The notes below the pieces were generated by a model that was not told the DNA's origin, made no database searches, and was given only the letters and a program-made list of their open reading frames with translations. Shown here one piece after another: positions 1-60,958 of a stretch of DNA of 60,958 nucleotides. The position numbers and the translations under genes are program-made. This DNA comes from Afipia sp. (GTDB lineage Bacteria; Pseudomonadota; Alphaproteobacteria; Rhizobiales; Xanthobacteraceae): NCBI GenBank assembly GCA_017474385.1, contig JAFVHU010000013.1, positions 1 through 60,958 of the forward strand, written 5' to 3'. Numbering within the stretch: position 1 is the first letter of the stretch; every line of letters starts with the position of its first letter.

Positions 1-99
1 CTGGCCCTCGCCGAGATTGGCAATGGCGAACTCATCCCCAAGCGTGTGTTCAACCTGACCGGGCTGACAGCTCATCCCGGCCGCAAAGAAGGTGTTTGA
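1..99 (+). CDS. truB: tRNA pseudouridine(55) synthase TruB, C-terminal end (partial)
   Basis: An open frame enters from the left edge and ends with TGA at 97-99, encoding 32 residues. The piece contains [11 protein letters not shown], which resembles the C-terminal tail of TruB, the enzyme that makes pseudouridine 55 in the T-loop of tRNA. The next gene is rpsO, which starts 2 nt after the stop. The order truB-rpsO-pnp is common in proteobacteria and supports the call. The catalytic domain lies outside the window, so activity cannot be judged here. Confidence 0.85.
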
Positions 100-101
100 C
101 G

Positions 102-371
102 ATGTCGATTGCCGCAGAACGCAAAGCGGAAGTCATCAAGAAGAATGCAACCAAGACCGGTGACACCGGTTCGCCCGAGGTCCAGGTCGCGATCCTGTCG
201 GAACGCATTGCCAACCTCACCGAGCACTTCAAGACCCATGGCAAGGATAACCATTCCCGCCGCGGTCTGTTGAAGCTGGTGTCCACGCGCCGTTCGCTTC
301 TCGACTATGTGAAGCGGAAGGACGAGGCGCGATACAAGTCGCTTCTCGAGAAGCACAACATTCGCCGCTAA
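102..371 (+). CDS. rpsO: 30S ribosomal protein S15
   Basis: The 89-residue product has the S15 length and sequence: [12 protein letters not shown] at the start, the conserved [15 protein letters not shown] segment, the HSRRGLL segment, and IRR at the C terminus. S15 binds 16S rRNA in the 30S platform and is an early assembly protein. I chose ATG 102 over the in-frame TTG at 96 because S15 proteins begin at this methionine. The gene follows truB by 2 nt and is closed by a strong hairpin at 379-404. pnp follows after a 302-bp gap, so it probably also has its own promoter or a processed leader. Confidence 0.98.
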
Positions 372-673
372 GAAATACACGCGCGCAGGTTTGCGCGCGT
401 TTTTGCGTGGCGTGGAAATACGTCGCGCATTTTCCAACGCGTGGGTCTTTGAAATGTCCACGCGGCGTGTCCAGCAGCAATCCGGCAGCTGGGCGATAAC
501 GGGTAACATGCCCGTACCATCGAAAGGATGGACGCCATTTCAAACCTGAAGACCATGGCAGGATCGCCGGACGCTGATGCCGCATTCGCGCGCGAGCAGC
601 GTCCCGCAATCTTGCGCATGGTTTTTGCGTTTCAGGCGTCCGTTCTTTCGTGAACCCATGAAAGACGAAGACA
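372..673 (+). promoter_or_regulatory. rpsO-pnp intergenic region with a possible regulatory hairpin at the pnp start
   Basis: This 302-bp gap holds the rpsO terminator and no convincing gene. Its end (about 641-667) can fold into a hairpin, CTTTCGT pairing with ATGAAAG, that covers the purine-rich stretch just before the pnp ATG at 674. In enterobacteria the pnp leader hairpin is cut by RNase III and then used by PNPase for autocontrol. Equivalent control here is only an inference. I see no clear -35/-10 pair. Confidence 0.3.
379..404 (+). terminator. Rho-independent terminator after rpsO
   Basis: A perfect 9-bp stem (ACGCGCGCA paired with TGCGCGCGT, 379-387 and 392-400) with a 4-nt loop is followed directly by T residues. 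It lies 8 bp after the rpsO stop codon. Confidence 0.8.
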
Positions 674-2818
674 ATGTTTAAAGCTCATTCAGTCGAGATC
701 GACTGGGGTGGACGTCCACTCAAACTCGAAACCGGCAAGATCGCGCGTCAGGCCGATGGTGCCGTGATCGCCACCTATGGCGAGACCATCGTGCTTGCCA
801 CCGTCGTCGCCGCCAAGTCGCCGCGCGAAGGTGTCGATTTCCTGCCGCTCACCGTGGACTATCAGGAAAAGACCTACGCAGCCGGCCGCATTCCCGGCGG
901 CTACTTCAAACGCGAAGGCCGGCCCACCGAAAAGGAAACGCTGGTTTCCCGCCTGATCGACCGTCCGATCCGCCCGCTGTTCGTCGACGGCTGGCGCAAC
1001 GAAACCCAGGTCATCGTGACGGTGCTGTCGCATGACATGGAAAACGATCCGGACATTCTGGCGCTGGTGGCTTCTTCTGCTGCGCTGACCCTCTCCGGCG
1101 CGCCGTTCCAGGGTCCGATCGGTGCAGCCCGCGTCGGCTTCATCAACGACGAATACGTTCTCAACCCGACGCTCGACGAGATGGCTGACACCAATCTCGA
1201 TCTCGTTGTCGCCGGCACCGCCGACGCCGTTCTGATGGTGGAATCGGAAGCCAAGGAACTGAACGAAGACATCATGCTCGGCGCCGTGATGTTCGGTCAT
1301 CGGCATTTCCAGCCGGTCATCAAGGCGATCATCGAACTGGCCGAGAAGGCCGCGAAGGAGCCGCGCGAGGTTTCTTCCGTGGACAACAGCGCCATCGACA
1401 AGGACATGCGCGCCGTCGGCGAAGCCGAACTGCGCAAGGCCTACGCGATCGCGGTCAAGCAGGATCGTTATGCGGCCGTCGGCGAAGTGAAGAAGAAGGT
1501 CATGGACCACTTCTTCCCGGAAGGTCAGGAGCCGAAATACGACAAGCTGCGCGTCGCCGGCGTGTTCAAGGAACTGGAAGCGAACGTCGTTCGCAACAAC
1601 ATCCTCGACACCGGCAAGCGCATCGACGGCCGTGACGTCAAAACCGTCCGTCCGATCGTCGCCGAAGTCGGCGTGCTGCCCCGCGCCCACGGCTCGGCGC
1701 TGTTCACCCGCGGTGAAACCCAGGCGATGGTTGTCACCACGCTCGGCACCGGCGAAGACGAGCAGTACATCGACTCGCTGTCGGGAACATACAAGGAGCG
1801 CTTCCTGCTCCATTACAACTTCCCTCCCTACTCGGTCGGCGAAACCGGCCGTCTCGGCGGCACCAAGCGTCGCGAAATCGGCCACGGCAAGCTCGCCTGG
1901 CGCGCGATCCATCCGGTTCTGCCGGCGCATCACGAATTCCCGTACACGCTGCGTGTCGTCTCGGAGATCACCGAGTCGAACGGTTCGTCATCGATGGCAT
2001 CGGTCTGCGGCGCTTCGCTGGCGTTGATGGACGCGGGCGTTCCCTTGAAGCGGCCGACCGCAGGTATCGCGATGGGCCTCATTCTTGAGGGCGAGCGGTT
2101 CGCGGTGCTGTCCGACATTCTCGGCGACGAGGATCATCTCGGCGACATGGACTTCAAGGTGGCCGGCACTGAGAACGGCATCACCTCGCTGCAGATGGAC
2201 ATCAAGATCGCCGGCATTACCGAAGCGATCATGAAGATCGCCCTCGCCCAGGCGAAGGACGGCCGCATCCACATCCTCGGCGAAATGGCGAAGGCATTGA
2301 CCAATGCCCGCGCCGAGCTCGGCGAGCATGCGCCGCGCATCGAAGTGTTGCAGATCCCGACCGACAAGATCCGCGAAGTGATCGGCACCGGCGGCAAGGT
2401 GATCCGCGAGATCGTGGAAAAGACCGGCGCCAAGGTCAACATCGAGGACGACGGCACCGTGAAGGTCGCATCCGCCAACGGCGAATCGATCCGCGCGGCG
2501 ATCAAGTGGATCAAGTCGATCGCTTCCGATCCGGAAGTTGGCCAGATCTACGACGGCACCGTGGTCAAGGTGATGGAGTTCGGCGCGTTCGTGAACTTCT
2601 TCGGACCGAAGGACGGTCTGGTTCACATCAGCCAGCTCGCCGCCAGCCGCGTGCAGAAGACCTCCGACGTCGTCAAGGAAGGCGACAAGGTCAAGGTCAA
2701 GCTGCTCGGGCTCGACGATCGCGGCAAGGTTCGCCTGTCGATGAAGGTGGTCGATCAGGAAACCGGCGAGGACCTCGAGGCCAAGCAGAAGGCCGAGGGC
2801 GTTTCCGCCGCGGAGTAA
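674..2818 (+). CDS. pnp: Polyribonucleotide nucleotidyltransferase (PNPase)
   Basis: The 714-residue product has the full PNPase layout: first RNase PH-like domain (about 13-145), helical linker (about 240-320), second RNase PH-like domain (about 325-550), KH domain with the GxxG loop in [12 protein letters not shown], and a C-terminal S1 domain ([13 protein letters not shown]). PNPase degrades RNA from the 3' end with phosphate and is part of the degradosome in many bacteria. Length matches the family. The start at ATG 674 gives the typical N terminus with [21 protein letters not shown] strong terminator follows at 2846-2874. Confidence 0.98.
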
Positions 2819-2845
2819 TTGTCTCACAACCTCGTGTGACGACCC

Positions 2846-2874
2846 AAAGGGGCGGCATTTTGCCGCCCCTTTTT
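2846..2874 (+). terminator. Rho-independent terminator after pnp
   Basis: A 12-bp perfect stem, AAAGGGGCGGCA (2846-2857) pairing with TGCCGCCCCTTT (2861-2872), has a 3-nt loop and runs into T residues, 27 bp after the pnp stop. Confidence 0.9.
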
Positions 2875-2979
2875 GTTTGCCTCATGCGAAACTCGTTTTG
2901 TGTCCGCAGCGTAGCCCTGTGATGGCTCGGCTGCATTCGCAGCGGATCCGCACCACGCTGCCACATCAGGGAGAATACT

Positions 2980-3735
2980 ATGTCATCGATATCCCGACGC
3001 CATCTTATGACCGCCACCGCCGGGCTTACGGCTTCTGTAGCCGCACCGCGCATCGTGTTTGCACAAGCTGCACCGGCTCCCGCCGCCCCTGCCGCCGCGC
3101 CCGCCACTGGCCCGTTCACGCTGTCGGCTCTCACCTACCCCACAAACGCCCTCGAGCCGCATATCGATGCCAAGACCATGGAAATCCACCACGACAGGCA
3201 CCACGCAGCCTATGTCGCCAACATGAACACCGCCGCCAAGACCAATCCGCAGCTCGGAGCGGTGCCGATCGAAAACATCCTCGGTAACATCAACGCACTG
3301 GATGACTCGATCAAGTTCACGGTGCGCAACAATCTCGGCGGCCACGCCAACCACACCATGTTCTGGAGCATCATGGGCCCGAACGGCGGCAAGCCGGAAG
3401 GCGAAGTGCTTGCCGCGATCGACAAGGATCTTGGCGGCATGGAGAAATTCCAGACCGATTTCAACGCCGCCGGCGGACGCCAGTTCGGCTCCGGCTGGGT
3501 GTTTGTCACGGTCGCGAAGGACGGCAAGCTTGCCATCGAGACGCGCCCTAACCAGGATTCTCCGATCATGGACGGCAAGCGCGTGCTGATGGGCAACGAT
3601 GTCTGGGAGCACGCCTATTATCTGAACTACCAGAACCGCCGCCCCGATTATCTCAAGGCGTGGTGGAACACGGTGAACTGGGCGAAGATTGCCGAACGTT
3701 ATGCCGCGGCGAAGGCTGGCACCCTCGGGGTGTAG
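2980..3735 (+). CDS. Superoxide dismutase (Fe/Mn family) with Tat signal peptide
   Basis: The 251-residue product starts with a twin-arginine leader (SRRHLM, then a hydrophobic stretch to about residue 30 ending AFAQA-like) and a Pro/Ala-rich linker. The dismutase domain starts near residue 46. Metal ligands by family alignment are His70 (in EIHH), His125 (in ANHTMFW), Asp207 and His211 (DVWEHAYY). Gln192 in NQDSP is the placement typical of Mn-type enzymes. The enzyme converts superoxide to peroxide and oxygen. The leader suggests export folded with its metal to the periplasm. A ribosome site GGGAG precedes ATG 2980. katG follows. Confidence 0.95.
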   Translation: MSSISRRHLMTATAGLTASVAAPRIVFAQAAPAPAAPAAAPATGPFTLSALTYPTNALEPHIDAKTMEIHHDRHHAAYVANMNTAAKTNPQLGAVPIENILGNINALDDSIKFTVRNNLGGHANHTMFWSIMGPNGGKPEGEVLAAIDKDLGGMEKFQTDFNAAGGRQFGSGWVFVTVAKDGKLAIETRPNQDSPIMDGKRVLMGNDVWEHAYYLNYQNRRPDYLKAWWNTVNWAKIAERYAAAKAGTLGV

Positions 3736-3761
3736 CTTCTCAAAGCAAGTCAATTTCAAAC

Positions 3762-3790
3762 AAAAGGGCGGCTTTTCAGCCGCCCTTTTC
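3762..3790 (+). terminator. Rho-independent terminator after the superoxide dismutase gene
   Basis: A perfect 12-bp stem, AAAAGGGCGGCT (3762-3773) pairing with AGCCGCCCTTTT (3778-3789), lies 26 bp after the stop. The remaining gap to katG (3791-4081) holds no gene I can support. It probably contains the katG promoter, but I see no clear OxyR site or -35/-10 pair. Confidence 0.88.
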
Positions 3791-4069
3791 GATTCATGAG
3801 CCCATCGTCTGAAGACGGTAGGTTCCGGCGAAGCCGTACGATCAGAATAACTTATCTGAGCGCAAAGAAAAACCGACTGGACCTGATGCTGGAATTCTTC
3901 CAAAGTTCTGCTGGAACGGTTCTCAATCGTACCGTCGCCCACGGCGAAACGCCCCAGCTACAGCGAGCGCATTTCAGAGATCCGAGACAACACCAGGGTC
4001 TCGGCAGGAAGACATTCCAACGTGGACGGCGCATCGGATCAAACCGGCAAACCAAAAATCACAGAATGA

Positions 4070-6286
<2,217 letters not shown>

Positions 6287-6313
6287 GCCATCCCGCCTGA
6301 CGACAGAACGAAC

Positions 6314-6346
6314 AAAGCCCCCGCGATCGCATCGCGGGGACTTTTT
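6314..6346 (+). terminator. Rho-independent terminator after katG
   Basis: An almost perfect stem, AAGCCCCCGCGAT pairing with ATCGCGGGGACTT (one mismatch), with a 3-nt loop and a T run, lies about 28 bp after the katG stop. Confidence 0.85.
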
Positions 6347-6418
6347 CATTAAATCGTCGCCGAGAGACAATCTTGCTACGAATGAGCTATAACGTGGCAA
6401 AAAGTCAGGGAGGATCGG

Positions 6419-7015
6419 ATGATGAAACTCTATTGGTCGCCGCGCTCGCGCTCGTTCTCCGGCCTCTGGCTGATGGAAGAGACCGGCCAGCCTTACGAGC
6501 GGGTGCTGACGGACATTTCCACCGGCGCGCAGAAGACACCCGAATTTCTCGCCGTCAATCCGATGGGCAAGGTGCCCGCGTTGAAGGATGGCGATATATC
6601 CATCGCGGAAGCATCTGCGATCTGCGCCTATGTCGCGGAGCGTTATCCGGACGCGAAGCTCGCACCGCCGATCGGCGATCCGCGCCGCGGAAAATATCTG
6701 CAATGGCTGTTCTTTGCGCCGAGCTGCATCGAACCCGCATTGATCCAGATCTTCACCAAGATCGATGTGCCGACTTCAACCGCCGCCTGGGGCAGCGCAA
6801 CGCAGGTGTTCGATGTCCTCGACGCGGCGCTTGAAAGGGGCCCATTCCTGCTGGGCGAGACGTTCTCAGCCGCCGACATCATGATCGGTTCAGGACTGAA
6901 TTTCGCGATCAGGCTGTTCAAGATGGTGCCGGCGCGCCCGTCATTCGACCGCTACATCGATGCCTGCTCGGCACGGCCCGCGTTTCAACGCGCTACGGTG
7001 ATCGCGGCGGGATAA
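6419..7015 (+). CDS. Glutathione S-transferase family protein
   Basis: The 198-residue protein starts with a thioredoxin-like GST N-terminal domain (MKLYWSPRSRSFSGLWLMEE, with Ser residues where the thiol-activating residue usually lies; then NPMGKVPALKDGD, holding the conserved cis-Pro, and the glutathione-contacting EASAIC stretch). A helical C-terminal domain follows (about 90-198) with the FSAADIMIG N-capping motif. It probably conjugates or reduces a substrate with glutathione; the substrate cannot be told. AGGGAGG at about 6407 precedes two ATGs at 6419 and 6422, so the exact start is open. It follows katG but has its own upstream gap. Confidence 0.9.
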   Translation: MMKLYWSPRSRSFSGLWLMEETGQPYERVLTDISTGAQKTPEFLAVNPMGKVPALKDGDISIAEASAICAYVAERYPDAKLAPPIGDPRRGKYLQWLFFAPSCIEPALIQIFTKIDVPTSTAAWGSATQVFDVLDAALERGPFLLGETFSAADIMIGSGLNFAIRLFKMVPARPSFDRYIDACSARPAFQRATVIAAG

Positions 7016-7016
7016 G

Positions 7017-7047
7017 AATCCGGCGCGCGAAACGATCGCGCCGGGAT
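7017..7047. terminator. Possible bidirectional terminator between the GST gene and fabI
   Basis: A GC-rich imperfect inverted repeat (AATCCGGCGCG with CGCGCCGGGATT) lies between these convergent genes and touches the fabI stop. There is no long T run, so confidence is modest. Confidence 0.4.
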
Positions 7048-7856
7048 TAGTCGGCCTTGTCTTCGGCTTTCAACGCATCCGGATGCGGCATCGAGATGAT
7101 GTTGTATCCGGAATCAACGAAGTGAATTTCGCCGGTCACGCCGCCGGACAGATCCGACAGCAGATAGAGGGCGGTGCCGCCGAGTTCGTCGAGCGTGACG
7201 CCGCGTCCCAGCGGCGAATGCTTCTGCTGGAACGCGAACATCGCGCGCGAATCGCCGATGCCCGATCCGGCCAATGTGCGAACAGGTCCCGCAGAAATCG
7301 CGTTGACACGAATGCCGTTGCGCCCGAAATCCGCCGCGAGATAGCGCGTCGACGCCTCCAGCGCCGCCTTGGCCACGCCCATCACATTGTAATTCGGCAT
7401 GACGCGGGTCGAACCACCGAAGGTCAGCGTCACGATCGAGCCGCCGTTCGGCATCATCTCCGAGGCGCGCTTGGCGACTTCCGTGAAGGAGAAGCACGAG
7501 ATCACCATGGTGCGCGAGAAGTTCGCGCGGGTGGTGTCGGCGTAGCGGCCCTTGAGTTCGTTCTTGTCGGAAAAGCCGATCGCATGGACCAGGAAATCGA
7601 TCGTGCCCCACTTGTCCTTCATCGCGGCGAAGGTCGCATCGACACTGGCGATGTCCTCGACATCGCACGGCAGAATCAGCGGCGCATTGAGCGATTCCGC
7701 CAGCGGCTTGACGCGTTTGCCGAGCGCATCGCCCTGATAGGTGAAGGCGAGCTCCGCGCCCTGGGCATGAAGCGCTTTCGCGATGCCCCATGCGATCGAG
7801 TGATCGTTGGCGACGCCCATGATGAGCCCGCGCTTGCCTTGCATCAATCCGGACAT
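7047..7856 (-). CDS. fabI: Enoyl-[acyl-carrier-protein] reductase (NADH) FabI
   Basis: The 269-residue protein is a short-chain dehydrogenase of the FabI type. It has the dinucleotide motif GVANDHSIAWGIA near the start and the catalytic Tyr-x6-Lys in YNVMGVAK, followed by NAISAGPVRTLA. It carries out the last reduction of fatty-acid elongation. I chose ATG 7856 (MSGLMQGKRGLIMGV) because AGCAGGG lies upstream; an in-frame GTG at 7877 adds seven unlikely residues. It is the last gene of the leftward set fabA-fabB-fabI, 50 bp from fabB. FabI is the target of triclosan-type inhibitors in many bacteria. Confidence 0.96.
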   Translation of the reverse strand: MSGLMQGKRGLIMGVANDHSIAWGIAKALHAQGAELAFTYQGDALGKRVKPLAESLNAPLILPCDVEDIASVDATFAAMKDKWGTIDFLVHAIGFSDKNELKGRYADTTRANFSRTMVISCFSFTEVAKRASEMMPNGGSIVTLTFGGSTRVMPNYNVMGVAKAALEASTRYLAADFGRNGIRVNAISAGPVRTLAGSGIGDSRAMFAFQQKHSPLGRGVTLDELGGTALYLLSDLSGGVTGEIHFVDSGYNIISMPHPDALKAEDKAD

Positions 7857-7906
7857 GTCAAACCCTGCTGCGCCCACTCAATAATTTTCGTGAGACCTGA
7901 AAATGA

Positions 7907-9130
7907 TTACGCGTCGAGACGCTTGAATACCAATGTTGCGTTGGTGCCGCCAAAGCCGAATGAATTCGACAGCACCGCGCCGATCTTGGCGCCGTCAATC
8001 CGCTTGCGCACGATCGGCATGTCGGCGAACGCTGGATCGAGTTCGGTGATGTTGGCGCTTTCGCAGATGAAGCCGTTATTCATCATCAACAGCGAGTAGA
8101 TCGCCTCCTGCACGCCGGTCGCGCCGAGCGAATGCCCGGTCAGCGACTTGGTCGCCGAGATCGGCGGGCACTTGTCGCCCGCGCCGAACACGGCGCGGAT
8201 CGCGTTGATTTCCGGCGGATCGCCAGCCGGCGTCGATGTCGCATGCGGGTTGATATAGTCGATCGGGACATTCACGGTCGACATCGCCATTTTCATGCAG
8301 CGCTCGGCGCCCTCGCCGGACGGCGCGACCATGTCGTAGCCGTCGGAGGTCGCACCGTAGCCGACGACCTCGCCGTAAATCCGCGCACCGCGCGCCTTGG
8401 CATGTTCAAGCTCTTCGAGCACAACGACGCCCGCACCGCCTGCGATGACGAAGCCATCGCGATTCACATCATAGGCGCGCGATGCGGTGGCCGGGGTATC
8501 GTTGTATTTCGACGACATCGCACCCATGGCGTCGAACAAAACCGACATGGTCCAGTCGAGATCCTCACAGCCGCCGGCGAAGATAATGTCCTGCTTGCCG
8601 ACCTGAATGGTCTCATAGGCATTGCCGATGCAATGGTTCGACGTGGCGCAAGCCGACGAGATCGAATAGTTGACGCCCTTGATCTTGAACCAGGTCGCCA
8701 ATGTCGCGGACGCTGTCGACGACATCGCCTTGGGTACGGCGAACGGACCAACGCGCTTGGGCCCCTTTGTGCGGGTGGTGTCGGCAGCTTCGACGATGGC
8801 GCGCGCGGACGGGCCGCCCGATCCCATGATGATGCCGGTGCGCGGATTGACGATATCGGACTCTTCCAGTCCCGAATCGCGGATCGCTTGCTCCATCGCG
8901 ACGTGATTCCACGCAGCGCCTTCACCGAGGAAACGCATTGCACGACGATCAACCACATCGGCAGGATTGAGAGACGGCCTGCCGAAAACCTGCGACCGGA
9001 AACCGAGCTTGGCATAGTCTTCCGAATGAGTGATGCCCGGCTTTGCTTCGTAGAGACTCGCAAGCACTTCCTGAGTGTTGTTTCCGATGGAAGAGACAAT
9101 GCCCATCCCCGTGACCACAACTCGCCTCAT
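7907..9130 (-). CDS. fabB: 3-oxoacyl-[acyl-carrier-protein] synthase I FabB
   Basis: The 407-residue ketoacyl synthase has the Cys-His-His triad: Cys in [12 protein letters not shown], His in [12 protein letters not shown] and His in [11 protein letters not shown]. The N terminus [17 protein letters not shown] is typical of FabB. With FabA it extends the unsaturated branch of fatty-acid synthesis. It lies 111 bp downstream of fabA on the same strand and upstream of fabI, so the three probably form one transcription unit for unsaturated fatty acid production. Confidence 0.96.
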
Positions 9131-9241
9131 GATTCCTCGCCTCTAGTTGCTGCGCTTTAAAATCTGCGCCTTCGACTGTCCACGCCGGTTTTATATCCGG
9201 CAATTCCAAAGCTCATCCTCGTGAGCTTCATCGACCCTGCA

Positions 9242-9772
9242 TTACGTTCCCGGCTGCAATGGGGCATCCTGTTGGAATAGCCCTACCTTGAGATCCTTGG
9301 CGCGATAGATGATTTCGCCATCGGCCGACAACGTCCCGTCAGCAATGCCCAGCACCAGCTTTGAGCGCATCACGCGCTTGATGTCGATGTTGTACACGAC
9401 CTTGGTGACGTGCGGCAGAACCTGCCCCGAAAACTTCAACTCGCTGAGGCCTAGCGCCCGGCCGCGACCTAGACCACCCGTCCAGCCAAGAAAAAAGCCG
9501 ACCATTTGCCACAGCGCATCGAGTCCAAGGCATCCGGGCATCACAGGGTCGCCCTTGAAATGGCACCCAAAAAACCACAGATCCGGCTTCACATCGAGCT
9601 CGGCCCGGATCAGACCTTTGCCGTACTCGCCCCCGGTCTCGTTAATCTCCGTGATCTGGTCGAACATCAGCATCGGCGGGAGCGGCAGCTGGGCATTGCC
9701 TGCTCCGAACAGCTCGCCCCGGCCACAGGCCAGGAGCTCTTCATAGGAGTAGCTGTTCCGGCGGTCTTTCAT
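9242..9772 (-). CDS. fabA: 3-hydroxydecanoyl-[acyl-carrier-protein] dehydratase/isomerase FabA
   Basis: The 176-residue product has the hotdog-fold FabA signature, with the active-site His in [14 protein letters not shown] and the catalytic Asp in LGLDALWQ. FabA makes the trans-2 to cis-3 decenoyl branch point of unsaturated fatty acid synthesis. Length is normal. It is first in the leftward fabA-fabB-fabI set and is divergent from irr. The 215-bp shared upstream region should hold both promoters; I could place one only for irr. Confidence 0.97.
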
Positions 9773-9914
9773 CTGGATCCCTTATTTTGGCATGCCGGTC
9801 CTGCGGCAGCCTCGCGGGACCTCTAACATAGGCCCACCGTGGGTCAAAGTGGCCGTAACCGCCCGATTCGAGGCCATTTTTACCCTAAAATTACCCCTGC
9901 CAGTTGCGAAAAAC

Positions 9915-9943
9915 TTGCATGTAACTGCATCCTTTCCTATAGT
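9915..9943 (+). promoter_or_regulatory. Predicted sigma-70 promoter of irr
   Basis: TTGCAT (9915-9920) and TATAGT (9938-9943) are separated by exactly 17 bp, and lie about 45 bp before the irr start. This is close to the housekeeping consensus. No clear Irr- or Fur-type box was seen. Confidence 0.55.
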
Positions 9944-9987
9944 CCGGGCAACAAGCCTTTCTCAGCGGGCGGTTATCGGCTGCCCCA

Positions 9988-10491
9988 ATGTGTACGAGTG
10001 ATCTGATGGATGACGTTGTAACCACCGAGAACAAGCACGACGAGCCGCATGCGCACCATGGGCATGCGCCGGCGCTCACCGGATGTCCGTGGCATGACGT
10101 CAACGAAATGTTGCAATCGGTCGGCCTGCGTCCGACCCGCCAGCGCATGGCGCTGGGCTGGCTGCTGTTCGGCAAGGGCGGACGCCACCTGACCGCCGAA
10201 ATGCTCTACGAGGAAGCGACCCACGCCAAGGTGCCGGTGTCGCTCGCGACCGTTTACAACACGCTCAACCAGCTCACCGAGGCCGGCCTGCTGCGTCAGG
10301 TCAGCGTCGACGGCACCAAGACCTATTTCGACACCAACACCAGCGCGCATCATCACTTCTACATGGAAGGCAATCACGAGCTGGTCGATATTCCCGACCC
10401 AAATCTCGTGCTGCAGAAGATGCCCGACGTGCCGGAAGGCTACGAGATCAGCCGCATCGACATGGTCGTTCGCCTGCGCAAGAAGCGCTGA
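9988..10491 (+). CDS. irr: Iron response regulator Irr (Fur superfamily)
   Basis: The 167-residue protein is a Fur-fold regulator. It carries the heme regulatory motif GCPWHD (residues 28-33), a winged helix domain (LRPTRQRMALGWLLFG to LATVYNTLNQL), and the His cluster AHHHFY, the second heme site known in Bradyrhizobium Irr. In that genus Irr represses or activates iron and heme genes under low iron and is degraded when heme binds. These motifs suggest the same control here. ATG 9988 is used; ATG 10006 is also possible and has a slightly better ribosome site. An irr-fabA divergent arrangement is seen. Confidence 0.96.
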   Translation: MCTSDLMDDVVTTENKHDEPHAHHGHAPALTGCPWHDVNEMLQSVGLRPTRQRMALGWLLFGKGGRHLTAEMLYEEATHAKVPVSLATVYNTLNQLTEAGLLRQVSVDGTKTYFDTNTSAHHHFYMEGNHELVDIPDPNLVLQKMPDVPEGYEISRIDMVVRLRKKR

Positions 10492-10517
10492 GCCAATCTT
10501 CATTGTCTTGAGAATGT

Positions 10518-10549
10518 AATCGCCGGGCCTTGCCCGGCGATTTGCTTTT
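10518..10549. terminator. Terminator hairpin between irr and the convergent SH3 gene
   Basis: A perfect 11-bp stem, AATCGCCGGGC (10518-10528) with GCCCGGCGATT (10532-10542), has a 3-nt loop and is followed by TTGCTTTT. It sits between convergent genes and could serve irr. Confidence 0.75.
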
Positions 10550-10554
10550 GGACG

Positions 10555-11088
10555 TCAGTTCACCTTCTCGTCGGCGTAGACGCCCCACAGCCGCTGCTGC
10601 TCGATCCAGCCGTCGAAACCGTTGCCGGCGACGCGGCACCAGCCGTTGTTGCAACGCTTGACGGTGACGACCACGCCGGCCTGAAGCTTGGCGGCGACGG
10701 CGCTGTTGGCATCCGCGCTGTCATAGATCGGCGCGAGATCGTCCTTCTTCTTCATGGTGACGACCGCGGTGCGCCGGCCCGACAGCAGCGAATGATAGAC
10801 CCAGCCTTCCGCGCCTTCCGAATCGCGCACACGCCGCCAGTTCTCGAACTCGGCGGTGATTTCCACCGGCAGACCGGAGCGCGTGTAGATCCAGGTCACA
10901 TCCTGATCCTTCGTCGGCCCGGCGCGGACATTGACGTGGTCCGACTTCAGGCTGACATAGCGTGGCACCGGCAAGCCGCTCGCCGTCGCCACCGCATCCT
11001 TGTCCTTTGCGGCAAAGCCGGTCGCGCATGACGCGACCCAGAGCGCACAAATCCCCGCAAGTGACGCAAAATTCCGAGCAGATCCCAT
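10555..11088 (-). CDS. Secreted SH3-domain protein
   Basis: The 177-residue protein has an N-terminal hydrophobic signal (residues about 5-27, ending GFAAKDKD; the Cys in VASCATG could also suggest a lipoprotein site). Two bacterial SH3-like repeats follow: one with VNVRAGPTKDQDVTW and GAEGWVYHSLL, the second around LQAGVVVTVKRCNNGWCRV and GFDGWIEQQRLWGVY. Such domains usually bind peptidoglycan or partner proteins in the periplasm. I chose ATG 11088 because GAGGGA lies 8 nt upstream; an in-frame TTG at 11115 is less likely. The gene is convergent with irr. Its exact role is unknown. Confidence 0.88.
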   Translation of the reverse strand: MGSARNFASLAGICALWVASCATGFAAKDKDAVATASGLPVPRYVSLKSDHVNVRAGPTKDQDVTWIYTRSGLPVEITAEFENWRRVRDSEGAEGWVYHSLLSGRRTAVVTMKKKDDLAPIYDSADANSAVAAKLQAGVVVTVKRCNNGWCRVAGNGFDGWIEQQRLWGVYADEKVN

Positions 11089-11406
11089 AACAACGTTCCC
11101 TCGTGCGGCCCCCAACGCCGCTTCCCCGCCGTCCGTGATGCCCGCGGCATTTCCTGATCGCCACTGACCGCGCTTTCAGGAACCTTGAGAGGGCTTTGGA
11201 GACCAGCCACGCCCCTTGGGGTTCTTGTCTTGGCGCGGCCTTCTGCTAGAGAGGGACCACAGGCCAAGCGCCTGAAAAGCTGCGAAAAGCTCACCGGACC
11301 GACAACGAATTTCTACCTTCGAACAGGCCGGTTAATGTGAACTGAACGGCCGGACCAAACTGTCCGGAAACGGTGTCTCCGCTCAACATCGAAGGGCCTT
11401 CGGAGA

Positions 11407-12411
11407 ATGGTTGCGGGTAAGAAAAAGCCTCTGGTGGTGGTCACGCGAAAGCTGCCTGACAGCACCGAAACGCGCATGCGCGAGCTTTTCGACACCCGGC
11501 TCAATCTCGACGATACGCCGATGACACCGGACCAGCTCGCCGAAGCAATTCGCACGGCAGACATCCTGGTGCCGACCGTCTCCGACGAGATCACTGCGGA
11601 GCTGCTCAGCCAGCCGGACATCCGCCTCAAGCTGATTGCGAACTTCGGCAACGGCGTCGACAACATCGATGTGGCTGCGGCGATTGCGCGCGGCATCATG
11701 GTCACCAACACGCCGAAGGTTCTGACCGAAGACACCGCCGACATGACCATGGCGCTGCTTCTCGCCGTGCCGCGCCGTCTGATCGAGGGCGCATCGATCC
11801 TGACCGAAGGCAAGGACTGGCCGGGCTGGTCGCCGACCTGGATGCTCGGGCATCGTATCGGCGGCAAACGTCTCGGCATCATCGGCATGGGCCGCATCGG
11901 CCAGGCGCTGGCGCGCCGCGCCCATGCTTTCGGGCTGCAGATTCACTATCACAACCGCCGCCCCGTCGCGCCGCAGATCGAGGAAGAGTTGGGCGCGACC
12001 TATTGGGACAGCCTCGACCAGATGCTGGCGCGCATGGACTTCATCTCGGTGAACTGTCCGCACACGCCGGCGACGTTCCACCTGCTGTCGGCGCGGCGGC
12101 TCAAACTAATCCGCAAGGATGCCTACGTCATCAACACCGCGCGCGGCGAGGTGATCGACGAAGCGACGCTGACCAAGCTGATCGAAGACGGCGAGATTGC
12201 GGGCGCAGCGCTCGACGTGTTCGAGAACGAACCAGCGGTGAATCCGAAACTGGTGCGGCTGGCAAAAGCAGGCAAGGTCGTGCTGCTGCCGCATATGGGA
12301 TCGGCCACTCTGGAGGGCCGCGTCGAGATGGGCGAGAAGGTGATGATCAACATCCGTACCTTCCTCGACGGCCACAAGCCGCCGGACCGCGTGCTGCCCG
12401 GCGTGGCGTAG
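11407..12411 (+). CDS. D-2-hydroxyacid dehydrogenase (glyoxylate/hydroxypyruvate reductase-like)
   Basis: The 334-residue protein has the family's split substrate domain and a Rossmann domain with GMGRIGQALARR. The catalytic residues are visible: Arg in NTARGEVIDE, Glu in DVFENEPAV and His in LPHMGSAT. Sequence features point to the GyaR-like group that reduces glyoxylate or hydroxypyruvate with NAD(P)H. The exact substrate cannot be fixed from sequence alone. It stands alone: the upstream neighbour is divergent and the downstream gene is convergent. Confidence 0.93.
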   Translation: MVAGKKKPLVVVTRKLPDSTETRMRELFDTRLNLDDTPMTPDQLAEAIRTADILVPTVSDEITAELLSQPDIRLKLIANFGNGVDNIDVAAAIARGIMVTNTPKVLTEDTADMTMALLLAVPRRLIEGASILTEGKDWPGWSPTWMLGHRIGGKRLGIIGMGRIGQALARRAHAFGLQIHYHNRRPVAPQIEEELGATYWDSLDQMLARMDFISVNCPHTPATFHLLSARRLKLIRKDAYVINTARGEVIDEATLTKLIEDGEIAGAALDVFENEPAVNPKLVRLAKAGKVVLLPHMGSATLEGRVEMGEKVMINIRTFLDGHKPPDRVLPGVA

Positions 12412-12432
12412 TTGCACACGATGTTCTGAACG

Positions 12433-12533
12433 CCGTCATCCTGAGGTGCGCGGCGCTTGCCGCGCCTCGAAGGGCGACGGCGAACACGCATCCTTCGAGG
12501 CTCGCCGAAGACGGCTCGCACCTCAGGATGACG
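12433..12533. repeat. Dispersed palindromic repeat (GTCATCCTGAGGTGC type)
   Basis: Inverted ends CGTCATCCTGAGGTGCG (12433 on) and CGCACCTCAGGATGACG (12517-12533) flank an inner pair of GCCTCGAAGG-like arms. It fills the gap between two convergent genes. Similar palindromes are widespread in this bacterial group, so it is probably a non-coding repeat and may serve as a terminator. Confidence 0.7.
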
Positions 12534-12546
12534 TGTGATCGTTACG

Positions 12547-13365
12547 TTACTTGTGCCCGCTCAAATCCGTGATCGTCGGCTTGTCGCCGTTGAGCGGATT
12601 TGACGGGTCGCGCGTGTAGCGCAGCGTCTCGAAGCGCATCGCGCGCGCATCGATCATCACCAGACGCCCCACAAGGCTTTCACCGAACCCAACGATCTCG
12701 CGGATCGCCTCCAGCGCCATCATCGAACCGAGCACACCGGCGAGTGCGCCGAGAACGCCGGCTTCCTCGCAGGTCGGCGTCGTGCCCGGCGGCGGCGCTT
12801 CGGGAAACAGGCAGCGATAGGTCGGATTCTGGTTGCCGTTCGCGTCTGTTCCGTGCGCGCGGATCGTAGTCAGCGACGCATCGAACACGCCGAGCGCGCC
12901 AGCGATCAGAGCCTTCTTCGCGAGGTAGCACGCGTCCGACACCAGATAGCGCGTGGCGAAATTGTCGGAGCCATCGACAACCACGTCATAGTTTCCGATC
13001 AGATCCAGCGCATTGGCCGCGTTCAACCGTACCGCGTGGGTCCGCAGCGCAACATGCGGGTTGAGTGCGAGGATTCTGTCGCCTGCGCTGTCCACTTTCG
13101 GACGGCCGACATCCGGCGTGGCATGAATGATCTGGCGTTGCAGATTGGAGAGCGACACCGCGTCGTCATCGACCACCCCGAGGGTGCCGATCCCCGCCGC
13201 AGCAAGATACATCAGCGCCGGGGCTCCGAGACCGCCCGCGCCGATCACCAGCACCCGGGCGGCTTTCAGCGCGGCTTGACCGGGACCGCCGACCTCGCGC
13301 AACACGATATGGCGCGCGTAGCGCTCCAGTTCTTCAGATGTCAGCATGCTCGTCGTCGTTTCCAT
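12547..13365 (-). CDS. MoeB/ThiF-family adenylyltransferase (E1-like)
   Basis: The 272-residue protein begins with the MoeB-type ELERYARHIVL segment. It has the ATP-binding loop VIGAGGLGAPAL, DGSDNFATRYLVSDACY, and the segment PTCEEAGVLGALAGV that carries the family's catalytic Cys. Family members adenylate the C terminus of MoaD or ThiS for molybdopterin or thiamine synthesis. The usual two CxxC zinc pairs are not intact: one Cys of four is left (YRCLF), and the second pair reads PSNPLNG. Start ATG 13365 is chosen; ATG 13347 would give an N terminus closer to MoeB. No moa or thi genes adjoin, so the substrate is open. Confidence 0.88.
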   Translation of the reverse strand: METTTSMLTSEELERYARHIVLREVGGPGQAALKAARVLVIGAGGLGAPALMYLAAAGIGTLGVVDDDAVSLSNLQRQIIHATPDVGRPKVDSAGDRILALNPHVALRTHAVRLNAANALDLIGNYDVVVDGSDNFATRYLVSDACYLAKKALIAGALGVFDASLTTIRAHGTDANGNQNPTYRCLFPEAPPPGTTPTCEEAGVLGALAGVLGSMMALEAIREIVGFGESLVGRLVMIDARAMRFETLRYTRDPSNPLNGDKPTITDLSGHK

Positions 13366-13490
13366 CTTGTACGCCGCTTCAGGACCGTCATCGTCCCGGT
13401 TATCTCCACGCAAAGATTGAACCGCTGCGCCGCTGTCGCAGACAAACCATCTATGCTTAAGTGCGCTTATTACCAGTTACGAGACCAATC

Positions 13491-14873
13491 ATGAAATTGC
13501 CGCTCGTCATTGCCGCGATATTGGCGGCCCTGCCCGGCTCCGCCGCCGCGCAGACGCCGGCCAAGCAGCAGCCGCAGGCCAAGCAGGCGCCCTCGCAGAT
13601 CAAGCCCAAACCGGTGACGACAGTGCCGATCCGCCCGGCGGTGCAGGCCCCGGTCGATACCGCCAAGGCGATGGAGCAGGCCGAGCGTCTCGCAATCCAG
13701 TCGGATCTGGCCTGGGTCAGCCTCTACAACGGCGCCATCAATGGCGAGGCCAGTGACCGAATGGTGGCCGCCATCAAGGCCTTCCAGAAGGATCATGGCG
13801 CCAAGGAAACCGGTGTGCTGAACGCGCAGGAACGCAGCACGCTAGGTGCGGCTGCGAAAAAATCGCAGGACAATGTCGGCTGGAGGATCGTCAGCGACGC
13901 GACCAGCGGTGCGCGCATCGGCCTGCCATCGAAACTGGTGCCGCTGATCGTCAGCGACGTGAATGGCACCAAATGGTCCTCCGCCACCGGCACCATCCAG
14001 ATCGAATACGCACGCCGCAAGGAAGCCGGCGCAACCACCGCGACAGTCGCCGCCAGCGAGAAGAAACTGAACGCGCGCAAGGCTGACTACAGCGTGGTGA
14101 AACCGGAGTTCTTCGTGCTGTCGGGATCGCAGGGCCTGAAGAAATTCTATATTCGCGGTCAGACGCGGAACGACGAAGTCCGCGTTCTCACCATCCTCTA
14201 CGATCAGGCCACCGAAGGCACCATGGTTCCGGTCACGGTGGCGATGTCGAGCGCCTACAATCCATTCCCCGGCAACGGCGTCGCGCAGATCAGTCCGCCG
14301 CGCAAGAAGGTCGAATACTCCACCGGCATCATTGCCAGCGCCGACGGCGCGATTGTCGCGGACCGTCAGGCGACCGACGGCTGCATGACCATTGCCGTGC
14401 CGGGATACGGCAACGCGACCCGCATCGCGGATGACGAAGCACGCGAGCTGGCGTTGCTGCGCATCTACGGCGCGACCGGGTTGAAGCCGCTGGCGATAGC
14501 CAACAATGGCGCGACAAAACCCAATGTGAGCATCATCGGCATTTCCGATCCGCAGAACCAGGGCGGACGCAATGCCGTGACCAGCGTTGCTGCCGTTGCC
14601 GCGCCCGTGGGCACCGACATGACGCTGTCGCCCGAGCCCGCCGTTGGTTTCTCCGGCGCGGCTGCCGTCGACAGCGACGGTAAATTCGCAGGGCTGGCGC
14701 GGCTCAAACCCGCAATCGTGGTGGGGCCAACGGGCACGCCGCTGCCATCGCAAGCAGTGCTTGTTTCTGCCGATTCGGTGCGCGAGTTTCTGAAGGCGAA
14801 AAATGTGACGCCGGCATCTGGCGCGTCCGATACCAAGGCATCGGTGCTGCGGCTGGTCTGCGTTCGGAAGTAA
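13491..14873 (+). CDS. Secreted peptidoglycan-binding/trypsin-like protein, apparently catalytically degenerate
   Basis: The 460-residue product starts with a signal peptide (MKLPLVIAAILAALPGSAAAQ) and a Gln/Pro/Lys-rich linker. A peptidoglycan-binding-like domain follows (about 60-115, with SDRMVAAIKAFQKDHG). The C-terminal third (about 280-460) looks like a trypsin-fold domain. It keeps GFSGAA, with the Ser of the GxSG motif. However, the expected NAHVV motif is replaced by ADRQAT and the DLALL Asp segment reads ELALL. It is probably a periplasmic non-enzymatic or altered protease. ATG 13491 is preferred because it begins the signal peptide. It is divergent from the MoeB-like gene. Confidence 0.85.
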   Translation: MKLPLVIAAILAALPGSAAAQTPAKQQPQAKQAPSQIKPKPVTTVPIRPAVQAPVDTAKAMEQAERLAIQSDLAWVSLYNGAINGEASDRMVAAIKAFQKDHGAKETGVLNAQERSTLGAAAKKSQDNVGWRIVSDATSGARIGLPSKLVPLIVSDVNGTKWSSATGTIQIEYARRKEAGATTATVAASEKKLNARKADYSVVKPEFFVLSGSQGLKKFYIRGQTRNDEVRVLTILYDQATEGTMVPVTVAMSSAYNPFPGNGVAQISPPRKKVEYSTGIIASADGAIVADRQATDGCMTIAVPGYGNATRIADDEARELALLRIYGATGLKPLAIANNGATKPNVSIIGISDPQNQGGRNAVTSVAAVAAPVGTDMTLSPEPAVGFSGAAAVDSDGKFAGLARLKPAIVVGPTGTPLPSQAVLVSADSVREFLKAKNVTPASGASDTKASVLRLVCVRK

Positions 14874-14878
14874 CTACA

Positions 14879-15760
14879 TCACTTCTGGCAGGTCGGACAC
14901 CAGAACGTCGAGCGGCCGTTCTGGGTGAATCTCTTCACCGTGCCTTTGCACTTCGGCGTCTTGCAGGGTTCGCCTTCGCGGTCATAGACCAGAAACGAAT
15001 GCTGGAAATACCCAAGCTCACCGTCGGTCTGGCGATGATCGCGCAGCGATGAGCCGCCCGCCTTGATCGCGGCATTCAGCACGGTGTGAATTGAACTGAC
15101 CAGACGCTTGGCATGATCGGTGGGGCCACCTTTGCGATCGGCCAATGTCGAGGCCTGCCGTTTCGGCGACAAATGCGAGCGAAACAGCGCCTCGCAGACA
15201 TAGATGTTTCCGAGGCCTGCCACCACGCGCTGATCGAGCAGCGCAGCTTTCAGTGACGTTTTCTTGCCGGCGCAGGACTGCGCCAGCATCGCGGCATCGA
15301 ATTCGTTGCCGAGCGGTTCGGGTCCCAGACCACGCAGCAGGGGCTCCGCTTCCATGTCCGTGCGCGGCACTATTTTCATGTAGCCGAAGCGGCGCGGATC
15401 GTTGAACGAGATCATCGCGCCGGACGCCATGTGAAACACCACATGATCGTGGGTCCGGTTCTCGCTGCGCGGATAGTGAAAGTCGCCCGGTGTGCTCTCG
15501 CCCTCGGGAAGTATCACGCGGAACGAGCCGGACATGCCGAGATGCATCAGCAGCACGTCGCCGCTCTCCATGTCGGCCATCAGGTATTTCGCACGCCGGC
15601 CGAGGCCGCTGACCACCTTGCCCTCAAGACGCGCGACAAAATCCTTTTGAAACGGAAATCGCAAGCCCTCGCGGCGGGTCTCGACGCGCGCGATCCGCTG
15701 CCCCTCCATCACCGGCTGCAGGCCGCGCCGAACGGTTTCGACCTCGGGCAGTTCAGGCAT
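14879..15760 (-). CDS. mutM: Formamidopyrimidine-DNA glycosylase MutM (Fpg)
   Basis: The 293-residue product begins [14 protein letters not shown], where Pro1 (after Met removal) and Glu2 are the catalytic residues. It has the H2TH region ([14 protein letters not shown]) and a C-terminal zinc finger with Cys pairs CKTPKC and CPTC. MutM removes 8-oxoguanine and nicks the abasic site. Length is normal. In several related alphaproteobacteria mutM lies next to ubiE-ubiB-coaBC-dut near the replication origin, and that order is partly seen here. Confidence 0.98.
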
Positions 15761-15769
15761 CGGGCATGC

Positions 15770-16150
15770 TCACGCCGAGGCCTTGTCAGCTTCGCTGAAG
15801 GTGATGTGATTGGAGAACGGATCGTACACGGTCAAAGTGGTCGCGCCCCACGGCTGCTTCTCGAGGCCCGGGCGCATATAGTTGTAACCTTTTGCCGCAA
15901 GTTCGGCGTGGTACTCGGCAACGCCAACAGTATCGACGGTGATATGCACGCCCGGCGAGCCATCGCCATGATGCTCACTCAGATATAGCTGGATCCCGCC
16001 CCGCGAGATTCCCATGAACAGCGGCAGACCCGGCTCGAAACGGTGCTCGAAATCGGGCTTGAATCCGAGATAATCGAAATAGAATTCGCGCGCTTTGGCG
16101 ATATCGAACATCCGCAGAATTGGAATAACTCGGCTGAATTCGATCGGCAT
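15770..16150 (-). CDS. Glyoxalase superfamily (VOC) protein
   Basis: The 126-residue protein is a single-domain vicinal-oxygen-chelate protein. Conserved segments are IPILRMFDIAKAREFYFDYLGF near the start (a VOC beta-alpha unit) and VYDPFSNHITFSE at the end. It resembles the bleomycin-resistance/glyoxalase-like subfamily. ATG 16150 is chosen because GAGGGG lies just upstream; a longer frame from 16261 is unlikely. It lies 9 bp upstream of mutM on the same strand, so the two are probably cotranscribed. The substrate is unknown. Confidence 0.88.
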   Translation of the reverse strand: MPIEFSRVIPILRMFDIAKAREFYFDYLGFKPDFEHRFEPGLPLFMGISRGGIQLYLSEHHGDGSPGVHITVDTVGVAEYHAELAAKGYNYMRPGLEKQPWGATTLTVYDPFSNHITFSEADKASA

Positions 16151-16278
16151 CGGCGGCCCCTCAGGTTGCGCATTAACCTTGACGCCATGCAGCCTCAGGC
16201 TCGCGCTTTCCGACAGGGTATGTAGCGCGCTGCGGCGCGACACGCTATGGTCCCGCCGCAAAAAGCCGCCTGGATTGG

Positions 16279-17046
16279 ATGAGTATGGAACGGCCTGACG
16301 GAACGACGCATTTCGGCTTCCGGGATGTGGAGCTTGGCAAGAAGCAGACGCTGGTGAACGAGGTGTTTCACAGCGTGGCGAAGCGCTACGACCTGATGAA
16401 CGACCTGATGTCCGGCGGCATGCACCGGCTCTGGAAAGAGGCGATGATTACCGCGCTCAACCCGCCACGCTCCGATGCGCCATTTGCGCTGCTCGATGTG
16501 GCCGGCGGCACCGGCGATATTTCCTTCCGCGCAGCCAAGGCCGCAGGCCACGGATTTCAGGCCACCGTCTGCGATATCAACGGCGAGATGCTAGCCGTCG
16601 GCCGCGAACGCGCGGTGGCGCAGCATCTCGATCATCAGGTGTCGTTTGTCGAAGGCAATGCCGAAGCCTTGGCCTTCCCGGACAAGAGCTTCGACGCCTA
16701 CACCATCGCTTTCGGCATCCGCAATGTACCGCGGATTCCGCTGGCGCTCAGCGAGGCCTATCGCGTGCTGAAACCGGGCTCGCGGTTTCTGTGCCTGGAA
16801 TTCTCGTCCGTCGATGTGCCCGGCCTCGATCGGATCTACGATCTGTTTTCGTTCAATGTGATCCCGCGGCTTGGCCGCGCGGTCACCGGCGACGCCGAGT
16901 CCTATCGCTATCTGGTCGAATCGATCCGGCAATTTCCAAAACCCAATGCCTTCGCCGACATGATCCAAGCCGCAGGTTTCTCCCGCGTCAAATACGACGT
17001 CATGTCCGGCGGCATCGTCGCGCTCCATTCAGGCTGGCGTTTGTGA
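16279..17046 (+). CDS. ubiE: Ubiquinone/menaquinone biosynthesis C-methyltransferase UbiE
   Basis: The 255-residue protein has UbiE features: the N-terminal segment [19 protein letters not shown], the SAM-binding [15 protein letters not shown], the [13 protein letters not shown] motif, and a C-terminal [11 protein letters not shown]. It C-methylates the benzoquinol ring in ubiquinone synthesis. ATG 16279 is used; ATG 16285 is an alternative. Its stop TGA overlaps the GTG start of ubiB (GTGA at 17043-17046), which suggests coupled translation of two genes in the same pathway. Confidence 0.97.
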
Positions 17047-18611
17047 TCTCTGCCATCACTCATACCCTGAGACTGGCGCGCGCAGGTTACGTGTTCGCGC
17101 GCGAAGGCGTTTTCGGCTTCGCCGATCCATCCACCATGCCGCCGCAGGCGCAGTTCGCGGTCCGCATGGCGCGGCTGATCGAGCGGCGCGGCGCGGTCAC
17201 GAGCGGACGGCTGTCCCGCGCACTGACTCGGCTTGGCCCAACTTACGTCAAGCTCGGCCAGTTTCTCGCCACCCGTCCCGACGTGGTTGGCGTCACGATG
17301 GCGCGCGATCTTGAGAATCTGCAGGATCGTCTGCCGCCGTTTCCGCAAGCGCAGGCCGAAGCCGTGGTCGCCGACGCCTTCGAGAGGCCTGTGGCACAGG
17401 TGTTTGCGAGCTTCGGCGAATCGGTCGCCGCCGCATCCATCGCGCAGGTGCATCGCGCCGAAGTCGAGAAAGACGGCGTCCGCAAGACGGTCGCGGTGAA
17501 GGTGCTGCGACCCAACGTTGGCGGCCGCTTCCGTCATGATCTCAGCGATTTCATGTTCGCGGCGCGAAAGATCGAAGCGGTTTCGTCCGAAGCGCGGCGG
17601 CTGCGTCCGATCGAGATCGTCGATACGCTGGCGCGCACGGTGGCGATGGAAATGGATCTGCGGCTGGAAGCGGCCGCGCTCTCGGAGATGGCGGAGAACA
17701 CCCGCGAGGATCATGATTTCCGCGTGCCGTCGGTGGATTGGGATCGCACCAGCCATCATGTGCTGACGATGGAGTGGATCGACGGCATCGCGCTGAACGA
17801 TCGCGCCAAACTCGAGGCCGCGCAGATCGACCTGCCGGATCTCGGCCGCAAGGTGATACAGAATTTCCTGCGGCACGCGCTGCGCGACGGCTTCTTCCAC
17901 GCCGACATGCATCCAGGCAACCTGTTCGTCGACGACACCGGACGGCTGGTCGCGGTCGATTTCGGCATCATGGGACGACTCGGCCTGAAGGAGCGGCGCT
18001 TCCTTGCCGAGATTCTGCTGGGCTTCATCACGCGCGACTATCGCCGCGTCGCCGAAGTGCATTTCGAGGCGGGCTATGTCCCCGCGCATCATTCGGTGGA
18101 GAATTTCGCGCAGGCCATCCGCGCCATTGGCGAGCCAATCCACAACCGCGCCGCCGACGAAATCTCGATGGCGAAGCTGCTGTCGCTGCTGCTTGAAGTG
18201 ACCGGCCTGTTCGATATGCGGACGCGGCCTGAGCTGATCATGCTGCAAAAGACCATGGTGGTGGTGGAAGGCGTGGCGCGGGGTTTTGACCCCAAGCTCG
18301 ACATCTGGACCACCGCCGATCCCGTGGTGCGCGAATGGATTGCCCGCAACCTCGGGCCGCTCGGTCAGATCGAGGGCGTGGTGCACGGCGCGGGCGACCT
18401 CGGCAAGGTGCTGGCCGGGCTGCCGGCGATTGCCGCGCGGTCGGTCGCTGTGCTGAACCAGTTCGACCAGATGACCCGCGACGGGCTGGTACTGTCGCCC
18501 GAGACCGTCGAGGCCATCGGCAAAGCCGAAGCCAGACGCAACCGCTGGCAGACGGCTGCGCTGTGGGTGATCGCGCTGACGTTTATCGGTATTCTCTGGT
18601 CCATCCGCTAA
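17043..18611 (+). CDS. ubiB: Ubiquinone biosynthesis kinase-like protein UbiB
   Basis: The 522-residue protein is an ABC1/UbiB atypical kinase. It has the KxGQ motif ([13 protein letters not shown]), the Ala-rich nucleotide loop region ([11 protein letters not shown]), VAVKVLRP with the Lys, and [11 protein letters not shown]...[11 protein letters not shown] as catalytic and metal-binding loops. A C-terminal hydrophobic helix ([14 protein letters not shown]) should anchor it in the inner membrane. UbiB is needed for ubiquinone synthesis. The start is GTG 17043, overlapping the ubiE stop by 4 nt; this gives the family N terminus [20 protein letters not shown]. Its stop lies 2 bp before the coaBC operator. 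Confidence 0.96.
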
Positions 18612-18613
18612 AA

Positions 18614-18652
18614 TGATCGCATTGCAGTCATGATTTGATTGCATTGCCATCA
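18614..18652. promoter_or_regulatory. Tandem palindromic operator candidate upstream of RHH-coaBC
   Basis: Two copies of the 17-bp palindrome TGA-N2-GCATTGC-N2-TCA lie at 18614-18630 and 18636-18652. Their centres are 22 bp apart, about two helical turns, so both would face the same side of the helix. The second copy overlaps a predicted -35 element. Ribbon-helix-helix repressors usually bind such tandem palindromes, and the downstream gene encodes a protein with an N-terminal RHH domain. Confidence 0.65.
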
Positions 18653-18663
18653 TTTGCTATGAA
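18635..18663 (+). promoter_or_regulatory. Predicted promoter of the RHH-coaBC gene
   Basis: TTGATT (18635-18640) and TATGAA (18658-18663) are spaced by exactly 17 bp. The expected transcript would start near 18670, about 15 nt before ATG 18685, with GGAG at 18675-18678 as the ribosome site. The -35 lies inside the second operator palindrome. Confidence 0.55.
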
Positions 18664-18684
18664 CTGCTCATCTCGGAGCATGCC

Positions 18685-20103
18685 ATGGCCAGCCTGACCG
18701 TCCGCAAACTCGATGAAGCCCTCAAGGCCAGCCTCCGGCTACGCGCCGCCAGGGCCGGCCGCTCGGTCGAGGACGAGGTGCGGATGATCCTGCGGGAGGC
18801 CGCCGAGACAGAAGCACCGGCCAAAGCCCTGCCCGGCCCCGCACGAAACACTCCGGCCCAGCTGCACCGAACCCGCACGCATTCAGCCACGGAGCTTCCC
18901 CGGGTCACGCTCATCATCGGCGGCGGTATCGCCGCCTACAAGGCGCTCGACCTGATCCGCCGCCTGAAGGAGCGCGGCATCCATGTCCGCTGCGTGATGA
19001 CACGCGCCGCGCAGCAGTTCGTAACCCCGCTCACAGCCGGGGCGCTGGCGGACGAGCGCTGCTACACGGACTTGTTCGATGCCCAGAGCGAGTTCGACGC
19101 CGGACATATTCGCCTCGCCCGCGATACCGATCTGATTATTGTCGCACCCGCCACCGCCGACCTGATGGCCAAGATGGCGCAGGGCCAGGCCGATGATCTC
19201 GCCACCGCGATCCTGCTGGCCACCAACCGTCCGGTGCTGGTCGCGCCTGCGATGAACCCGCTGATGTGGGCCAATGCCGCGACCAAGCGCAATGTCGCGC
19301 AGCTCGCGCGCGACGGCGTCAGTTTCATCGGCCCGAATTCCGGCGAGATGGCGGAGGCGAATGAGGCCGGCGTCGGGCGCATGTCCGAGCCGACCGAAAT
19401 TGCCGTCGCAGCCGAGGCGATGCTGCGCCCGCCGCAAACAGGACCTCTTGCGGGGAAAAAGATTCTCATCACCGCGGGGCCGACCCACGAGCCGATCGAT
19501 CCGGTGCGCTACATCGCCAACCGCTCTTCCGGCAAGCAGGGTTTTGCCATTGCCGCGTCCGCCGCTGAGACCGGCGCGGAAGTGACGCTGATCTCAGGCC
19601 CGGTCGATCTTGATGATCCCGCCGGTGTCCGCGTCATTCGTGTGGAATCCGCTCGCGACATGCTGGCGCAAGTGGAACGTGCGCTGCCGGTGGACATCGC
19701 GATTTTCGCCGCCGCCGTGGCCGACTGGCGCGTTGCCAATGCCGGTGCGCAGAAAATCAAGAAGACCGCAGGCGGCATGCCACAGCTAGCATTGGTCGAA
19801 AACCCCGACATTCTGGCGACGATCTCGAAACTCAAGCAAAACCGGCCTCAACTGGTGATCGGCTTCGCGGCCGAGACCCAGAATCTGATCGAGAACGCGA
19901 CCTCGAAGCTGAAACGCAAGGGTTGCGACTGGATCGTCGCCAACGATGTCTCGCCCGCCTCCGGCGTGATGGGCGGGGATCGCAACACCGTCCATGTTCT
20001 CACGCTGGATAAATCAGACATCGCGGTTGATTCCTGGCCGGTGATGACGAAAGAGGAAGTCGCCGACGCCCTTGTGGCGAAAATCGCCGAGACCATTGCA
20101 TGA
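18685..20103 (+). CDS. coaBC: CoaBC with an N-terminal RHH DNA-binding domain
   Basis: The 472-residue protein has three parts. Residues 1-45 form a FitA-like ribbon-helix-helix domain (MASLTVRKLDEALKASLRLR, then RSVEDEVRMILREA). A linker follows to about 70. CoaC comes next (about 71-250), with IIGGGIAAYKALDLI, the catalytic His in GHIRLARDTDLIIVAP, and PAMNPLMW. CoaB (about 255-472) has ITAGPTHEPIDPVRY and NRSSGKQGFA. The enzyme couples cysteine to phosphopantothenate and decarboxylates it to 4'-phosphopantetheine in CoA synthesis. The usual flap Cys of CoaC is not seen (the stretch reads GEMAEANEAGVGRM). GGAG sets the start. No toxin gene adjoins, and dut follows. Confidence 0.93.
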   Translation: MASLTVRKLDEALKASLRLRAARAGRSVEDEVRMILREAAETEAPAKALPGPARNTPAQLHRTRTHSATELPRVTLIIGGGIAAYKALDLIRRLKERGIHVRCVMTRAAQQFVTPLTAGALADERCYTDLFDAQSEFDAGHIRLARDTDLIIVAPATADLMAKMAQGQADDLATAILLATNRPVLVAPAMNPLMWANAATKRNVAQLARDGVSFIGPNSGEMAEANEAGVGRMSEPTEIAVAAEAMLRPPQTGPLAGKKILITAGPTHEPIDPVRYIANRSSGKQGFAIAASAAETGAEVTLISGPVDLDDPAGVRVIRVESARDMLAQVERALPVDIAIFAAAVADWRVANAGAQKIKKTAGGMPQLALVENPDILATISKLKQNRPQLVIGFAAETQNLIENATSKLKRKGCDWIVANDVSPASGVMGGDRNTVHVLTLDKSDIAVDSWPVMTKEEVADALVAKIAETIA

Positions 20104-20160
20104 CCCCGAAAAGTGGGAACCGGTTTTCGGAAAAGGTCATGCCCAAGAATAGGGCTTAAG
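20104..20160. repeat. Dispersed repeat (AAGTGGGAACCGGTTTTCGG type)
   Basis: The core AAGTGGGAACCGGTTTTCGG followed by GGTCATGC sits between coaBC and dut. A related copy lies at 54283-54399. This sequence type recurs in intergenic DNA of this bacterial group. Confidence 0.6.
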
Positions 20161-20171
20161 AAAGCATCCGA

Positions 20172-20630
20172 ATGACATCCGCCATCACCGTCGAGGTTCA
20201 ATGCCTGCCCCACACCGAGGGCCTTCCACTACCCGCCTATCAGTCCGCGCATGCTGCAGGTCTCGACCTGCTGGCGGCGGTTCCCGAGAGTCAGCCGCTG
20301 ACGATGCAGCCCGGGCAACGCGCTCTGGTGCCGACCGGCCTTATGATCGCCGTGCCGCCGGGCCATGAGGCGCAGGTGCGGCCGCGCTCCGGTCTCGCAT
20401 TCAAGCATGGCGTGACCGTTCTCAATTCGCCGGGAACCGTCGACGCCGACTATCGCGGCGAAGTTTCAGTGCTTTTGATCAATCATGGCGACGAGCCATT
20501 CACGATCCGGCGCGGTGAACGCATCGCCCAGCTTGTCATCGCGGCAGTGACACAGGCAAATCTGGTGGTGGTCGCATCGCTGTCGTCCACCGATCGGGGC
20601 AGCGGCGGATTTGGTTCCACCGGACGGTAA
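20172..20630 (+). CDS. dut: Deoxyuridine 5'-triphosphate nucleotidohydrolase (dUTPase)
   Basis: The 152-residue trimeric-type dUTPase shows all five motifs: [12 protein letters not shown] (1), [11 protein letters not shown] (2), [13 protein letters not shown] (3), [11 protein letters not shown] (4) and the C-terminal [10 protein letters not shown] (5). It hydrolyses dUTP to dUMP and keeps uracil out of DNA. It follows coaBC by 68 bp on the same strand, an order also seen in E. coli (dfp-dut). Confidence 0.98.
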
Positions 20631-20650
20631 ATCGATCCCTCGCGAGGGGC

Positions 20651-20759
20651 GAATCGCACCGCACAATCGCTCGTCCAGCCATTATTTTGCAGCGCGATTC
20701 ACGTTCACGGTCTGGACTCTTACCCGGCGACTCCTCTTGAGGATATTGTCGTTCGATTC
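20651..20759. promoter_or_regulatory. Cluster of five GANTC (CcrM-type methylation) sites upstream of divL
   Basis: GANTC occurs at 20651, 20696, 20715, 20729 and 20755, five times in 109 bp just before the divL start at 20784. By base composition one would be expected every 250-300 bp. In alphaproteobacteria CcrM methylates GANTC and the methylation state can time promoter activity in the cell cycle. Confidence 0.5.
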
Positions 20760-20783
20760 GTGTGCGGGCGGTTGGGATAGATC

Positions 20784-23300
20784 ATGTCAGGCGTGATCGA
20801 GGGGATGCGGCGGACCTTGCTGTCGTGCACTTCGATTGTGCGCGGAGGCGCGGTTGGCCTTGGTGCGGCGGCCCTGTTCGGTATCGCGCCAGCATTCGCG
20901 CGCGACGGCTTCATCGACACTACATTGTCGCTGTTTGCAAACCTCGACCGGCAGGAAATTGCAGCACTCAGCGTCGCGGCAGCCGTGCTGGGATTTTCAG
21001 TGGTCTCGGCGATCCTGCTGATGCGCACCCGGCTTCGCGCGGCACGCATCGAATCCCGTCTGCTGTCGGACAACCAGGCGCTCCAGCTCGAGGTGGATCG
21101 TTTTCGCGCGCTGCTGTTCGCCGAGCCGCAGGTTCTGATCTCATGGGCCGCCGGCGAAGATCGTCCTGACATCAGCGGCGACGTGGCGTTGCTGATGCCG
21201 CACGGCACGGACCATTTCAATCCGCAGCGAATTCTTGCGTTCGGAAGCTGGCTGCTTCCCGAGCAGGCGCTCACGATGGATCACGCCGTCGACAAACTGC
21301 GCGAGGCGGGTGAAGGCTTCCAGCTCAATCTCACCACCGCAGCGGGCCGCACCATCGAAGCGATGGGACGCGCCATCGGCGGGCAGGCCATCGTCCGGAT
21401 TCGCGAGCTGTCCGGCGTGCGGATGGAACTCGCCGAGATCAACATCCGGCACAATCAATTGCTGGAAGAAACCGGCGCGCTTCGCGCTTTCGCCGCCGCC
21501 GTTCCGTTGCCGGTATGGGCACGCCGCAGCAACGGCACGCTCAACTTCGCCAACGCCGCCTATGCGCGGGCAACCGATGCAGCTTCGATCGCCGATGCGA
21601 TTGAGCGCAATCTCGAACTGCTCGACCATGACGATCGCGCCACCATGGCGCGCACGCTCGCGGAGAGGAACGTCTTCGAGGCGCGCGTGCCGGTCGTCAC
21701 CGGCGGCCAGCGCCGCATCCTCGATATTCATGCGCTGAACGTGGCAGGCGGCAGCGCCGGGATCGCGGTTGATGCAACGGAAGCCGCCAGCCTGCGCGCG
21801 TCGCTGGAGCGGATGGCGGAAGCCCACCGCCGCATGCTCGATCAGCTCTCGTCCGGCGTGGCGGTATTCGACGCCGCGCGGCGCCTGACTTTCTACAACG
21901 ATTCCTACCGCCGGCTCTGGGACTTCGATCGCGCCTTTCTCGACGACAACCCCGACGATTCAAGCGTCCTCGACCGGCTGCGCGTCGCGCGCAAGATCCC
22001 CGAACAGCCGGACTTCCGCGCCTGGAAGAACAAACTGTTCGAAGCCTATCGCGCCATCGAACCGGCGAAAGACACCTGGTATCTGCCGGACGGCCGCGCG
22101 CTCAGCGTCGTCACCGCGCCAAATCCGGAAGGCGGCGTCACCTATCTGTTCGATGACGTCACCGAGAGCCTGAAGCTGGCGCGGCAGAACGACGGCCTGA
22201 TCCGCGTCCAGCGTGAAACGTTGGATAACCTGTCGGAAGCCGTCGCCGTGTTCGGCAGCAACGGCCGCGCGCAACTGTTCAATCCGCCGTTCGCACGCAT
22301 GTGGAAGCTGTCTCCCGAAGCACTGGCGCGGCAACCGCATATCGAAACCATCGAGCAGTTGTGCCGGCCTTTGTTCGATGACAACGCGACGTGGCAGACC
22401 CTGCGCGCGGCAATTACCGGCATCGACGACCGGATTTCCGTTCCGCTCAAGCTCGAGCGCAAGGACGGCAGCGTGATTGACTGCACCACAATGCCGCTGC
22501 CCGACGGCGCCACCATGCTGACCTTCCAGGATGTCACCGACACCGTGAATGTCGAGCGCGCTCTCCGCGAGCGCAACGAAGCGCTGGAAGCCGCCGACCA
22601 GATGAAGGTCGATTTCGTTCACCACGTATCCTACGAATTGCGTTCGCCGCTCACTACCATCATCGGCTTCGCGCACTTCCTCAGCGATCCGTCGACCGGG
22701 CCGATGACGCTGAAGCAGAGCGAGTACCTCAGCTACATCACGACCTCGACCAACGCGCTGCTGGCCATCATCAACAACATTCTCGATCTCGCCACCATTG
22801 ATGCCGGCGCGATGACGCTCAATCTCGGGCCGGTGGACGTGCAGAAGACCGTCTCGGATGCGACTGCCGGCATTCAGGACCGGCTTGCCCGCGAACAGAT
22901 CCGGCTTGATGTCGAGATTGATCCGGCGATCGGCGACTTCGTCGCCGACGAGCGCCGCATCGTCCAGGTGCTGTATAATCTGCTGGCCAACGCGGTCGGC
23001 TTCTCGCCGCAAAACAGCACCGTGACGCTGCGCGCCCGCCGTAACGATGCAAGCGTGGTTTTCTCGGTATCAGACTCCGGACCCGGCATTCCCGAAGAGG
23101 TCAGGGACAAGGTGTTCGACTGGTTCGAAAGCCACGCCAACGGCTCGCGCCATCGCGGCGCCGGATTGGGCCTGTCGCTGGTTCGCTCGTTCGTCGAACT
23201 GCACGGCGGCAAGGTCCATGTCGACTCGGTCGTCGGCAAGGGCACGACAGTGATCTGCGAATTTCCCGTCGATCAGACTTATCGCAATGCCGCTGAATGA
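20784..23300 (+). CDS. divL: DivL-type sensor pseudo-kinase
   Basis: The 838-residue protein has two N-terminal membrane segments (about 18-38 and 52-73), PAS-like sensor regions (about 230-560), a dimerisation helix and an HATPase domain. In the H-box the phospho-accepting His is replaced by Tyr617 (HHVSYELRSPLTTI), the hallmark of Caulobacter DivL. The ATPase boxes are intact (NLLANAVGFSP, SDSGPGIPEE, GAGLGLSLVRSFVELHGG). DivL links DivK to CckA and so to CtrA phosphorylation. Its stop overlaps the tsaE-kinase start (ATGA at 23297-23300). Confidence 0.92.
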   Translation: MSGVIEGMRRTLLSCTSIVRGGAVGLGAAALFGIAPAFARDGFIDTTLSLFANLDRQEIAALSVAAAVLGFSVVSAILLMRTRLRAARIESRLLSDNQALQLEVDRFRALLFAEPQVLISWAAGEDRPDISGDVALLMPHGTDHFNPQRILAFGSWLLPEQALTMDHAVDKLREAGEGFQLNLTTAAGRTIEAMGRAIGGQAIVRIRELSGVRMELAEINIRHNQLLEETGALRAFAAAVPLPVWARRSNGTLNFANAAYARATDAASIADAIERNLELLDHDDRATMARTLAERNVFEARVPVVTGGQRRILDIHALNVAGGSAGIAVDATEAASLRASLERMAEAHRRMLDQLSSGVAVFDAARRLTFYNDSYRRLWDFDRAFLDDNPDDSSVLDRLRVARKIPEQPDFRAWKNKLFEAYRAIEPAKDTWYLPDGRALSVVTAPNPEGGVTYLFDDVTESLKLARQNDGLIRVQRETLDNLSEAVAVFGSNGRAQLFNPPFARMWKLSPEALARQPHIETIEQLCRPLFDDNATWQTLRAAITGIDDRISVPLKLERKDGSVIDCTTMPLPDGATMLTFQDVTDTVNVERALRERNEALEAADQMKVDFVHHVSYELRSPLTTIIGFAHFLSDPSTGPMTLKQSEYLSYITTSTNALLAIINNILDLATIDAGAMTLNLGPVDVQKTVSDATAGIQDRLAREQIRLDVEIDPAIGDFVADERRIVQVLYNLLANAVGFSPQNSTVTLRARRNDASVVFSVSDSGPGIPEEVRDKVFDWFESHANGSRHRGAGLGLSLVRSFVELHGGKVHVDSVVGKGTTVICEFPVDQTYRNAAE

Positions 23301-24838
23301 CCGATCCTTCGACATTCCATGTCGCACTGGCGAATGAGGCCGCAACCGGCCAGTTGATGGCGGATCTAGCGCTGCTGATCAGTGCAGGCGATGTCATCAC
23401 CCTGTCGGGCGATCTCGGCGCCGGCAAAACCGCTGCCGCGCGCGCGCTGATCCGGTATCTCGCAGAGGACGACGAACTGGAAGTGCCGAGCCCCACATTC
23501 ACGCTGGCACAGACTTACGACCTTCCGTCGTTTCCGCTGCTGCATGCCGATCTCTATCGCGTCAACGATCCCGATGAACTGGAAGAAATCGGATTGTCGC
23601 CACTGCCCGATGGGACGGTGGCATTGATCGAATGGCCGGAGCGCGCACCAAGCATGCTGCCGCCTGACCGGATCGACATCGCGTTCAGCCACCGGCCGTC
23701 ACTCGGCACCAGTGCGCGCGCTGCGGAGATCTCAGGATTCGGCAAACTGGCTGCGAAGGTCGAACGTCTGGCCGCGCTTCGGCGCTTTCTCGAACTCGCA
23801 GGCAGTCTCGACGCCAGGCGGCAGCGCATGCCGGGCGATGCCTCGACGCGGTCCTACGCGCGGCTGATCAAGAACGACCAGTCGACCATTCTGATGAATT
23901 CACCGCGCCGTCCCGACGGCCCGTCGCTGTATGACGGCAAGTCCTACAGCGAGGCGGTCCATCTCGCCGAAGACGTCAAGCCGTTCGTCGCCATCGCCAA
24001 TGGATTGCGCGAACGCGGCTATTCGGCGCCCGCGATCCATCATGCCGACCTGGATAAAGGCTTTCTCATCACCGAGGACTTCGGCCGCGCCACCTTCGTT
24101 GAAGGCGATCCGCCCAAACCGATCGTCGAACGCTACCAGACCGCGGTCGATATGCTGGCGGCGTTTCATCGCGAGCAATTGCCGGACGTGCTGCCTCTCG
24201 CGCCGCACCTCGATTACGTCATCCCGCCGTTCGACGACGACGCGATGATGATCGAGATCGGCCTGATGCTGGAATGGTATCTGCCCGACAAGGGCGTGAC
24301 CCTGTCCAGCAACATGCAGGCGGACTTCCTGCTGATCTGGCGCGATCTGCTGGCAAAGCTCGCCGACACTCCGAGAACCTGGATGTTGCGCGATTTCCAT
24401 TCGCCCAACCTGATCTGGCTCGAACACCGCAAGGACATTGGCCGCGTCGGCATTCTCGACTTTCAGGACACCGTGATGGGTCCGGCGGCCTACGATCTCG
24501 TCTCGCTGTTGCAGGACGCCCGGCTCGACATCCCCGAGAAAATCGAGATCGCGATGCTGACCCGCTATGCCGGTGAGCGGCGGGCCGCCGACGCCAGCTT
24601 CGATCCGGCCGCCTTCGTCCAGCAATATGCCATCATGTCGGCGCAGCGGAACACACGGCTGCTGGGTACCTTCGCACGGCTGAACCGGCGGGACGGCAAG
24701 CCACAATACCTGCGGCATCAGCCCCGAATCTGGACGTATCTCAACCGGGCCCTCGCCCATCCGTCGCTTGAGACCTACCGGGAATGGTGCACGGCCCATG
24801 TCCCGCCGCCGAGGGACCTAGGCAAAGCCGCCACTTGA
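23297..24838 (+). CDS. tsaE: TsaE-phosphotransferase fusion (tRNA t6A ATPase fused to AmgK-like sugar kinase)
   Basis: The 513-residue protein joins two domains. Residues 1-150 are TsaE, with the P-loop GDLGAGKTAAARAL and the segment SPTFTLAQTY; TsaE is the ATPase of tRNA t6A synthesis. Residues about 170-513 are an aminoglycoside-phosphotransferase-fold kinase with MPGDASTRSYARL, the catalytic LRDFHSPNLIW and GILDFQDTVMGPAAYDLVSL. That half resembles AmgK, the anomeric MurNAc kinase of peptidoglycan recycling. A MurU-like gene lies 620 bp downstream, which fits that pathway. Translation is probably coupled to divL by a 4-nt overlap. Confidence 0.93.
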   Translation: MTDPSTFHVALANEAATGQLMADLALLISAGDVITLSGDLGAGKTAAARALIRYLAEDDELEVPSPTFTLAQTYDLPSFPLLHADLYRVNDPDELEEIGLSPLPDGTVALIEWPERAPSMLPPDRIDIAFSHRPSLGTSARAAEISGFGKLAAKVERLAALRRFLELAGSLDARRQRMPGDASTRSYARLIKNDQSTILMNSPRRPDGPSLYDGKSYSEAVHLAEDVKPFVAIANGLRERGYSAPAIHHADLDKGFLITEDFGRATFVEGDPPKPIVERYQTAVDMLAAFHREQLPDVLPLAPHLDYVIPPFDDDAMMIEIGLMLEWYLPDKGVTLSSNMQADFLLIWRDLLAKLADTPRTWMLRDFHSPNLIWLEHRKDIGRVGILDFQDTVMGPAAYDLVSLLQDARLDIPEKIEIAMLTRYAGERRAADASFDPAAFVQQYAIMSAQRNTRLLGTFARLNRRDGKPQYLRHQPRIWTYLNRALAHPSLETYREWCTAHVPPPRDLGKAAT

Positions 24839-24957
24839 AGGCGTTGCCTTTACCGGTTGTTAGCCAGCCAGCACGTAATTTGGGTTCCGACGACTGTGCG
24901 GCGCGCAGCCCCGGCGATGCAACGCACGACATCGAAGCAGCGAGCGGAGTACAATTC

Positions 24958-25281
24958 ATGGCAACGGAACGACGCGTGGGCGACCGCGTGGTTTTCGAGC
25001 GCGGTTTTGCAGCTCACCTGATGGGCATTGACGGAACATGGCGGCGCAACTGTCTGGTCGAGGATATTTCCGAGACCGGTGCGAAGCTGACCGTCGAAGG
25101 CTCGGTCGAAGGCCTGAACCTCAAGGAATTCTTTCTGCTGTTGTCATCGACCGGCCTGGCATACCGCCGCTGCGAACTGGCCTGGGTCAATGGCGAGCAG
25201 ATCGGCGCGGGCTTCCTGAAGCCGGATGCCAAGAAAAAGCCTGCACGCCGCTCTGCCGGCTCGCAGATTGTGGAAGTCTGA
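24958..25281 (+). CDS. PilZ-domain protein
   Basis: The 107-residue protein has a PilZ-like fold with an Arg-rich segment near the start (ATERRVGDR) and the signature EDISETGAKL, matching the DxSxxG half of the cyclic-di-GMP motif. The RxxxR half is less clear. It probably binds cyclic di-GMP or is a related adaptor. ATG 24958 is chosen because GGAG lies 8 nt upstream. It sits between the tsaE-kinase fusion and the murU-like gene; the reason for this placement is unknown. Confidence 0.85.
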   Translation: MATERRVGDRVVFERGFAAHLMGIDGTWRRNCLVEDISETGAKLTVEGSVEGLNLKEFFLLLSSTGLAYRRCELAWVNGEQIGAGFLKPDAKKKPARRSAGSQIVEV

Positions 25282-25461
25282 TATCACGCCGGGTGGCCGG
25301 AACCGCCGCCCAAAACTTGAGTCGTACCGTCGTCACAAAGTGCGACTACAGCCTGAGCCGCCGGCGCGCGGCGCCGATTCGGATGCTATGCTCGGCATCT
25401 GCCAGACCTCACGGTCGGCCCTGCCAAGGGCTGCCGCGGACCAGTTGAGATAAACGCGCCG

Positions 25462-26184
25462 ATGCCCACCAAACCCGTCTCTGCCATGGTTCTCGCCGCC
25501 GGTCTCGGCGTTCGGATGCGGCCGCTGACGGACAAAATGCCGAAGCCGCTGGTTTCGGTCGCCGGAAAGCCGCTGCTCGATCACGTGCTCGACCGGCTCG
25601 CCGAAGTCAGCGTGACCACCGCCGTGGTCAACGTGCATTATCTCCCCGACCAGATCATCCAGCATGTCAAAGGCCGGACGGCCCCGCGCGTCGTCATCTC
25701 CGACGAACGCGACGTCGTGCTTGGCACCGGCGGCGGCGTTGTGAAGGCATTGCCCTTGCTTGGCGATGCGCCGTTCTACCATCTGAACGCCGACACGATG
25801 TGGGTCGACGGCGTGCAGTCAAACCTGCTCCGCCTCGCAGAGGCGTTCGATCCGGCGCGGATGGACATCCTGCTGCTGATGGCGCCGACCTCGCACAGCA
25901 TCGGCTATTCCGGCTGCGGCGATTACGCCATGCTGCCGGACGGCGCGCTGCGCAAGCGCAAGGAGCATCAGGTGGTGCCGTTCGTCTATGCCGGCGCCGC
26001 CATCATGTCGCCCGCGATCTTCAAAAACGCGCCGGCCGGCGAATTCTCCCTGACCAGGATATTCGACGCCGCCAACGAACAGGAACGGCTGTTCGGATTG
26101 CGGCTCGATGGCCTGTGGATGCACGTTGGAACGCCCGACGCAGTGCAGGCGGCCGAAGAAGCGCTGCTCGCCAGCGTCGCCTGA
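25462..26184 (+). CDS. murU: Nucleotidyltransferase, MurU-like (MurNAc-1-phosphate uridylyltransferase)
   Basis: The 240-residue protein has the sugar-nucleotidyltransferase signature VLAAGLGVRMRPLTDKMPKPL and a Lys in VAGKPLLDHVL. The segment LGTGGGVVKALPLL is typical of UTP-dependent enzymes. Length fits MurU, which makes UDP-MurNAc from MurNAc-1-phosphate in cell-wall recycling. The AmgK-like kinase domain in the tsaE fusion upstream would supply that substrate. Mannose-1-phosphate guanylyltransferase-like activity cannot be excluded by sequence alone. Confidence 0.85.
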   Translation: MPTKPVSAMVLAAGLGVRMRPLTDKMPKPLVSVAGKPLLDHVLDRLAEVSVTTAVVNVHYLPDQIIQHVKGRTAPRVVISDERDVVLGTGGGVVKALPLLGDAPFYHLNADTMWVDGVQSNLLRLAEAFDPARMDILLLMAPTSHSIGYSGCGDYAMLPDGALRKRKEHQVVPFVYAGAAIMSPAIFKNAPAGEFSLTRIFDAANEQERLFGLRLDGLWMHVGTPDAVQAAEEALLASVA

Positions 26185-26254
26185 AGCCGCGTCAAGACTC
26201 CCCTCGTCCACCCTCCGCGTGCCATGATGCCGCCGATTGCGAATCGGATAGTTC

Positions 26255-29200
26255 ATGCGCGTTTTCAACGTTCCCCCGTCTGCGCCGTTTCTCCGCACGG
26301 TCATTGCAGCGCTTGTCGACGGCCGGCTCGTCGAGGGATTTGACGCGCGCACAAATCCGGAGCGATTGGCCGATGTCACGCTGTATCTGCCGACCCGCCG
26401 CGCGGGCCGCATGGCGCGGGAGGTGTTTCTGGATGTGCTGCAAACCGATGCCGTGGTGTTGCCGCGCATCGTCGCGCTCGGCAGCGTCGATGAGGACGAA
26501 CTGGAGTTTTCCGACGACGGGCTGCTCGGCGGCCCGGACGCATCCCTGCTTCCGCCAAAACTGGATGATCTCGAACGCAGACTGACCTTGGCGAAGCTGG
26601 TGGCAGCCTGGGCCAAGCTTCAGCCGTCGTCGCTCGTCGTCGGCAGTCCTGCTTCGACACTGGCACTCGCGGGCGATCTGGCGCGGCTGATGGACGATAT
26701 GGTGACGCGCGGCGTCGGCTGGGATGCACTCGACGGCATCGTGCCGGATGACCTTGATATCTACTGGCAGCATACGCTGAAGTTTCTCAAGATCGCGAAA
26801 GACACATGGCCGGACTATCTGAGAACCATCGATCGCATCGAGCCGGCCGCGCGCCGCGACATGCTGATCGCGGCGGAAGCGAAGCGGCTCAGGACGCGGC
26901 AAAAGGGCCCGGTGATCGCCGCAGGCTCGACAGGCTCGATGCCGGCGACGGCAACGTTCCTGCATGCTATCGCACAACTTCCACAAGGCGCGGTGGTGCT
27001 ACCCGGTCTCGACGCCGACCTCGACGACGCGGCGTGGGACTCAATCGGCGGCGCCGTAGCGGCCGGCGATCTCGTTGCGACACCCACGGCATGGAGTCAT
27101 CCTCAGGTCGCGCTGCACGGATTGCTCGCGCGGTTCGGTATCAAGCGGCGCGACGTCGAGCCGCTGGCGGTGCCTGCTTCCTATGGCCGCGAGGTGCTTG
27201 CGTCCGAGGCGATGCGTCCCGCGACATCGAGCGAGCAATGGCACGCACGGCTTGGCGACAAGTCGGTCGCGCAGCGTATCGCCTCCGGCATGGAAGGTGT
27301 GGCTCTGATCGAAGCCGCCAATCCCGAGATGGAATCGCTGGCGATCGCCGTGGCAATGCGCGAGGCGCGCGAAAAGAATCTCACCGCCGCACTGGTGACG
27401 CCGGATCGCGCGCTGGCGCGCCGCGTGATGGCATCGCTCGATCGCTGGAAGCTCGAATACGACGACTCCGGCGGCGATTCCCTGATGGACACGCCGGCCG
27501 GTATTTTCGCGCGGCTCGCGGCGCAAACGGTCGCCGAAGAATTAGCGCCTCCGGCGTTGCTGGCGCTGCTCAAACACCCGCTGTTCAGGCTCGGTCACGC
27601 GCCAGGCACCCTTGCAAAGACCATCGGCGACCTCGAGCTGGCCCTGCTGCGCGGGACGCGGCCTGCACCCGGAAGCGCCGGGCTGAAGCACGACCTTGCG
27701 GCCTTGCGCAACGGCATCACCGAGTTGCATCACGCCGATCCACGGCGAAAACTAACCGACGCCGATCTCGTTGCGGTCGAACGACTGATCGAACAATTGT
27801 CCGCTGCGCTGTCGCCGCTCGAAGAGATCAGGCGCGGCAAGCCGCATGACCTCACCGATTATGCCGCGCGCCATTACGATATCATCAAACGCCTGTCTGC
27901 CGACGACACCGGCCTCCTCGTTGCTTTCGACGGTCCCGACGGCAATGCGCTGTCGAAAGCATTCGACGATCTGTTTCAGGCGAACGCGTCCACCGATGGC
28001 GACAAGCCGCAGCCGAGCGGACTGGTCCTCGTCCTTAGCGACTATCCGGATGTGTTCCAGACCGCTTTCGGCGATCGCATTGTGCGGCGACCGCAACTGG
28101 CGGCATCGCGGCTTCGCATCTACGGCCCGCTCGAAGCCCGCCTCACCGAATGCGATCGCGTTATTCTCGGCGGACTTGTCGAAGGCGTGTGGCCGCCCGC
28201 GCCGCGCATCGATCCGTGGCTGAGCCGTCCGATGCGGCATCAACTCGGCCTCGATCTGCCCGAGCGGCGCATCGGACTGTCGGCGCATGATTTCGCGCAG
28301 TTGCTCGGCACGCGAGAAGTCATTTTATCGCGGGCCGCAAAGGTCGGCGGCGCGCCCGCAGTGGCCTCGCGCTTCCTGCACCGGCTCGAAGCCGTCGCCG
28401 GTACAGATTCCTGGACGCGTGCCACCGACAAGGGTGCAACCTATGTCCGCTACGCCAATGAACTCGACCGGCCGCAGAGCGTCGCGCCCGCGCCGCGGCC
28501 GGAGCCAAAGCCGGATGTCGCGCTGCGTCCGCTCAGGATGTCGGTCACCGAAATCGAAGACTGGCTGCGCGATCCCTATACTATCTACGCCAAGCGCATT
28601 CTCAGACTGACGCCGCTCGATCCGGTAGACATGCCGTTGACCGCGGCCGATCGCGGCTCCGCGATCCACGAAGCGCTGGGCGAATTCACCGGCCGGTTTG
28701 CAACCGACCTGCCGGACGACATTGCCGATGCCTTGCGGAAGATCGGCGACAAGCACTTCGCGCCGTTGATGGAGCGCCCCGAGGCGCGTGCGCTGTGGTG
28801 GCCGCGATTCTTGCGCATCGCCGACTGGTTTGCGGGATGGGAAGCGCGGCGGCGGCTGGACGTCTCCCGCGTCGACGCCGAAATCCGGGGCGAGATTCCC
28901 ATCCAGCTCGGCAACGGCCGGACATTCGTTCTCTCGGCCCGCGCCGATCGCATCGAGCATCGCGCCGATCGCACTTACGCCATTCTCGATTACAAGACCG
29001 GTCAGCCCCCCAGCGCCAAGCAAGTGCGCCTCGGCCTCTCGCCTCAATTGACGCTGGAAGGCGCGATCCTGCGCAAGGGCGGATTCGAAACCATTCCTGC
29101 GGGCTCCTCGGTCAGTGAACTGGTCTATGTCAGGCTCAGCGGCAACAATCCGCCCGGCAGGGCAACCGTTCTTGAACTGAAGATCAACAAGAGCGATCCG

Positions 29201-29395
29201 CCGCAGCCGCCTGATGATGCCGCCGACGAAGCCCTGCAAAAGCTCGAAACTCTGATCCGCACGTTCGAGAACAAGGATACGCCCTATCGCTCGGTCGTGC
29301 TGCCGATGTGGGAAAACCGCTACGGCAACTACGACGACCTGGCGCGCATCAAGGAATGGTCGGCCATCGGCGATGGACAAGAGGACATCGAATGA
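26255..29395 (+). CDS. addB: Double-strand break repair protein AddB
   Basis: The 1046-residue protein is the alphaproteobacterial type of AddB. It has a long inactivated helicase-like N-terminal region and a C-terminal RecB-family nuclease domain (about 740-1000) with AILDYKTGQPPS, containing the catalytic Asp and Lys, and the AIHEALGEF helix. AddAB resects broken ends so that RecA can load. The stop TGA overlaps the addA start (ATGA at 29392-29395), so the two subunits are probably translated together. I did not see the Cys cluster of an iron-sulfur type AddB. Confidence 0.93.
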   Translation: MRVFNVPPSAPFLRTVIAALVDGRLVEGFDARTNPERLADVTLYLPTRRAGRMAREVFLDVLQTDAVVLPRIVALGSVDEDELEFSDDGLLGGPDASLLPPKLDDLERRLTLAKLVAAWAKLQPSSLVVGSPASTLALAGDLARLMDDMVTRGVGWDALDGIVPDDLDIYWQHTLKFLKIAKDTWPDYLRTIDRIEPAARRDMLIAAEAKRLRTRQKGPVIAAGSTGSMPATATFLHAIAQLPQGAVVLPGLDADLDDAAWDSIGGAVAAGDLVATPTAWSHPQVALHGLLARFGIKRRDVEPLAVPASYGREVLASEAMRPATSSEQWHARLGDKSVAQRIASGMEGVALIEAANPEMESLAIAVAMREAREKNLTAALVTPDRALARRVMASLDRWKLEYDDSGGDSLMDTPAGIFARLAAQTVAEELAPPALLALLKHPLFRLGHAPGTLAKTIGDLELALLRGTRPAPGSAGLKHDLAALRNGITELHHADPRRKLTDADLVAVERLIEQLSAALSPLEEIRRGKPHDLTDYAARHYDIIKRLSADDTGLLVAFDGPDGNALSKAFDDLFQANASTDGDKPQPSGLVLVLSDYPDVFQTAFGDRIVRRPQLAASRLRIYGPLEARLTECDRVILGGLVEGVWPPAPRIDPWLSRPMRHQLGLDLPERRIGLSAHDFAQLLGTREVILSRAAKVGGAPAVASRFLHRLEAVAGTDSWTRATDKGATYVRYANELDRPQSVAPAPRPEPKPDVALRPLRMSVTEIEDWLRDPYTIYAKRILRLTPLDPVDMPLTAADRGSAIHEALGEFTGRFATDLPDDIADALRKIGDKHFAPLMERPEARALWWPRFLRIADWFAGWEARRRLDVSRVDAEIRGEIPIQLGNGRTFVLSARADRIEHRADRTYAILDYKTGQPPSAKQVRLGLSPQLTLEGAILRKGGFETIPAGSSVSELVYVRLSGNNPPGRATVLELKINKSDPPQPPDDAADEALQKLETLIRTFENKDTPYRSVVLPMWENRYGNYDDLARIKEWSAIGDGQEDIE

Positions 29396-32300
29396 GCTCG
29401 CCTCGCCCCGATATTCCCGACGCCGTGCGCGACGCGCAGGCGCGCGCATCGAATCCGGAAGCGTCAGCCTTCGTCGCGGCCAACGCCGGATCGGGTAAGA
29501 CCCACGTGCTGGTCAATCGCGTCATCCGTCTGCTGCTCAACGGCGTGCCGCCGGAGAAAATTCTCTGCATCACCTTCACCAAGGCGGCGGCAGCCAACAT
29601 GGCGCAGCGCGTATTCGAGACGCTCGGCCGCTGGGTCACGCTGCCCGATCGGCAACTGGATGAAGCGATCCGCACCGTGGGCGCGCCGCTCAACCCCAAC
29701 ACTCGGCTGCGTGCACGCAAATTGTTCGCAAGCGCGCTGGAGACCCCCGGCGGGCTGAAGGTTCAGACCATTCACGCGCTCTGCACCCGGCTGCTGCAGC
29801 AGTTTCCGTTCGAGGCCAATGTCCCCGCGCGTTTCTCGGTGCTCGATGACCGCGACCAGAACGACATGATGGAGCGCGCCAATCTTGCGGTCCTGCTGGA
29901 AGCGGCCCGTGCGCCGACCAGCGAGACGGGACGCGCACTCAACATCGCCATGTCCACCGCCGCCGATGTGACCTTCAAGGATGTGGTGCGCGAGGCCTGT
30001 CTCAGCCGCGACCACTTCATGGAATGGTCCGACAGCACTGGCAGCCTTGACGCGGCGATGACGCAGATCACGGCTGCGCTGGGGGTCAGCGCCAGTGAAC
30101 GCATTGAGGATATCGAACGCGAGATCGTCGATGGGCCGAATCTGCCGCGCCGCGATTGGCCTGCGGTAGCAGCGGCATTCGATGGCGGCAGCGCTGCCGA
30201 TATTTCTCAGGCCGAACGCTTCCGGATCGCTGATAGCCTGACCGATCGCGCGCAGGTCGAGGCCTATCTCGATGTTTTCCTGACCGAGACCAAAGGCGTC
30301 ATCGGCCCGCGCAAGACGCTGATGACGAAACCGCTCGCCAAGCTGCAATCGGTGTTCGCGGCGCGGCTGGACGCGGAGCAGACGCGAATCGTCCAGCTGG
30401 ATGAAAAGCGCCGCGCGGTCATGCAGCGCGACCGCGCTTATGCGCTTCTTGTCATCGCCAGTGCGGTCGCCGCAAACTACCGCCGGGAAAAGCGCGAACG
30501 CGGCCTGCTCGATTACAACGACCTGATCGACAAGACCTACGAGATGCTCACCAATGTCTCGTCGGGCTGGGTGCATTTCAAGCTCGACCGCGGCATCGAC
30601 CATGTTCTGATTGACGAGGCGCAGGACACCAGCCCGCGGCAATGGGACATCATCGAGCGGCTCACCTCGGAATTCACCTCGGGCGCCGGTGCACGCGACG
30701 GCATCAAGCGTACGATCTTCGCGGTCGGCGACGAGAAGCAGTCGATCTTCTCGTTCCAGGGCGCAGCACCGCGCGAATTCGACAGCCGCAAGCGCGACAT
30801 CGAGAAGCGGTTCAAGGGCGCAGGACTGGCCTTCGAACCGGTCTCGTTCAAGCACTCGTTCCGATCCGGCTGGACAATTCTCCAGTCGGTCGACTTCGTG
30901 TTCCGCGATCCTGCGATCTACAAGAGCATTCATGCGCTGGAGAACGCGCATCCACTTCACGATGCTCTCAGCGATGCCGCACCGGCCCTGGTCGATCTGT
31001 GGGACATCGAATATCCCGACACGCGGGACGATATCGAAGGCTGGCGTGCGGCGTTCGACGCCATCGCAGAAACAAGTCCCGAAGTACGGATGGCGCGACG
31101 CATTCAGGCCGAGATCAAGTCGCTGATCGCGGCCCGCACCATGACAGGTCCGCGCGACAGGCGCCGCCCGCTGCGTTATGGCGACATGCTGGTGCTGGTG
31201 CGGCGGCGCGGCAGGGCCTTCGACGCCATTATTCAGGCGCTCAAACATGCGGGCCTTCCGGTCACTGGCGCCGACAGGTTGAAGCTCACCGAGCATATCG
31301 CGGTCATCGATCTGATGAACCTGGCGGATGCGCTGCTGCTTCCGCGCGACGACCTTGCGCTGGCAACCGCCCTGAAGAGCCCGCTGTTCGGTCTCGATGA
31401 TGACGATCTTCAGATCCTCGCACCCCATCGCAAGGGCACGCTGCGAGACGCCCTGACCGAACATGCCGAGACGAACGACAGATTGATGGCCGCGCTGAAG
31501 CGGCTGGAAGATTGCGAACGGCGCTTCGCCCATCAAACACCCTTCACCTTCTACGCGTGGCTGCTTGGCGGCGATCGCGGCCGCGCACGCATCCTCGCGC
31601 GGATGGGCCCTGAAGCCGATGACGCGCTCGACGAGTTTCTCGAACTGGCCCTGACCTATGAGCGGAAAGCGCCCGCCTCGTTGCAGGGCTTCATGGCGTG
31701 GCTGCGTGCCGCCGATACCGAGGTGAAACGCGACATGGAAATAGCACGCGACGAGATTCGCGTGATGACCGTGCACGGCGCGAAGGGACTGGAAGCGCCC
31801 GTGGTGTTCCTTGTCGACACCACCACCTCGCCGGCGGATACCCAGCGCATGAATCTCATCCGCATGCCGCAAGGCAACGCCGCGCCGAACGCGCCGGCGG
31901 TCGTGCTCTGGGCCGGCAAGAAGGCGAACGATCTCCCTGTGGTCGCTGACGCACGCGCCGTCATGAAGGAGGACACCGAGGACGAATACCGGAGGCTGCT
32001 GTATGTGGCGATGACGCGTGCGGCGGATCGCCTGATTGTCGGCGGCGTATTACCCGGCAACATGCGCGCTGTCCGCAAACTGTCCTGGTACGACCTCATT
32101 CAACAAGGCCTGACGCACCCGGACTTGGGCCTGCAATGTGAAACCATCGAGACGGGTTTCGGGCCGGTGAAGCGCTATTCGCGGCCGGAGGATGTCCAAC
32201 CGCAGCCAGATACGGCCACGCCGGTTCAGGAAATGCTGGCGCTGGAGCACTTCCCGAACTGGCTGAAAACCGATGCTCCGAGGGAAACGCCTGCGGATTT

Positions 32301-32907
32301 CCTGCTGCGTCCATCCGATGCCGCGGACAACGATGCCGAAAGTCATGCCAAGGTCACCGACGAAACGCGCCTGGCGCGCGAACGCGCGCTGAGGCGCGGA
32401 ACGCTGATTCACCGGCTGCTGCAATCGCTGCCGGACGTCGCCCTTGAGCGGCGCGAGGGAGCCGCGCGCGATTTTCTTCAGCGCAATGCGCATCCATGGT
32501 TCACGGACGATGAGCGCAATGCGCTGGCGCGGCAGGTCGTGGCGCTGATCGAGACGCCCGCCTTCGCCCCGCTGTTTGCCGAGGGCAGCCGCGCCGAAGT
32601 TTCGATCGCGGGCCGCGTCGCCAGACGCGGACGGCCGCCCGCGCTGGTCTCGGGTCAGATCGACCGGCTGGTGGTGACGCCGCATGAGGTGCTGATCGTC
32701 GATTACAAGACCAATCACGCCCCGCCGCAGGCCGCCGCCGAGGCGCCGCAGGCCTATGTCCGGCAGCTCGCGCTCTATCGCGATGTGTTGCAGCGGCTGT
32801 ATCCCGGCCGGCCGGTGCGCTGCGCCCTGCTGTGGACAGAGACAGCCGCCATGATGGAAATCCCGGCCTCCGCGCTGGACGCAGAGCTGCAATCGCTTGT
32901 GTCCTGA
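29392..32907 (+). CDS. addA: Double-strand break repair helicase AddA
   Basis: The 1171-residue protein is a UvrD/RecB superfamily helicase with a nuclease tail. Motifs: Walker A NAGSGKTH (residues 31-38), LIDEAQDTSPRQW (Walker B), GDEKQSIFSFQGA, the helicase motif VMTVHGAKGLEAPVVFLVD, YVAMTRA near motif VI, and the C-terminal nuclease IVDYKTNHAPP. It works with AddB in DNA double-strand break processing. ATG 29392 overlaps the addB stop and gives a normal AddA N terminus; a further upstream frame is not needed. Confidence 0.96.
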   Translation: MSSPRPDIPDAVRDAQARASNPEASAFVAANAGSGKTHVLVNRVIRLLLNGVPPEKILCITFTKAAAANMAQRVFETLGRWVTLPDRQLDEAIRTVGAPLNPNTRLRARKLFASALETPGGLKVQTIHALCTRLLQQFPFEANVPARFSVLDDRDQNDMMERANLAVLLEAARAPTSETGRALNIAMSTAADVTFKDVVREACLSRDHFMEWSDSTGSLDAAMTQITAALGVSASERIEDIEREIVDGPNLPRRDWPAVAAAFDGGSAADISQAERFRIADSLTDRAQVEAYLDVFLTETKGVIGPRKTLMTKPLAKLQSVFAARLDAEQTRIVQLDEKRRAVMQRDRAYALLVIASAVAANYRREKRERGLLDYNDLIDKTYEMLTNVSSGWVHFKLDRGIDHVLIDEAQDTSPRQWDIIERLTSEFTSGAGARDGIKRTIFAVGDEKQSIFSFQGAAPREFDSRKRDIEKRFKGAGLAFEPVSFKHSFRSGWTILQSVDFVFRDPAIYKSIHALENAHPLHDALSDAAPALVDLWDIEYPDTRDDIEGWRAAFDAIAETSPEVRMARRIQAEIKSLIAARTMTGPRDRRRPLRYGDMLVLVRRRGRAFDAIIQALKHAGLPVTGADRLKLTEHIAVIDLMNLADALLLPRDDLALATALKSPLFGLDDDDLQILAPHRKGTLRDALTEHAETNDRLMAALKRLEDCERRFAHQTPFTFYAWLLGGDRGRARILARMGPEADDALDEFLELALTYERKAPASLQGFMAWLRAADTEVKRDMEIARDEIRVMTVHGAKGLEAPVVFLVDTTTSPADTQRMNLIRMPQGNAAPNAPAVVLWAGKKANDLPVVADARAVMKEDTEDEYRRLLYVAMTRAADRLIVGGVLPGNMRAVRKLSWYDLIQQGLTHPDLGLQCETIETGFGPVKRYSRPEDVQPQPDTATPVQEMLALEHFPNWLKTDAPRETPADFLLRPSDAADNDAESHAKVTDETRLARERALRRGTLIHRLLQSLPDVALERREGAARDFLQRNAHPWFTDDERNALARQVVALIETPAFAPLFAEGSRAEVSIAGRVARRGRPPALVSGQIDRLVVTPHEVLIVDYKTNHAPPQAAAEAPQAYVRQLALYRDVLQRLYPGRPVRCALLWTETAAMMEIPASALDAELQSLVS

Positions 32908-33018
32908 GTGCCACCCGCCGTCCGACGTTAGTCGCGGTTGGGGGCTAACCCCTTGAATCGGGAGCCATTCCCACAAACGCCCACGCCCAGCCGATGGAAC
33001 ACGTCCCGGTGACCAGCC

Positions 33019-33047
33019 TTGACCGCGCAAGGGTGCATTCATAGGTT
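33019..33047 (+). promoter_or_regulatory. Predicted promoter of trxA
   Basis: TTGACC (33019-33024) and TAGGTT (33042-33047) are separated by 17 bp, about 65 bp before the trxA ATG. It falls in the 205-bp gap between addA and trxA, where I see no other gene. Confidence 0.45.
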
Positions 33048-33112
33048 GATCCTACGTTTCAGCGCGCGATTCTCTCAGATCCCCGCGCCTTTCATCCAAC
33101 GAGGCAGATCAC

Positions 33113-33433
33113 ATGAGTGTGGGTAAGGTTTCGGACACCGATTTCGATGCGGAAGTTCTCAAGGCGGACGGCCCGGTGGTCGTCGATTTCTGGGCGGAAT
33201 GGTGCGGTCCGTGCCGCATGATCGCGCCCGCGCTCGACGAGATCGCCGGCGTCATGGGCGACAAGGTCAAGATCGTGAAGCTCAACGTCGACGAGAGCCC
33301 GAAGACGGCTTCGAAATACGGCGTGATGTCGATCCCCACCCTGATGATCTTCAAGGGCGGCGAGATGGCCTCGCGCCAGGTCGGCGCGGCTCCGAAGGCC
33401 AAGTTGCAGCAGTGGATCACCGCTGCGGTCTGA
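33113..33433 (+). CDS. trxA: Thioredoxin
   Basis: The 106-residue protein has the classic active site WCGPC (in [18 protein letters not shown]) and the cis-Pro loop [13 protein letters not shown]. It is the general disulfide reductase of the cytoplasm. Length is normal. In related rhizobia addA-trxA-folC-accD-trp genes lie together, and here the same genes are all present. A strong terminator follows at 33456. Confidence 0.98.
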
Positions 33434-33455
33434 TCGCGCATTCTAGCGGATATTT

Positions 33456-33485
33456 AAAACGGCCGGCGAAAGCTGGCCGTTTTTG
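33456..33485 (+). terminator. Rho-independent terminator after trxA
   Basis: AAAACGGCCGGC pairs with GCTGGCCGTTTT (one G-T pair) around a GAAA tetraloop and runs into TTTTT, 22 bp after the stop. Confidence 0.9.
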
Positions 33486-34528
33486 TTTGGCCGTCTTGCC
33501 GAAGCTTTGAGCGATTTTTCGGGTGAGCGTTCTGCATCTATGTGCGATGTCTCCCCACGTCGTCCCCACGAAAGCGCATCTTTCTTCTCCCTCCCCCTTG
33601 CGGGGAGGGTGGCGCGCTGAGAGCGAAGCGAACAGCGTGTCGGGTGGGGGTATAATTCCGTACGCTATCTTTCACCCCCACCCCGGCCTCCGCTCCGCTC
33701 GGCCGACCCTCCCCGCAAGGGGGAGGGAGTTGTCCTGCATCGTGCAGGACATCCGATTCAATTTTCAAACAGCATGCGCGTGTGGGGCTTGCCCCATTCG
33801 CGCCAACGAAAGACGTGCGTCATCGCTCTCGCGCATCATCACGCGAGTTGCTTTCGTCTCGCCCCTCACAACACGAGGGGCTGGAGCGCCGCAAGGCGCA
33901 CCTTGTGTTTGTTTCGCTTCCGGCATCGCGTGCGAGGCGATGATGTGTCCCGGAAGCGCATCGCCTTGCGGCGCTCCATTGCGGCGATTTTGGGCGAGGG
34001 GACCGTACTTCCGGGTGCGGACGGGAGAGCTGATCATCCCTGATCCGGACGGCTTTCGCCGCTTTCATCCACACCGCGTCCAGCCGCGAACGGCAGAGCC
34101 ACATAGTTGGCCCGGACGGTGACCCCAGCCTCCCGGACGCAACGGGTGCGAACCGTGTGTGCAGGCGCCGCATCCCGCTCCGCTTCAAAGCGCCCTCGAG
34201 AAGCGCCCCTCACGAACAGGACGGGTCGAACTTAAGCGCGGTGCAGAGCGCGGGGATGCGTATCCCCATCACGAAATGTTGCAGCGGCTATTCCGAATCT
34301 CTCCACGTCGTCCCCGCGAAAGCGGGGACCCATACTCCCTGAGTCATCGACTTGAGAAGGATGCTGGAGCAATCGTCTCGCTATCAATACGGCGTTCGGT
34401 GGTTATGGGTCCCCGCTTTCGCGGGGACGACATCGAATGTGTTGAAGCGCTCGACATTCCCTGCCGGCATCCTCCGCTGTCATTCCGGGGCGCGCGTCTG
34501 CGCGAACCCGGAATCCACGGCCACTCAG
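33486..34528. repeat. 1-kb non-coding stretch of nested palindromic repeats
   Basis: No believable gene lies here. It holds (i) 33587-33729, long inverted ends CTCCCTCCCCCTTGCGGGGA with their complement; (ii) 33883-33898 and 33962-33977, a perfect 16-bp inverted repeat (GGAGCGCCGCAAGGCG); (iii) 34306-34333 and 34405-34431, inverted copies of GTCCCCGCGAAAGCGGGGAC; (iv) a CATTCCGGG type palindrome near 34482-34516. Frames across 33774-34260 have a biased composition typical of a repeat. It separates trxA from convergent genes. Confidence 0.7.
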
Positions 34529-35275
34529 CTACGCCCGCGTGATCCAACCGGTCGCAAGCGCGCTCGCCAAATCCGGATGACCGTTCTGCCGCGCCAGCGC
34601 CGCCATCGCATCGTGATCGTAGGGCACATGACGGAAGGTGACATGCCACTGCCCGTCCCGCCGCTCCAGGATCGCGTAGCGCGCATCCGGCGTGCCCGCC
34701 TCCATGGCATGCGGAAACGGCACGACATCGCGGTAGCCCGGCGATCCCACGCTGCCGGGATTGACGATCATGCGGCCGTCGCGAAGCTGGACCGCACGCT
34801 GGATGTGGGTATGTCCGCACAGGATCAGCGACTGCGCGATACCTGTTGCGGCCTGCGCGATCGTCTCGGCCGGGGACAATCGCACCGCGCCGTCGGGCTG
34901 CACGGTTTCGAGCCAGTACGTTTCGTCGCTCAGCGGCGTCGCATGGCAGAGATAAACTGCATCTTCGAACACGCGTGTTGGCGGAACGCCGCGCAGCCAG
35001 TCGAGATGGCGCACCTCGAGCTGCGCATGGACGGGACGATCCCATGACCCCATCGCCTCCGACGCCCTGTCGATCAGATAACGATCGTGATTGCCGAGGA
35101 CATGGACGGCATCGAGAGCCATCAGCATGTCCATCGTCCGCCGCCCGTCGAGCGGCCCGCGCGCCATGTCGCCGAGATTGACGATCTTTTCAATTTGCTG
35201 CGCGCGGATATCGGCGATCACCGCTTCCAGCGCGAGATAGTTGCCGTGAACATCCGCAATGGCGGCAAAGCGCAT
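34529..35275 (-). CDS. Calcineurin-like metallophosphoesterase (YfcE type)
   Basis: The 248-residue protein shows the metallophosphoesterase signature: DVHGN near the start, GDMARGP (GDxxxG), GNHDRY and the His motif CGHTHIQ. The fold uses two metals to hydrolyse phosphodiesters. The substrate cannot be told; the family acts on phosphodiesters, nucleotides or phosphoproteins. It is 14 bp downstream of folC on the same strand, so it is probably the last gene of the trpF-trpB-trpA-accD-folC unit. Confidence 0.9.
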   Translation of the reverse strand: MRFAAIADVHGNYLALEAVIADIRAQQIEKIVNLGDMARGPLDGRRTMDMLMALDAVHVLGNHDRYLIDRASEAMGSWDRPVHAQLEVRHLDWLRGVPPTRVFEDAVYLCHATPLSDETYWLETVQPDGAVRLSPAETIAQAATGIAQSLILCGHTHIQRAVQLRDGRMIVNPGSVGSPGYRDVVPFPHAMEAGTPDARYAILERRDGQWHVTFRHVPYDHDAMAALARQNGHPDLASALATGWITRA

Positions 35276-35289
35276 GATGGAAATTCCGT

Positions 35290-36636
35290 CTACTGCGGCA
35301 GCGTTCCGTTTTCCGCCAGCACATGCCCCGCCAGATACAGCGAGCCGGTGATGAGAATGCGCGGCGGCACGTCATAGGCCAGCCTGGCGATGGCGCCCAG
35401 CGCGGCCTCGACACTTGCGGCGGTCTCGACCCGCATGCCGAGATGCCGCGCGCTGTCGGCCAGCACATCCGGCGGCATGGCATTGTCCTGATCGGGAATC
35501 TTGACCGCGATGATGTGACGGGTCTGTCCGGCAAAATTGGCCAGAAAACCGCCGGCATCCTTGTTACCCATCATGCCTACAACCACCACCAGCGGACGCG
35601 ACACCCGCTCCTCAAGATCGCCGAGCGCATCGGCCACCACGCGTCCGCCGTCGGGATTGTGACCGCCGTCGAGCCACACCTCGGCGTCCTTTGGCGCGGC
35701 ATCGACCAGCCTTCCCGATGTCAGCCGCTGCATCCGCGCCGGCCACTCGGCCCGCGCGATGCCCTGCTCGAAGGCGGACGGCTCAAGCTTCAGGGAGCCG
35801 ATGGCGCGCAGCGTCGCGATCGCGAGCCCGGCATTGTCGAACTGGTGCCGCACGAACAACCGCGGCGCGGACAAATCCAGCAAGCCGCGCTCGTCGGAAT
35901 AAACCAGCCGTCCGCGCTCGACATTGACATGCCAATCCTGCGTCGCGGCATGCAACGGCGCACGGGCGCGCTTCGCGGCCTGCTCGATGACGGCGGTTGC
36001 TTCCGCGGTCTGCTCCGCGCAGACCACCGGAACAGTCTTCTTGATGATACCCGCCTTTTCGGCCGCGATCTTGATCAGCGTGTCGCCGAGGAACTCGATG
36101 TGGTCCATGCCGATCGGCGTGATGACGCTGGCCAGCGGCGCATCGATGACGTTGGTGGCGTCGAGCCGGCCGCCGAGGCCGACCTCCAGCAGCACGACGT
36201 CAGCCGGATGCCCCGCGAACAACTGGAATGCTGCGGCGGTCTCGATTTCGAAAATCGTGATCGGCTCGCCGCCGTTGACGTGCTCGCAGTGATCGAGCGC
36301 GGCACGTAGCTGATCGTCGGTGACGAGGACGCCGCCGCCGGCCTTGCCGAGACGAAAGCGCTCGTTGAACCGCACCAGATGCGGCGAGGTGTAGACGTGA
36401 ACGCGCAGGCCCGCGGCTTCAAGGATGGCGCGCAGGAACGCCACGGTCGAGCCCTTGCCGTTGGTGCCGGCGACATGGATGACAGGCGGGATTTTCTTCT
36501 CGGGATGATCGAGACGCTCTAGGATGCGCCACATCCGGTCCAGCGTGAGATCGATGCGCTTGGGATGCAGCGACGCGAGACGCGCGAGAATGTCGTCGTA
36601 GGAGCGCGATGGTTCTCTGGCCGCCGGTGACGTCAC
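35290..36636 (-). CDS. folC: Bifunctional folylpolyglutamate synthase/dihydrofolate synthase FolC
   Basis: The 448-residue Mur-ligase-fold enzyme has the P-loop [15 protein letters not shown], the conserved [19 protein letters not shown] segment and the C-terminal domain with [12 protein letters not shown]. It adds glutamate to dihydropteroate and folates. Its start codon is GTG (36634-36636), which overlaps the accD stop in GTGA, suggesting coupled translation. The order accD-folC is common in proteobacteria. Confidence 0.96.
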
Positions 36637-37550
36637 GCGGGAGACGCTGCCGCGGGCAAATCGACAGGCAGTGGCGCTGTCCGCGGTTCAAAGCCTTCGG
36701 CAGCCGGCGCCTTGGTCAGCAGACGGCAGAGCCGCGCCAGTGTCGCGCGCAGATCATGGCGATGCACCACCATGTCCACCATGCCGTGTTCTTTCAGATA
36801 TTCGGCGCGCTGGAAGCCTTCGGGGAGCTTTTCACGGATGGTCTGCTCGATCACGCGCGCGCCGGCAAAGCCGATCAGCGCACCCGGTTCGGCGATCTGC
36901 ACGTCACCCAGCATGGCATAGGAGGCGGTGACGCCGCCGGTGGTCGGATTGGTCAGCACGACAATGTAAGGCTGCTGGACTTCACGCAGCATCTGGATCG
37001 CCACCGTGGTGCGCGGCATCTGCATCAGCGAGAGAATGCCTTCCTGCATCCGCGCGCCACCCGAGGCCGCGAAAATGATGAAGGGTGACTTCTTCTCGAC
37101 CGCGAGTTCGAGGCCTTTCACGACGGCTTCGCCCGCCGCCATGCCGAGCGAACCGCCCATGAAATCGAAATCCTGCACGGCCACCACCGCAGCATTGCCT
37201 TCGAGCTTGCCGTAGCCGACCTTCACAGCGTCGTTCATGCCGGTCTTGGTGCGCGCATCCTTGATGCGGTCGGCATACTTCCGCTCGTCGCGGAACTTCA
37301 GCGGATCGGGCGTCACTTCGGGAAGCGCCACGTCGTACCAGGTCTCGTTGTCGAAGATCGACTTCAGCCGCGCGGCTGCGCCCATGCGCATGTGATAGTT
37401 CGAACCGGGAATCACGAACTGATTCTGTTCGACATCCTTGTAGAACACGAGTTGCCCGGAATCCGGACACTTGATCCAGAGATTCTCCGGCGTTTCGCGC
37501 TTGAGGATGCTGCGAATCTTCGGCCGGACAACGTTGGTCAACCAGTTCAT
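36633..37550 (-). CDS. accD: Acetyl-CoA carboxylase carboxyltransferase subunit beta
   Basis: The 305-residue protein is the beta subunit of the carboxyltransferase that forms malonyl-CoA. The carboxylase fold is clear ([41 protein letters not shown]). The N-terminal zinc ribbon, usually CxxC and CxxC, is mostly lost: Cys28 is kept, but the other positions read Ser31, Ile47 and Ser50 (WIKCPDSGQ and [12 protein letters not shown]). The same loss is known in close relatives. It overlaps folC by 4 nt. Confidence 0.97.
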
Positions 37551-37592
37551 GCGTCAAACTCCATGTCCATCGCAGAGCAGGCGATGTGCAAA

Positions 37593-37746
37593 CCCTCTCC
37601 CCTTGTGGGAGAGGGCGGCAAGCACCGCGCGAAGCAAGGTGCGAGCCGGGTGAGGGGTTTTTACCTGAGATGAAGAGCCGATACGACCCCTCACCCGCCT
37701 CACCGCATAAATGCGGTTCGGCCCCCTCTCCCACAAGGGGAGAGGG
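37593..37746. repeat. Dispersed palindromic repeat (CCCTCTCCC type) between trpA and accD
   Basis: Ends CCCTCTCCCCTTGTGGGAG and its inverted copy CTCCCACAAGGGGAGAGGG flank an inner pair GGTGAGGGG and CCCCTCACC. It fills the 203-bp gap between trpA and accD. Related copies lie at 33587-33729 and inside mtaB at 43920-44024. Confidence 0.8.
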
Positions 37747-37753
37747 AAAAAAG

Positions 37754-38586
37754 CTATTCCGCCGCCTGTTTTGCGCCGCGCACGCCTTGCGCCAGCGCCG
37801 CTGCAAGATCCGCGACCGCCGGAACCGTCTTTGCCGTGGCGCGGCCCTCCGAATCGAGCGTCGCGCGCAGGGCATCGATCAGCGCCGATCCTACCACGGC
37901 ACCATTCGCCGCCTGCGCGATCCCCCGCGCGGCGTCTGGCGTGCGGATACCGAAGCCGACGCAGACCGGCAACTGGGTATGGCGCTTGATGCGCGCCACT
38001 GCGGCGGAGACCTGCGCGGTATCGGCGCTGGCGGAGCCGGTGATGCCGGTGATCGAGACGTAATAGACAAAGCCCGAAGTGTTCGCGAGCACGGCAGGCA
38101 GCCGCTTGTCGTCAGTGGTCGGGGTGGCGAGGCGAATGAAATTCAGTCCGGCGTTCATCGCGGGAATGCAGAGTTCGGTATCTTCCTCAGGTGGAAGATC
38201 GACAATGATCAGCCCATCGACACCGGCAGATTTCGCATCGGCCAGGAATTTGTCGACGCCGTAGATGTAGATCGGATTGTAATAACCCATCAGCACGATC
38301 GGCGTCGCCGCATCATCCTTGCGGAAATCACGCACCACACCGAGTGTCTTCTTCAGCGTGGTGCCGGCCTTCAGCGCGCGCAGGCCCGCCGCTTGAATCG
38401 CAGGACCGTCGGCCATCGGATCGGTGAACGGCATGCCGAGTTCGATGATATCAGCGCCCGCCTTCGGCAGCGCCTTGATGATCGCAAGCGAGGTCACCAG
38501 ATCCGGGTCACCGCACATCACGAAGGTAACGAAGGCCGCGCGGCCTTCCTTCTTCAATTCGGCGAAACGTGTGTCGATGCGCGTGG

Positions 38587-38590
<4 letters not shown>
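37754..38590 (-). CDS. trpA: Tryptophan synthase alpha subunit
   Basis: The 278-residue TIM barrel has the alpha-subunit catalytic Glu in [16 protein letters not shown] and the following [10 protein letters not shown] and loop DLPPEED, with the phosphate site near [10 protein letters not shown]. It cleaves indole-3-glycerol phosphate to indole, which passes to TrpB. It overlaps trpB by 4 nt. Length is normal. Confidence 0.98.
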
Positions 38591-39800
<1,210 letters not shown>

Positions 39801-39804
<4 letters not shown>

Positions 39805-40481
39805 ACACTGCTCGCAATCGTGGAAGAGGTCACCGCACGCTCCGCCTCACGCGCGGCGCGGATGAAGGCACGGATCATATCGGGGTCCTTGACGCCCGGC
39901 GCGCTTTCGACGCCGGACGATACGTCGACGCCATTCGCGCGGGTGACGCGAATCGCCTCAGTGACATTGCCGGCATTGAGCCCGCCGCCGACCATGAACG
40001 GGATGGCCAGCTTGATGTTTTCAAGCAGGTGCCAGTCGAACGGCACGCCAAGGCCGCCGGGCCGGGTGGCATCCTTCGGGGCGCGCGCGTCGAACAGGAT
40101 GCGGTCGGCCACCGCCGCATAGCCCGGAAGCTCCGCGAGATCAGCAGCGGTCGCAACCGACAGCACCTTCATCACCGGCAGTCCGAATTTCTGCTTGATG
40201 TCGCGCACCCGCGCGATGCTCTCGGAGCCGTGAAGCTGCAGCAGTCCGGGCTGCAATGCCTCGATGCAGTTCTCGAGCGAAGCGTCGTCCGCATCCACGG
40301 TCAGCGCCGCCTTGACGGCACGGCCCTTTACCAGCCGGCCAAGCTCGCGCGCGGGGCCGAGGCTGATGTGACGGGGCGACGCCTCGAAGAACACGAAGCC
40401 CACCATGTCCGCGCCAGCGTCCAGCGCGACCTCAAGGGTCTCGCGCGTGGACAGGCCGCAAATTTTTACCGCGAATGACAT
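39801..40481 (-). CDS. trpF: Phosphoribosylanthranilate isomerase
   Basis: The 226-residue TIM-barrel enzyme has the N-terminal KICGLSTRE with the catalytic Cys, [13 protein letters not shown], and a catalytic Asp in LFDARAP. It carries out the third-last step of tryptophan synthesis, before indole-glycerol-phosphate synthase. It is the first of the trpF-trpB-trpA block, overlapping trpB by 4 nt, and starts 68 bp after the LapA-like gene. I see no trp leader peptide or attenuator before it. Confidence 0.97.
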
Positions 40482-40549
40482 GGTCTCATGGCGTGGTTGG
40501 GCTGCGGGTCGGCAACCGGAAAACAGGCTTTGGAACAGCCGGGCGGGTT

Positions 40550-40957
40550 CTACAACGCCGCGCCGTGCTTGTCTCGCCCGATGGCCAGGTAGGAGGGGGT
40601 AAGGCCGGGGCTGGAGCCGGACGCCGGAACCTGGTTTCCGCCGTTCCGCGACGCGGCCAACCGCTCGCGCAAATCAGCCAGTTCGGCGCGGGCATGGCGC
40701 GCGTCCGCCTCATGCTGCCGGGCCGCCCGGCGCCAGCAGTGCTGACCGAACCAGGTCGCGACGCCGCCGGCGATCACCCCGAACATGGCAACGGCGATGA
40801 TAACGACGAACAGCGGCAGCGAGACGCCGAGCGCCGGGTCGCTGGAGTTGAACGGATCGAACGACAGCGTGACGATATGACGGTTCGCAACCGCGAACAC
40901 GACAAACAGGATCGCAAGCGGCAGGATGACCAGGATGTTGAAAATCTTGCGGAGCAT
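40550..40957 (-). CDS. LapA-domain membrane protein
   Basis: The 135-residue protein has two transmembrane helices (about 5-24 and about 48-70) and a short polar tail with a coiled-coil-like stretch (HEADARHARAELADLRERLA). This is the layout of LapA (DUF1049), which takes part in LPS assembly control with LapB in enterobacteria. It lies downstream of ihfB and upstream of trpF, a placement also seen in other alphaproteobacteria. Function here is inferred only from the fold. Confidence 0.82.
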   Translation of the reverse strand: MLRKIFNILVILPLAILFVVFAVANRHIVTLSFDPFNSSDPALGVSLPLFVVIIAVAMFGVIAGGVATWFGQHCWRRAARQHEADARHARAELADLRERLAASRNGGNQVPASGSSPGLTPSYLAIGRDKHGAAL

Positions 40958-41040
40958 CGTGCGTCCTCGCGACCATCCCGGAGGCAGTTCGCAGAAATGT
41001 GAGCAGCCGCCCTTAGAATTATTACACGCGGCTGACAGAC

Positions 41041-41349
41041 TCAGGTCGCTGCGGCCGGATCCCCTGCCTCATCGCGGTTCAGCCGCTCGCGCATTTCCTT
41101 GCCGGTCTTGAAGAACGGCACGCTCTTCTGCTCGACAGGAACGTGCGCTCCGGTACGCGGATTGCGGCCCGCGCGCGCAGGGCGATGCTTGACCGAAAAA
41201 GCCCCAAAACCGCGCAGTTCGACGCGATCGCCGCGTGCGAGCGCCGCAACGATTTCGTCGAGAATTGCGTTCACGATGTTCTCGACATCCCGCTGATAGA
41301 GGTGCGGGTTATGCTCGGCGATGCGCTGAACGAGTTCTGATTTGATCAT
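41041..41349 (-). CDS. ihfB: Integration host factor subunit beta
   Basis: The 102-residue HU/IHF-family protein begins [21 protein letters not shown]. It has the DNA-bending arm with the conserved Pro ([10 protein letters not shown]) and the conserved [13 protein letters not shown] segment. IHF bends DNA for recombination and transcription. It lies 172 bp downstream of sppA, an order (sppA-ihfB) seen in related genomes. The alpha subunit gene lies elsewhere. Confidence 0.96.
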
Positions 41350-41521
41350 TAGGATGCTGTGCCCGTAACGTGCGGATAGACATTTCCGTGAAAAAGCCTT
41401 GAACTGTCAAGTCGCTAATTCAAAGTGTGACAAGGCTAAATCGCGTGACAAATGTCCAGTTTCGTTGTTGCGCCGGCAACCGCAATGCGGCGAAGAACGT
41501 CTGAAACTGGATTCATGACCG

Positions 41522-42499
41522 TCAATTTGCCGATGACGGCTGCCATAGCGCCAGCATCCCATCGAGACCGAAACGATCGACGGCCTGCGTCACGCCGGAC
41601 TGCTCAAGCTGCCGTGAAATCGCTCCAAGTCCCATTGCATCGAGAGCCACTGCTGCGGTTGCCCGCAAGAATGTCATGTCGCCAAAGCGCGGAGTGAGCT
41701 TGAAATCCCTCACAGGGACGTCGGCGCCGACCTTCTTTTGCGCAACGAGCCATGCCACGGCGGTTTTTTCATCGCCGAGCTGATCCACCAGCTTCAGGCT
41801 AACCGCCTGACGGCCCGTGAACACACGGCCATCCGCCACGGTCTGCAATGTCTCATCATCCATATTGCGGCGATCCTTCACCAGACCGCGAAACCATGCA
41901 TAGGAATCCTTCACCAGCGCATCGAGCGCGGCGCGCGCTTCCGGACTGGTCGGCTCATAACCGTTCGGCGCGGCCTTGAGCGGCGACGACTTCACCTCTT
42001 CGACCTTGACGCCAACGGTCTTGAGAAGATCCGACACATTCGGAATCTGAAACAGCACGCCGATCGAACCGACCAGCGATGTCTGCTGGGCAATGATCTG
42101 GTCCGACGCAAGCGCTGCGATGTATCCGCCCGACGCGGCGAGACCTTCCACCACCACGACCAGCGGCTTCTTCGCCTTCAGGCGCGTCAGCGCATCGAAA
42201 AGCTGCTCGGAGCCCGCCGTCGTGCCGCCCGGCGAATTGATGTGCACAATGACGGCGGCGGCGGATGATTTCTCAAGCCGCTCGAGCGCCTCGACGCGGG
42301 TCTGATCGCTGCGAATCAGGCCGTCGATCTTCACCCGCGCGATCGCGTTCGATCCGGTAATCGCGCGGCTCGCCGGTGATGCCAGCACACCCACGGCAAC
42401 CACGGCGGCGATCACGCCCAGCGCAGCCACCACACGCCAGAACGTCAGCTTGCGGCGAATGCGGCGGCGATCAACGATGACATCGGAATCGAGCGACAT
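41522..42499 (-). CDS. sppA: Signal peptide peptidase SppA (short form)
   Basis: The 325-residue protein has a single N-terminal membrane helix (about 24-42) and a ClpP-fold S49 peptidase domain. Motifs: INSPGGTTAGSEQ, the nucleophile Ser in LAASGGYIAAL, and a later Lys that would complete the Ser-Lys dyad in the short SppA type. It degrades leftover signal peptides in the membrane. ihfB lies downstream. Confidence 0.94.
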   Translation of the reverse strand: MSLDSDVIVDRRRIRRKLTFWRVVAALGVIAAVVAVGVLASPASRAITGSNAIARVKIDGLIRSDQTRVEALERLEKSSAAAVIVHINSPGGTTAGSEQLFDALTRLKAKKPLVVVVEGLAASGGYIAALASDQIIAQQTSLVGSIGVLFQIPNVSDLLKTVGVKVEEVKSSPLKAAPNGYEPTSPEARAALDALVKDSYAWFRGLVKDRRNMDDETLQTVADGRVFTGRQAVSLKLVDQLGDEKTAVAWLVAQKKVGADVPVRDFKLTPRFGDMTFLRATAAVALDAMGLGAISRQLEQSGVTQAVDRFGLDGMLALWQPSSAN

Positions 42500-42663
42500 G
42501 GATTTTCTCCTCGGGCATCAGATACTTTGCAACGACCATGAAGACCGTCGCTCTGAAAAGTTATCCCGCGCTTTTGCGAGTGCAGCCTTGATGCATAGTA
42601 ACTTCATTACATCAATTGCGATGCAAATTGAAGATAACAAGAGCGAGATTGCTCGCGCACACC

Positions 42664-44034
42664 TTACGTGAGCAATCGCTCACCGTCGTGACCGGTAATC
42701 CGGAGCGCGCGAACGGCGCCCGGCACATCATCCGCGATCACGACCGGCACAAAATGCTCGGTGCGTCCCTGCGTCGCGCTCTCAATCAGCACCTGACGCG
42801 CGGCTCCCACGTCCGATGCAAGCCTGCGGCGCAACGCCGTTTCACCGGTTGCACGCAGACGCGCGGCGCGATCCCTGATGACGCGGCCGTTCACCTGCGG
42901 CATCCGCGCCGCAGGCGTGCCGGGACGCGGCGAATAAGGAAACACATGCAGGAACGTGAGGCCGCATTCGTCGACAAGCGCCTGCGAGCGCGCAAACATC
43001 TCATCGGTTTCGGTTGGAAAGCCCGCGATGATATCAGCGCCGAATGCGATGTCCGGCCGCAGCCGCCGCACCTGCTGGCAGAACGCGATGGCATCGGCGC
43101 GCGTGTGCCGCCGCTTCATGCGCTTGAGAATGAGATCGTCGCCGGCCTGCAATGACAGATGCAGATGCGGCATCAGCCGCTCGTCGGTCGCGATGACGTC
43201 GAGCAGGTCGCGATCCACCTCAACCGAATCGATTGACGAAATGCGCAGCCGCTTCAGGTCCGGCACATGCTTGAGAATCTGCTTCGTCAGCGTCCCAAGC
43301 TTCGGCGCACCCGGCAGATCCGCGCCGTAACTCGTGAGATCGACGCCGGTCAGCACGATCTCGGCATGCCCGGCTTCTGTCAGCGCGCGCACCTGATCGA
43401 CCACCACGCCCATGGCGACCGAACGCGAATTGCCGCGGCCATAGGGAATGACGCAGAAGGTGCAGCGATGATCGCAGCCGTTTTGCACCTGCACGAAGAC
43501 GCGCGGCAATCCCGCCTGAAAACCGGCGGCCAGATGCGGCGCCATTTCAGTGACCGCCATGATGTCGGAAACGGCGATCTTTTCGCCGCCGCACTCGAAC
43601 GCCGAGCGGGTGTTGCGCCACGCTGCTGCACGCATCTTGTCGTCGTTGCCCAGCACGCGATCGACCTCAACCATCTGCGCAAACATCTGCGTCTGGGTCT
43701 GCGCCGCGCAGCCGGTGACCACGATGCGCGCACCGGGCCGCTCGCGCCGGAGCTTGCGGATGGTCTGGCGGGCCTGCGCGACGGCCTCGTTGGTCACGGC
43801 GCAGGTGTTGACGACAACGGTGTCCTGAAGACCTGCGTTCTCCGCCTCGCGCCGGATCACCTCCGACTCGAATGCATTCAGCCGGCAGCCGAAGGTGACG
43901 ACATCGACGGTGGAAACCTGCCCCTCACCCGGACGTCGCTGCGCGCCGCCCACCCTCTCCCCGTCAAACGGGGAGAGGGAAGAGGGATCGCGCGCGAAAG
44001 CGGGCGATCCCGAGGGTGAGGGGCTATCTGACAT
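42664..44034 (-). CDS. mtaB: tRNA t6A37 methylthiotransferase MtaB
   Basis: The 456-residue radical-SAM enzyme has the N-terminal UPF0004 domain with three Cys (TFGCRLNAF, VNTCAVTNEA, VTGCAAQTQ). The radical-SAM cluster is CDHRCTFC in QNGCDHRCTFCVIPYGRG, and a TRAM domain ends the protein. It adds a methylthio group to t6A37, and so depends on the t6A pathway to which TsaE belongs. Residues about 4-38 are translated from an in-frame palindromic repeat (43920-44024) that separates ATG 44034 from the conserved VDVVTFGCR. dapF is 8 bp upstream. Confidence 0.95.
   Translation of the reverse strand: MSDSPSPSGSPAFARDPSSLSPFDGERVGGAQRRPGEGQVSTVDVVTFGCRLNAFESEVIRREAENAGLQDTVVVNTCAVTNEAVAQARQTIRKLRRERPGARIVVTGCAAQTQTQMFAQMVEVDRVLGNDDKMRAAAWRNTRSAFECGGEKIAVSDIMAVTEMAPHLAAGFQAGLPRVFVQVQNGCDHRCTFCVIPYGRGNSRSVAMGVVVDQVRALTEAGHAEIVLTGVDLTSYGADLPGAPKLGTLTKQILKHVPDLKRLRISSIDSVEVDRDLLDVIATDERLMPHLHLSLQAGDDLILKRMKRRHTRADAIAFCQQVRRLRPDIAFGADIIAGFPTETDEMFARSQALVDECGLTFLHVFPYSPRPGTPAARMPQVNGRVIRDRAARLRATGETALRRRLASDVGAARQVLIESATQGRTEHFVPVVIADDVPGAVRALRITGHDGERLLT
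43920..44024. repeat. Palindromic repeat element inside the 5' end of mtaB
   Basis: Inverted ends GCCCCTCACCC (43920-43930) and GGGTGAGGGGC (44014-44024) enclose a second hairpin, CCCTCTCCCCGT with ACGGGGAGAGGG. The element spans 105 bp, which is 35 codons, and has no stop in the mtaB frame. It belongs to the same type as the copies at 33587 and 37593. Confidence 0.8.
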
Positions 44035-44042
44035 TGTAAGCG

Positions 44043-44921
44043 TTACGTCGTGGCTTCGGACGCGAATAGCGCCGGATCGAAACGGCCTTCAAACTCGAAA
44101 GATGCGGGGCCGGTCATCAGGACGTGATCGTCCTGCGCGCGCCACTCGATGGTGAGTTCGCCGCCGGGCAGCGTCATGTGAACAGTGCGTTCGGTGCGCT
44201 TCAGCCGCGCCGCCGCCACCGCCGTCGCGCAGGCCGCAGAGCCGCAGGCCCTGGTCAGGCCCGCGCCGCGCTCCCATGTCCGCATCACGATATGCTCGCG
44301 GTCGACGATGTGCGCGAGCGTGATGTTGGCGCGATCCGGAAAGATCGGGTGATTTTCAAGCAGCGGGCCGAACCGTTCGAGATCGTAGGCCTCGATATCG
44401 TCGACCCAGAAGATCGCGTGCGGATTGCCCATGCTGACGACTGACGGCGAATGCAGGATCGGTGCGTCGATCGGCCCGATCTGCAACTCGATGTAGCGCG
44501 TGTCGCGGAATTCCTCGGCCAACGGAATGTCCTGCCAGCCGAACTTCGGCACGCCCATATCGACGGTATAAAGATCGGGCGACGGCCCCTGCCAGCAATT
44601 CAACAAACCCGCACGGGTCTCGAAGGTCAGCGCGGTCTTGCCGGTTTCCTCGAACACCTGCCGCGCGACACAGCGCATGCCGTTACCGCAGGCGGCGGCT
44701 TCCGAGCCGTCATTGTTGTAAATGCGGATGAAGGCGCTGGTGCCCTGAACGCGCGGCGGATGCAGCACCATCAACTGGTCGTAAGGCACGCCTGCAGGGG
44801 AGGCGACCGCGCGGGCCTCATCGGGCGTGACGGTTGCGGCAGAATCGCGCAGATCGACAACGACGATCTCGTTGCCGATGCCGTTCATCTTGGCAAAGCT
44901 ATGGTTGGCGAGCGTGCTCAT
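44043..44921 (-). CDS. dapF: Diaminopimelate epimerase
   Basis: The 292-residue protein has both active-site Cys motifs of Dap[14 protein letters not shown] and [14 protein letters not shown], and the N-terminal [18 protein letters not shown]. It turns LL- into meso-diaminopimelate for lysine and peptidoglycan. It is upstream of mtaB (8-bp gap), an order common in Rhizobiales. Confidence 0.98.
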
Positions 44922-45084
44922 TGTCCCCGCCTATATGGCGAATGCAGAGCGACTTGACCAGAGTGGCCGCCTGCCTCGCGATTGCCGCGTTTGGAACGCA
45001 TGCCAGTTCCGAGCGGTTCGTGGTAAACTCTATCCGCTTCGCCGCCGGACAAGATTTACCCCGCTGACGCTTCGGAGACCATGA

Positions 45085-45912
45085 ATGACGAATACCCGCG
45101 TTGCCGTTTTGGTCGCCATGGCGCTGGTCGTCGCGGCAGCGGTCTGGTTCAAGCTGCCCTTGGGATCAAATTTGGGGCCGGTACCGGCCCCGTCGCCACC
45201 GTCCAACACCACAGCCACGGCGGCCCCACCGGCAGCTCCGGCGCCATCGCCTGCAGCGGCCGCGCCTGAGACAGCCGCTCCGGCCGCGCCCGCTCCTCCG
45301 CCAGCTTCAACGGCAACCCCAGCGGCTCCGCCAGCACCCGCCGCGGAAACCCCGCCAGCCACGGCGCAAACACCGGCGACACCCCCTGCAACGTCGCCAG
45401 CTCCTGCGGCAGAGGCTCCCGCGGTCCCCGCCGTGCCAAATGTGAAAACCGCCGATCCGTTCGGCGAGCAGCAGACCCTGAGCGCGAAAAAGGTCGTGAT
45501 CCTGAAAGGCAGCGCGACCTGGGATAACGCGTTCGAGACGCTGGTCGGATCGCTGAAAACGCTATCGGGCTTTCTCGACAAGCAGGGCGTCAAGCCGGCC
45601 GGATCGTCCCTGATCGTCTACACCTCGACCGACGATGCGGGATTCACCTATCAGGCCGAAATTCCGGTCGAACAGGACCCGAAGACTCTCGCCAAGGGCA
45701 TGAGCATCGGCACATCGCCCGAAGGCCTGACGCTGAAGTTCGTTCATCGCGGCTCTTACGACAACATGGACAACACCTACGAGGCGATCACCAACCATCT
45801 CGACGACAAGAAACTGGAAGCCAAGGACACGTTCATCGAGGAATACGTCACCGATCCGCTGACGACGACGGAAGACAACCTCGTCATCAATGTCTACGTC
45901 CCGCTCAAGTAA
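45085..45912 (+). CDS. Membrane-anchored protein with Pro/Ala-rich stalk and GyrI-like domain
   Basis: The 275-residue protein has one N-terminal membrane segment (about 4-22), a long Pro/Ala/Thr-rich low-complexity stalk (about 30-130) and a C-terminal domain (about 135-275) resembling the GyrI/effector-binding (SRPBCC-like) fold, with segments FTYQAEIPVEQ and LKFVHRGSYDNMDNTYEAI. Such domains often bind small molecules. Here the domain should face the periplasm, which is unlike the usual transcription-factor role. The function is unknown. The neighbour at 45948 is also an exported protein. Confidence 0.8.
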   Translation: MTNTRVAVLVAMALVVAAAVWFKLPLGSNLGPVPAPSPPSNTTATAAPPAAPAPSPAAAAPETAAPAAPAPPPASTATPAAPPAPAAETPPATAQTPATPPATSPAPAAEAPAVPAVPNVKTADPFGEQQTLSAKKVVILKGSATWDNAFETLVGSLKTLSGFLDKQGVKPAGSSLIVYTSTDDAGFTYQAEIPVEQDPKTLAKGMSIGTSPEGLTLKFVHRGSYDNMDNTYEAITNHLDDKKLEAKDTFIEEYVTDPLTTTEDNLVINVYVPLK

Positions 45913-45947
45913 AACCGCCGCTCAAAATAAAAACTGGAGTTTGATAA

Positions 45948-46649
45948 ATGCGTGCCCGCACCGTTTTCGCAGCGATAGCCATTGCCACCATGGCATCGTC
46001 CGCGTTCGGACAATCCCTGCCGCCGACGGTCTCAGTCACCGGCGAAGCCTCGATCTCAGTGCCACCGGATCTGGCGCAGATCGACAGCGGCGTCACCACC
46101 GAAGCAAAGACCGCGCGCGAGGCTTCTGAGGCGAACAACAAGGCGATGGGCGGCGTCCTGCAGGCGCTGAAAAACGCTGGCATCGCCGAAAAGGACATCC
46201 AGACCTCGCGCCTGTCGCTGTCGCCGCAGAGCACACCGGGACGCAATCCCAACGCGCCATTCCAGATCACGGGGTATCGCGCAAGCAACCGCGTCACCGT
46301 CACCATTCGCGACATCACCAAGGTCGCCGACACCATCGACGTGCTGGTGGGCTCCGGCGCCAACGAGATCAGCGGCATCAGCTTCATGGTGTCGAAGGCC
46401 TCGAAACTGCTGGACGACGCACGCGCCGAAGCCATCGCCGACGCGAGGCGCAAGGCTGAAATCTATGCGAAGGCCGCGAACATCTCGCTCGGCGCGCCGA
46501 TCAGCATTTCGGAAGAAACCGCACCGGGTCCGGTGCCGTATCGCAAGATGGCGGCAGACATGGCGGCGTCCGCGCCGGTCGCGCAGGGCCAGGAAACGCT
46601 GCGCGTCTCGGTAAGCGTGTCCTACGAGCTCAAGCCGAAGACGCAGTAA
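45948..46649 (+). CDS. Periplasmic SIMPL-domain (DUF541) protein
   Basis: The 233-residue protein has a signal peptide (residues 1-22, ending SSAFGQS) and a SIMPL/DUF541 domain (about 27-228), with VSVTGEASISVPPDLAQI and GYRASNRVTVTIRD typical of the family. Members form oligomeric periplasmic structures and are linked to oxidative stress and outer-membrane integrity. It follows the GyrI-like gene by 35 bp on the same strand, so the two are probably cotranscribed. Confidence 0.88.
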   Translation: MRARTVFAAIAIATMASSAFGQSLPPTVSVTGEASISVPPDLAQIDSGVTTEAKTAREASEANNKAMGGVLQALKNAGIAEKDIQTSRLSLSPQSTPGRNPNAPFQITGYRASNRVTVTIRDITKVADTIDVLVGSGANEISGISFMVSKASKLLDDARAEAIADARRKAEIYAKAANISLGAPISISEETAPGPVPYRKMAADMAASAPVAQGQETLRVSVSVSYELKPKTQ

Positions 46650-46654
46650 ATCTC

Positions 46655-46729
46655 GTCATTGCGAGGAGCGCAGCGACGAAGCAATTCAGCTTTTTAAGAG
46701 TGGATTGCTTCGCTTCGCTCGCAATGACG
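46655..46729. repeat. Dispersed palindromic repeat (CGTCATTGCGAGGAGCGCAGCGAC type)
   Basis: CGTCATTGCGAG at the left pairs with CTCGCAATGACG at the right, and GAAGCAAT pairs with ATTGCTTC inside. It lies between the convergent SIMPL and metallo-beta-lactamase-fold genes and can form a long hairpin. Confidence 0.8.
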
Positions 46730-46744
46730 AATTAAGTCGCTTTC

Positions 46745-47803
46745 CTAAATCTCGAACACCTGACCGGGCTTGAGCGCCAAAAATCTTTCGCGCGCAACGC
46801 CGGCTGCATCGAGCGCCGTCGCCAGATCGTTGACCGGCGCGTCGATAGCCTCGTCGGTCAGTTGAAACGTGCCGTGATGATGCGCCAGCGCCATCTCGGC
46901 ACCGCAGTCGGCCAGCGCCTTCACGGCATCTTCGGGGTTCATATGCATCTCGCGCATGAACCAGCGCGGCTCATAGGCACCGATGGGCAGGATCGCCGCG
47001 CGCAGCGGGCCATGCGCCTCGCGGACGCGGCGGAAATGCGAGCCGGTGCCGTAACCGGAATCGCCGACGAGATAGAGCTTCCCGGCCGGCGTCTCCAGCA
47101 CGAAGCTCGCCCACAGCGCCTTGTTGCGATCGAACAGGCCTCGCGCCGTCCAGTGACGAGTTGGAACGAGCGTGACCGCGACGCCGTTGCCGATCTCGAT
47201 CCGCTCATTCCAGTCGAACGCTTCGGCGCGGATGGCGCTGTCATTCGACATCATGGTGACGTCGTTGCCGAGCGGCGTGATGACACGCGGCGAGAACTTC
47301 GCAGCGAGTTTCGACAAGGTTCGTGCATCGAGATGATCGTAGTGGCCGTGCGACACCAGCACCACGTCGATCGGCGGCAGCTTGTCGAAGGCGATGCCGG
47401 GATCGTTGACGCGCTTCGGTCCTGCGAAGGACACCGGTGAGGCGCGTTCGGACCACACCGGATCGACCAGGATGTTGAGGCCTGCGGTCTGGATCAGCCA
47501 GCTTGCGTGGCCGACATAGGAAAACCGCACCTTGCCGCCGTTCACCTGCGGCGGCGGCGTATCGGCATAGGGGCTCGGCGCGCGCTCGGGCCATTTCGCG
47601 GCCTGCTTGGTGATCTGCCAGCGCAGCACCTCCCAGAGCTTCTTCGGCGGGGAGCCGTCGGGGTCAAAAAAATAGGTGCCATCGAAATGATCCGAGAGCG
47701 GGCCGGCATAGGTTTTCATGCGGGAAATCCAGAGGGACGGGAGGCCCACGGCGACCGCGGCGCCAGCGAGCAGACCAAAAAGGCGGCGACGGGTGACGTT
47801 CAT
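46745..47803 (-). CDS. Metallo-beta-lactamase-fold hydrolase with Tat-like leader
   Basis: The 352-residue protein begins with a twin-arginine-like leader (NVTRRRLFGLLAGAAVAVGL) and a beta-lactamase fold with SHGHYDHLD (HxHxDH). The LPIGAYEPRWFM and HHGTFQLTDE segments resemble the NAPE-phospholipase D/UlaG-like group, so it may hydrolyse a phosphodiester or lactone in the periplasm. ATG 47803 is chosen because it starts the leader; the in-frame start 12 codons upstream is less likely. The substrate is unknown. Confidence 0.88.
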   Translation of the reverse strand: MNVTRRRLFGLLAGAAVAVGLPSLWISRMKTYAGPLSDHFDGTYFFDPDGSPPKKLWEVLRWQITKQAAKWPERAPSPYADTPPPQVNGGKVRFSYVGHASWLIQTAGLNILVDPVWSERASPVSFAGPKRVNDPGIAFDKLPPIDVVLVSHGHYDHLDARTLSKLAAKFSPRVITPLGNDVTMMSNDSAIRAEAFDWNERIEIGNGVAVTLVPTRHWTARGLFDRNKALWASFVLETPAGKLYLVGDSGYGTGSHFRRVREAHGPLRAAILPIGAYEPRWFMREMHMNPEDAVKALADCGAEMALAHHHGTFQLTDEAIDAPVNDLATALDAAGVARERFLALKPGQVFEI

Positions 47804-48083
47804 GGGGTCCAAAAGGCCGGAAATGGCCTGTCGGGGCAACAGTTAGGTTCCCCGAAGGTACAGTGCAACCCGCCCCAGAATCAGCATTTTTCGGTCCTTT
47901 CTTGACTTTTCGGGCCATGGGCGGTTTAACCCCGGCACTTCTCGGAAAGACGTTCTTTTCGACCCGCCGCCCGGCACTGGATGCCGGAGGCCAACGCCCG
48001 ACAGCGCTGTGCGCCCTCGGGCGTAAAAGTGTTTGGAATTTCACGTCCCGACCGGGACATGAGCAACGGGATACAGTGCGGCG
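47804..48083 (+). promoter_or_regulatory. Intergenic region with predicted ffh promoter (47902-47930)
   Basis: TTGACT (47902-47907) and TTTAAC (47925-47930) are separated by 17 bp. They lie about 155 bp before ffh. The rest of this 280-bp gap between divergent genes contains no gene I can support. Confidence 0.45.
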
Positions 48084-49613
48084 ATGTTCGACAATCTGTC
48101 GGAAAAGCTTGGAGGCATTCTCGATCGGCTGACGCGGCGCGGTGCGCTGTCGGAAGCTGACGTCGATGCCGCCATGCGCGAGGTGCGCCGCGCCCTGCTC
48201 GAGGCCGACGTCGCGCTCGACGTGGTGCGCTCGTTCATCGACAAGGTGCGCGAGCAGGCGATCGGCGCCACCGTCGTCAAGTCGGTGACGCCGGGCCAGA
48301 TGGTCGTCAAGATCGTCCACGACGAACTGGTCGCAACCCTTGGCTCCGACGGCCAGCAGATTGATCTCAACGCGCCGGCGCCGGTCGCGATCATGATGGT
48401 CGGTCTGCAGGGCTCCGGCAAAACCACCACCACCGCAAAACTGGCGCGCCGGCTGACCCAGCGCGACAAGAAAAAAGTTCTGATGGCGTCGCTCGACGTC
48501 TATCGCCCGGCTGCGCAGGAACAGCTCGCTGTGCTCGGCCGCGACCTGTCCATCGAGACGCTGCCGATCGTCGCGGGACAGAAGCCGGTGCAGATCGCGC
48601 AGCGCGCGCTGCAGGCCGGCAAGCTCGGCGGCTACGACATCGTGCTGCTCGATACCGCGGGCCGCACCACCCTCGACGAAGAGATGATGAGCGAAGCCGC
48701 GGAGGTGAAAACCGCCGCGAAGCCGCATGAAGTGCTGCTGGTCGCCGACTCGCTGACCGGTCAGGACGCCGTCAATCTCGCGCGCGCGTTCGATCAGCGC
48801 GTCGGCCTCACCGGCATCGTGCTGACCCGCGTCGACGGCGACGGACGTGGCGGTGCTGCGTTGTCAATGCGCGCCGTTACCGGCAAGCCGATCAAGCTGA
48901 TCGGCACCGGTGAAAAGACCGATGCGCTGGAAGACTTCCATCCTTCGCGTATTGCGGGCCGCATCCTCGGCATGGGCGACGTCGTCTCCCTCGTCGAGAA
49001 GGCCGCAGCGCATATCGATGCGGAGAAAGCCGCGCGCGTCGCCGAGAAGATGCGCAAGGGCAAGTTCGATCTTGCCGACCTGCGCGATCAGCTTGCGCAG
49101 ATGCAAACCATGGGTGGTCTCGGCGGCCTGATGGGCATGATGCCCGGCATCGCCAAGATGAAGAACCAGATCGCCGCTGCAAACCTCGACGACAAGGTCG
49201 TCAAGCGTCAGATGGCGGTGATCGACTCCATGACGCGCGAGGAGCGCAAGAATCCCGACATCCTCAAGGCCAGCCGCAAAAAGCGCATCGCCGCCGGCGC
49301 AGGCCTCAAGGTCGAGGAAGTCAACAAGCTGCTGAAGATGCACCGGAACATGGCCGACATGATGAAGGCCATGGGTCAGGGCAAGCGCGGCCCGCTGGCG
49401 GGCATGGCGCAGGCGATGGGCTTCGGCGGCAACGGCATGCCGTCGGCCGACGCGATGAAAGAATTGGCTGCGAAGATGCCCGGCGGAATTCCGCAGGGCG
49501 CGCCATCGCTGCCGAAAGATTTCCAAAATCTTCCAGGATCCGGCCTTCCGGGTCTTGGAAAACCAACACTGCCGGGCCTCGGCGGATTTCCGGGGATCGG
49601 CAAGAAGAAATAG
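48084..49613 (+). CDS. ffh: Signal recognition particle protein Ffh
   Basis: The 509-residue SRP GTPase has an N domain, a G domain with [15 protein letters not shown] (G1), [19 protein letters not shown] (G3) and [14 protein letters not shown], and a Met-rich M domain from about residue 295 ([14 protein letters not shown]) that binds signal sequences and SRP RNA. It targets membrane proteins to the translocon. It heads the ffh-rpsP-rimM-trmD-rplS set. The C-terminal tail is Gly/Pro-rich. Confidence 0.98.
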
Positions 49614-49659
49614 CCGAAACAGTTTTTCACGAAATTCAAACACACCAACGGAGAAGAGA

Positions 49660-49992
49660 ATGTCAGTCGTTATCCGCCTTGCTCGCGCAGGCACCAAGAA
49701 GCGCCCGGTCTATCACGTCGTCGTCGCCGACTCGCGCTTTCCGCGCGATGGCCGCTTCATCGAGCGTCTCGGCCACTTCAATCCGCTGCTGCCGAAGGAC
49801 AACGAGACCCGCCTGAAGCTCGACATGGACAAGGTCAAGGCCTGGCTCGCCAAGGGCGCGCAGCCGTCGGACCGCGTGATGCGCTTCCTTGATGCAGCAG
49901 GCGTGAAGAAGCGCGAGCCGCGCAAGAATCCGGAGAAGGCCATGCCGCGCAAGGAGCGCAAGGCCAACGCTGAAGCCGCCGCCAAGGCGTAA
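49660..49992 (+). CDS. rpsP: 30S ribosomal protein S16
   Basis: The 110-residue protein begins [20 protein letters not shown] and carries [13 protein letters not shown], as S16 does. The Lys/Arg-rich tail is a common extension in alphaproteobacteria. ATG 49660 is chosen because GGAGAAG lies just upstream. It lies 46 bp after ffh. Confidence 0.98.
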
Positions 49993-49998
49993 GCCACA

Positions 49999-50160
49999 GT
50001 GTGGCGGTTTATAAGTCCGCATCGTTCGCGCAGCGCGTTTCGTTTGCGGACTTATAAACCAAAGCCACACCGCAATTATATTTGGCTAGTGTCCTTTCGC
50101 ATCCGAAGTTCGCTGGGGAAAGTGCCGCACATGAGGCGAACTTCGGATGCGGGACACTAG
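49999..50160 (+). repeat. Two-hairpin repeat, copy 1 (between rpsP and rimM)
   Basis: Hairpin A: GTGTGGC plus GGTTTATAAGTCCGCA (50006-50021) pairs with TGCGGACTTATAAACC (50045-50060) plus GCCACAC. Hairpin B: CTAGTGTCC-CGCATCCGAAG at 50086-50113 pairs with its complement at 50136-50160. Other copies lie at 52571-52732 and, inverted, at 58476-58634. The right arm of hairpin B runs into the rimM start. Confidence 0.85.
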
Positions 50161-50161
50161 C

Positions 50162-50695
50162 GTGACCAAAGCAGCGCAAATCTGCGTTGCGAGAATCGGC
50201 GCCGCGCACGGTGTGCGCGGCGAGGTGCGGCTGTGGCCGTTCACCGAAGATCCGATGGCGGTGATCGACTACGGCCCGCTCTCGACCAAAGACGGCGCGC
50301 GTCAGTTTGAAGTGGTGCGTGCCCGCGTTGCCAAGGATCATCTGGTCGCGGTCATCAAGGGCATCACGACCCGCGAGGATGCCGAACGCATCAACGGTCT
50401 TGAACTTTATATTGCTCGCGACAAGCTGCCCGAGACGGAAGAAGGCGAATACTATCACGCCGATCTGATCGGACTGCGCGCGCTCGATCCCGCAGGCGTC
50501 GCGATCGGCAAGGTGCTCGCGGTGCATAATTTCGGCGCGGGCGACATCATCGAAATCGCGCCGATGCAGGGCCCGACCCTGCTGCTGCCTTTTACCGACG
50601 CTGTGGTGCCAACGGTGGATCTCGCCGGCGGCCATGTGGTGATCGTGATGCCGCAAGAAATCGATGGCGAAGATCCAAGTGACGCGCAGCCCTGA
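50162..50695 (+). CDS. rimM: Ribosome maturation factor RimM
   Basis: The 177-residue protein has the RimM N-terminal [21 protein letters not shown] and the PRC-barrel half ([17 protein letters not shown]). It binds S19 and helps 30S head maturation. I favour the GTG start at 50162 ([12 protein letters not shown] follows, as in the family). An ATG at 50147 also lies in frame, but inside hairpin B of the repeat. The ribosome site and start therefore sit in or directly against the repeat. trmD follows. Confidence 0.94.
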
Positions 50696-50707
50696 TAACT
50701 ACGCGGT

Positions 50708-50781
50708 GTCATCGCCGGACTTGGTCCGGCGATCCATTCTTTCGAAAGAAGATGGATACGCAGGTCAAGCCCGCGTATGAC
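50708..50781. repeat. Paired palindromes in the rimM-trmD gap
   Basis: GTCATCGCCGGACTTGGTCC (50708 on, extending to GATCCAT) and the inverted ATGGATACGCAGGTCAAGCC (50752 on, to CGTATGAC) form a matched pair of 30-bp units. A similar pair lies at 57386-57468. It is why trmD should start at 50815 and not further upstream. Confidence 0.65.
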
Positions 50782-50814
50782 GATTCAAACCAGCAGATCG
50801 CTACGGATGCTGAC

Positions 50815-51546
50815 ATGACTTGGCGCGCCACCGTGCTCACGCTGTTTCCGGAGATGTTTCCAGGCCCGCTCGGCATCAGCCTTGCGGGGAAGGCGCTGAC
50901 GTCCGGTGTCTGGGCGCTGGAGGCACGCGACATTCGCGACGCCGCCACCGACAAGCATCGCAGTGTGGACGATACCCCTGCCGGGGGCGGACCCGGCATG
51001 GTGCTGCGCGCCGATGTGCTGGCGGCAGCGATTGATGCCGCAAAAATTGCCCCCGAGCGCCCGCGCCTGCTGATGAGCCCGCGCGGCACCCCTTTGACCC
51101 AGAAACGAGTCGCGGAACTCGCCTCCGGCCCCGGCCCCCTGATCGTCTGCGGCCGGTTTGAAGGCATCGATCAGCGGGTCATCGAGGCCCGTGGGCTCGA
51201 GGAAATCTCCCTCGGGGATTACGTGCTCTCGGGCGGGGAAATCGCAGCCCTGACCCTGATAGACGCCTGTGTGCGGCTTCTGCCGGGCGTCATGGGCAAG
51301 CTAAGCTCCGGAATGGACGAGAGTTTCTCGGATGGACTACTGGAATACCCCCAGTACACCCGCCCTCAGGAGTTCGAGGGGCGGCCCATTCCCGATATTC
51401 TGGTGTCCGGGGATCATGCCCGGATCGACGCCTGGCGGCGGGCCGAGGCCGAAGCCCTGACCAAGGCCCGGCGGCCGGATCTCTGGGTGGCCAAAAAAGC
51501 CCAAAACGTCGTCTCGAGGCCGCGAAAAGACACGACAAAAGGGTGA
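50815..51546 (+). CDS. trmD: tRNA (guanosine(37)-N1)-methyltransferase TrmD
   Basis: The 243-residue SPOUT methyltransferase begins [20 protein letters not shown] and has the trefoil-knot segments [14 protein letters not shown] and [23 protein letters not shown]. It methylates G37 of tRNAs and prevents frameshifting. An in-frame ATG at 50752 lies in the upstream repeat pair, so ATG 50815 is used. The order rpsP-rimM-trmD-rplS is near-universal in proteobacteria. Confidence 0.97.
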
Positions 51547-51648
51547 CAACCGGCTGGCTATGGCGTATACGACCGGCCAATCCGTGCACGTGCTGGATAC
51601 GAATTTCCGCGCAGCCCCTTCCGGGCGCGCCGCCGATGGAGTTTTGCG

Positions 51649-52047
51649 ATGAACCTCATTCAAGAGCTCGACAAAGAGCAGCTGGAAAAGCTTTCCGCGG
51701 GAAAGACGATTCCGGATTTCGGACCGGGCGACACCGTCATCGTCAACGTCAAGGTTGTCGAAGGCGAGCGTTCGCGCGTGCAGGCCTATGAAGGCGTCTG
51801 CATCGGCCGCAACGGCGGCGGCATCCACGAGAGCTTCACCGTCCGCAAGATTTCCTACGGCGAAGGCGTGGAGCGCGTGTTCCCGATCTACTCGCCGATG
51901 ATCGACTCGATCAAGCTCGTGCGCCGCGGCAAGGTGCGTCGCGCCAAGCTGTATTATCTGCGCGGTCTGCGCGGCAAGTCGGCGCGCATTGTCGAGAAGC
52001 AGGACAATCGCGAAAAGGAAGCGCTGAAGGCCGCTTCCGGCGAGTAA
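51649..52047 (+). CDS. rplS: 50S ribosomal protein L19
   Basis: The 132-residue protein has the L19 segments [45 protein letters not shown] and [18 protein letters not shown]19 is at the 30S-50S interface. It closes the ffh-rpsP-rimM-trmD-rplS set, 102 bp after trmD, and is followed by a strong terminator. Confidence 0.98.
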
Positions 52048-52071
52048 TCGCGCGACGCTCATTGATTTAAG

Positions 52072-52100
52072 AAAAAGCGCGGTGCATCACCGCGCTTTTT
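52072..52100 (+). terminator. Rho-independent terminator after rplS
   Basis: A perfect 13-bp stem, AAAAAGCGCGGTG with CACCGCGCTTTTT, has a CAT loop and lies 24 bp after the rplS stop. The T run also makes it a possible terminator for the convergent VOC gene. Confidence 0.9.
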
Positions 52101-52127
52101 TGTTTGGAGAAACGGATTCAGCGGCGC

Positions 52128-52541
52128 TTACTTTTGCGTCAGCGGCCCGTTCATGATCCAGCGATGGCCGAACGGATCGCGCAGGATCGCGGTGCGCGTG
52201 CCCCAGAACGAATAGGTCGGCGTCACCTCGCCTTTCGCGCCAAGCTTGGTGGCGCGCGTGAAGACCTCGTCGACTTCGTCGGCCGTTGCGAATTCGAGAC
52301 TGACCGACATGGTCACCGGCTCGCCAGGCAGCGGCATGCGCGCGGTGCCGAATTCGGGAAACGCGTCGGACAGAAACAGCGCGCCGCCGTTGATTTCGAG
52401 CTCACAGTGCAGAATCCGCAAGCCGTCCATCGCCGGCATCAGCGCCTTCTGCTTGGCGTCGAAGGCGGCGGTGTAAAAAGCGATCGCGCCGGCGGCAGGT
52501 GAGACGGTGAGGTAGGGTGCAACCGGCGGGCGTGCGGTCAT
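52128..52541 (-). CDS. VOC-family protein (PhnB-like)
   Basis: The 137-residue protein has the PhnB/glyoxalase-like pattern: an N-terminal YLTVSPAAGAIAFYTAAFDA, a middle ELEINGGALFLSDAFPEF, and a C-terminal RTAILRDPFGHRWIM. It is a single-domain VOC member, probably a dimer. The substrate is unknown. It is convergent with rplS. Confidence 0.88.
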   Translation of the reverse strand: MTARPPVAPYLTVSPAAGAIAFYTAAFDAKQKALMPAMDGLRILHCELEINGGALFLSDAFPEFGTARMPLPGEPVTMSVSLEFATADEVDEVFTRATKLGAKGEVTPTYSFWGTRTAILRDPFGHRWIMNGPLTQK

Positions 52542-52570
52542 TGTGCGATCCTGCGTGGGCTAGTATGTGG

Positions 52571-52732
52571 CTGGTGTGGGGTTCGCAAGTCCGCATTATT
52601 GCCTCGGCACGTTCATTTGCGGACTTGCGAACCAAAACCACACCAGAATTATAGTTTCTGGTGTCCTTTTGAATTCGAAGTTCGCTATGAACGAACTGTA
52701 GAATGAGGCGAACTTCCAATTCAGGACACCAG
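52571..52732 (+). repeat. Two-hairpin repeat, copy 2 (before leuC)
   Basis: Hairpin A: CTGGTGTGG and GGTTCGCAAGTCCGCA (52580-52595) pair with TGCGGACTTGCGAACC (52618-52633) and CCACACCAG. Hairpin B: CTGGTGTCCTTTTGAATTCG (52658 on) pairs with its complement ending at 52732. Orientation is the same as copy 1. It fills the gap between the VOC gene and leuC. Confidence 0.85.
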
Positions 52733-52825
52733 GATACTTTCCCATGTCCTGTTAAGCGAGTAAAAAGGGCGGAAGCGATTACCAGTGGTCCCGAGGGCCA
52801 CAAACACCAATTCGGACAACCCAAA

Positions 52826-54238
52826 ATGGCCAAAGCGACGACCCTCTACGACAAGATCTGGAACGACCATCTGGTTGATGAGCAGCCCGACGGCACCTGT
52901 CTGCTCTACATTGACCGCCATCTTGTCCATGAGGTCACTTCGCCGCAAGCCTTTGAAGGACTGCGCACCGCGGGCCGCAAGGTTCGCGCGCCGAAGAAGA
53001 CGCTTGCCGTCGTGGACCACAACGTCCCGACCACTGATCGCTCGAAGCCCAACCCCGATCCGGAAAGCGCCGAGCAGATCGCGACACTCGCCGAGAACGC
53101 GCGCGAGTTCGGCGTCGAGTATTTCAACGAGCACGACAAGCGTCAGGGCATCGTGCACGTGATCGGTCCGGAGCAGGGCTTCACGCTGCCCGGCAGCACG
53201 ATCGTCTGCGGCGACAGCCATACCTCGACGCACGGCGCGTTCGGCGCGCTGGCGCATGGCATCGGCACATCGGAGGTCGAGCATGTGCTCGCCACCCAGA
53301 CGCTGATCCAGAAGAAGGCCAAGAACATGCGCGCGACCGTCGACGGCACGTTGCCCGACGGCGTCACCGCGAAGGACATCATCCTCGCCATCATCGGCGA
53401 GATCGGCACGGCCGGCGGCACCGGCTACGTGCTCGAATACGCCGGCGAAGCGATCCGCTCGCTGTCGATGGAAGGCCGCATGACGGTCTGCAACATGTCG
53501 ATCGAAGGCGGTGCGCGCGCCGGCCTGATTGCGCCCGACGAGAAGGCCTACGAATTCCTGAAAGGCCGCCCGATGGCGCCGACAGGCGAAGCGTGGGAAG
53601 CCGGCCTGCGCTACTGGCAGACGCTGCGCACCGACGAAGGCGCTCATTTCGATCACGAGATTCGTCTCGATGCAGCGAAGTTGCCGCCGATCGTGACCTG
53701 GGGCACCTCGCCTGAGGACGTGGTGTCGATCTCGGGCTTTGTGCCGGATCCTGCAAAGATCCAGGACGAGGCCAAGCGTTTGTCCAAGCAGCGCGCGCTC
53801 GACTACATGGGGCTGAAGGCCGGCACCAAGATCACCGACATCAAGCTCGATCGCATCTTCATCGGCTCCTGCACCAACGGACGCATCGAGGATCTGCGCG
53901 CCGCCGCGAAGGTCGTCGCCGGTCACACGGTCAACGGCAACCTCAACGCGATGATCGTGCCGGGTTCAGGTCTTGTGAAGGAGCAGGCCGAAGCCGAAGG
54001 TCTCGACAAGATTTTCATCAAGGCCGGTTTCGAGTGGCGCGAGCCGGGCTGCTCGATGTGCCTTGCGATGAACCCCGACAAGCTCTCGCCGGAAGAACGC
54101 TGCGCGTCGACTTCGAACCGCAACTTCGAAGGCCGTCAGGGCTTCAAGGGCCGCACCCATCTGGTGTCGCCCGCCATGGCCGCAGCCGCGGCGATCGCCG
54201 GACACTTCGTCGACATCCGCGAGTGGCATTCGACCTGA
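52826..54238 (+). CDS. leuC: 3-isopropylmalate dehydratase large subunit
   Basis: The 470-residue aconitase-type protein has the three iron-sulfur Cys ligands in [10 protein letters not shown] and [13 protein letters not shown], plus [14 protein letters not shown] and a C-terminal [19 protein letters not shown]. With LeuD it isomerises 2-isopropylmalate to 3-isopropylmalate in leucine synthesis. ATG 52826 gives the family N terminus [15 protein letters not shown]; an in-frame upstream ATG lies in the repeat and is rejected. leuD lies 2.5 kb downstream. Confidence 0.98.
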
Positions 54239-54282
54239 ACCATTCGCATCAATATCGACCAATCAAATAAAAACAGGCGCTC

Positions 54283-54399
54283 CAGAGCGCGATCAGCAAA
54301 AGTGGAAACCGGTTTTGCGTCCGATCGCGCTCTTAAATTGTATTAAGAGCGCATGATCTTTTCGCCAAACCGCCAACACTTTGGCGGATCATGCGCTGA
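54283..54399. repeat. Dispersed repeat (AAGTGGAAACCGGTTTT type), second copy
   Basis: GCGATC and GATCGC flank AAGTGGAAACCGGTTTTGCG, then inverted TTAAGAGCGCATGATC and GATCATGCGCT elements follow. It lies right after leuC. A related shorter copy is at 20104-20160. Confidence 0.65.
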
Positions 54400-54428
54400 G
54401 CGCCTATTTTGTTTTATTCGCGCCGGAT

Positions 54429-54800
54429 TTACCAGCCGAAGCCGAAGCCAAACCCCGGGCCATAGAACCGGGGACCGCCGTAGCCATAACCGCCGTACGG
54501 ATAGCCATAGCCGTAAGGCCGGTAGCCGTAACCTCCATAACCGTAAGGCCTGTAATAATAGGGTCGATAATACGGCCTGTAGTATGGGCGATAGTACGGT
54601 CTGTAGTAACGCGGGCCATAGTAGCCATAGCGCCGGTAATAGCGGCGGTGGGCGCTGACATCCGTTGGCCGGGTTTCCGCCGGACGCGCGTCACGCGACA
54701 CGGTTGGGCCCGATGATGCGGCGCTCGCAGGCGCGAGCGACATCCAGCCGGCAATTGAAAGAGCGGCAGCAATCGCCGCGGCTCCCACAAGCTTTCTCAT
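54429..54800 (-). CDS. Secreted Tyr/Gly/Pro-rich repeat protein
   Basis: The 123-residue protein has a signal peptide (MRKLVGAAAIAAALSIAGWM to SAASS). It then has a tail of short repeats, RPYYRPYY repeated about four times and then YGYGGYGYRPYGYGY. It probably forms a disordered or aggregating cell-surface protein. ATG 54800 follows a strong GGAGGAG site. No enzyme motif is seen. The repeat region has internal 12-bp tandem periodicity in the DNA. Confidence 0.82.
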   Translation of the reverse strand: MRKLVGAAAIAAALSIAGWMSLAPASAASSGPTVSRDARPAETRPTDVSAHRRYYRRYGYYGPRYYRPYYRPYYRPYYRPYYYRPYGYGGYGYRPYGYGYPYGGYGYGGPRFYGPGFGFGFGW

Positions 54801-55020
54801 TGCAGTTCTCCTCCAATCGTTGCTCGACACGTTAAAGATAACGCGCATCACCGATTTCCGTTCATCCGCCCAGCGGGCTGGCCTCCGTTGGCCGCGCGAA
54901 CCAGGCAAGACCGAAACGGCGGCCCAGCATAAGATAGGGATGACGTCGTGTTCGCAGCAAGACCATGACGCGTGGATTTGATCAATTCTGGTCAAACCGC
55001 ATGGTGATCGAAGCTTTAAC

Positions 55021-55290
55021 CTAATGCCAGTGATGGCGGTGATGATGCCGCCAGCCATGGTGATGGCGCCAGCCGTGATGGCGGCGCCAACCGTGGTGGC
55101 GATGCCAGCGGTGGTGGTGATGACGGCGCCAATGGACCTCCGTCGTCATGGGCTCGGATGCCTGCTTCGCGGACGAACTCGTACCCGGATTCATCAGCGA
55201 CAGCGCCTGCGCCCGGTCAGCGGGTGCCGCAGCCGCCAGCAGTCCGGCGACGGTCGCAAGACCAAAAATCGTTCTGACATTCATCTTCAT
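55021..55290 (-). CDS. Secreted His-rich protein
   Basis: The 89-residue protein has a signal peptide (KMNVRTIFGLATVAGLLAAA) and a C-terminal tail of His/Trp/Arg repeats (HHGWRRHHGWRHHHGWRHHH) with over 20 His. This could bind metal ions such as nickel, zinc or copper in the periplasm. ATG 55290 or 55284 would serve; I use 55290. No family is recognised. The next leftward gene is the Tyr-rich protein. Confidence 0.75.
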   Translation of the reverse strand: MKMNVRTIFGLATVAGLLAAAAPADRAQALSLMNPGTSSSAKQASEPMTTEVHWRRHHHHRWHRHHGWRRHHGWRHHHGWRHHHRHHWH

Positions 55291-55541
55291 GAACACTCTC
55301 TCGTCGTGAGCTTGAACGAATTCCAACGCATCATGCCCCATCCGTCCGATGTCCATTTTCATCAGGCTAGGAGGGATGACGTGAATGCGCCCTGAATGTC
55401 TGCGCCGCATTGATGAACAGACCGGCGACGGCGTCGCCGCGCAAACGGCAATGGCAATCGCTGTCTATGGATTGTGCGCGGTGGCACTCGCCGCCGGCAG
55501 GACCGGCACGTTCAAGGAAAAATTGAACCGTCCGCCGAAAG

Positions 55542-55847
55542 TCAGCCGCTCCAGTAACAGTTCATGCGCGGCACGATCACCGTTCCGCTCGGGCGGTATT
55601 CCTGCTCGTAGTGCGCATTGCAGACGCGCTTGGAGTTCGGACCGGGGTAGCTCGATCCGCGATAGATCCGGATGCGGCGCGGTGCGCGGCGAATGACCTC
55701 GCGGCTCTGCGCCGAAAATTCCTCGGCGGTGAGCCCATGGTGAGGGGCGGTCGAAGCGACCTGAGCCTGCGCCGCACCCGGCATTGCCAGAACAATCAGG
55801 CCTGCGAAAAGGCCCATCAGAATGGCTGAAGTCCCTGCCCGCGTCAT
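55542..55847 (-). CDS. Small secreted protein with RPSGTVIVPRMNCYW tail
   Basis: The 101-residue protein has a signal peptide (LMGLFAGLIVLAMPGAAQAQ) and a C-terminal segment with two Cys (CNAHYEQEYRPSGTVIVPRM then NCYW) that may form a disulfide. Its role is unknown; small exported proteins with this tail recur in the Bradyrhizobium group. ATG 55847 begins the signal peptide. The 55291-55541 gap to the His-rich gene shows no gene I can support. Confidence 0.72.
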   Translation of the reverse strand: MTRAGTSAILMGLFAGLIVLAMPGAAQAQVASTAPHHGLTAEEFSAQSREVIRRAPRRIRIYRGSSYPGPNSKRVCNAHYEQEYRPSGTVIVPRMNCYWSG

Positions 55848-56016
55848 GAAGCGCCCGCCCCGTATCCATAAGTTCAATCGATGGGCGGCAACGTCTCCGA
55901 TTGAGGCGCGCCCGTCAACACCGTGAACGCCCAAATTGGAGGTTTCAGCGTGATGCCAGACACTTGAAACTCCTGAAACCCTTGGCCCCGGCGGCCAAGC
56001 CCTCTAAACAGGGACG

Positions 56017-56415
56017 ATGTGGCCGACTGCAAAATCCCCCACCCTTGAGGACATGGAAGCGATCGCGCATGACACCTTTGCGCGGCTGCCGAAGCATTTC
56101 CGCGACCTCTGCGAGGGGCTGATCATCCAGATCGACGACTTCCCAACGGAAGAAGTTCTCAAGGAGATGCGGGCCGAGAGCGAATTCGATCTGCTCGGTC
56201 TCTTCCAGGGTGTCGGCCTGCCCTTTCGCTCAAGCGGCGATATTGCTCCCATGCCAAACATGATCTGGCTCTATCGCCGTCCGATCCTCGATTACTGGGC
56301 CGAACACGACGAGACCCTGGGTCATGTCGTGACGCATGTTCTGGTGCATGAGATCGGACACCATTTCGGACTGTCGGATGACGATATGGAAGCGATCGAG
56401 GCCGCCGTCACCTGA
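56017..56415 (+). CDS. Zincin-fold metallopeptidase-family protein (HExxH)
   Basis: The 132-residue protein has a HExxH metal site in VLVHEIGHHFGLSDDDMEAIE, with the extra His that fits HExxHxxG, and belongs to the small Zincin_1 (PF06262) group. The N-terminal part (LEDMEAIAHDTFARLPKHFRDL) is typical. It probably binds zinc. Substrates are unknown. Its end overlaps the next convergent gene by 8 nt. Confidence 0.88.
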   Translation: MWPTAKSPTLEDMEAIAHDTFARLPKHFRDLCEGLIIQIDDFPTEEVLKEMRAESEFDLLGLFQGVGLPFRSSGDIAPMPNMIWLYRRPILDYWAEHDETLGHVVTHVLVHEIGHHFGLSDDDMEAIEAAVT

Positions 56416-56653
56416 CGGGCGACGCAGGCTTGCGATCTGGTGCGGCGAGCGGCTCGCGTTCGCAGATTCCGCCCCGGATCACCGCAGCCGACGTGCAGTC
56501 CCGCGCCGTGGCGAACACGCACACCGGCTTGTCGCTGCCGAAATCGCGTATGCACCACATCTCCGCACGAGCGCCACTTGGCGCCATCAGCAAGACCATC
56601 ATTCCCGCCAGAAAAACCAGCTTCAGCAGGTGGCCGCAGCGCATGGCGTTCAT
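56408..56653 (-). CDS. Small secreted Cys-rich protein (DUF3551-like)
   Basis: The 81-residue protein has a signal peptide (LVFLAGMMVLLMAPSGARAE) and a tail with four Cys (MWCIRD, PVCVF, DCTSA, GGICERE), matching small periplasmic DUF3551-type proteins of this group. ATG 56653 or 56644 could start it. Its tail overlaps the zincin gene by 8 nt. Function unknown. Confidence 0.75.
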   Translation of the reverse strand: MNAMRCGHLLKLVFLAGMMVLLMAPSGARAEMWCIRDFGSDKPVCVFATARDCTSAAVIRGGICEREPLAAPDRKPASPVR

Positions 56654-56739
56654 GATGTGTCCTCCCTCAGCGCATAGCCTTGACGGCGGTGATGGTATAT
56701 TTAGAACAGCTCAAATTACATCCGGTTCACGGGAACATC

Positions 56740-57345
56740 ATGGACAAGTTTACGACACTCGAAGGCGTCGCCGCGCCCCTGAAGATCATCAACGTCGACA
56801 CCGACATGATCATCCCGAAGCAGTATCTCAAGACCATCAAGCGCACGGGTCTCGGCAAGGGCCTGTTCTCCGAACAGCGCTACAAGGATGACGGCAGCGA
56901 GAACCCGGATTTCGTGCTCAACAAGCCGTCCTACCGCAAGGCAAAGATTCTGGTGGCCGGCGACAACTTCGGCTGCGGCTCAAGCCGCGAGCATGCGCCG
57001 TGGGCGCTCGGCGATTTCGGCATCCGCTGCATCATCTCAACCTCGTTCGGCGACATTTTCTACAACAACTGCTTCAAGAACGGCATCCTGCCGATCCGCG
57101 TCTCGCAGGATGAACTCGACAAGCTGTTCGACGACGCCGACCGCGGCTCCAACGCCACGCTGACGATTGATCTCGAGAAGCAGGAAATCCGCGGACCCGA
57201 CGGCGGCACGATCACCTTCGAGATCGATCCGTTCCGCAAGCACTGCATGCTCAACGGCCTCGACGACATCGGCCTGACCATGGAAAAGGGCAAGTCGATC
57301 GACGTGTTCGAGGCGAAGGAAAAAGCCGAGCGGCCGTGGCTGTAA
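56740..57345 (+). CDS. leuD: 3-isopropylmalate dehydratase small subunit
   Basis: The 201-residue swivel-domain subunit has [20 protein letters not shown] and [15 protein letters not shown]. It works with LeuC in leucine synthesis. ATG 56740 gives the family N terminus [14 protein letters not shown]; an upstream in-frame ATG at 56680 is rejected. It is separated from leuC by about 2.5 kb of small exported proteins. Confidence 0.97.
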
Positions 57346-57385
57346 GGTCCTCGCTTTAATTTGCGATATAGCCAAACAATGACGC

Positions 57386-57468
57386 GTCATACGCGGGCTT
57401 GACCCGCGTATCCATCAATTCTCAAAAAGCAATTTCAGATGGATTGCCGGGTCAAGCCCGGCAATGAC
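57386..57468. repeat. Paired palindromic repeats after leuD
   Basis: GTCATACGCGGGCTTGACCC (57386 on, to ATCCAT) and the inverted unit ATGGATTGCCGGGTCAAGCC (57439 on, to CAATGAC) form the same type of pair as at 50708-50781. They fill the gap between leuD and the convergent lyase gene. Confidence 0.7.
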
Positions 57469-57504
57469 ATCGAGAATGTCGGCACATCGGCGTATTTGTC
57501 GCAC

Positions 57505-58386
57505 TTACACCGGCTTCAGCGCGGCGATTGCATCCGCAATCGCAATGGTGCGCTTCGCCATCTCGACATGGAGCCGCTCGACCATCTGGCCGTCGAGCTG
57601 AACCACGCCCTTGTTCGCGTTCTCCGGCAGGTCGAACACGCCCATGATCTTGCGCGCGCGGGCAATCTCTTCCGCGGGCGGCGTGTAAGCCGCATTGGCG
57701 GCATCGATCTGGCCCGGATGGATCAGCGTCTTTCCGTCGAAGCCCATGTCCCGGCCCTGCGCGCACTCCTTGGCGAAACCGGCGACGTCGCTGATGTCGT
57801 TGTAGGGGCCGTCCAGAATCTCGAGGCCATAGGCCCGCGCGGCGAGGATGCAATGCGCGAACAGCGGCAGCATGGCCGCGCGTCCCGGCAGCATCCGCAT
57901 CCGCGTCTCGCGCGCGATGTCGTTCGGCCCCATGATGAAGCCGGCGAGACGCTTGTCGCCTTCGCGCGCCGTTGCCGCGATCTGCTGCGCGGAGAGCACT
58001 CCCAGCGGCGTTTCGATCATGGCCCAGAGGGAGATCGCGGGATCGGCCTTGAGCGCGCGCAGATGTTCCTCGAGCTTTTTCACATCGTCCGGGCTTGAGA
58101 GTTTCGGCACCAGAATGCCGCCGGGCCGGGCCGCGGCGGCCATCGCCAGATCATCCCGCCACCATGGCGATTCCAGATTGTTGATGCGAATAATGATCTC
58201 ACGCTTGCCGAAGCCCCCGGCGGCGACGGCTTCCGCGATCTGATCGCGCGCCATCGGTTTGGCGTCGGGCGCAACCGAGTCCTCAAGATCGAGGATGACG
58301 CCATCGCAGGGAAGGTTCCGCGCCTTGTCGAGCGCGCGGGCATTCGAGCCTGGCATGAACAGAACACTGCGGCGCGGACGGATCAT
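57505..58386 (-). CDS. CoA-ester lyase (HpcH/HpaI aldolase/citrate-lyase family)
   Basis: The 293-residue TIM-barrel protein begins MIRPRRSVLFMPGSNARALDK and has the metal-binding Glu in ILDLEDSVAPDAK, a middle PKLSSPDDVKK, the MIETPLGVLSA loop and the C-terminal FDGKTLIHPGQ. This is the citryl/malyl/methylmalyl-CoA lyase family. The substrate cannot be fixed; L-malyl-CoA lyase or thioesterase is possible. ATG 58386 is used; a longer frame upstream runs through the two-hairpin repeat and is false. Confidence 0.92.
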   Translation of the reverse strand: MIRPRRSVLFMPGSNARALDKARNLPCDGVILDLEDSVAPDAKPMARDQIAEAVAAGGFGKREIIIRINNLESPWWRDDLAMAAAARPGGILVPKLSSPDDVKKLEEHLRALKADPAISLWAMIETPLGVLSAQQIAATAREGDKRLAGFIMGPNDIARETRMRMLPGRAAMLPLFAHCILAARAYGLEILDGPYNDISDVAGFAKECAQGRDMGFDGKTLIHPGQIDAANAAYTPPAEEIARARKIMGVFDLPENANKGVVQLDGQMVERLHVEMAKRTIAIADAIAALKPV

Positions 58387-58475
58387 GGTCTGGTTTCCAT
58401 TGGGGGAAGCAGCCTGAGTAGCATTTCCGTCCCGCGCCCGAAAGGCTTGTTCCGATGGCTCTCCTGGGTTAGCCA

Positions 58476-58634
58476 CCAGTGTCCTGAAATCCGAAGGTCG
58501 CCTCGTTTTGCGGCACACTCCTTCGCGAACTTCGGATTTCAGAAGGACGCTGGAAAAGGATGCTGCCAGTGTGGTTCGCAAGTCCGCAAACCGGACAGGC
58601 TGAGAAAATGTTGCGGACTTGCGAACCAAACTGA
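58476..58634 (-). repeat. Two-hairpin repeat, copy 3 (inverted)
   Basis: In plus-strand order hairpin B comes first (CCAGTGTCCTGAAATCCGAA at 58476 pairing with the arm 58525-58553). Hairpin A follows (GGTTCGCAAGTCCGCAA at 58573-58589 with TTGCGGACTTGCGAACC at 58611-58627). Relative to copies 1 and 2 it is inverted. It lies between divergent genes and is more diverged than the other two. Confidence 0.78.
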
Positions 58635-58654
58635 GACGATTTTGCGAGGCTCCC

Positions 58655-59308
58655 ATGTCACCGTTTCCCGAACACCTGCTTGCCGGCTACCAGACCTTCG
58701 TGACCCAGCGCCTGCCCACCGAGCAGTCGCGCTACCGCGAATTGTCGCAGAAGGGGCAATCCCCCGAGGTCATGGTGATCGGCTGCTGTGATTCCCGCGT
58801 CTCACCGGAGGTGATTTTCGACGCCGGCCCCGGCGAACTGTTCGTCGTGCGCAACGTCGCGAACCTCGTGCCGGTCTTCCAGCCTGACGGCAACGCGCAC
58901 GGCGTCTCGGCCGCGCTGGAATATGCAAATCAGGTTCTGAAGATAAAGCACATCGTCGTGCTGGGTCACGCGCAGTGCGGCGGCATTCGCGCCTTTGTCG
59001 ATGACAGCGCGCCGCTGTCCCCCGGCGACTTCATCGGCAAATGGATGTCGATGTTCGTCAAGCCGGGCGAAAAGGTCGCGCAGCGCGATCACGAAACGAT
59101 GCAGCAGTTCGTCACGAGAATCGAGAAGGCCGCGATTCTGCGCAGCCTCGAAAACCTGATGACGTTTCCGTTCGTGAAGAATCGCGTCGAAAGCGGCGAG
59201 CTGCAACTCCACGGCGCCTATTTCGGCGTAGCCGAAGGCTCGCTGTCCATCGTCGATCAGAGCACGAATGAATTCAGCCGCGTCTACCAGCCGTCCTTGG
59301 TCGGCTAG
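58655..59308 (+). CDS. Beta-class carbonic anhydrase
   Basis: The 217-residue protein has the beta-carbonic anhydrase zinc ligands: Cys in CCDSRVSPEV, then His and Cys in LGHAQCGGI, and the Asp-Arg pair in the same DSR. It interconverts CO2 and bicarbonate, needed for carboxylases such as the acetyl-CoA carboxylase whose AccD is in this window. ATG 58655 is chosen because GAGGC lies upstream. It begins just after the copy 3 repeat. Confidence 0.95.
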   Translation: MSPFPEHLLAGYQTFVTQRLPTEQSRYRELSQKGQSPEVMVIGCCDSRVSPEVIFDAGPGELFVVRNVANLVPVFQPDGNAHGVSAALEYANQVLKIKHIVVLGHAQCGGIRAFVDDSAPLSPGDFIGKWMSMFVKPGEKVAQRDHETMQQFVTRIEKAAILRSLENLMTFPFVKNRVESGELQLHGAYFGVAEGSLSIVDQSTNEFSRVYQPSLVG

Positions 59309-59321
59309 CGACCTTCATCAG

Positions 59322-59792
59322 CTAGTGGCCGGCCTTGTTCGATGCGCCGTGATCGCCAAGCTTGTCCGACCACACGATCAGCAGCGTTGAGACGACAAAC
59401 ACGAGATGGATGCCGGCGAGCCAGCCGAGCTTCTGGGCGTCGAACGCCACATCGATATTCATGAAAGCCTTCAGCACCTGGATCGCCGAGATCGCGACGA
59501 TGGACGCCAGCAGTTTCTGCTTCAGCCCCGCAAAGTCGACCTTGGTCATCCATTCCGGCCAGTCCGGATGGCCGCGCGGGTCGATGCGTGAGACGAAATT
59601 CTCGTAGCCCGAGAACACGACGATCAGAACCAGATTTCCGGTCAGCGACACGTCGATCAGCGACAGCACGCCGAGAATGATGTCGGACTCCTTCGCCGAT
59701 GCGGCGTGAAGGATAAACTCCACCAGCAGCAGGACGAACTTGTAAAGCAGCACCACAAGGCTGACGACAAGACCGAGATAGAACGGCGCCAT
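59322..59792 (-). CDS. YqhA/UPF0114 (TIGR00645) membrane protein, 5' end broken
   Basis: The 156-residue frame from ATG 59792 has about four membrane helices and YqhA signatures MAPFYLGLVVSL, SLIDVSLTGNLVLIVVFSGYENFVS, and LLASIVAISAIQVLKAFMNID. E. coli YqhA has ASRWLLAP here. In this window, the codons just before ATG 59792 read SRW-L, in frame with it, but the rest of the family N terminus lies in another frame upstream (59793-59905). The gene is thus probably truncated or frameshifted. Function of the family is unknown. Confidence 0.85.
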   Translation of the reverse strand: MAPFYLGLVVSLVVLLYKFVLLLVEFILHAASAKESDIILGVLSLIDVSLTGNLVLIVVFSGYENFVSRIDPRGHPDWPEWMTKVDFAGLKQKLLASIVAISAIQVLKAFMNIDVAFDAQKLGWLAGIHLVFVVSTLLIVWSDKLGDHGASNKAGH

Positions 59793-59905
59793 CAGCCAGC
59801 GGCTTTGAACAGCAGGGATTCGAATCCCTATTCCGCGCGCTTGAGCGTCGGATTCGCCTGATATTCCGCAGTGGCAGGCCGGTCTTCAGATGGCTCGTTT
59901 GTCAT
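59793..59905 (-). pseudogene. Detached 5' end of the YqhA-family gene (frameshift and stop)
   Basis: From ATG 59905 one reads MTNEPSEDRPATAEYQ, then LKRAE, then a TAG (59828-59830), then GFESLLFK in the same frame. A family protein would continue into SRWLMAPFYLGL, which here lies one frame away. A missing base in the AAA run near 59804-59806 would restore the junction. A second change is needed to remove TAG. Confidence 0.55.
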
Positions 59906-59946
59906 CCTGATCCCCGGCCCGCGTTGTCCTGCTCACATTAAGCGGC

Positions 59947-60958
59947 TCAGGCCGCTTTCTTCTTCGCGCTGATCAGCTTGCGGTTGATCAGGCATTCCGC
60001 GATCTGGACCGCGTTCAGTGCGGCGCCCTTGCGCAGATTGTCCGACACACACCACAGCACGAGACCGTTCTCCACCGTCGCGTCCTCGCGGATGCGGCTG
60101 ATGTAGGTGGCGTCCTCGCCGGCGGCTTCATACGGCGTGACGTAGCCGCCCGGCTCGCGCTTGTCGATCACGAGACAGCCCGGCGCATTGCGCAGGATAT
60201 CGCGCGCCTCGTCGACCGAGATCGGATTTTCGAACTCGATGTTCACCGCCTCGGAATGGCCGACGAACACCGGCACGCGCACGCAGGTCGCGGTAAGCTT
60301 GATTTTGGGATCAAGAATCTTCTTGGTCTCCATCATCATCTTCCACTCTTCCTTCGTGTATCCATCCTCCATGAACACATCGATTTCCGGGATCACGTTG
60401 AACGCAATCCGCTTCGGAAACTTCTTATTGATGAGCTCATCGTTGGTGTAGACGGCCTTGGTCTGCGAGAACAATTCGTCCATCGCATCCTTGCCCGCGC
60501 CCGACACCGACTGATAGGTCGAGACCACGACGCGCTTGATCACAGCCTTGTCGTGCAGCGGCTTCAGCGCGACCACGAGCTGCGCGGTCGAGCAGTTCGG
60601 ATTGGCGATGATGCCCTTTTTGGTGAAACCGCCGACGGCGTCGGCATTCACTTCCGGTACGATCAGCGGCACGTCCGGATCCATCCGCCACGTCGACGAA
60701 TTGTCGATCACGACAGCGCCAGCGGCTGCAATCTTCGGCGACCATTCCTTGGACACGGCTCCGCCGGCCGACATCAGGCAGATATCGACATCGCTAAAAT
60801 CGTAATGTTCGAGCGCCTTGCATTTCAGGGTGCGGTCGCCATAGGACACTTCGACGCCCATGCTGCGGCGGGAGGCCAATGCGACCACCTCGTCAGCCGG
60901 AAAACTGCGTTCGTCCAAGATGTTGAGCATCTCCCGGCCTACGTTGCCGGTCGCTCCA
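59947..60958 (-). CDS. asd: Aspartate-semialdehyde dehydrogenase (5' end beyond the window)
   Basis: The frame runs off the right edge. Within it lie the NADP-binding motif GATGNVGREM (last codons before 60958), the catalytic Cys in IANPNCSTAQL, and the His region VGHSEAVNIEFE. It makes aspartate semialdehyde for lysine, threonine and methionine, and the lysine branch leads to DapF in this window. Only the first few residues are missing. ATG 60930 is an internal Met and not the start. Confidence 0.96.
   Translation of the reverse strand, partial: GATGNVGREMLNILDERSFPADEVVALASRRSMGVEVSYGDRTLKCKALEHYDFSDVDICLMSAGGAVSKEWSPKIAAAGAVVIDNSSTWRMDPDVPLIVPEVNADAVGGFTKKGIIANPNCSTAQLVVALKPLHDKAVIKRVVVSTYQSVSGAGKDAMDELFSQTKAVYTNDELINKKFPKRIAFNVIPEIDVFMEDGYTKEEWKMMMETKKILDPKIKLTATCVRVPVFVGHSEAVNIEFENPISVDEARDILRNAPGCLVIDKREPGGYVTPYEAAGEDATYISRIREDATVENGLVLWCVSDNLRKGAALNAVQIAECLINRKLISAKKKAA

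Follow-up and report, generated by a model that had tools for sequence, protein, structure and literature searches.

We propose that the two tandem palindromes in front of the RHH-CoaBC fusion gene of this Afipia genome are an operator inherited from a FitA-FitB module that once lay between ubiB and coaBC, that the fusion arose when the toxin gene and the antitoxin tail were lost, and that CoaBC would now repress its own gene; we put the probability of this reading at roughly 0.77. The features concerned, within the window (the whole stretch of 60,958 nucleotides that was analysed), are the following.

17043..18611, + strand: ubiB-like gene (ABC1 domain; PF03109, E 1.3e-75; start inferred from relatives)
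18614..18621, + strand: putative operator box 1, TGATCGCA, left half of palindrome 1 (type and spacing of boxes taken from relatives)
18623..18630, + strand: putative operator box 2, TGCAGTCA, right half of palindrome 1
18635..18640, + strand: probable -35, TTGATT, kept in relatives though it overlaps the operator (no call in a consensus scan)
18636..18643, + strand: putative operator box 3, TGATTGCA, overlapping the -35
18645..18652, + strand: putative operator box 4, TGCCATCA (direct reading and Afipia comparison)
18658..18663, + strand: probable -10, TATGAA (TA opens the hexamer in 28 of 29 Afipia loci)
18675..18678, + strand: probable ribosome-binding site, GGAG (read from the sequence)
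18685..20103, + strand: RHH-CoaBC fusion gene, 472 aa (open reading frame and profile matches)
18688..18804, + strand: FitA-like RHH domain, aa 2-40 (PF22513, E 1.4e-16 with the N-terminus alone)
18805..18900, + strand: variable linker, aa 41-72, where FitA has its toxin-binding tail (low conservation, low pLDDT)
18901..20100, + strand: CoaC (Flavoprotein) and CoaB (DFP) catalytic domains (TIGR00521, PF02441, PF04127)

Both palindromes sit in the gap between the ubiB-like gene, whose stop is at 18611, and the fusion gene, which starts at 18685. Read directly, palindrome 1 (TGATCGCATTGCAGTCA) spans 18614-18630 with its centre at 18622, and palindrome 2 (TGATTGCATTGCCATCA) spans 18636-18652 with its centre at 18644. 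The first-pass annotation of this DNA had described two tandem 17-bp palindromes with centres 22 bp apart; their positions and spacing are as described, and the palindromes are present, though with imperfect arms, 6 of 8 pairs being complementary in the first and 7 of 8 in the second. It had also noticed no further copy in the window, and an exact-pattern search of the window agrees: TGANNGCATTGCNNTCA has two matches, versus none in 100 dinucleotide-preserving shuffles. The looser box pattern TGN4CANTGN4CA matches the same two palindromes and nothing else in the window, which alone is weak evidence, since 21 of 100 shuffles held two or more matches. A search of the organism's own genome (4.48 Mb, 84% complete) for more sites, as had been suggested, gave no exact copy of TGATNGCANTGCNATCA other than that at 18636; with one mismatch it returned 18614 and one extra place, which falls within a long open frame taken to encode a TonB-type receptor. 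This extra place was dropped as an operator because it is intragenic. At up to two mismatches the same kind of search gave 19 places (control 2).

Comparison across the order ties the sites to the fused domain. The set comprised 161 loci with the fusion and 51 without it. Dropped before counting were L030 (a partial second match of G026), L031-L045 (pattern matches), L209 (truncated), duplicate upstream regions, loci with less than 120 bp upstream and, from the unfused set, L021 (split frame); the upstream window of unfused loci was ~260 bp, so the counts for that set do not include operators located ahead of an upstream fitA. TGATTGCANTGCAATCA is matched at 13 or more of 16 positions in 118 of 128 distinct fused upstream regions, against a mean of 0.3 over 20 shuffling rounds, 0/128 inside coaBC and 0/97 at -600 to -400, and its one match among 50 unfused regions is L195, the named copy of that Afipia locus whose frame is split and which does have an RHH. 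The pattern TGN4CANTGN4CA gives 118/128 for fused and 0/49 for unfused loci (control mean 0.85, maximum 2), and the sites thus track fused RHH-coaBC in relatives in the way that the first-pass annotation had anticipated. Most of the 10 fused loci that fall below 13 of 16 carry variant boxes, such as TGATATCA, TGCTAGCA and TGCATGCA; L121 is fused, yet has no recognisable site upstream.

The exact strict site was found in 78 of 296 family genomes, once in each, and the reversed-pattern control in none; the window's own genome lies outside these 78, its best site being one base off the strict pattern. Among the 75 matches listed of the 78, 69 precede RHH-coaBC or fitA(B)-coaBC. Sixty-six of them lie directly before a fused RHH-coaBC (30 assigned by eye from coordinate comparison and 36 from fetched loci), two before an intact fitAB-coaBC, and one before fitA, a gutted fitB and coaBC. 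L330 (G048) was taken as fused, with RHH and CoaC in one frame that breaks later. The rest of those listed comprise one site at a contig end right after ubiB, three at a distant place in Afipia and two within an unrelated longer palindrome. In 297 genomes of the order there were 6 sites, all adjoining coaBC. Judged by these sequence counts, the palindromes are non-random and not a product of chance. In L331 (G087) and L341 (G119) the 17-mer is embedded in a longer palindrome, CCGATCTGATTGCANTGCAATCAGATCGG, away from coaBC.

Within Afipia, the gene is present in 29 of 29 genomes, with RHH in frame with CoaBC in 28, and the promoter-proximal palindrome is found at all 29 loci with a score of at least 12 of 16. 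The paired arrangement reported by the first-pass annotation extends to 20 of the 29, where both palindromes are full, 18 of them at 22 bp and two (L007 and L011, read by eye) at 23 bp; the other nine have only one full palindrome, the promoter-proximal one, together with a lone upstream box or fragment. In one Afipia MAG (G025; L021/L195), a stop splits RHH from CoaBC, which would make the RHH a short protein of its own; this is either a genuine fission or an assembly error.

In four Afipia relatives, an exact copy of the operator-like palindrome lies 3.7-4.3 kb upstream of coaBC (L289-L292; G006:C3:197036, G007:C1:1399620, G017:C178:32114 and G025:C5:1379165), in a convergent intergenic region ~25-30 bp past the stop of the first gene. 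The genes around it we take to be a protease-like gene and mutM, in convergent orientation. G001 (L293) has this distant palindrome with one mismatch. In these five relatives ~180-390 bp separate the protease-like gene from mutM, with the extra palindrome inside, and in the window (14873-14879) 5 bp separate the two, with no palindrome. A second exact copy ~4 kb from coaBC is what one might see if a DNA-binding protein other than the RHH of CoaBC recognised the sites. We consider this very unlikely, given that coaBC genes lacking the fused RHH are without the site (none of the 49 above) and that coaBC genes preceded by an intact fitAB do have it.

The N-terminal domain was identified by profile. 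On the N-terminal 72 aa, PF22513 scores 60.6 bits against a curated cut-off of 27, and the two solved structures matched by the N-terminus, 2h1o and 2bsq, are both of the gonococcal antitoxin FitA. The remainder is matched by TIGR00521 with E 3.8e-120 and 401.5 bits, against an equivalog cut-off of 219.7. These matches fall in one open frame and establish the fusion at the level of sequence. In the predicted model (mean pLDDT 81.2, pTM 0.52) the catalytic part is mostly confident, and aa 43-69 are disordered, with pLDDT below 50. The RHH strand forms only in the dimer, so that a monomer model cannot display it. The best 80 of 301 confirmed matches in a scan of named genomes for the RHH include Afipia, Bradyrhizobium, Nitrobacter, Tardiphaga, Pseudolabrys and Rhodopseudomonas. 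Compared with what defines a FitAB/VapBC locus, the window locus has paired inverted boxes before the start; the PIN gene is absent, as is the C-terminal toxin-binding tail, which is replaced by a variable linker, and the RHH continues in frame to CoaBC.

The RHH and the operator might be inert relics of a lost toxin-antitoxin module, kept by shared ancestry only. The fusion did derive from such a module, and the similarity among Afipia loci could largely be inertia; a tree-corrected test found four independent pairs on well-supported branches, with 3.3 on average in the same direction and 0 in the opposite one, but is underpowered, as fewer than six pairs cannot reach 0.05. Inert relics would nevertheless sit poorly with the conservation of the domain: in 36 proteins the mean majority fraction is 0.87 for RHH, as high as for CoaC (0.87) and CoaB (0.85), and 0.28 for the adjacent linker (aa 41-70). 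Box number and spacing, moreover, have been reshuffled between genera while the box sequence was retained. We therefore regard inert relics as unlikely.

Several unfused order-mates carry the putative parent module, and others appear to be intermediates. In G523, the interval between ubiB and coaBC encodes an 82-aa FitA-like protein and a 142-aa PIN protein, and TGATTGCATTGCAATCA immediately precedes the gene for the former; G535 has a fitA-fitB pair in the same interval, with TGACTGCATTGCAGTCA; and G105 and G194, which belong to the window's family, have intact fitA-fitB pairs before coaBC, with the exact site. In all four of these genomes a perfect palindrome precedes fitA and a relative of ubiB lies upstream of fitAB, and the occurrence of a like site before fitAB-coaBC is thereby established by comparison. 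Pfam recognises a FitA-like RHH and a PIN domain in the G523 and G105 pairs, and an RHH in the FitA of G535. G071 also has a fitA-fitB pair before coaBC, in this case without a box of the strict type. The intermediates are evident in G037 and G076 (L310), where fitA is full length but fitB is reduced to a few codons from either end, with coaBC following; three boxes precede fitA in G076, and none of the strict type in G037. In G472 two sites and a fitB remnant persist and fitA is gone, and G551 has a half-eroded site and neither gene. G076 shares genus code g3 with fused genomes, including G122 (L092), the linker of which contains a FitA-tail remnant (score 67 versus 42 for the next).

When 82 linkers were compared with six FitA tails, 5 reached p 0.05, about what chance would give, and only L092 stood out. 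No FitB was found in the 83 upstream regions of fused genes that were searched (at most 1.5 kb each, and just 0.5 kb in some), and it was found upstream of 4 of 50 unfused loci (some with only ~500 bp upstream). A FitB-like PIN protein or fragment does occur in 7 of the 29 Afipia genomes, that of the window included, as would be needed if the fused RHH were still an antitoxin for a FitB-like toxin encoded elsewhere. Such a role is most improbable: the FitA tail is gone, with the one linker of 82 as exception, and none of the other 22 Afipia genomes has a FitB-like PIN protein at the search threshold, for which reason a toxin in trans was rejected for most of the genus.

The arrangement of boxes in relatives bears on what the domain would bind. 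Spacings between TGATNGCA or TGCNATCA boxes are mainly 9, 18, 22/23 and 13/14 bp. At 9-bp steps, the boxes have the same orientation in 22 cases and face each other in 51, and runs of three boxes at such steps are found both before fused genes (e.g. L122) and before an intact fitA (L336). Because boxes in the same orientation follow each other at 9-bp steps, the 17-mer was rejected as the site of a single dimer. The repeating unit is probably an 8-bp box of the TGATNGCA type, and the FitA half-site, TGATAGCA, fits this box; box 2 of the window, TGCAGTCA, was found 12 times among the boxes of fused relatives. The simplest reading is one RHH dimer per 8-bp box (TG/CA ends), with four boxes in the window, and each palindrome would then probably take two RHH dimers. 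The first-pass annotation had viewed the paired palindromes as dimer sites; pairs at 22/23 bp are indeed seen, but the unit is probably the 8-bp box and not the 17-bp site.

The two sites of the window can also pair into a stem as RNA (z -4.5 against shuffles), and the palindromes might act as a hairpin in a ubiB-coaBC transcript, controlling termination or translation. Ten relatives were folded, of which L002 (z -3.96), L060 (-3.70) and L124 (-3.04) clearly beat their shuffles and L083 (-2.71) and L062 (-2.44) were somewhat better than theirs; the excess was weak or absent in L122 (-1.89), L028 (-1.98), L156 (-1.40), L084 (-1.39) and L049 (-0.46). The fold itself varies, with a single long stem for the window and L002 and two separate hairpins for L060, and we rejected the hairpin because the fold is not conserved among relatives. 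Palindromic DNA sites pair as RNA anyway, equally oriented boxes 9 bp apart are more in keeping with DNA binding, and neither an Rfam match nor a terminator-like site was found. Control through RNA is hence hard to credit, and we return to the proposal that the boxes are bound as DNA by the RHH of CoaBC.

The first-pass annotation had pointed to TTGATT, a 17-bp spacer and TATGAA, with the -35 overlapping palindrome 2, and all of these elements are there in the sequence. A consensus promoter scan of this region of the window made no call for the pair, which has 8 of 12 consensus bases. The overlap of TTGATT with the operator and the layout of the -10 are retained in Afipia relatives, the single exception at the -10 (L011) being a parsing shift. 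In L016, L018 and L025-L029 the start codon is 16 bp past the operator and ~5 bp past the probable -10, a spacing that would give a leaderless transcript.

The fusion appears to have arisen more than once. A quick tree of 96 CoaBC proteins (35 loci thinned out; L067 and L107 absent) shows at least eight changes of the fused state, gains and losses not being separated. Fused proteins are found in codes f1, f24 and f16; those of f24 branch among unfused proteins from the same genus code, and the single f16 fusion (L062) is apart from the main family. The fusion is thus present in at least three places on this tree, as the sequences place them, in line with a repeated origin. In a class-wide search of 385 genomes with aa 1-132, the own genome and G052 begin at residue 1 among the matches listed, and eight begin at residue 22-39.

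A different DNA-binding domain is joined to CoaBC in G357 (L067), where a Cro/C1-type HTH_3 lies in frame with the enzyme (29.5 bits versus 23) and two GGATATATCC palindromes, 19 bp apart at -35 and -16, precede the start. This arrangement, seen in a single genome, would be expected if it is of advantage for CoaBC to bind its own promoter. L140 (G494) has an extra N-terminus of ~70 aa on CoaBC, with no Pfam match, and was left out of the count of DNA-binding fusions. More tentatively, and with the odds somewhat against it, part of the order might share a repeated device, in which a DNA-binding domain is captured from a toxin-antitoxin or other regulatory gene beside coaBC, the oligomer serves as scaffold in the toxin's stead and the enzyme acts as sensor-repressor responding to CoA thioesters or substrates, the RHH fusions (at least three lineages) and the HTH fusion being independent.

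In the mechanism that we favour, RHH dimers carried by the CoaBC oligomer would bind the 8-bp boxes, up to four of them in the window. Occupation of the box overlapping the -35 would block RNA polymerase and turn coaBC off when the enzyme is sufficient. In place of FitB, the oligomer would act as the scaffold keeping several RHH dimers together on a single operator, and could make operator binding depend on the CoA state. DNA binding, repression, cooperativity and a response to CoA, thioesters or substrates are what we infer here from sequence. Counted against self-repression were the 10 fused loci below threshold, with the siteless L121 among them, the underpowered tree-corrected test, the distant copies in Afipia and those inside a longer palindrome, the fitA genes without a strict box in G071 and G037, the promoter scan and the RNA fold.

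Three known systems come closest to this scheme. FitA-FitB of Neisseria gonorrhoeae, of the VapBC type, has an RHH homologous to that of CoaBC (PF22513 and structures). Four FitA-FitB heterodimers are reported to occupy a 36-bp segment upstream of their own genes, and the FitB toxin to aid DNA binding by stabilising the complex of antitoxin dimers (PMC3920265). Unlike FitA-FitB, RHH-CoaBC has neither toxin nor toxin-binding tail, and its RHH is carried on a biosynthetic enzyme. A functional parallel is trifunctional PutA (RHH-proline dehydrogenase-P5C dehydrogenase), described in PMC5293562 as an RHH flavoenzyme that represses its own genes. Like PutA, RHH-CoaBC has an N-terminal RHH on a metabolic enzyme; as to a PutA-type operator at its own promoter, it has candidate sites backed by strong comparative evidence and a predicted promoter. 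PutA differs from CoaBC in belonging to another, catabolic pathway, in dimerising via its RHH and in switching to the membrane. The mycobacterial CoaBC, which is the same bifunctional enzyme, is a dodecamer with CoaC at its core and is inhibited by CoA and its thioesters; control is there on enzyme activity, and a DNA-binding domain is not described in the sections at hand (PMC7794376).

The palindromes look like a docking site for the enzyme's control of its own production, and the comparative data are best read as CoaBC regulating its own gene in the manner of PutA. Enzymes that act as repressors of their own genes are a known kind; an antitoxin domain left repeatedly on a CoA enzyme is new, within the reach of our searches, and a report of RHH-CoaBC was not found among openly licensed PMC papers.

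In conclusion, if the proposal is correct, these loci record the rare absorption of a toxin-antitoxin module into essential cofactor metabolism with its intermediates still visible: the intact module, the gutted toxin, the lost antitoxin and the completed fusion. In passages of PMC7794376, regulation of the CoA pathway is treated mostly in terms of feedback that acts on the activity of its enzymes; here, coaBC would be under transcriptional control through the enzyme itself. Such enzyme-as-repressor control would be open to testing in Bradyrhizobium and relatives, and the findings suggest looking for further enzymes whose N-termini are short and unusual and whose genes adjoin antitoxin-like operators.
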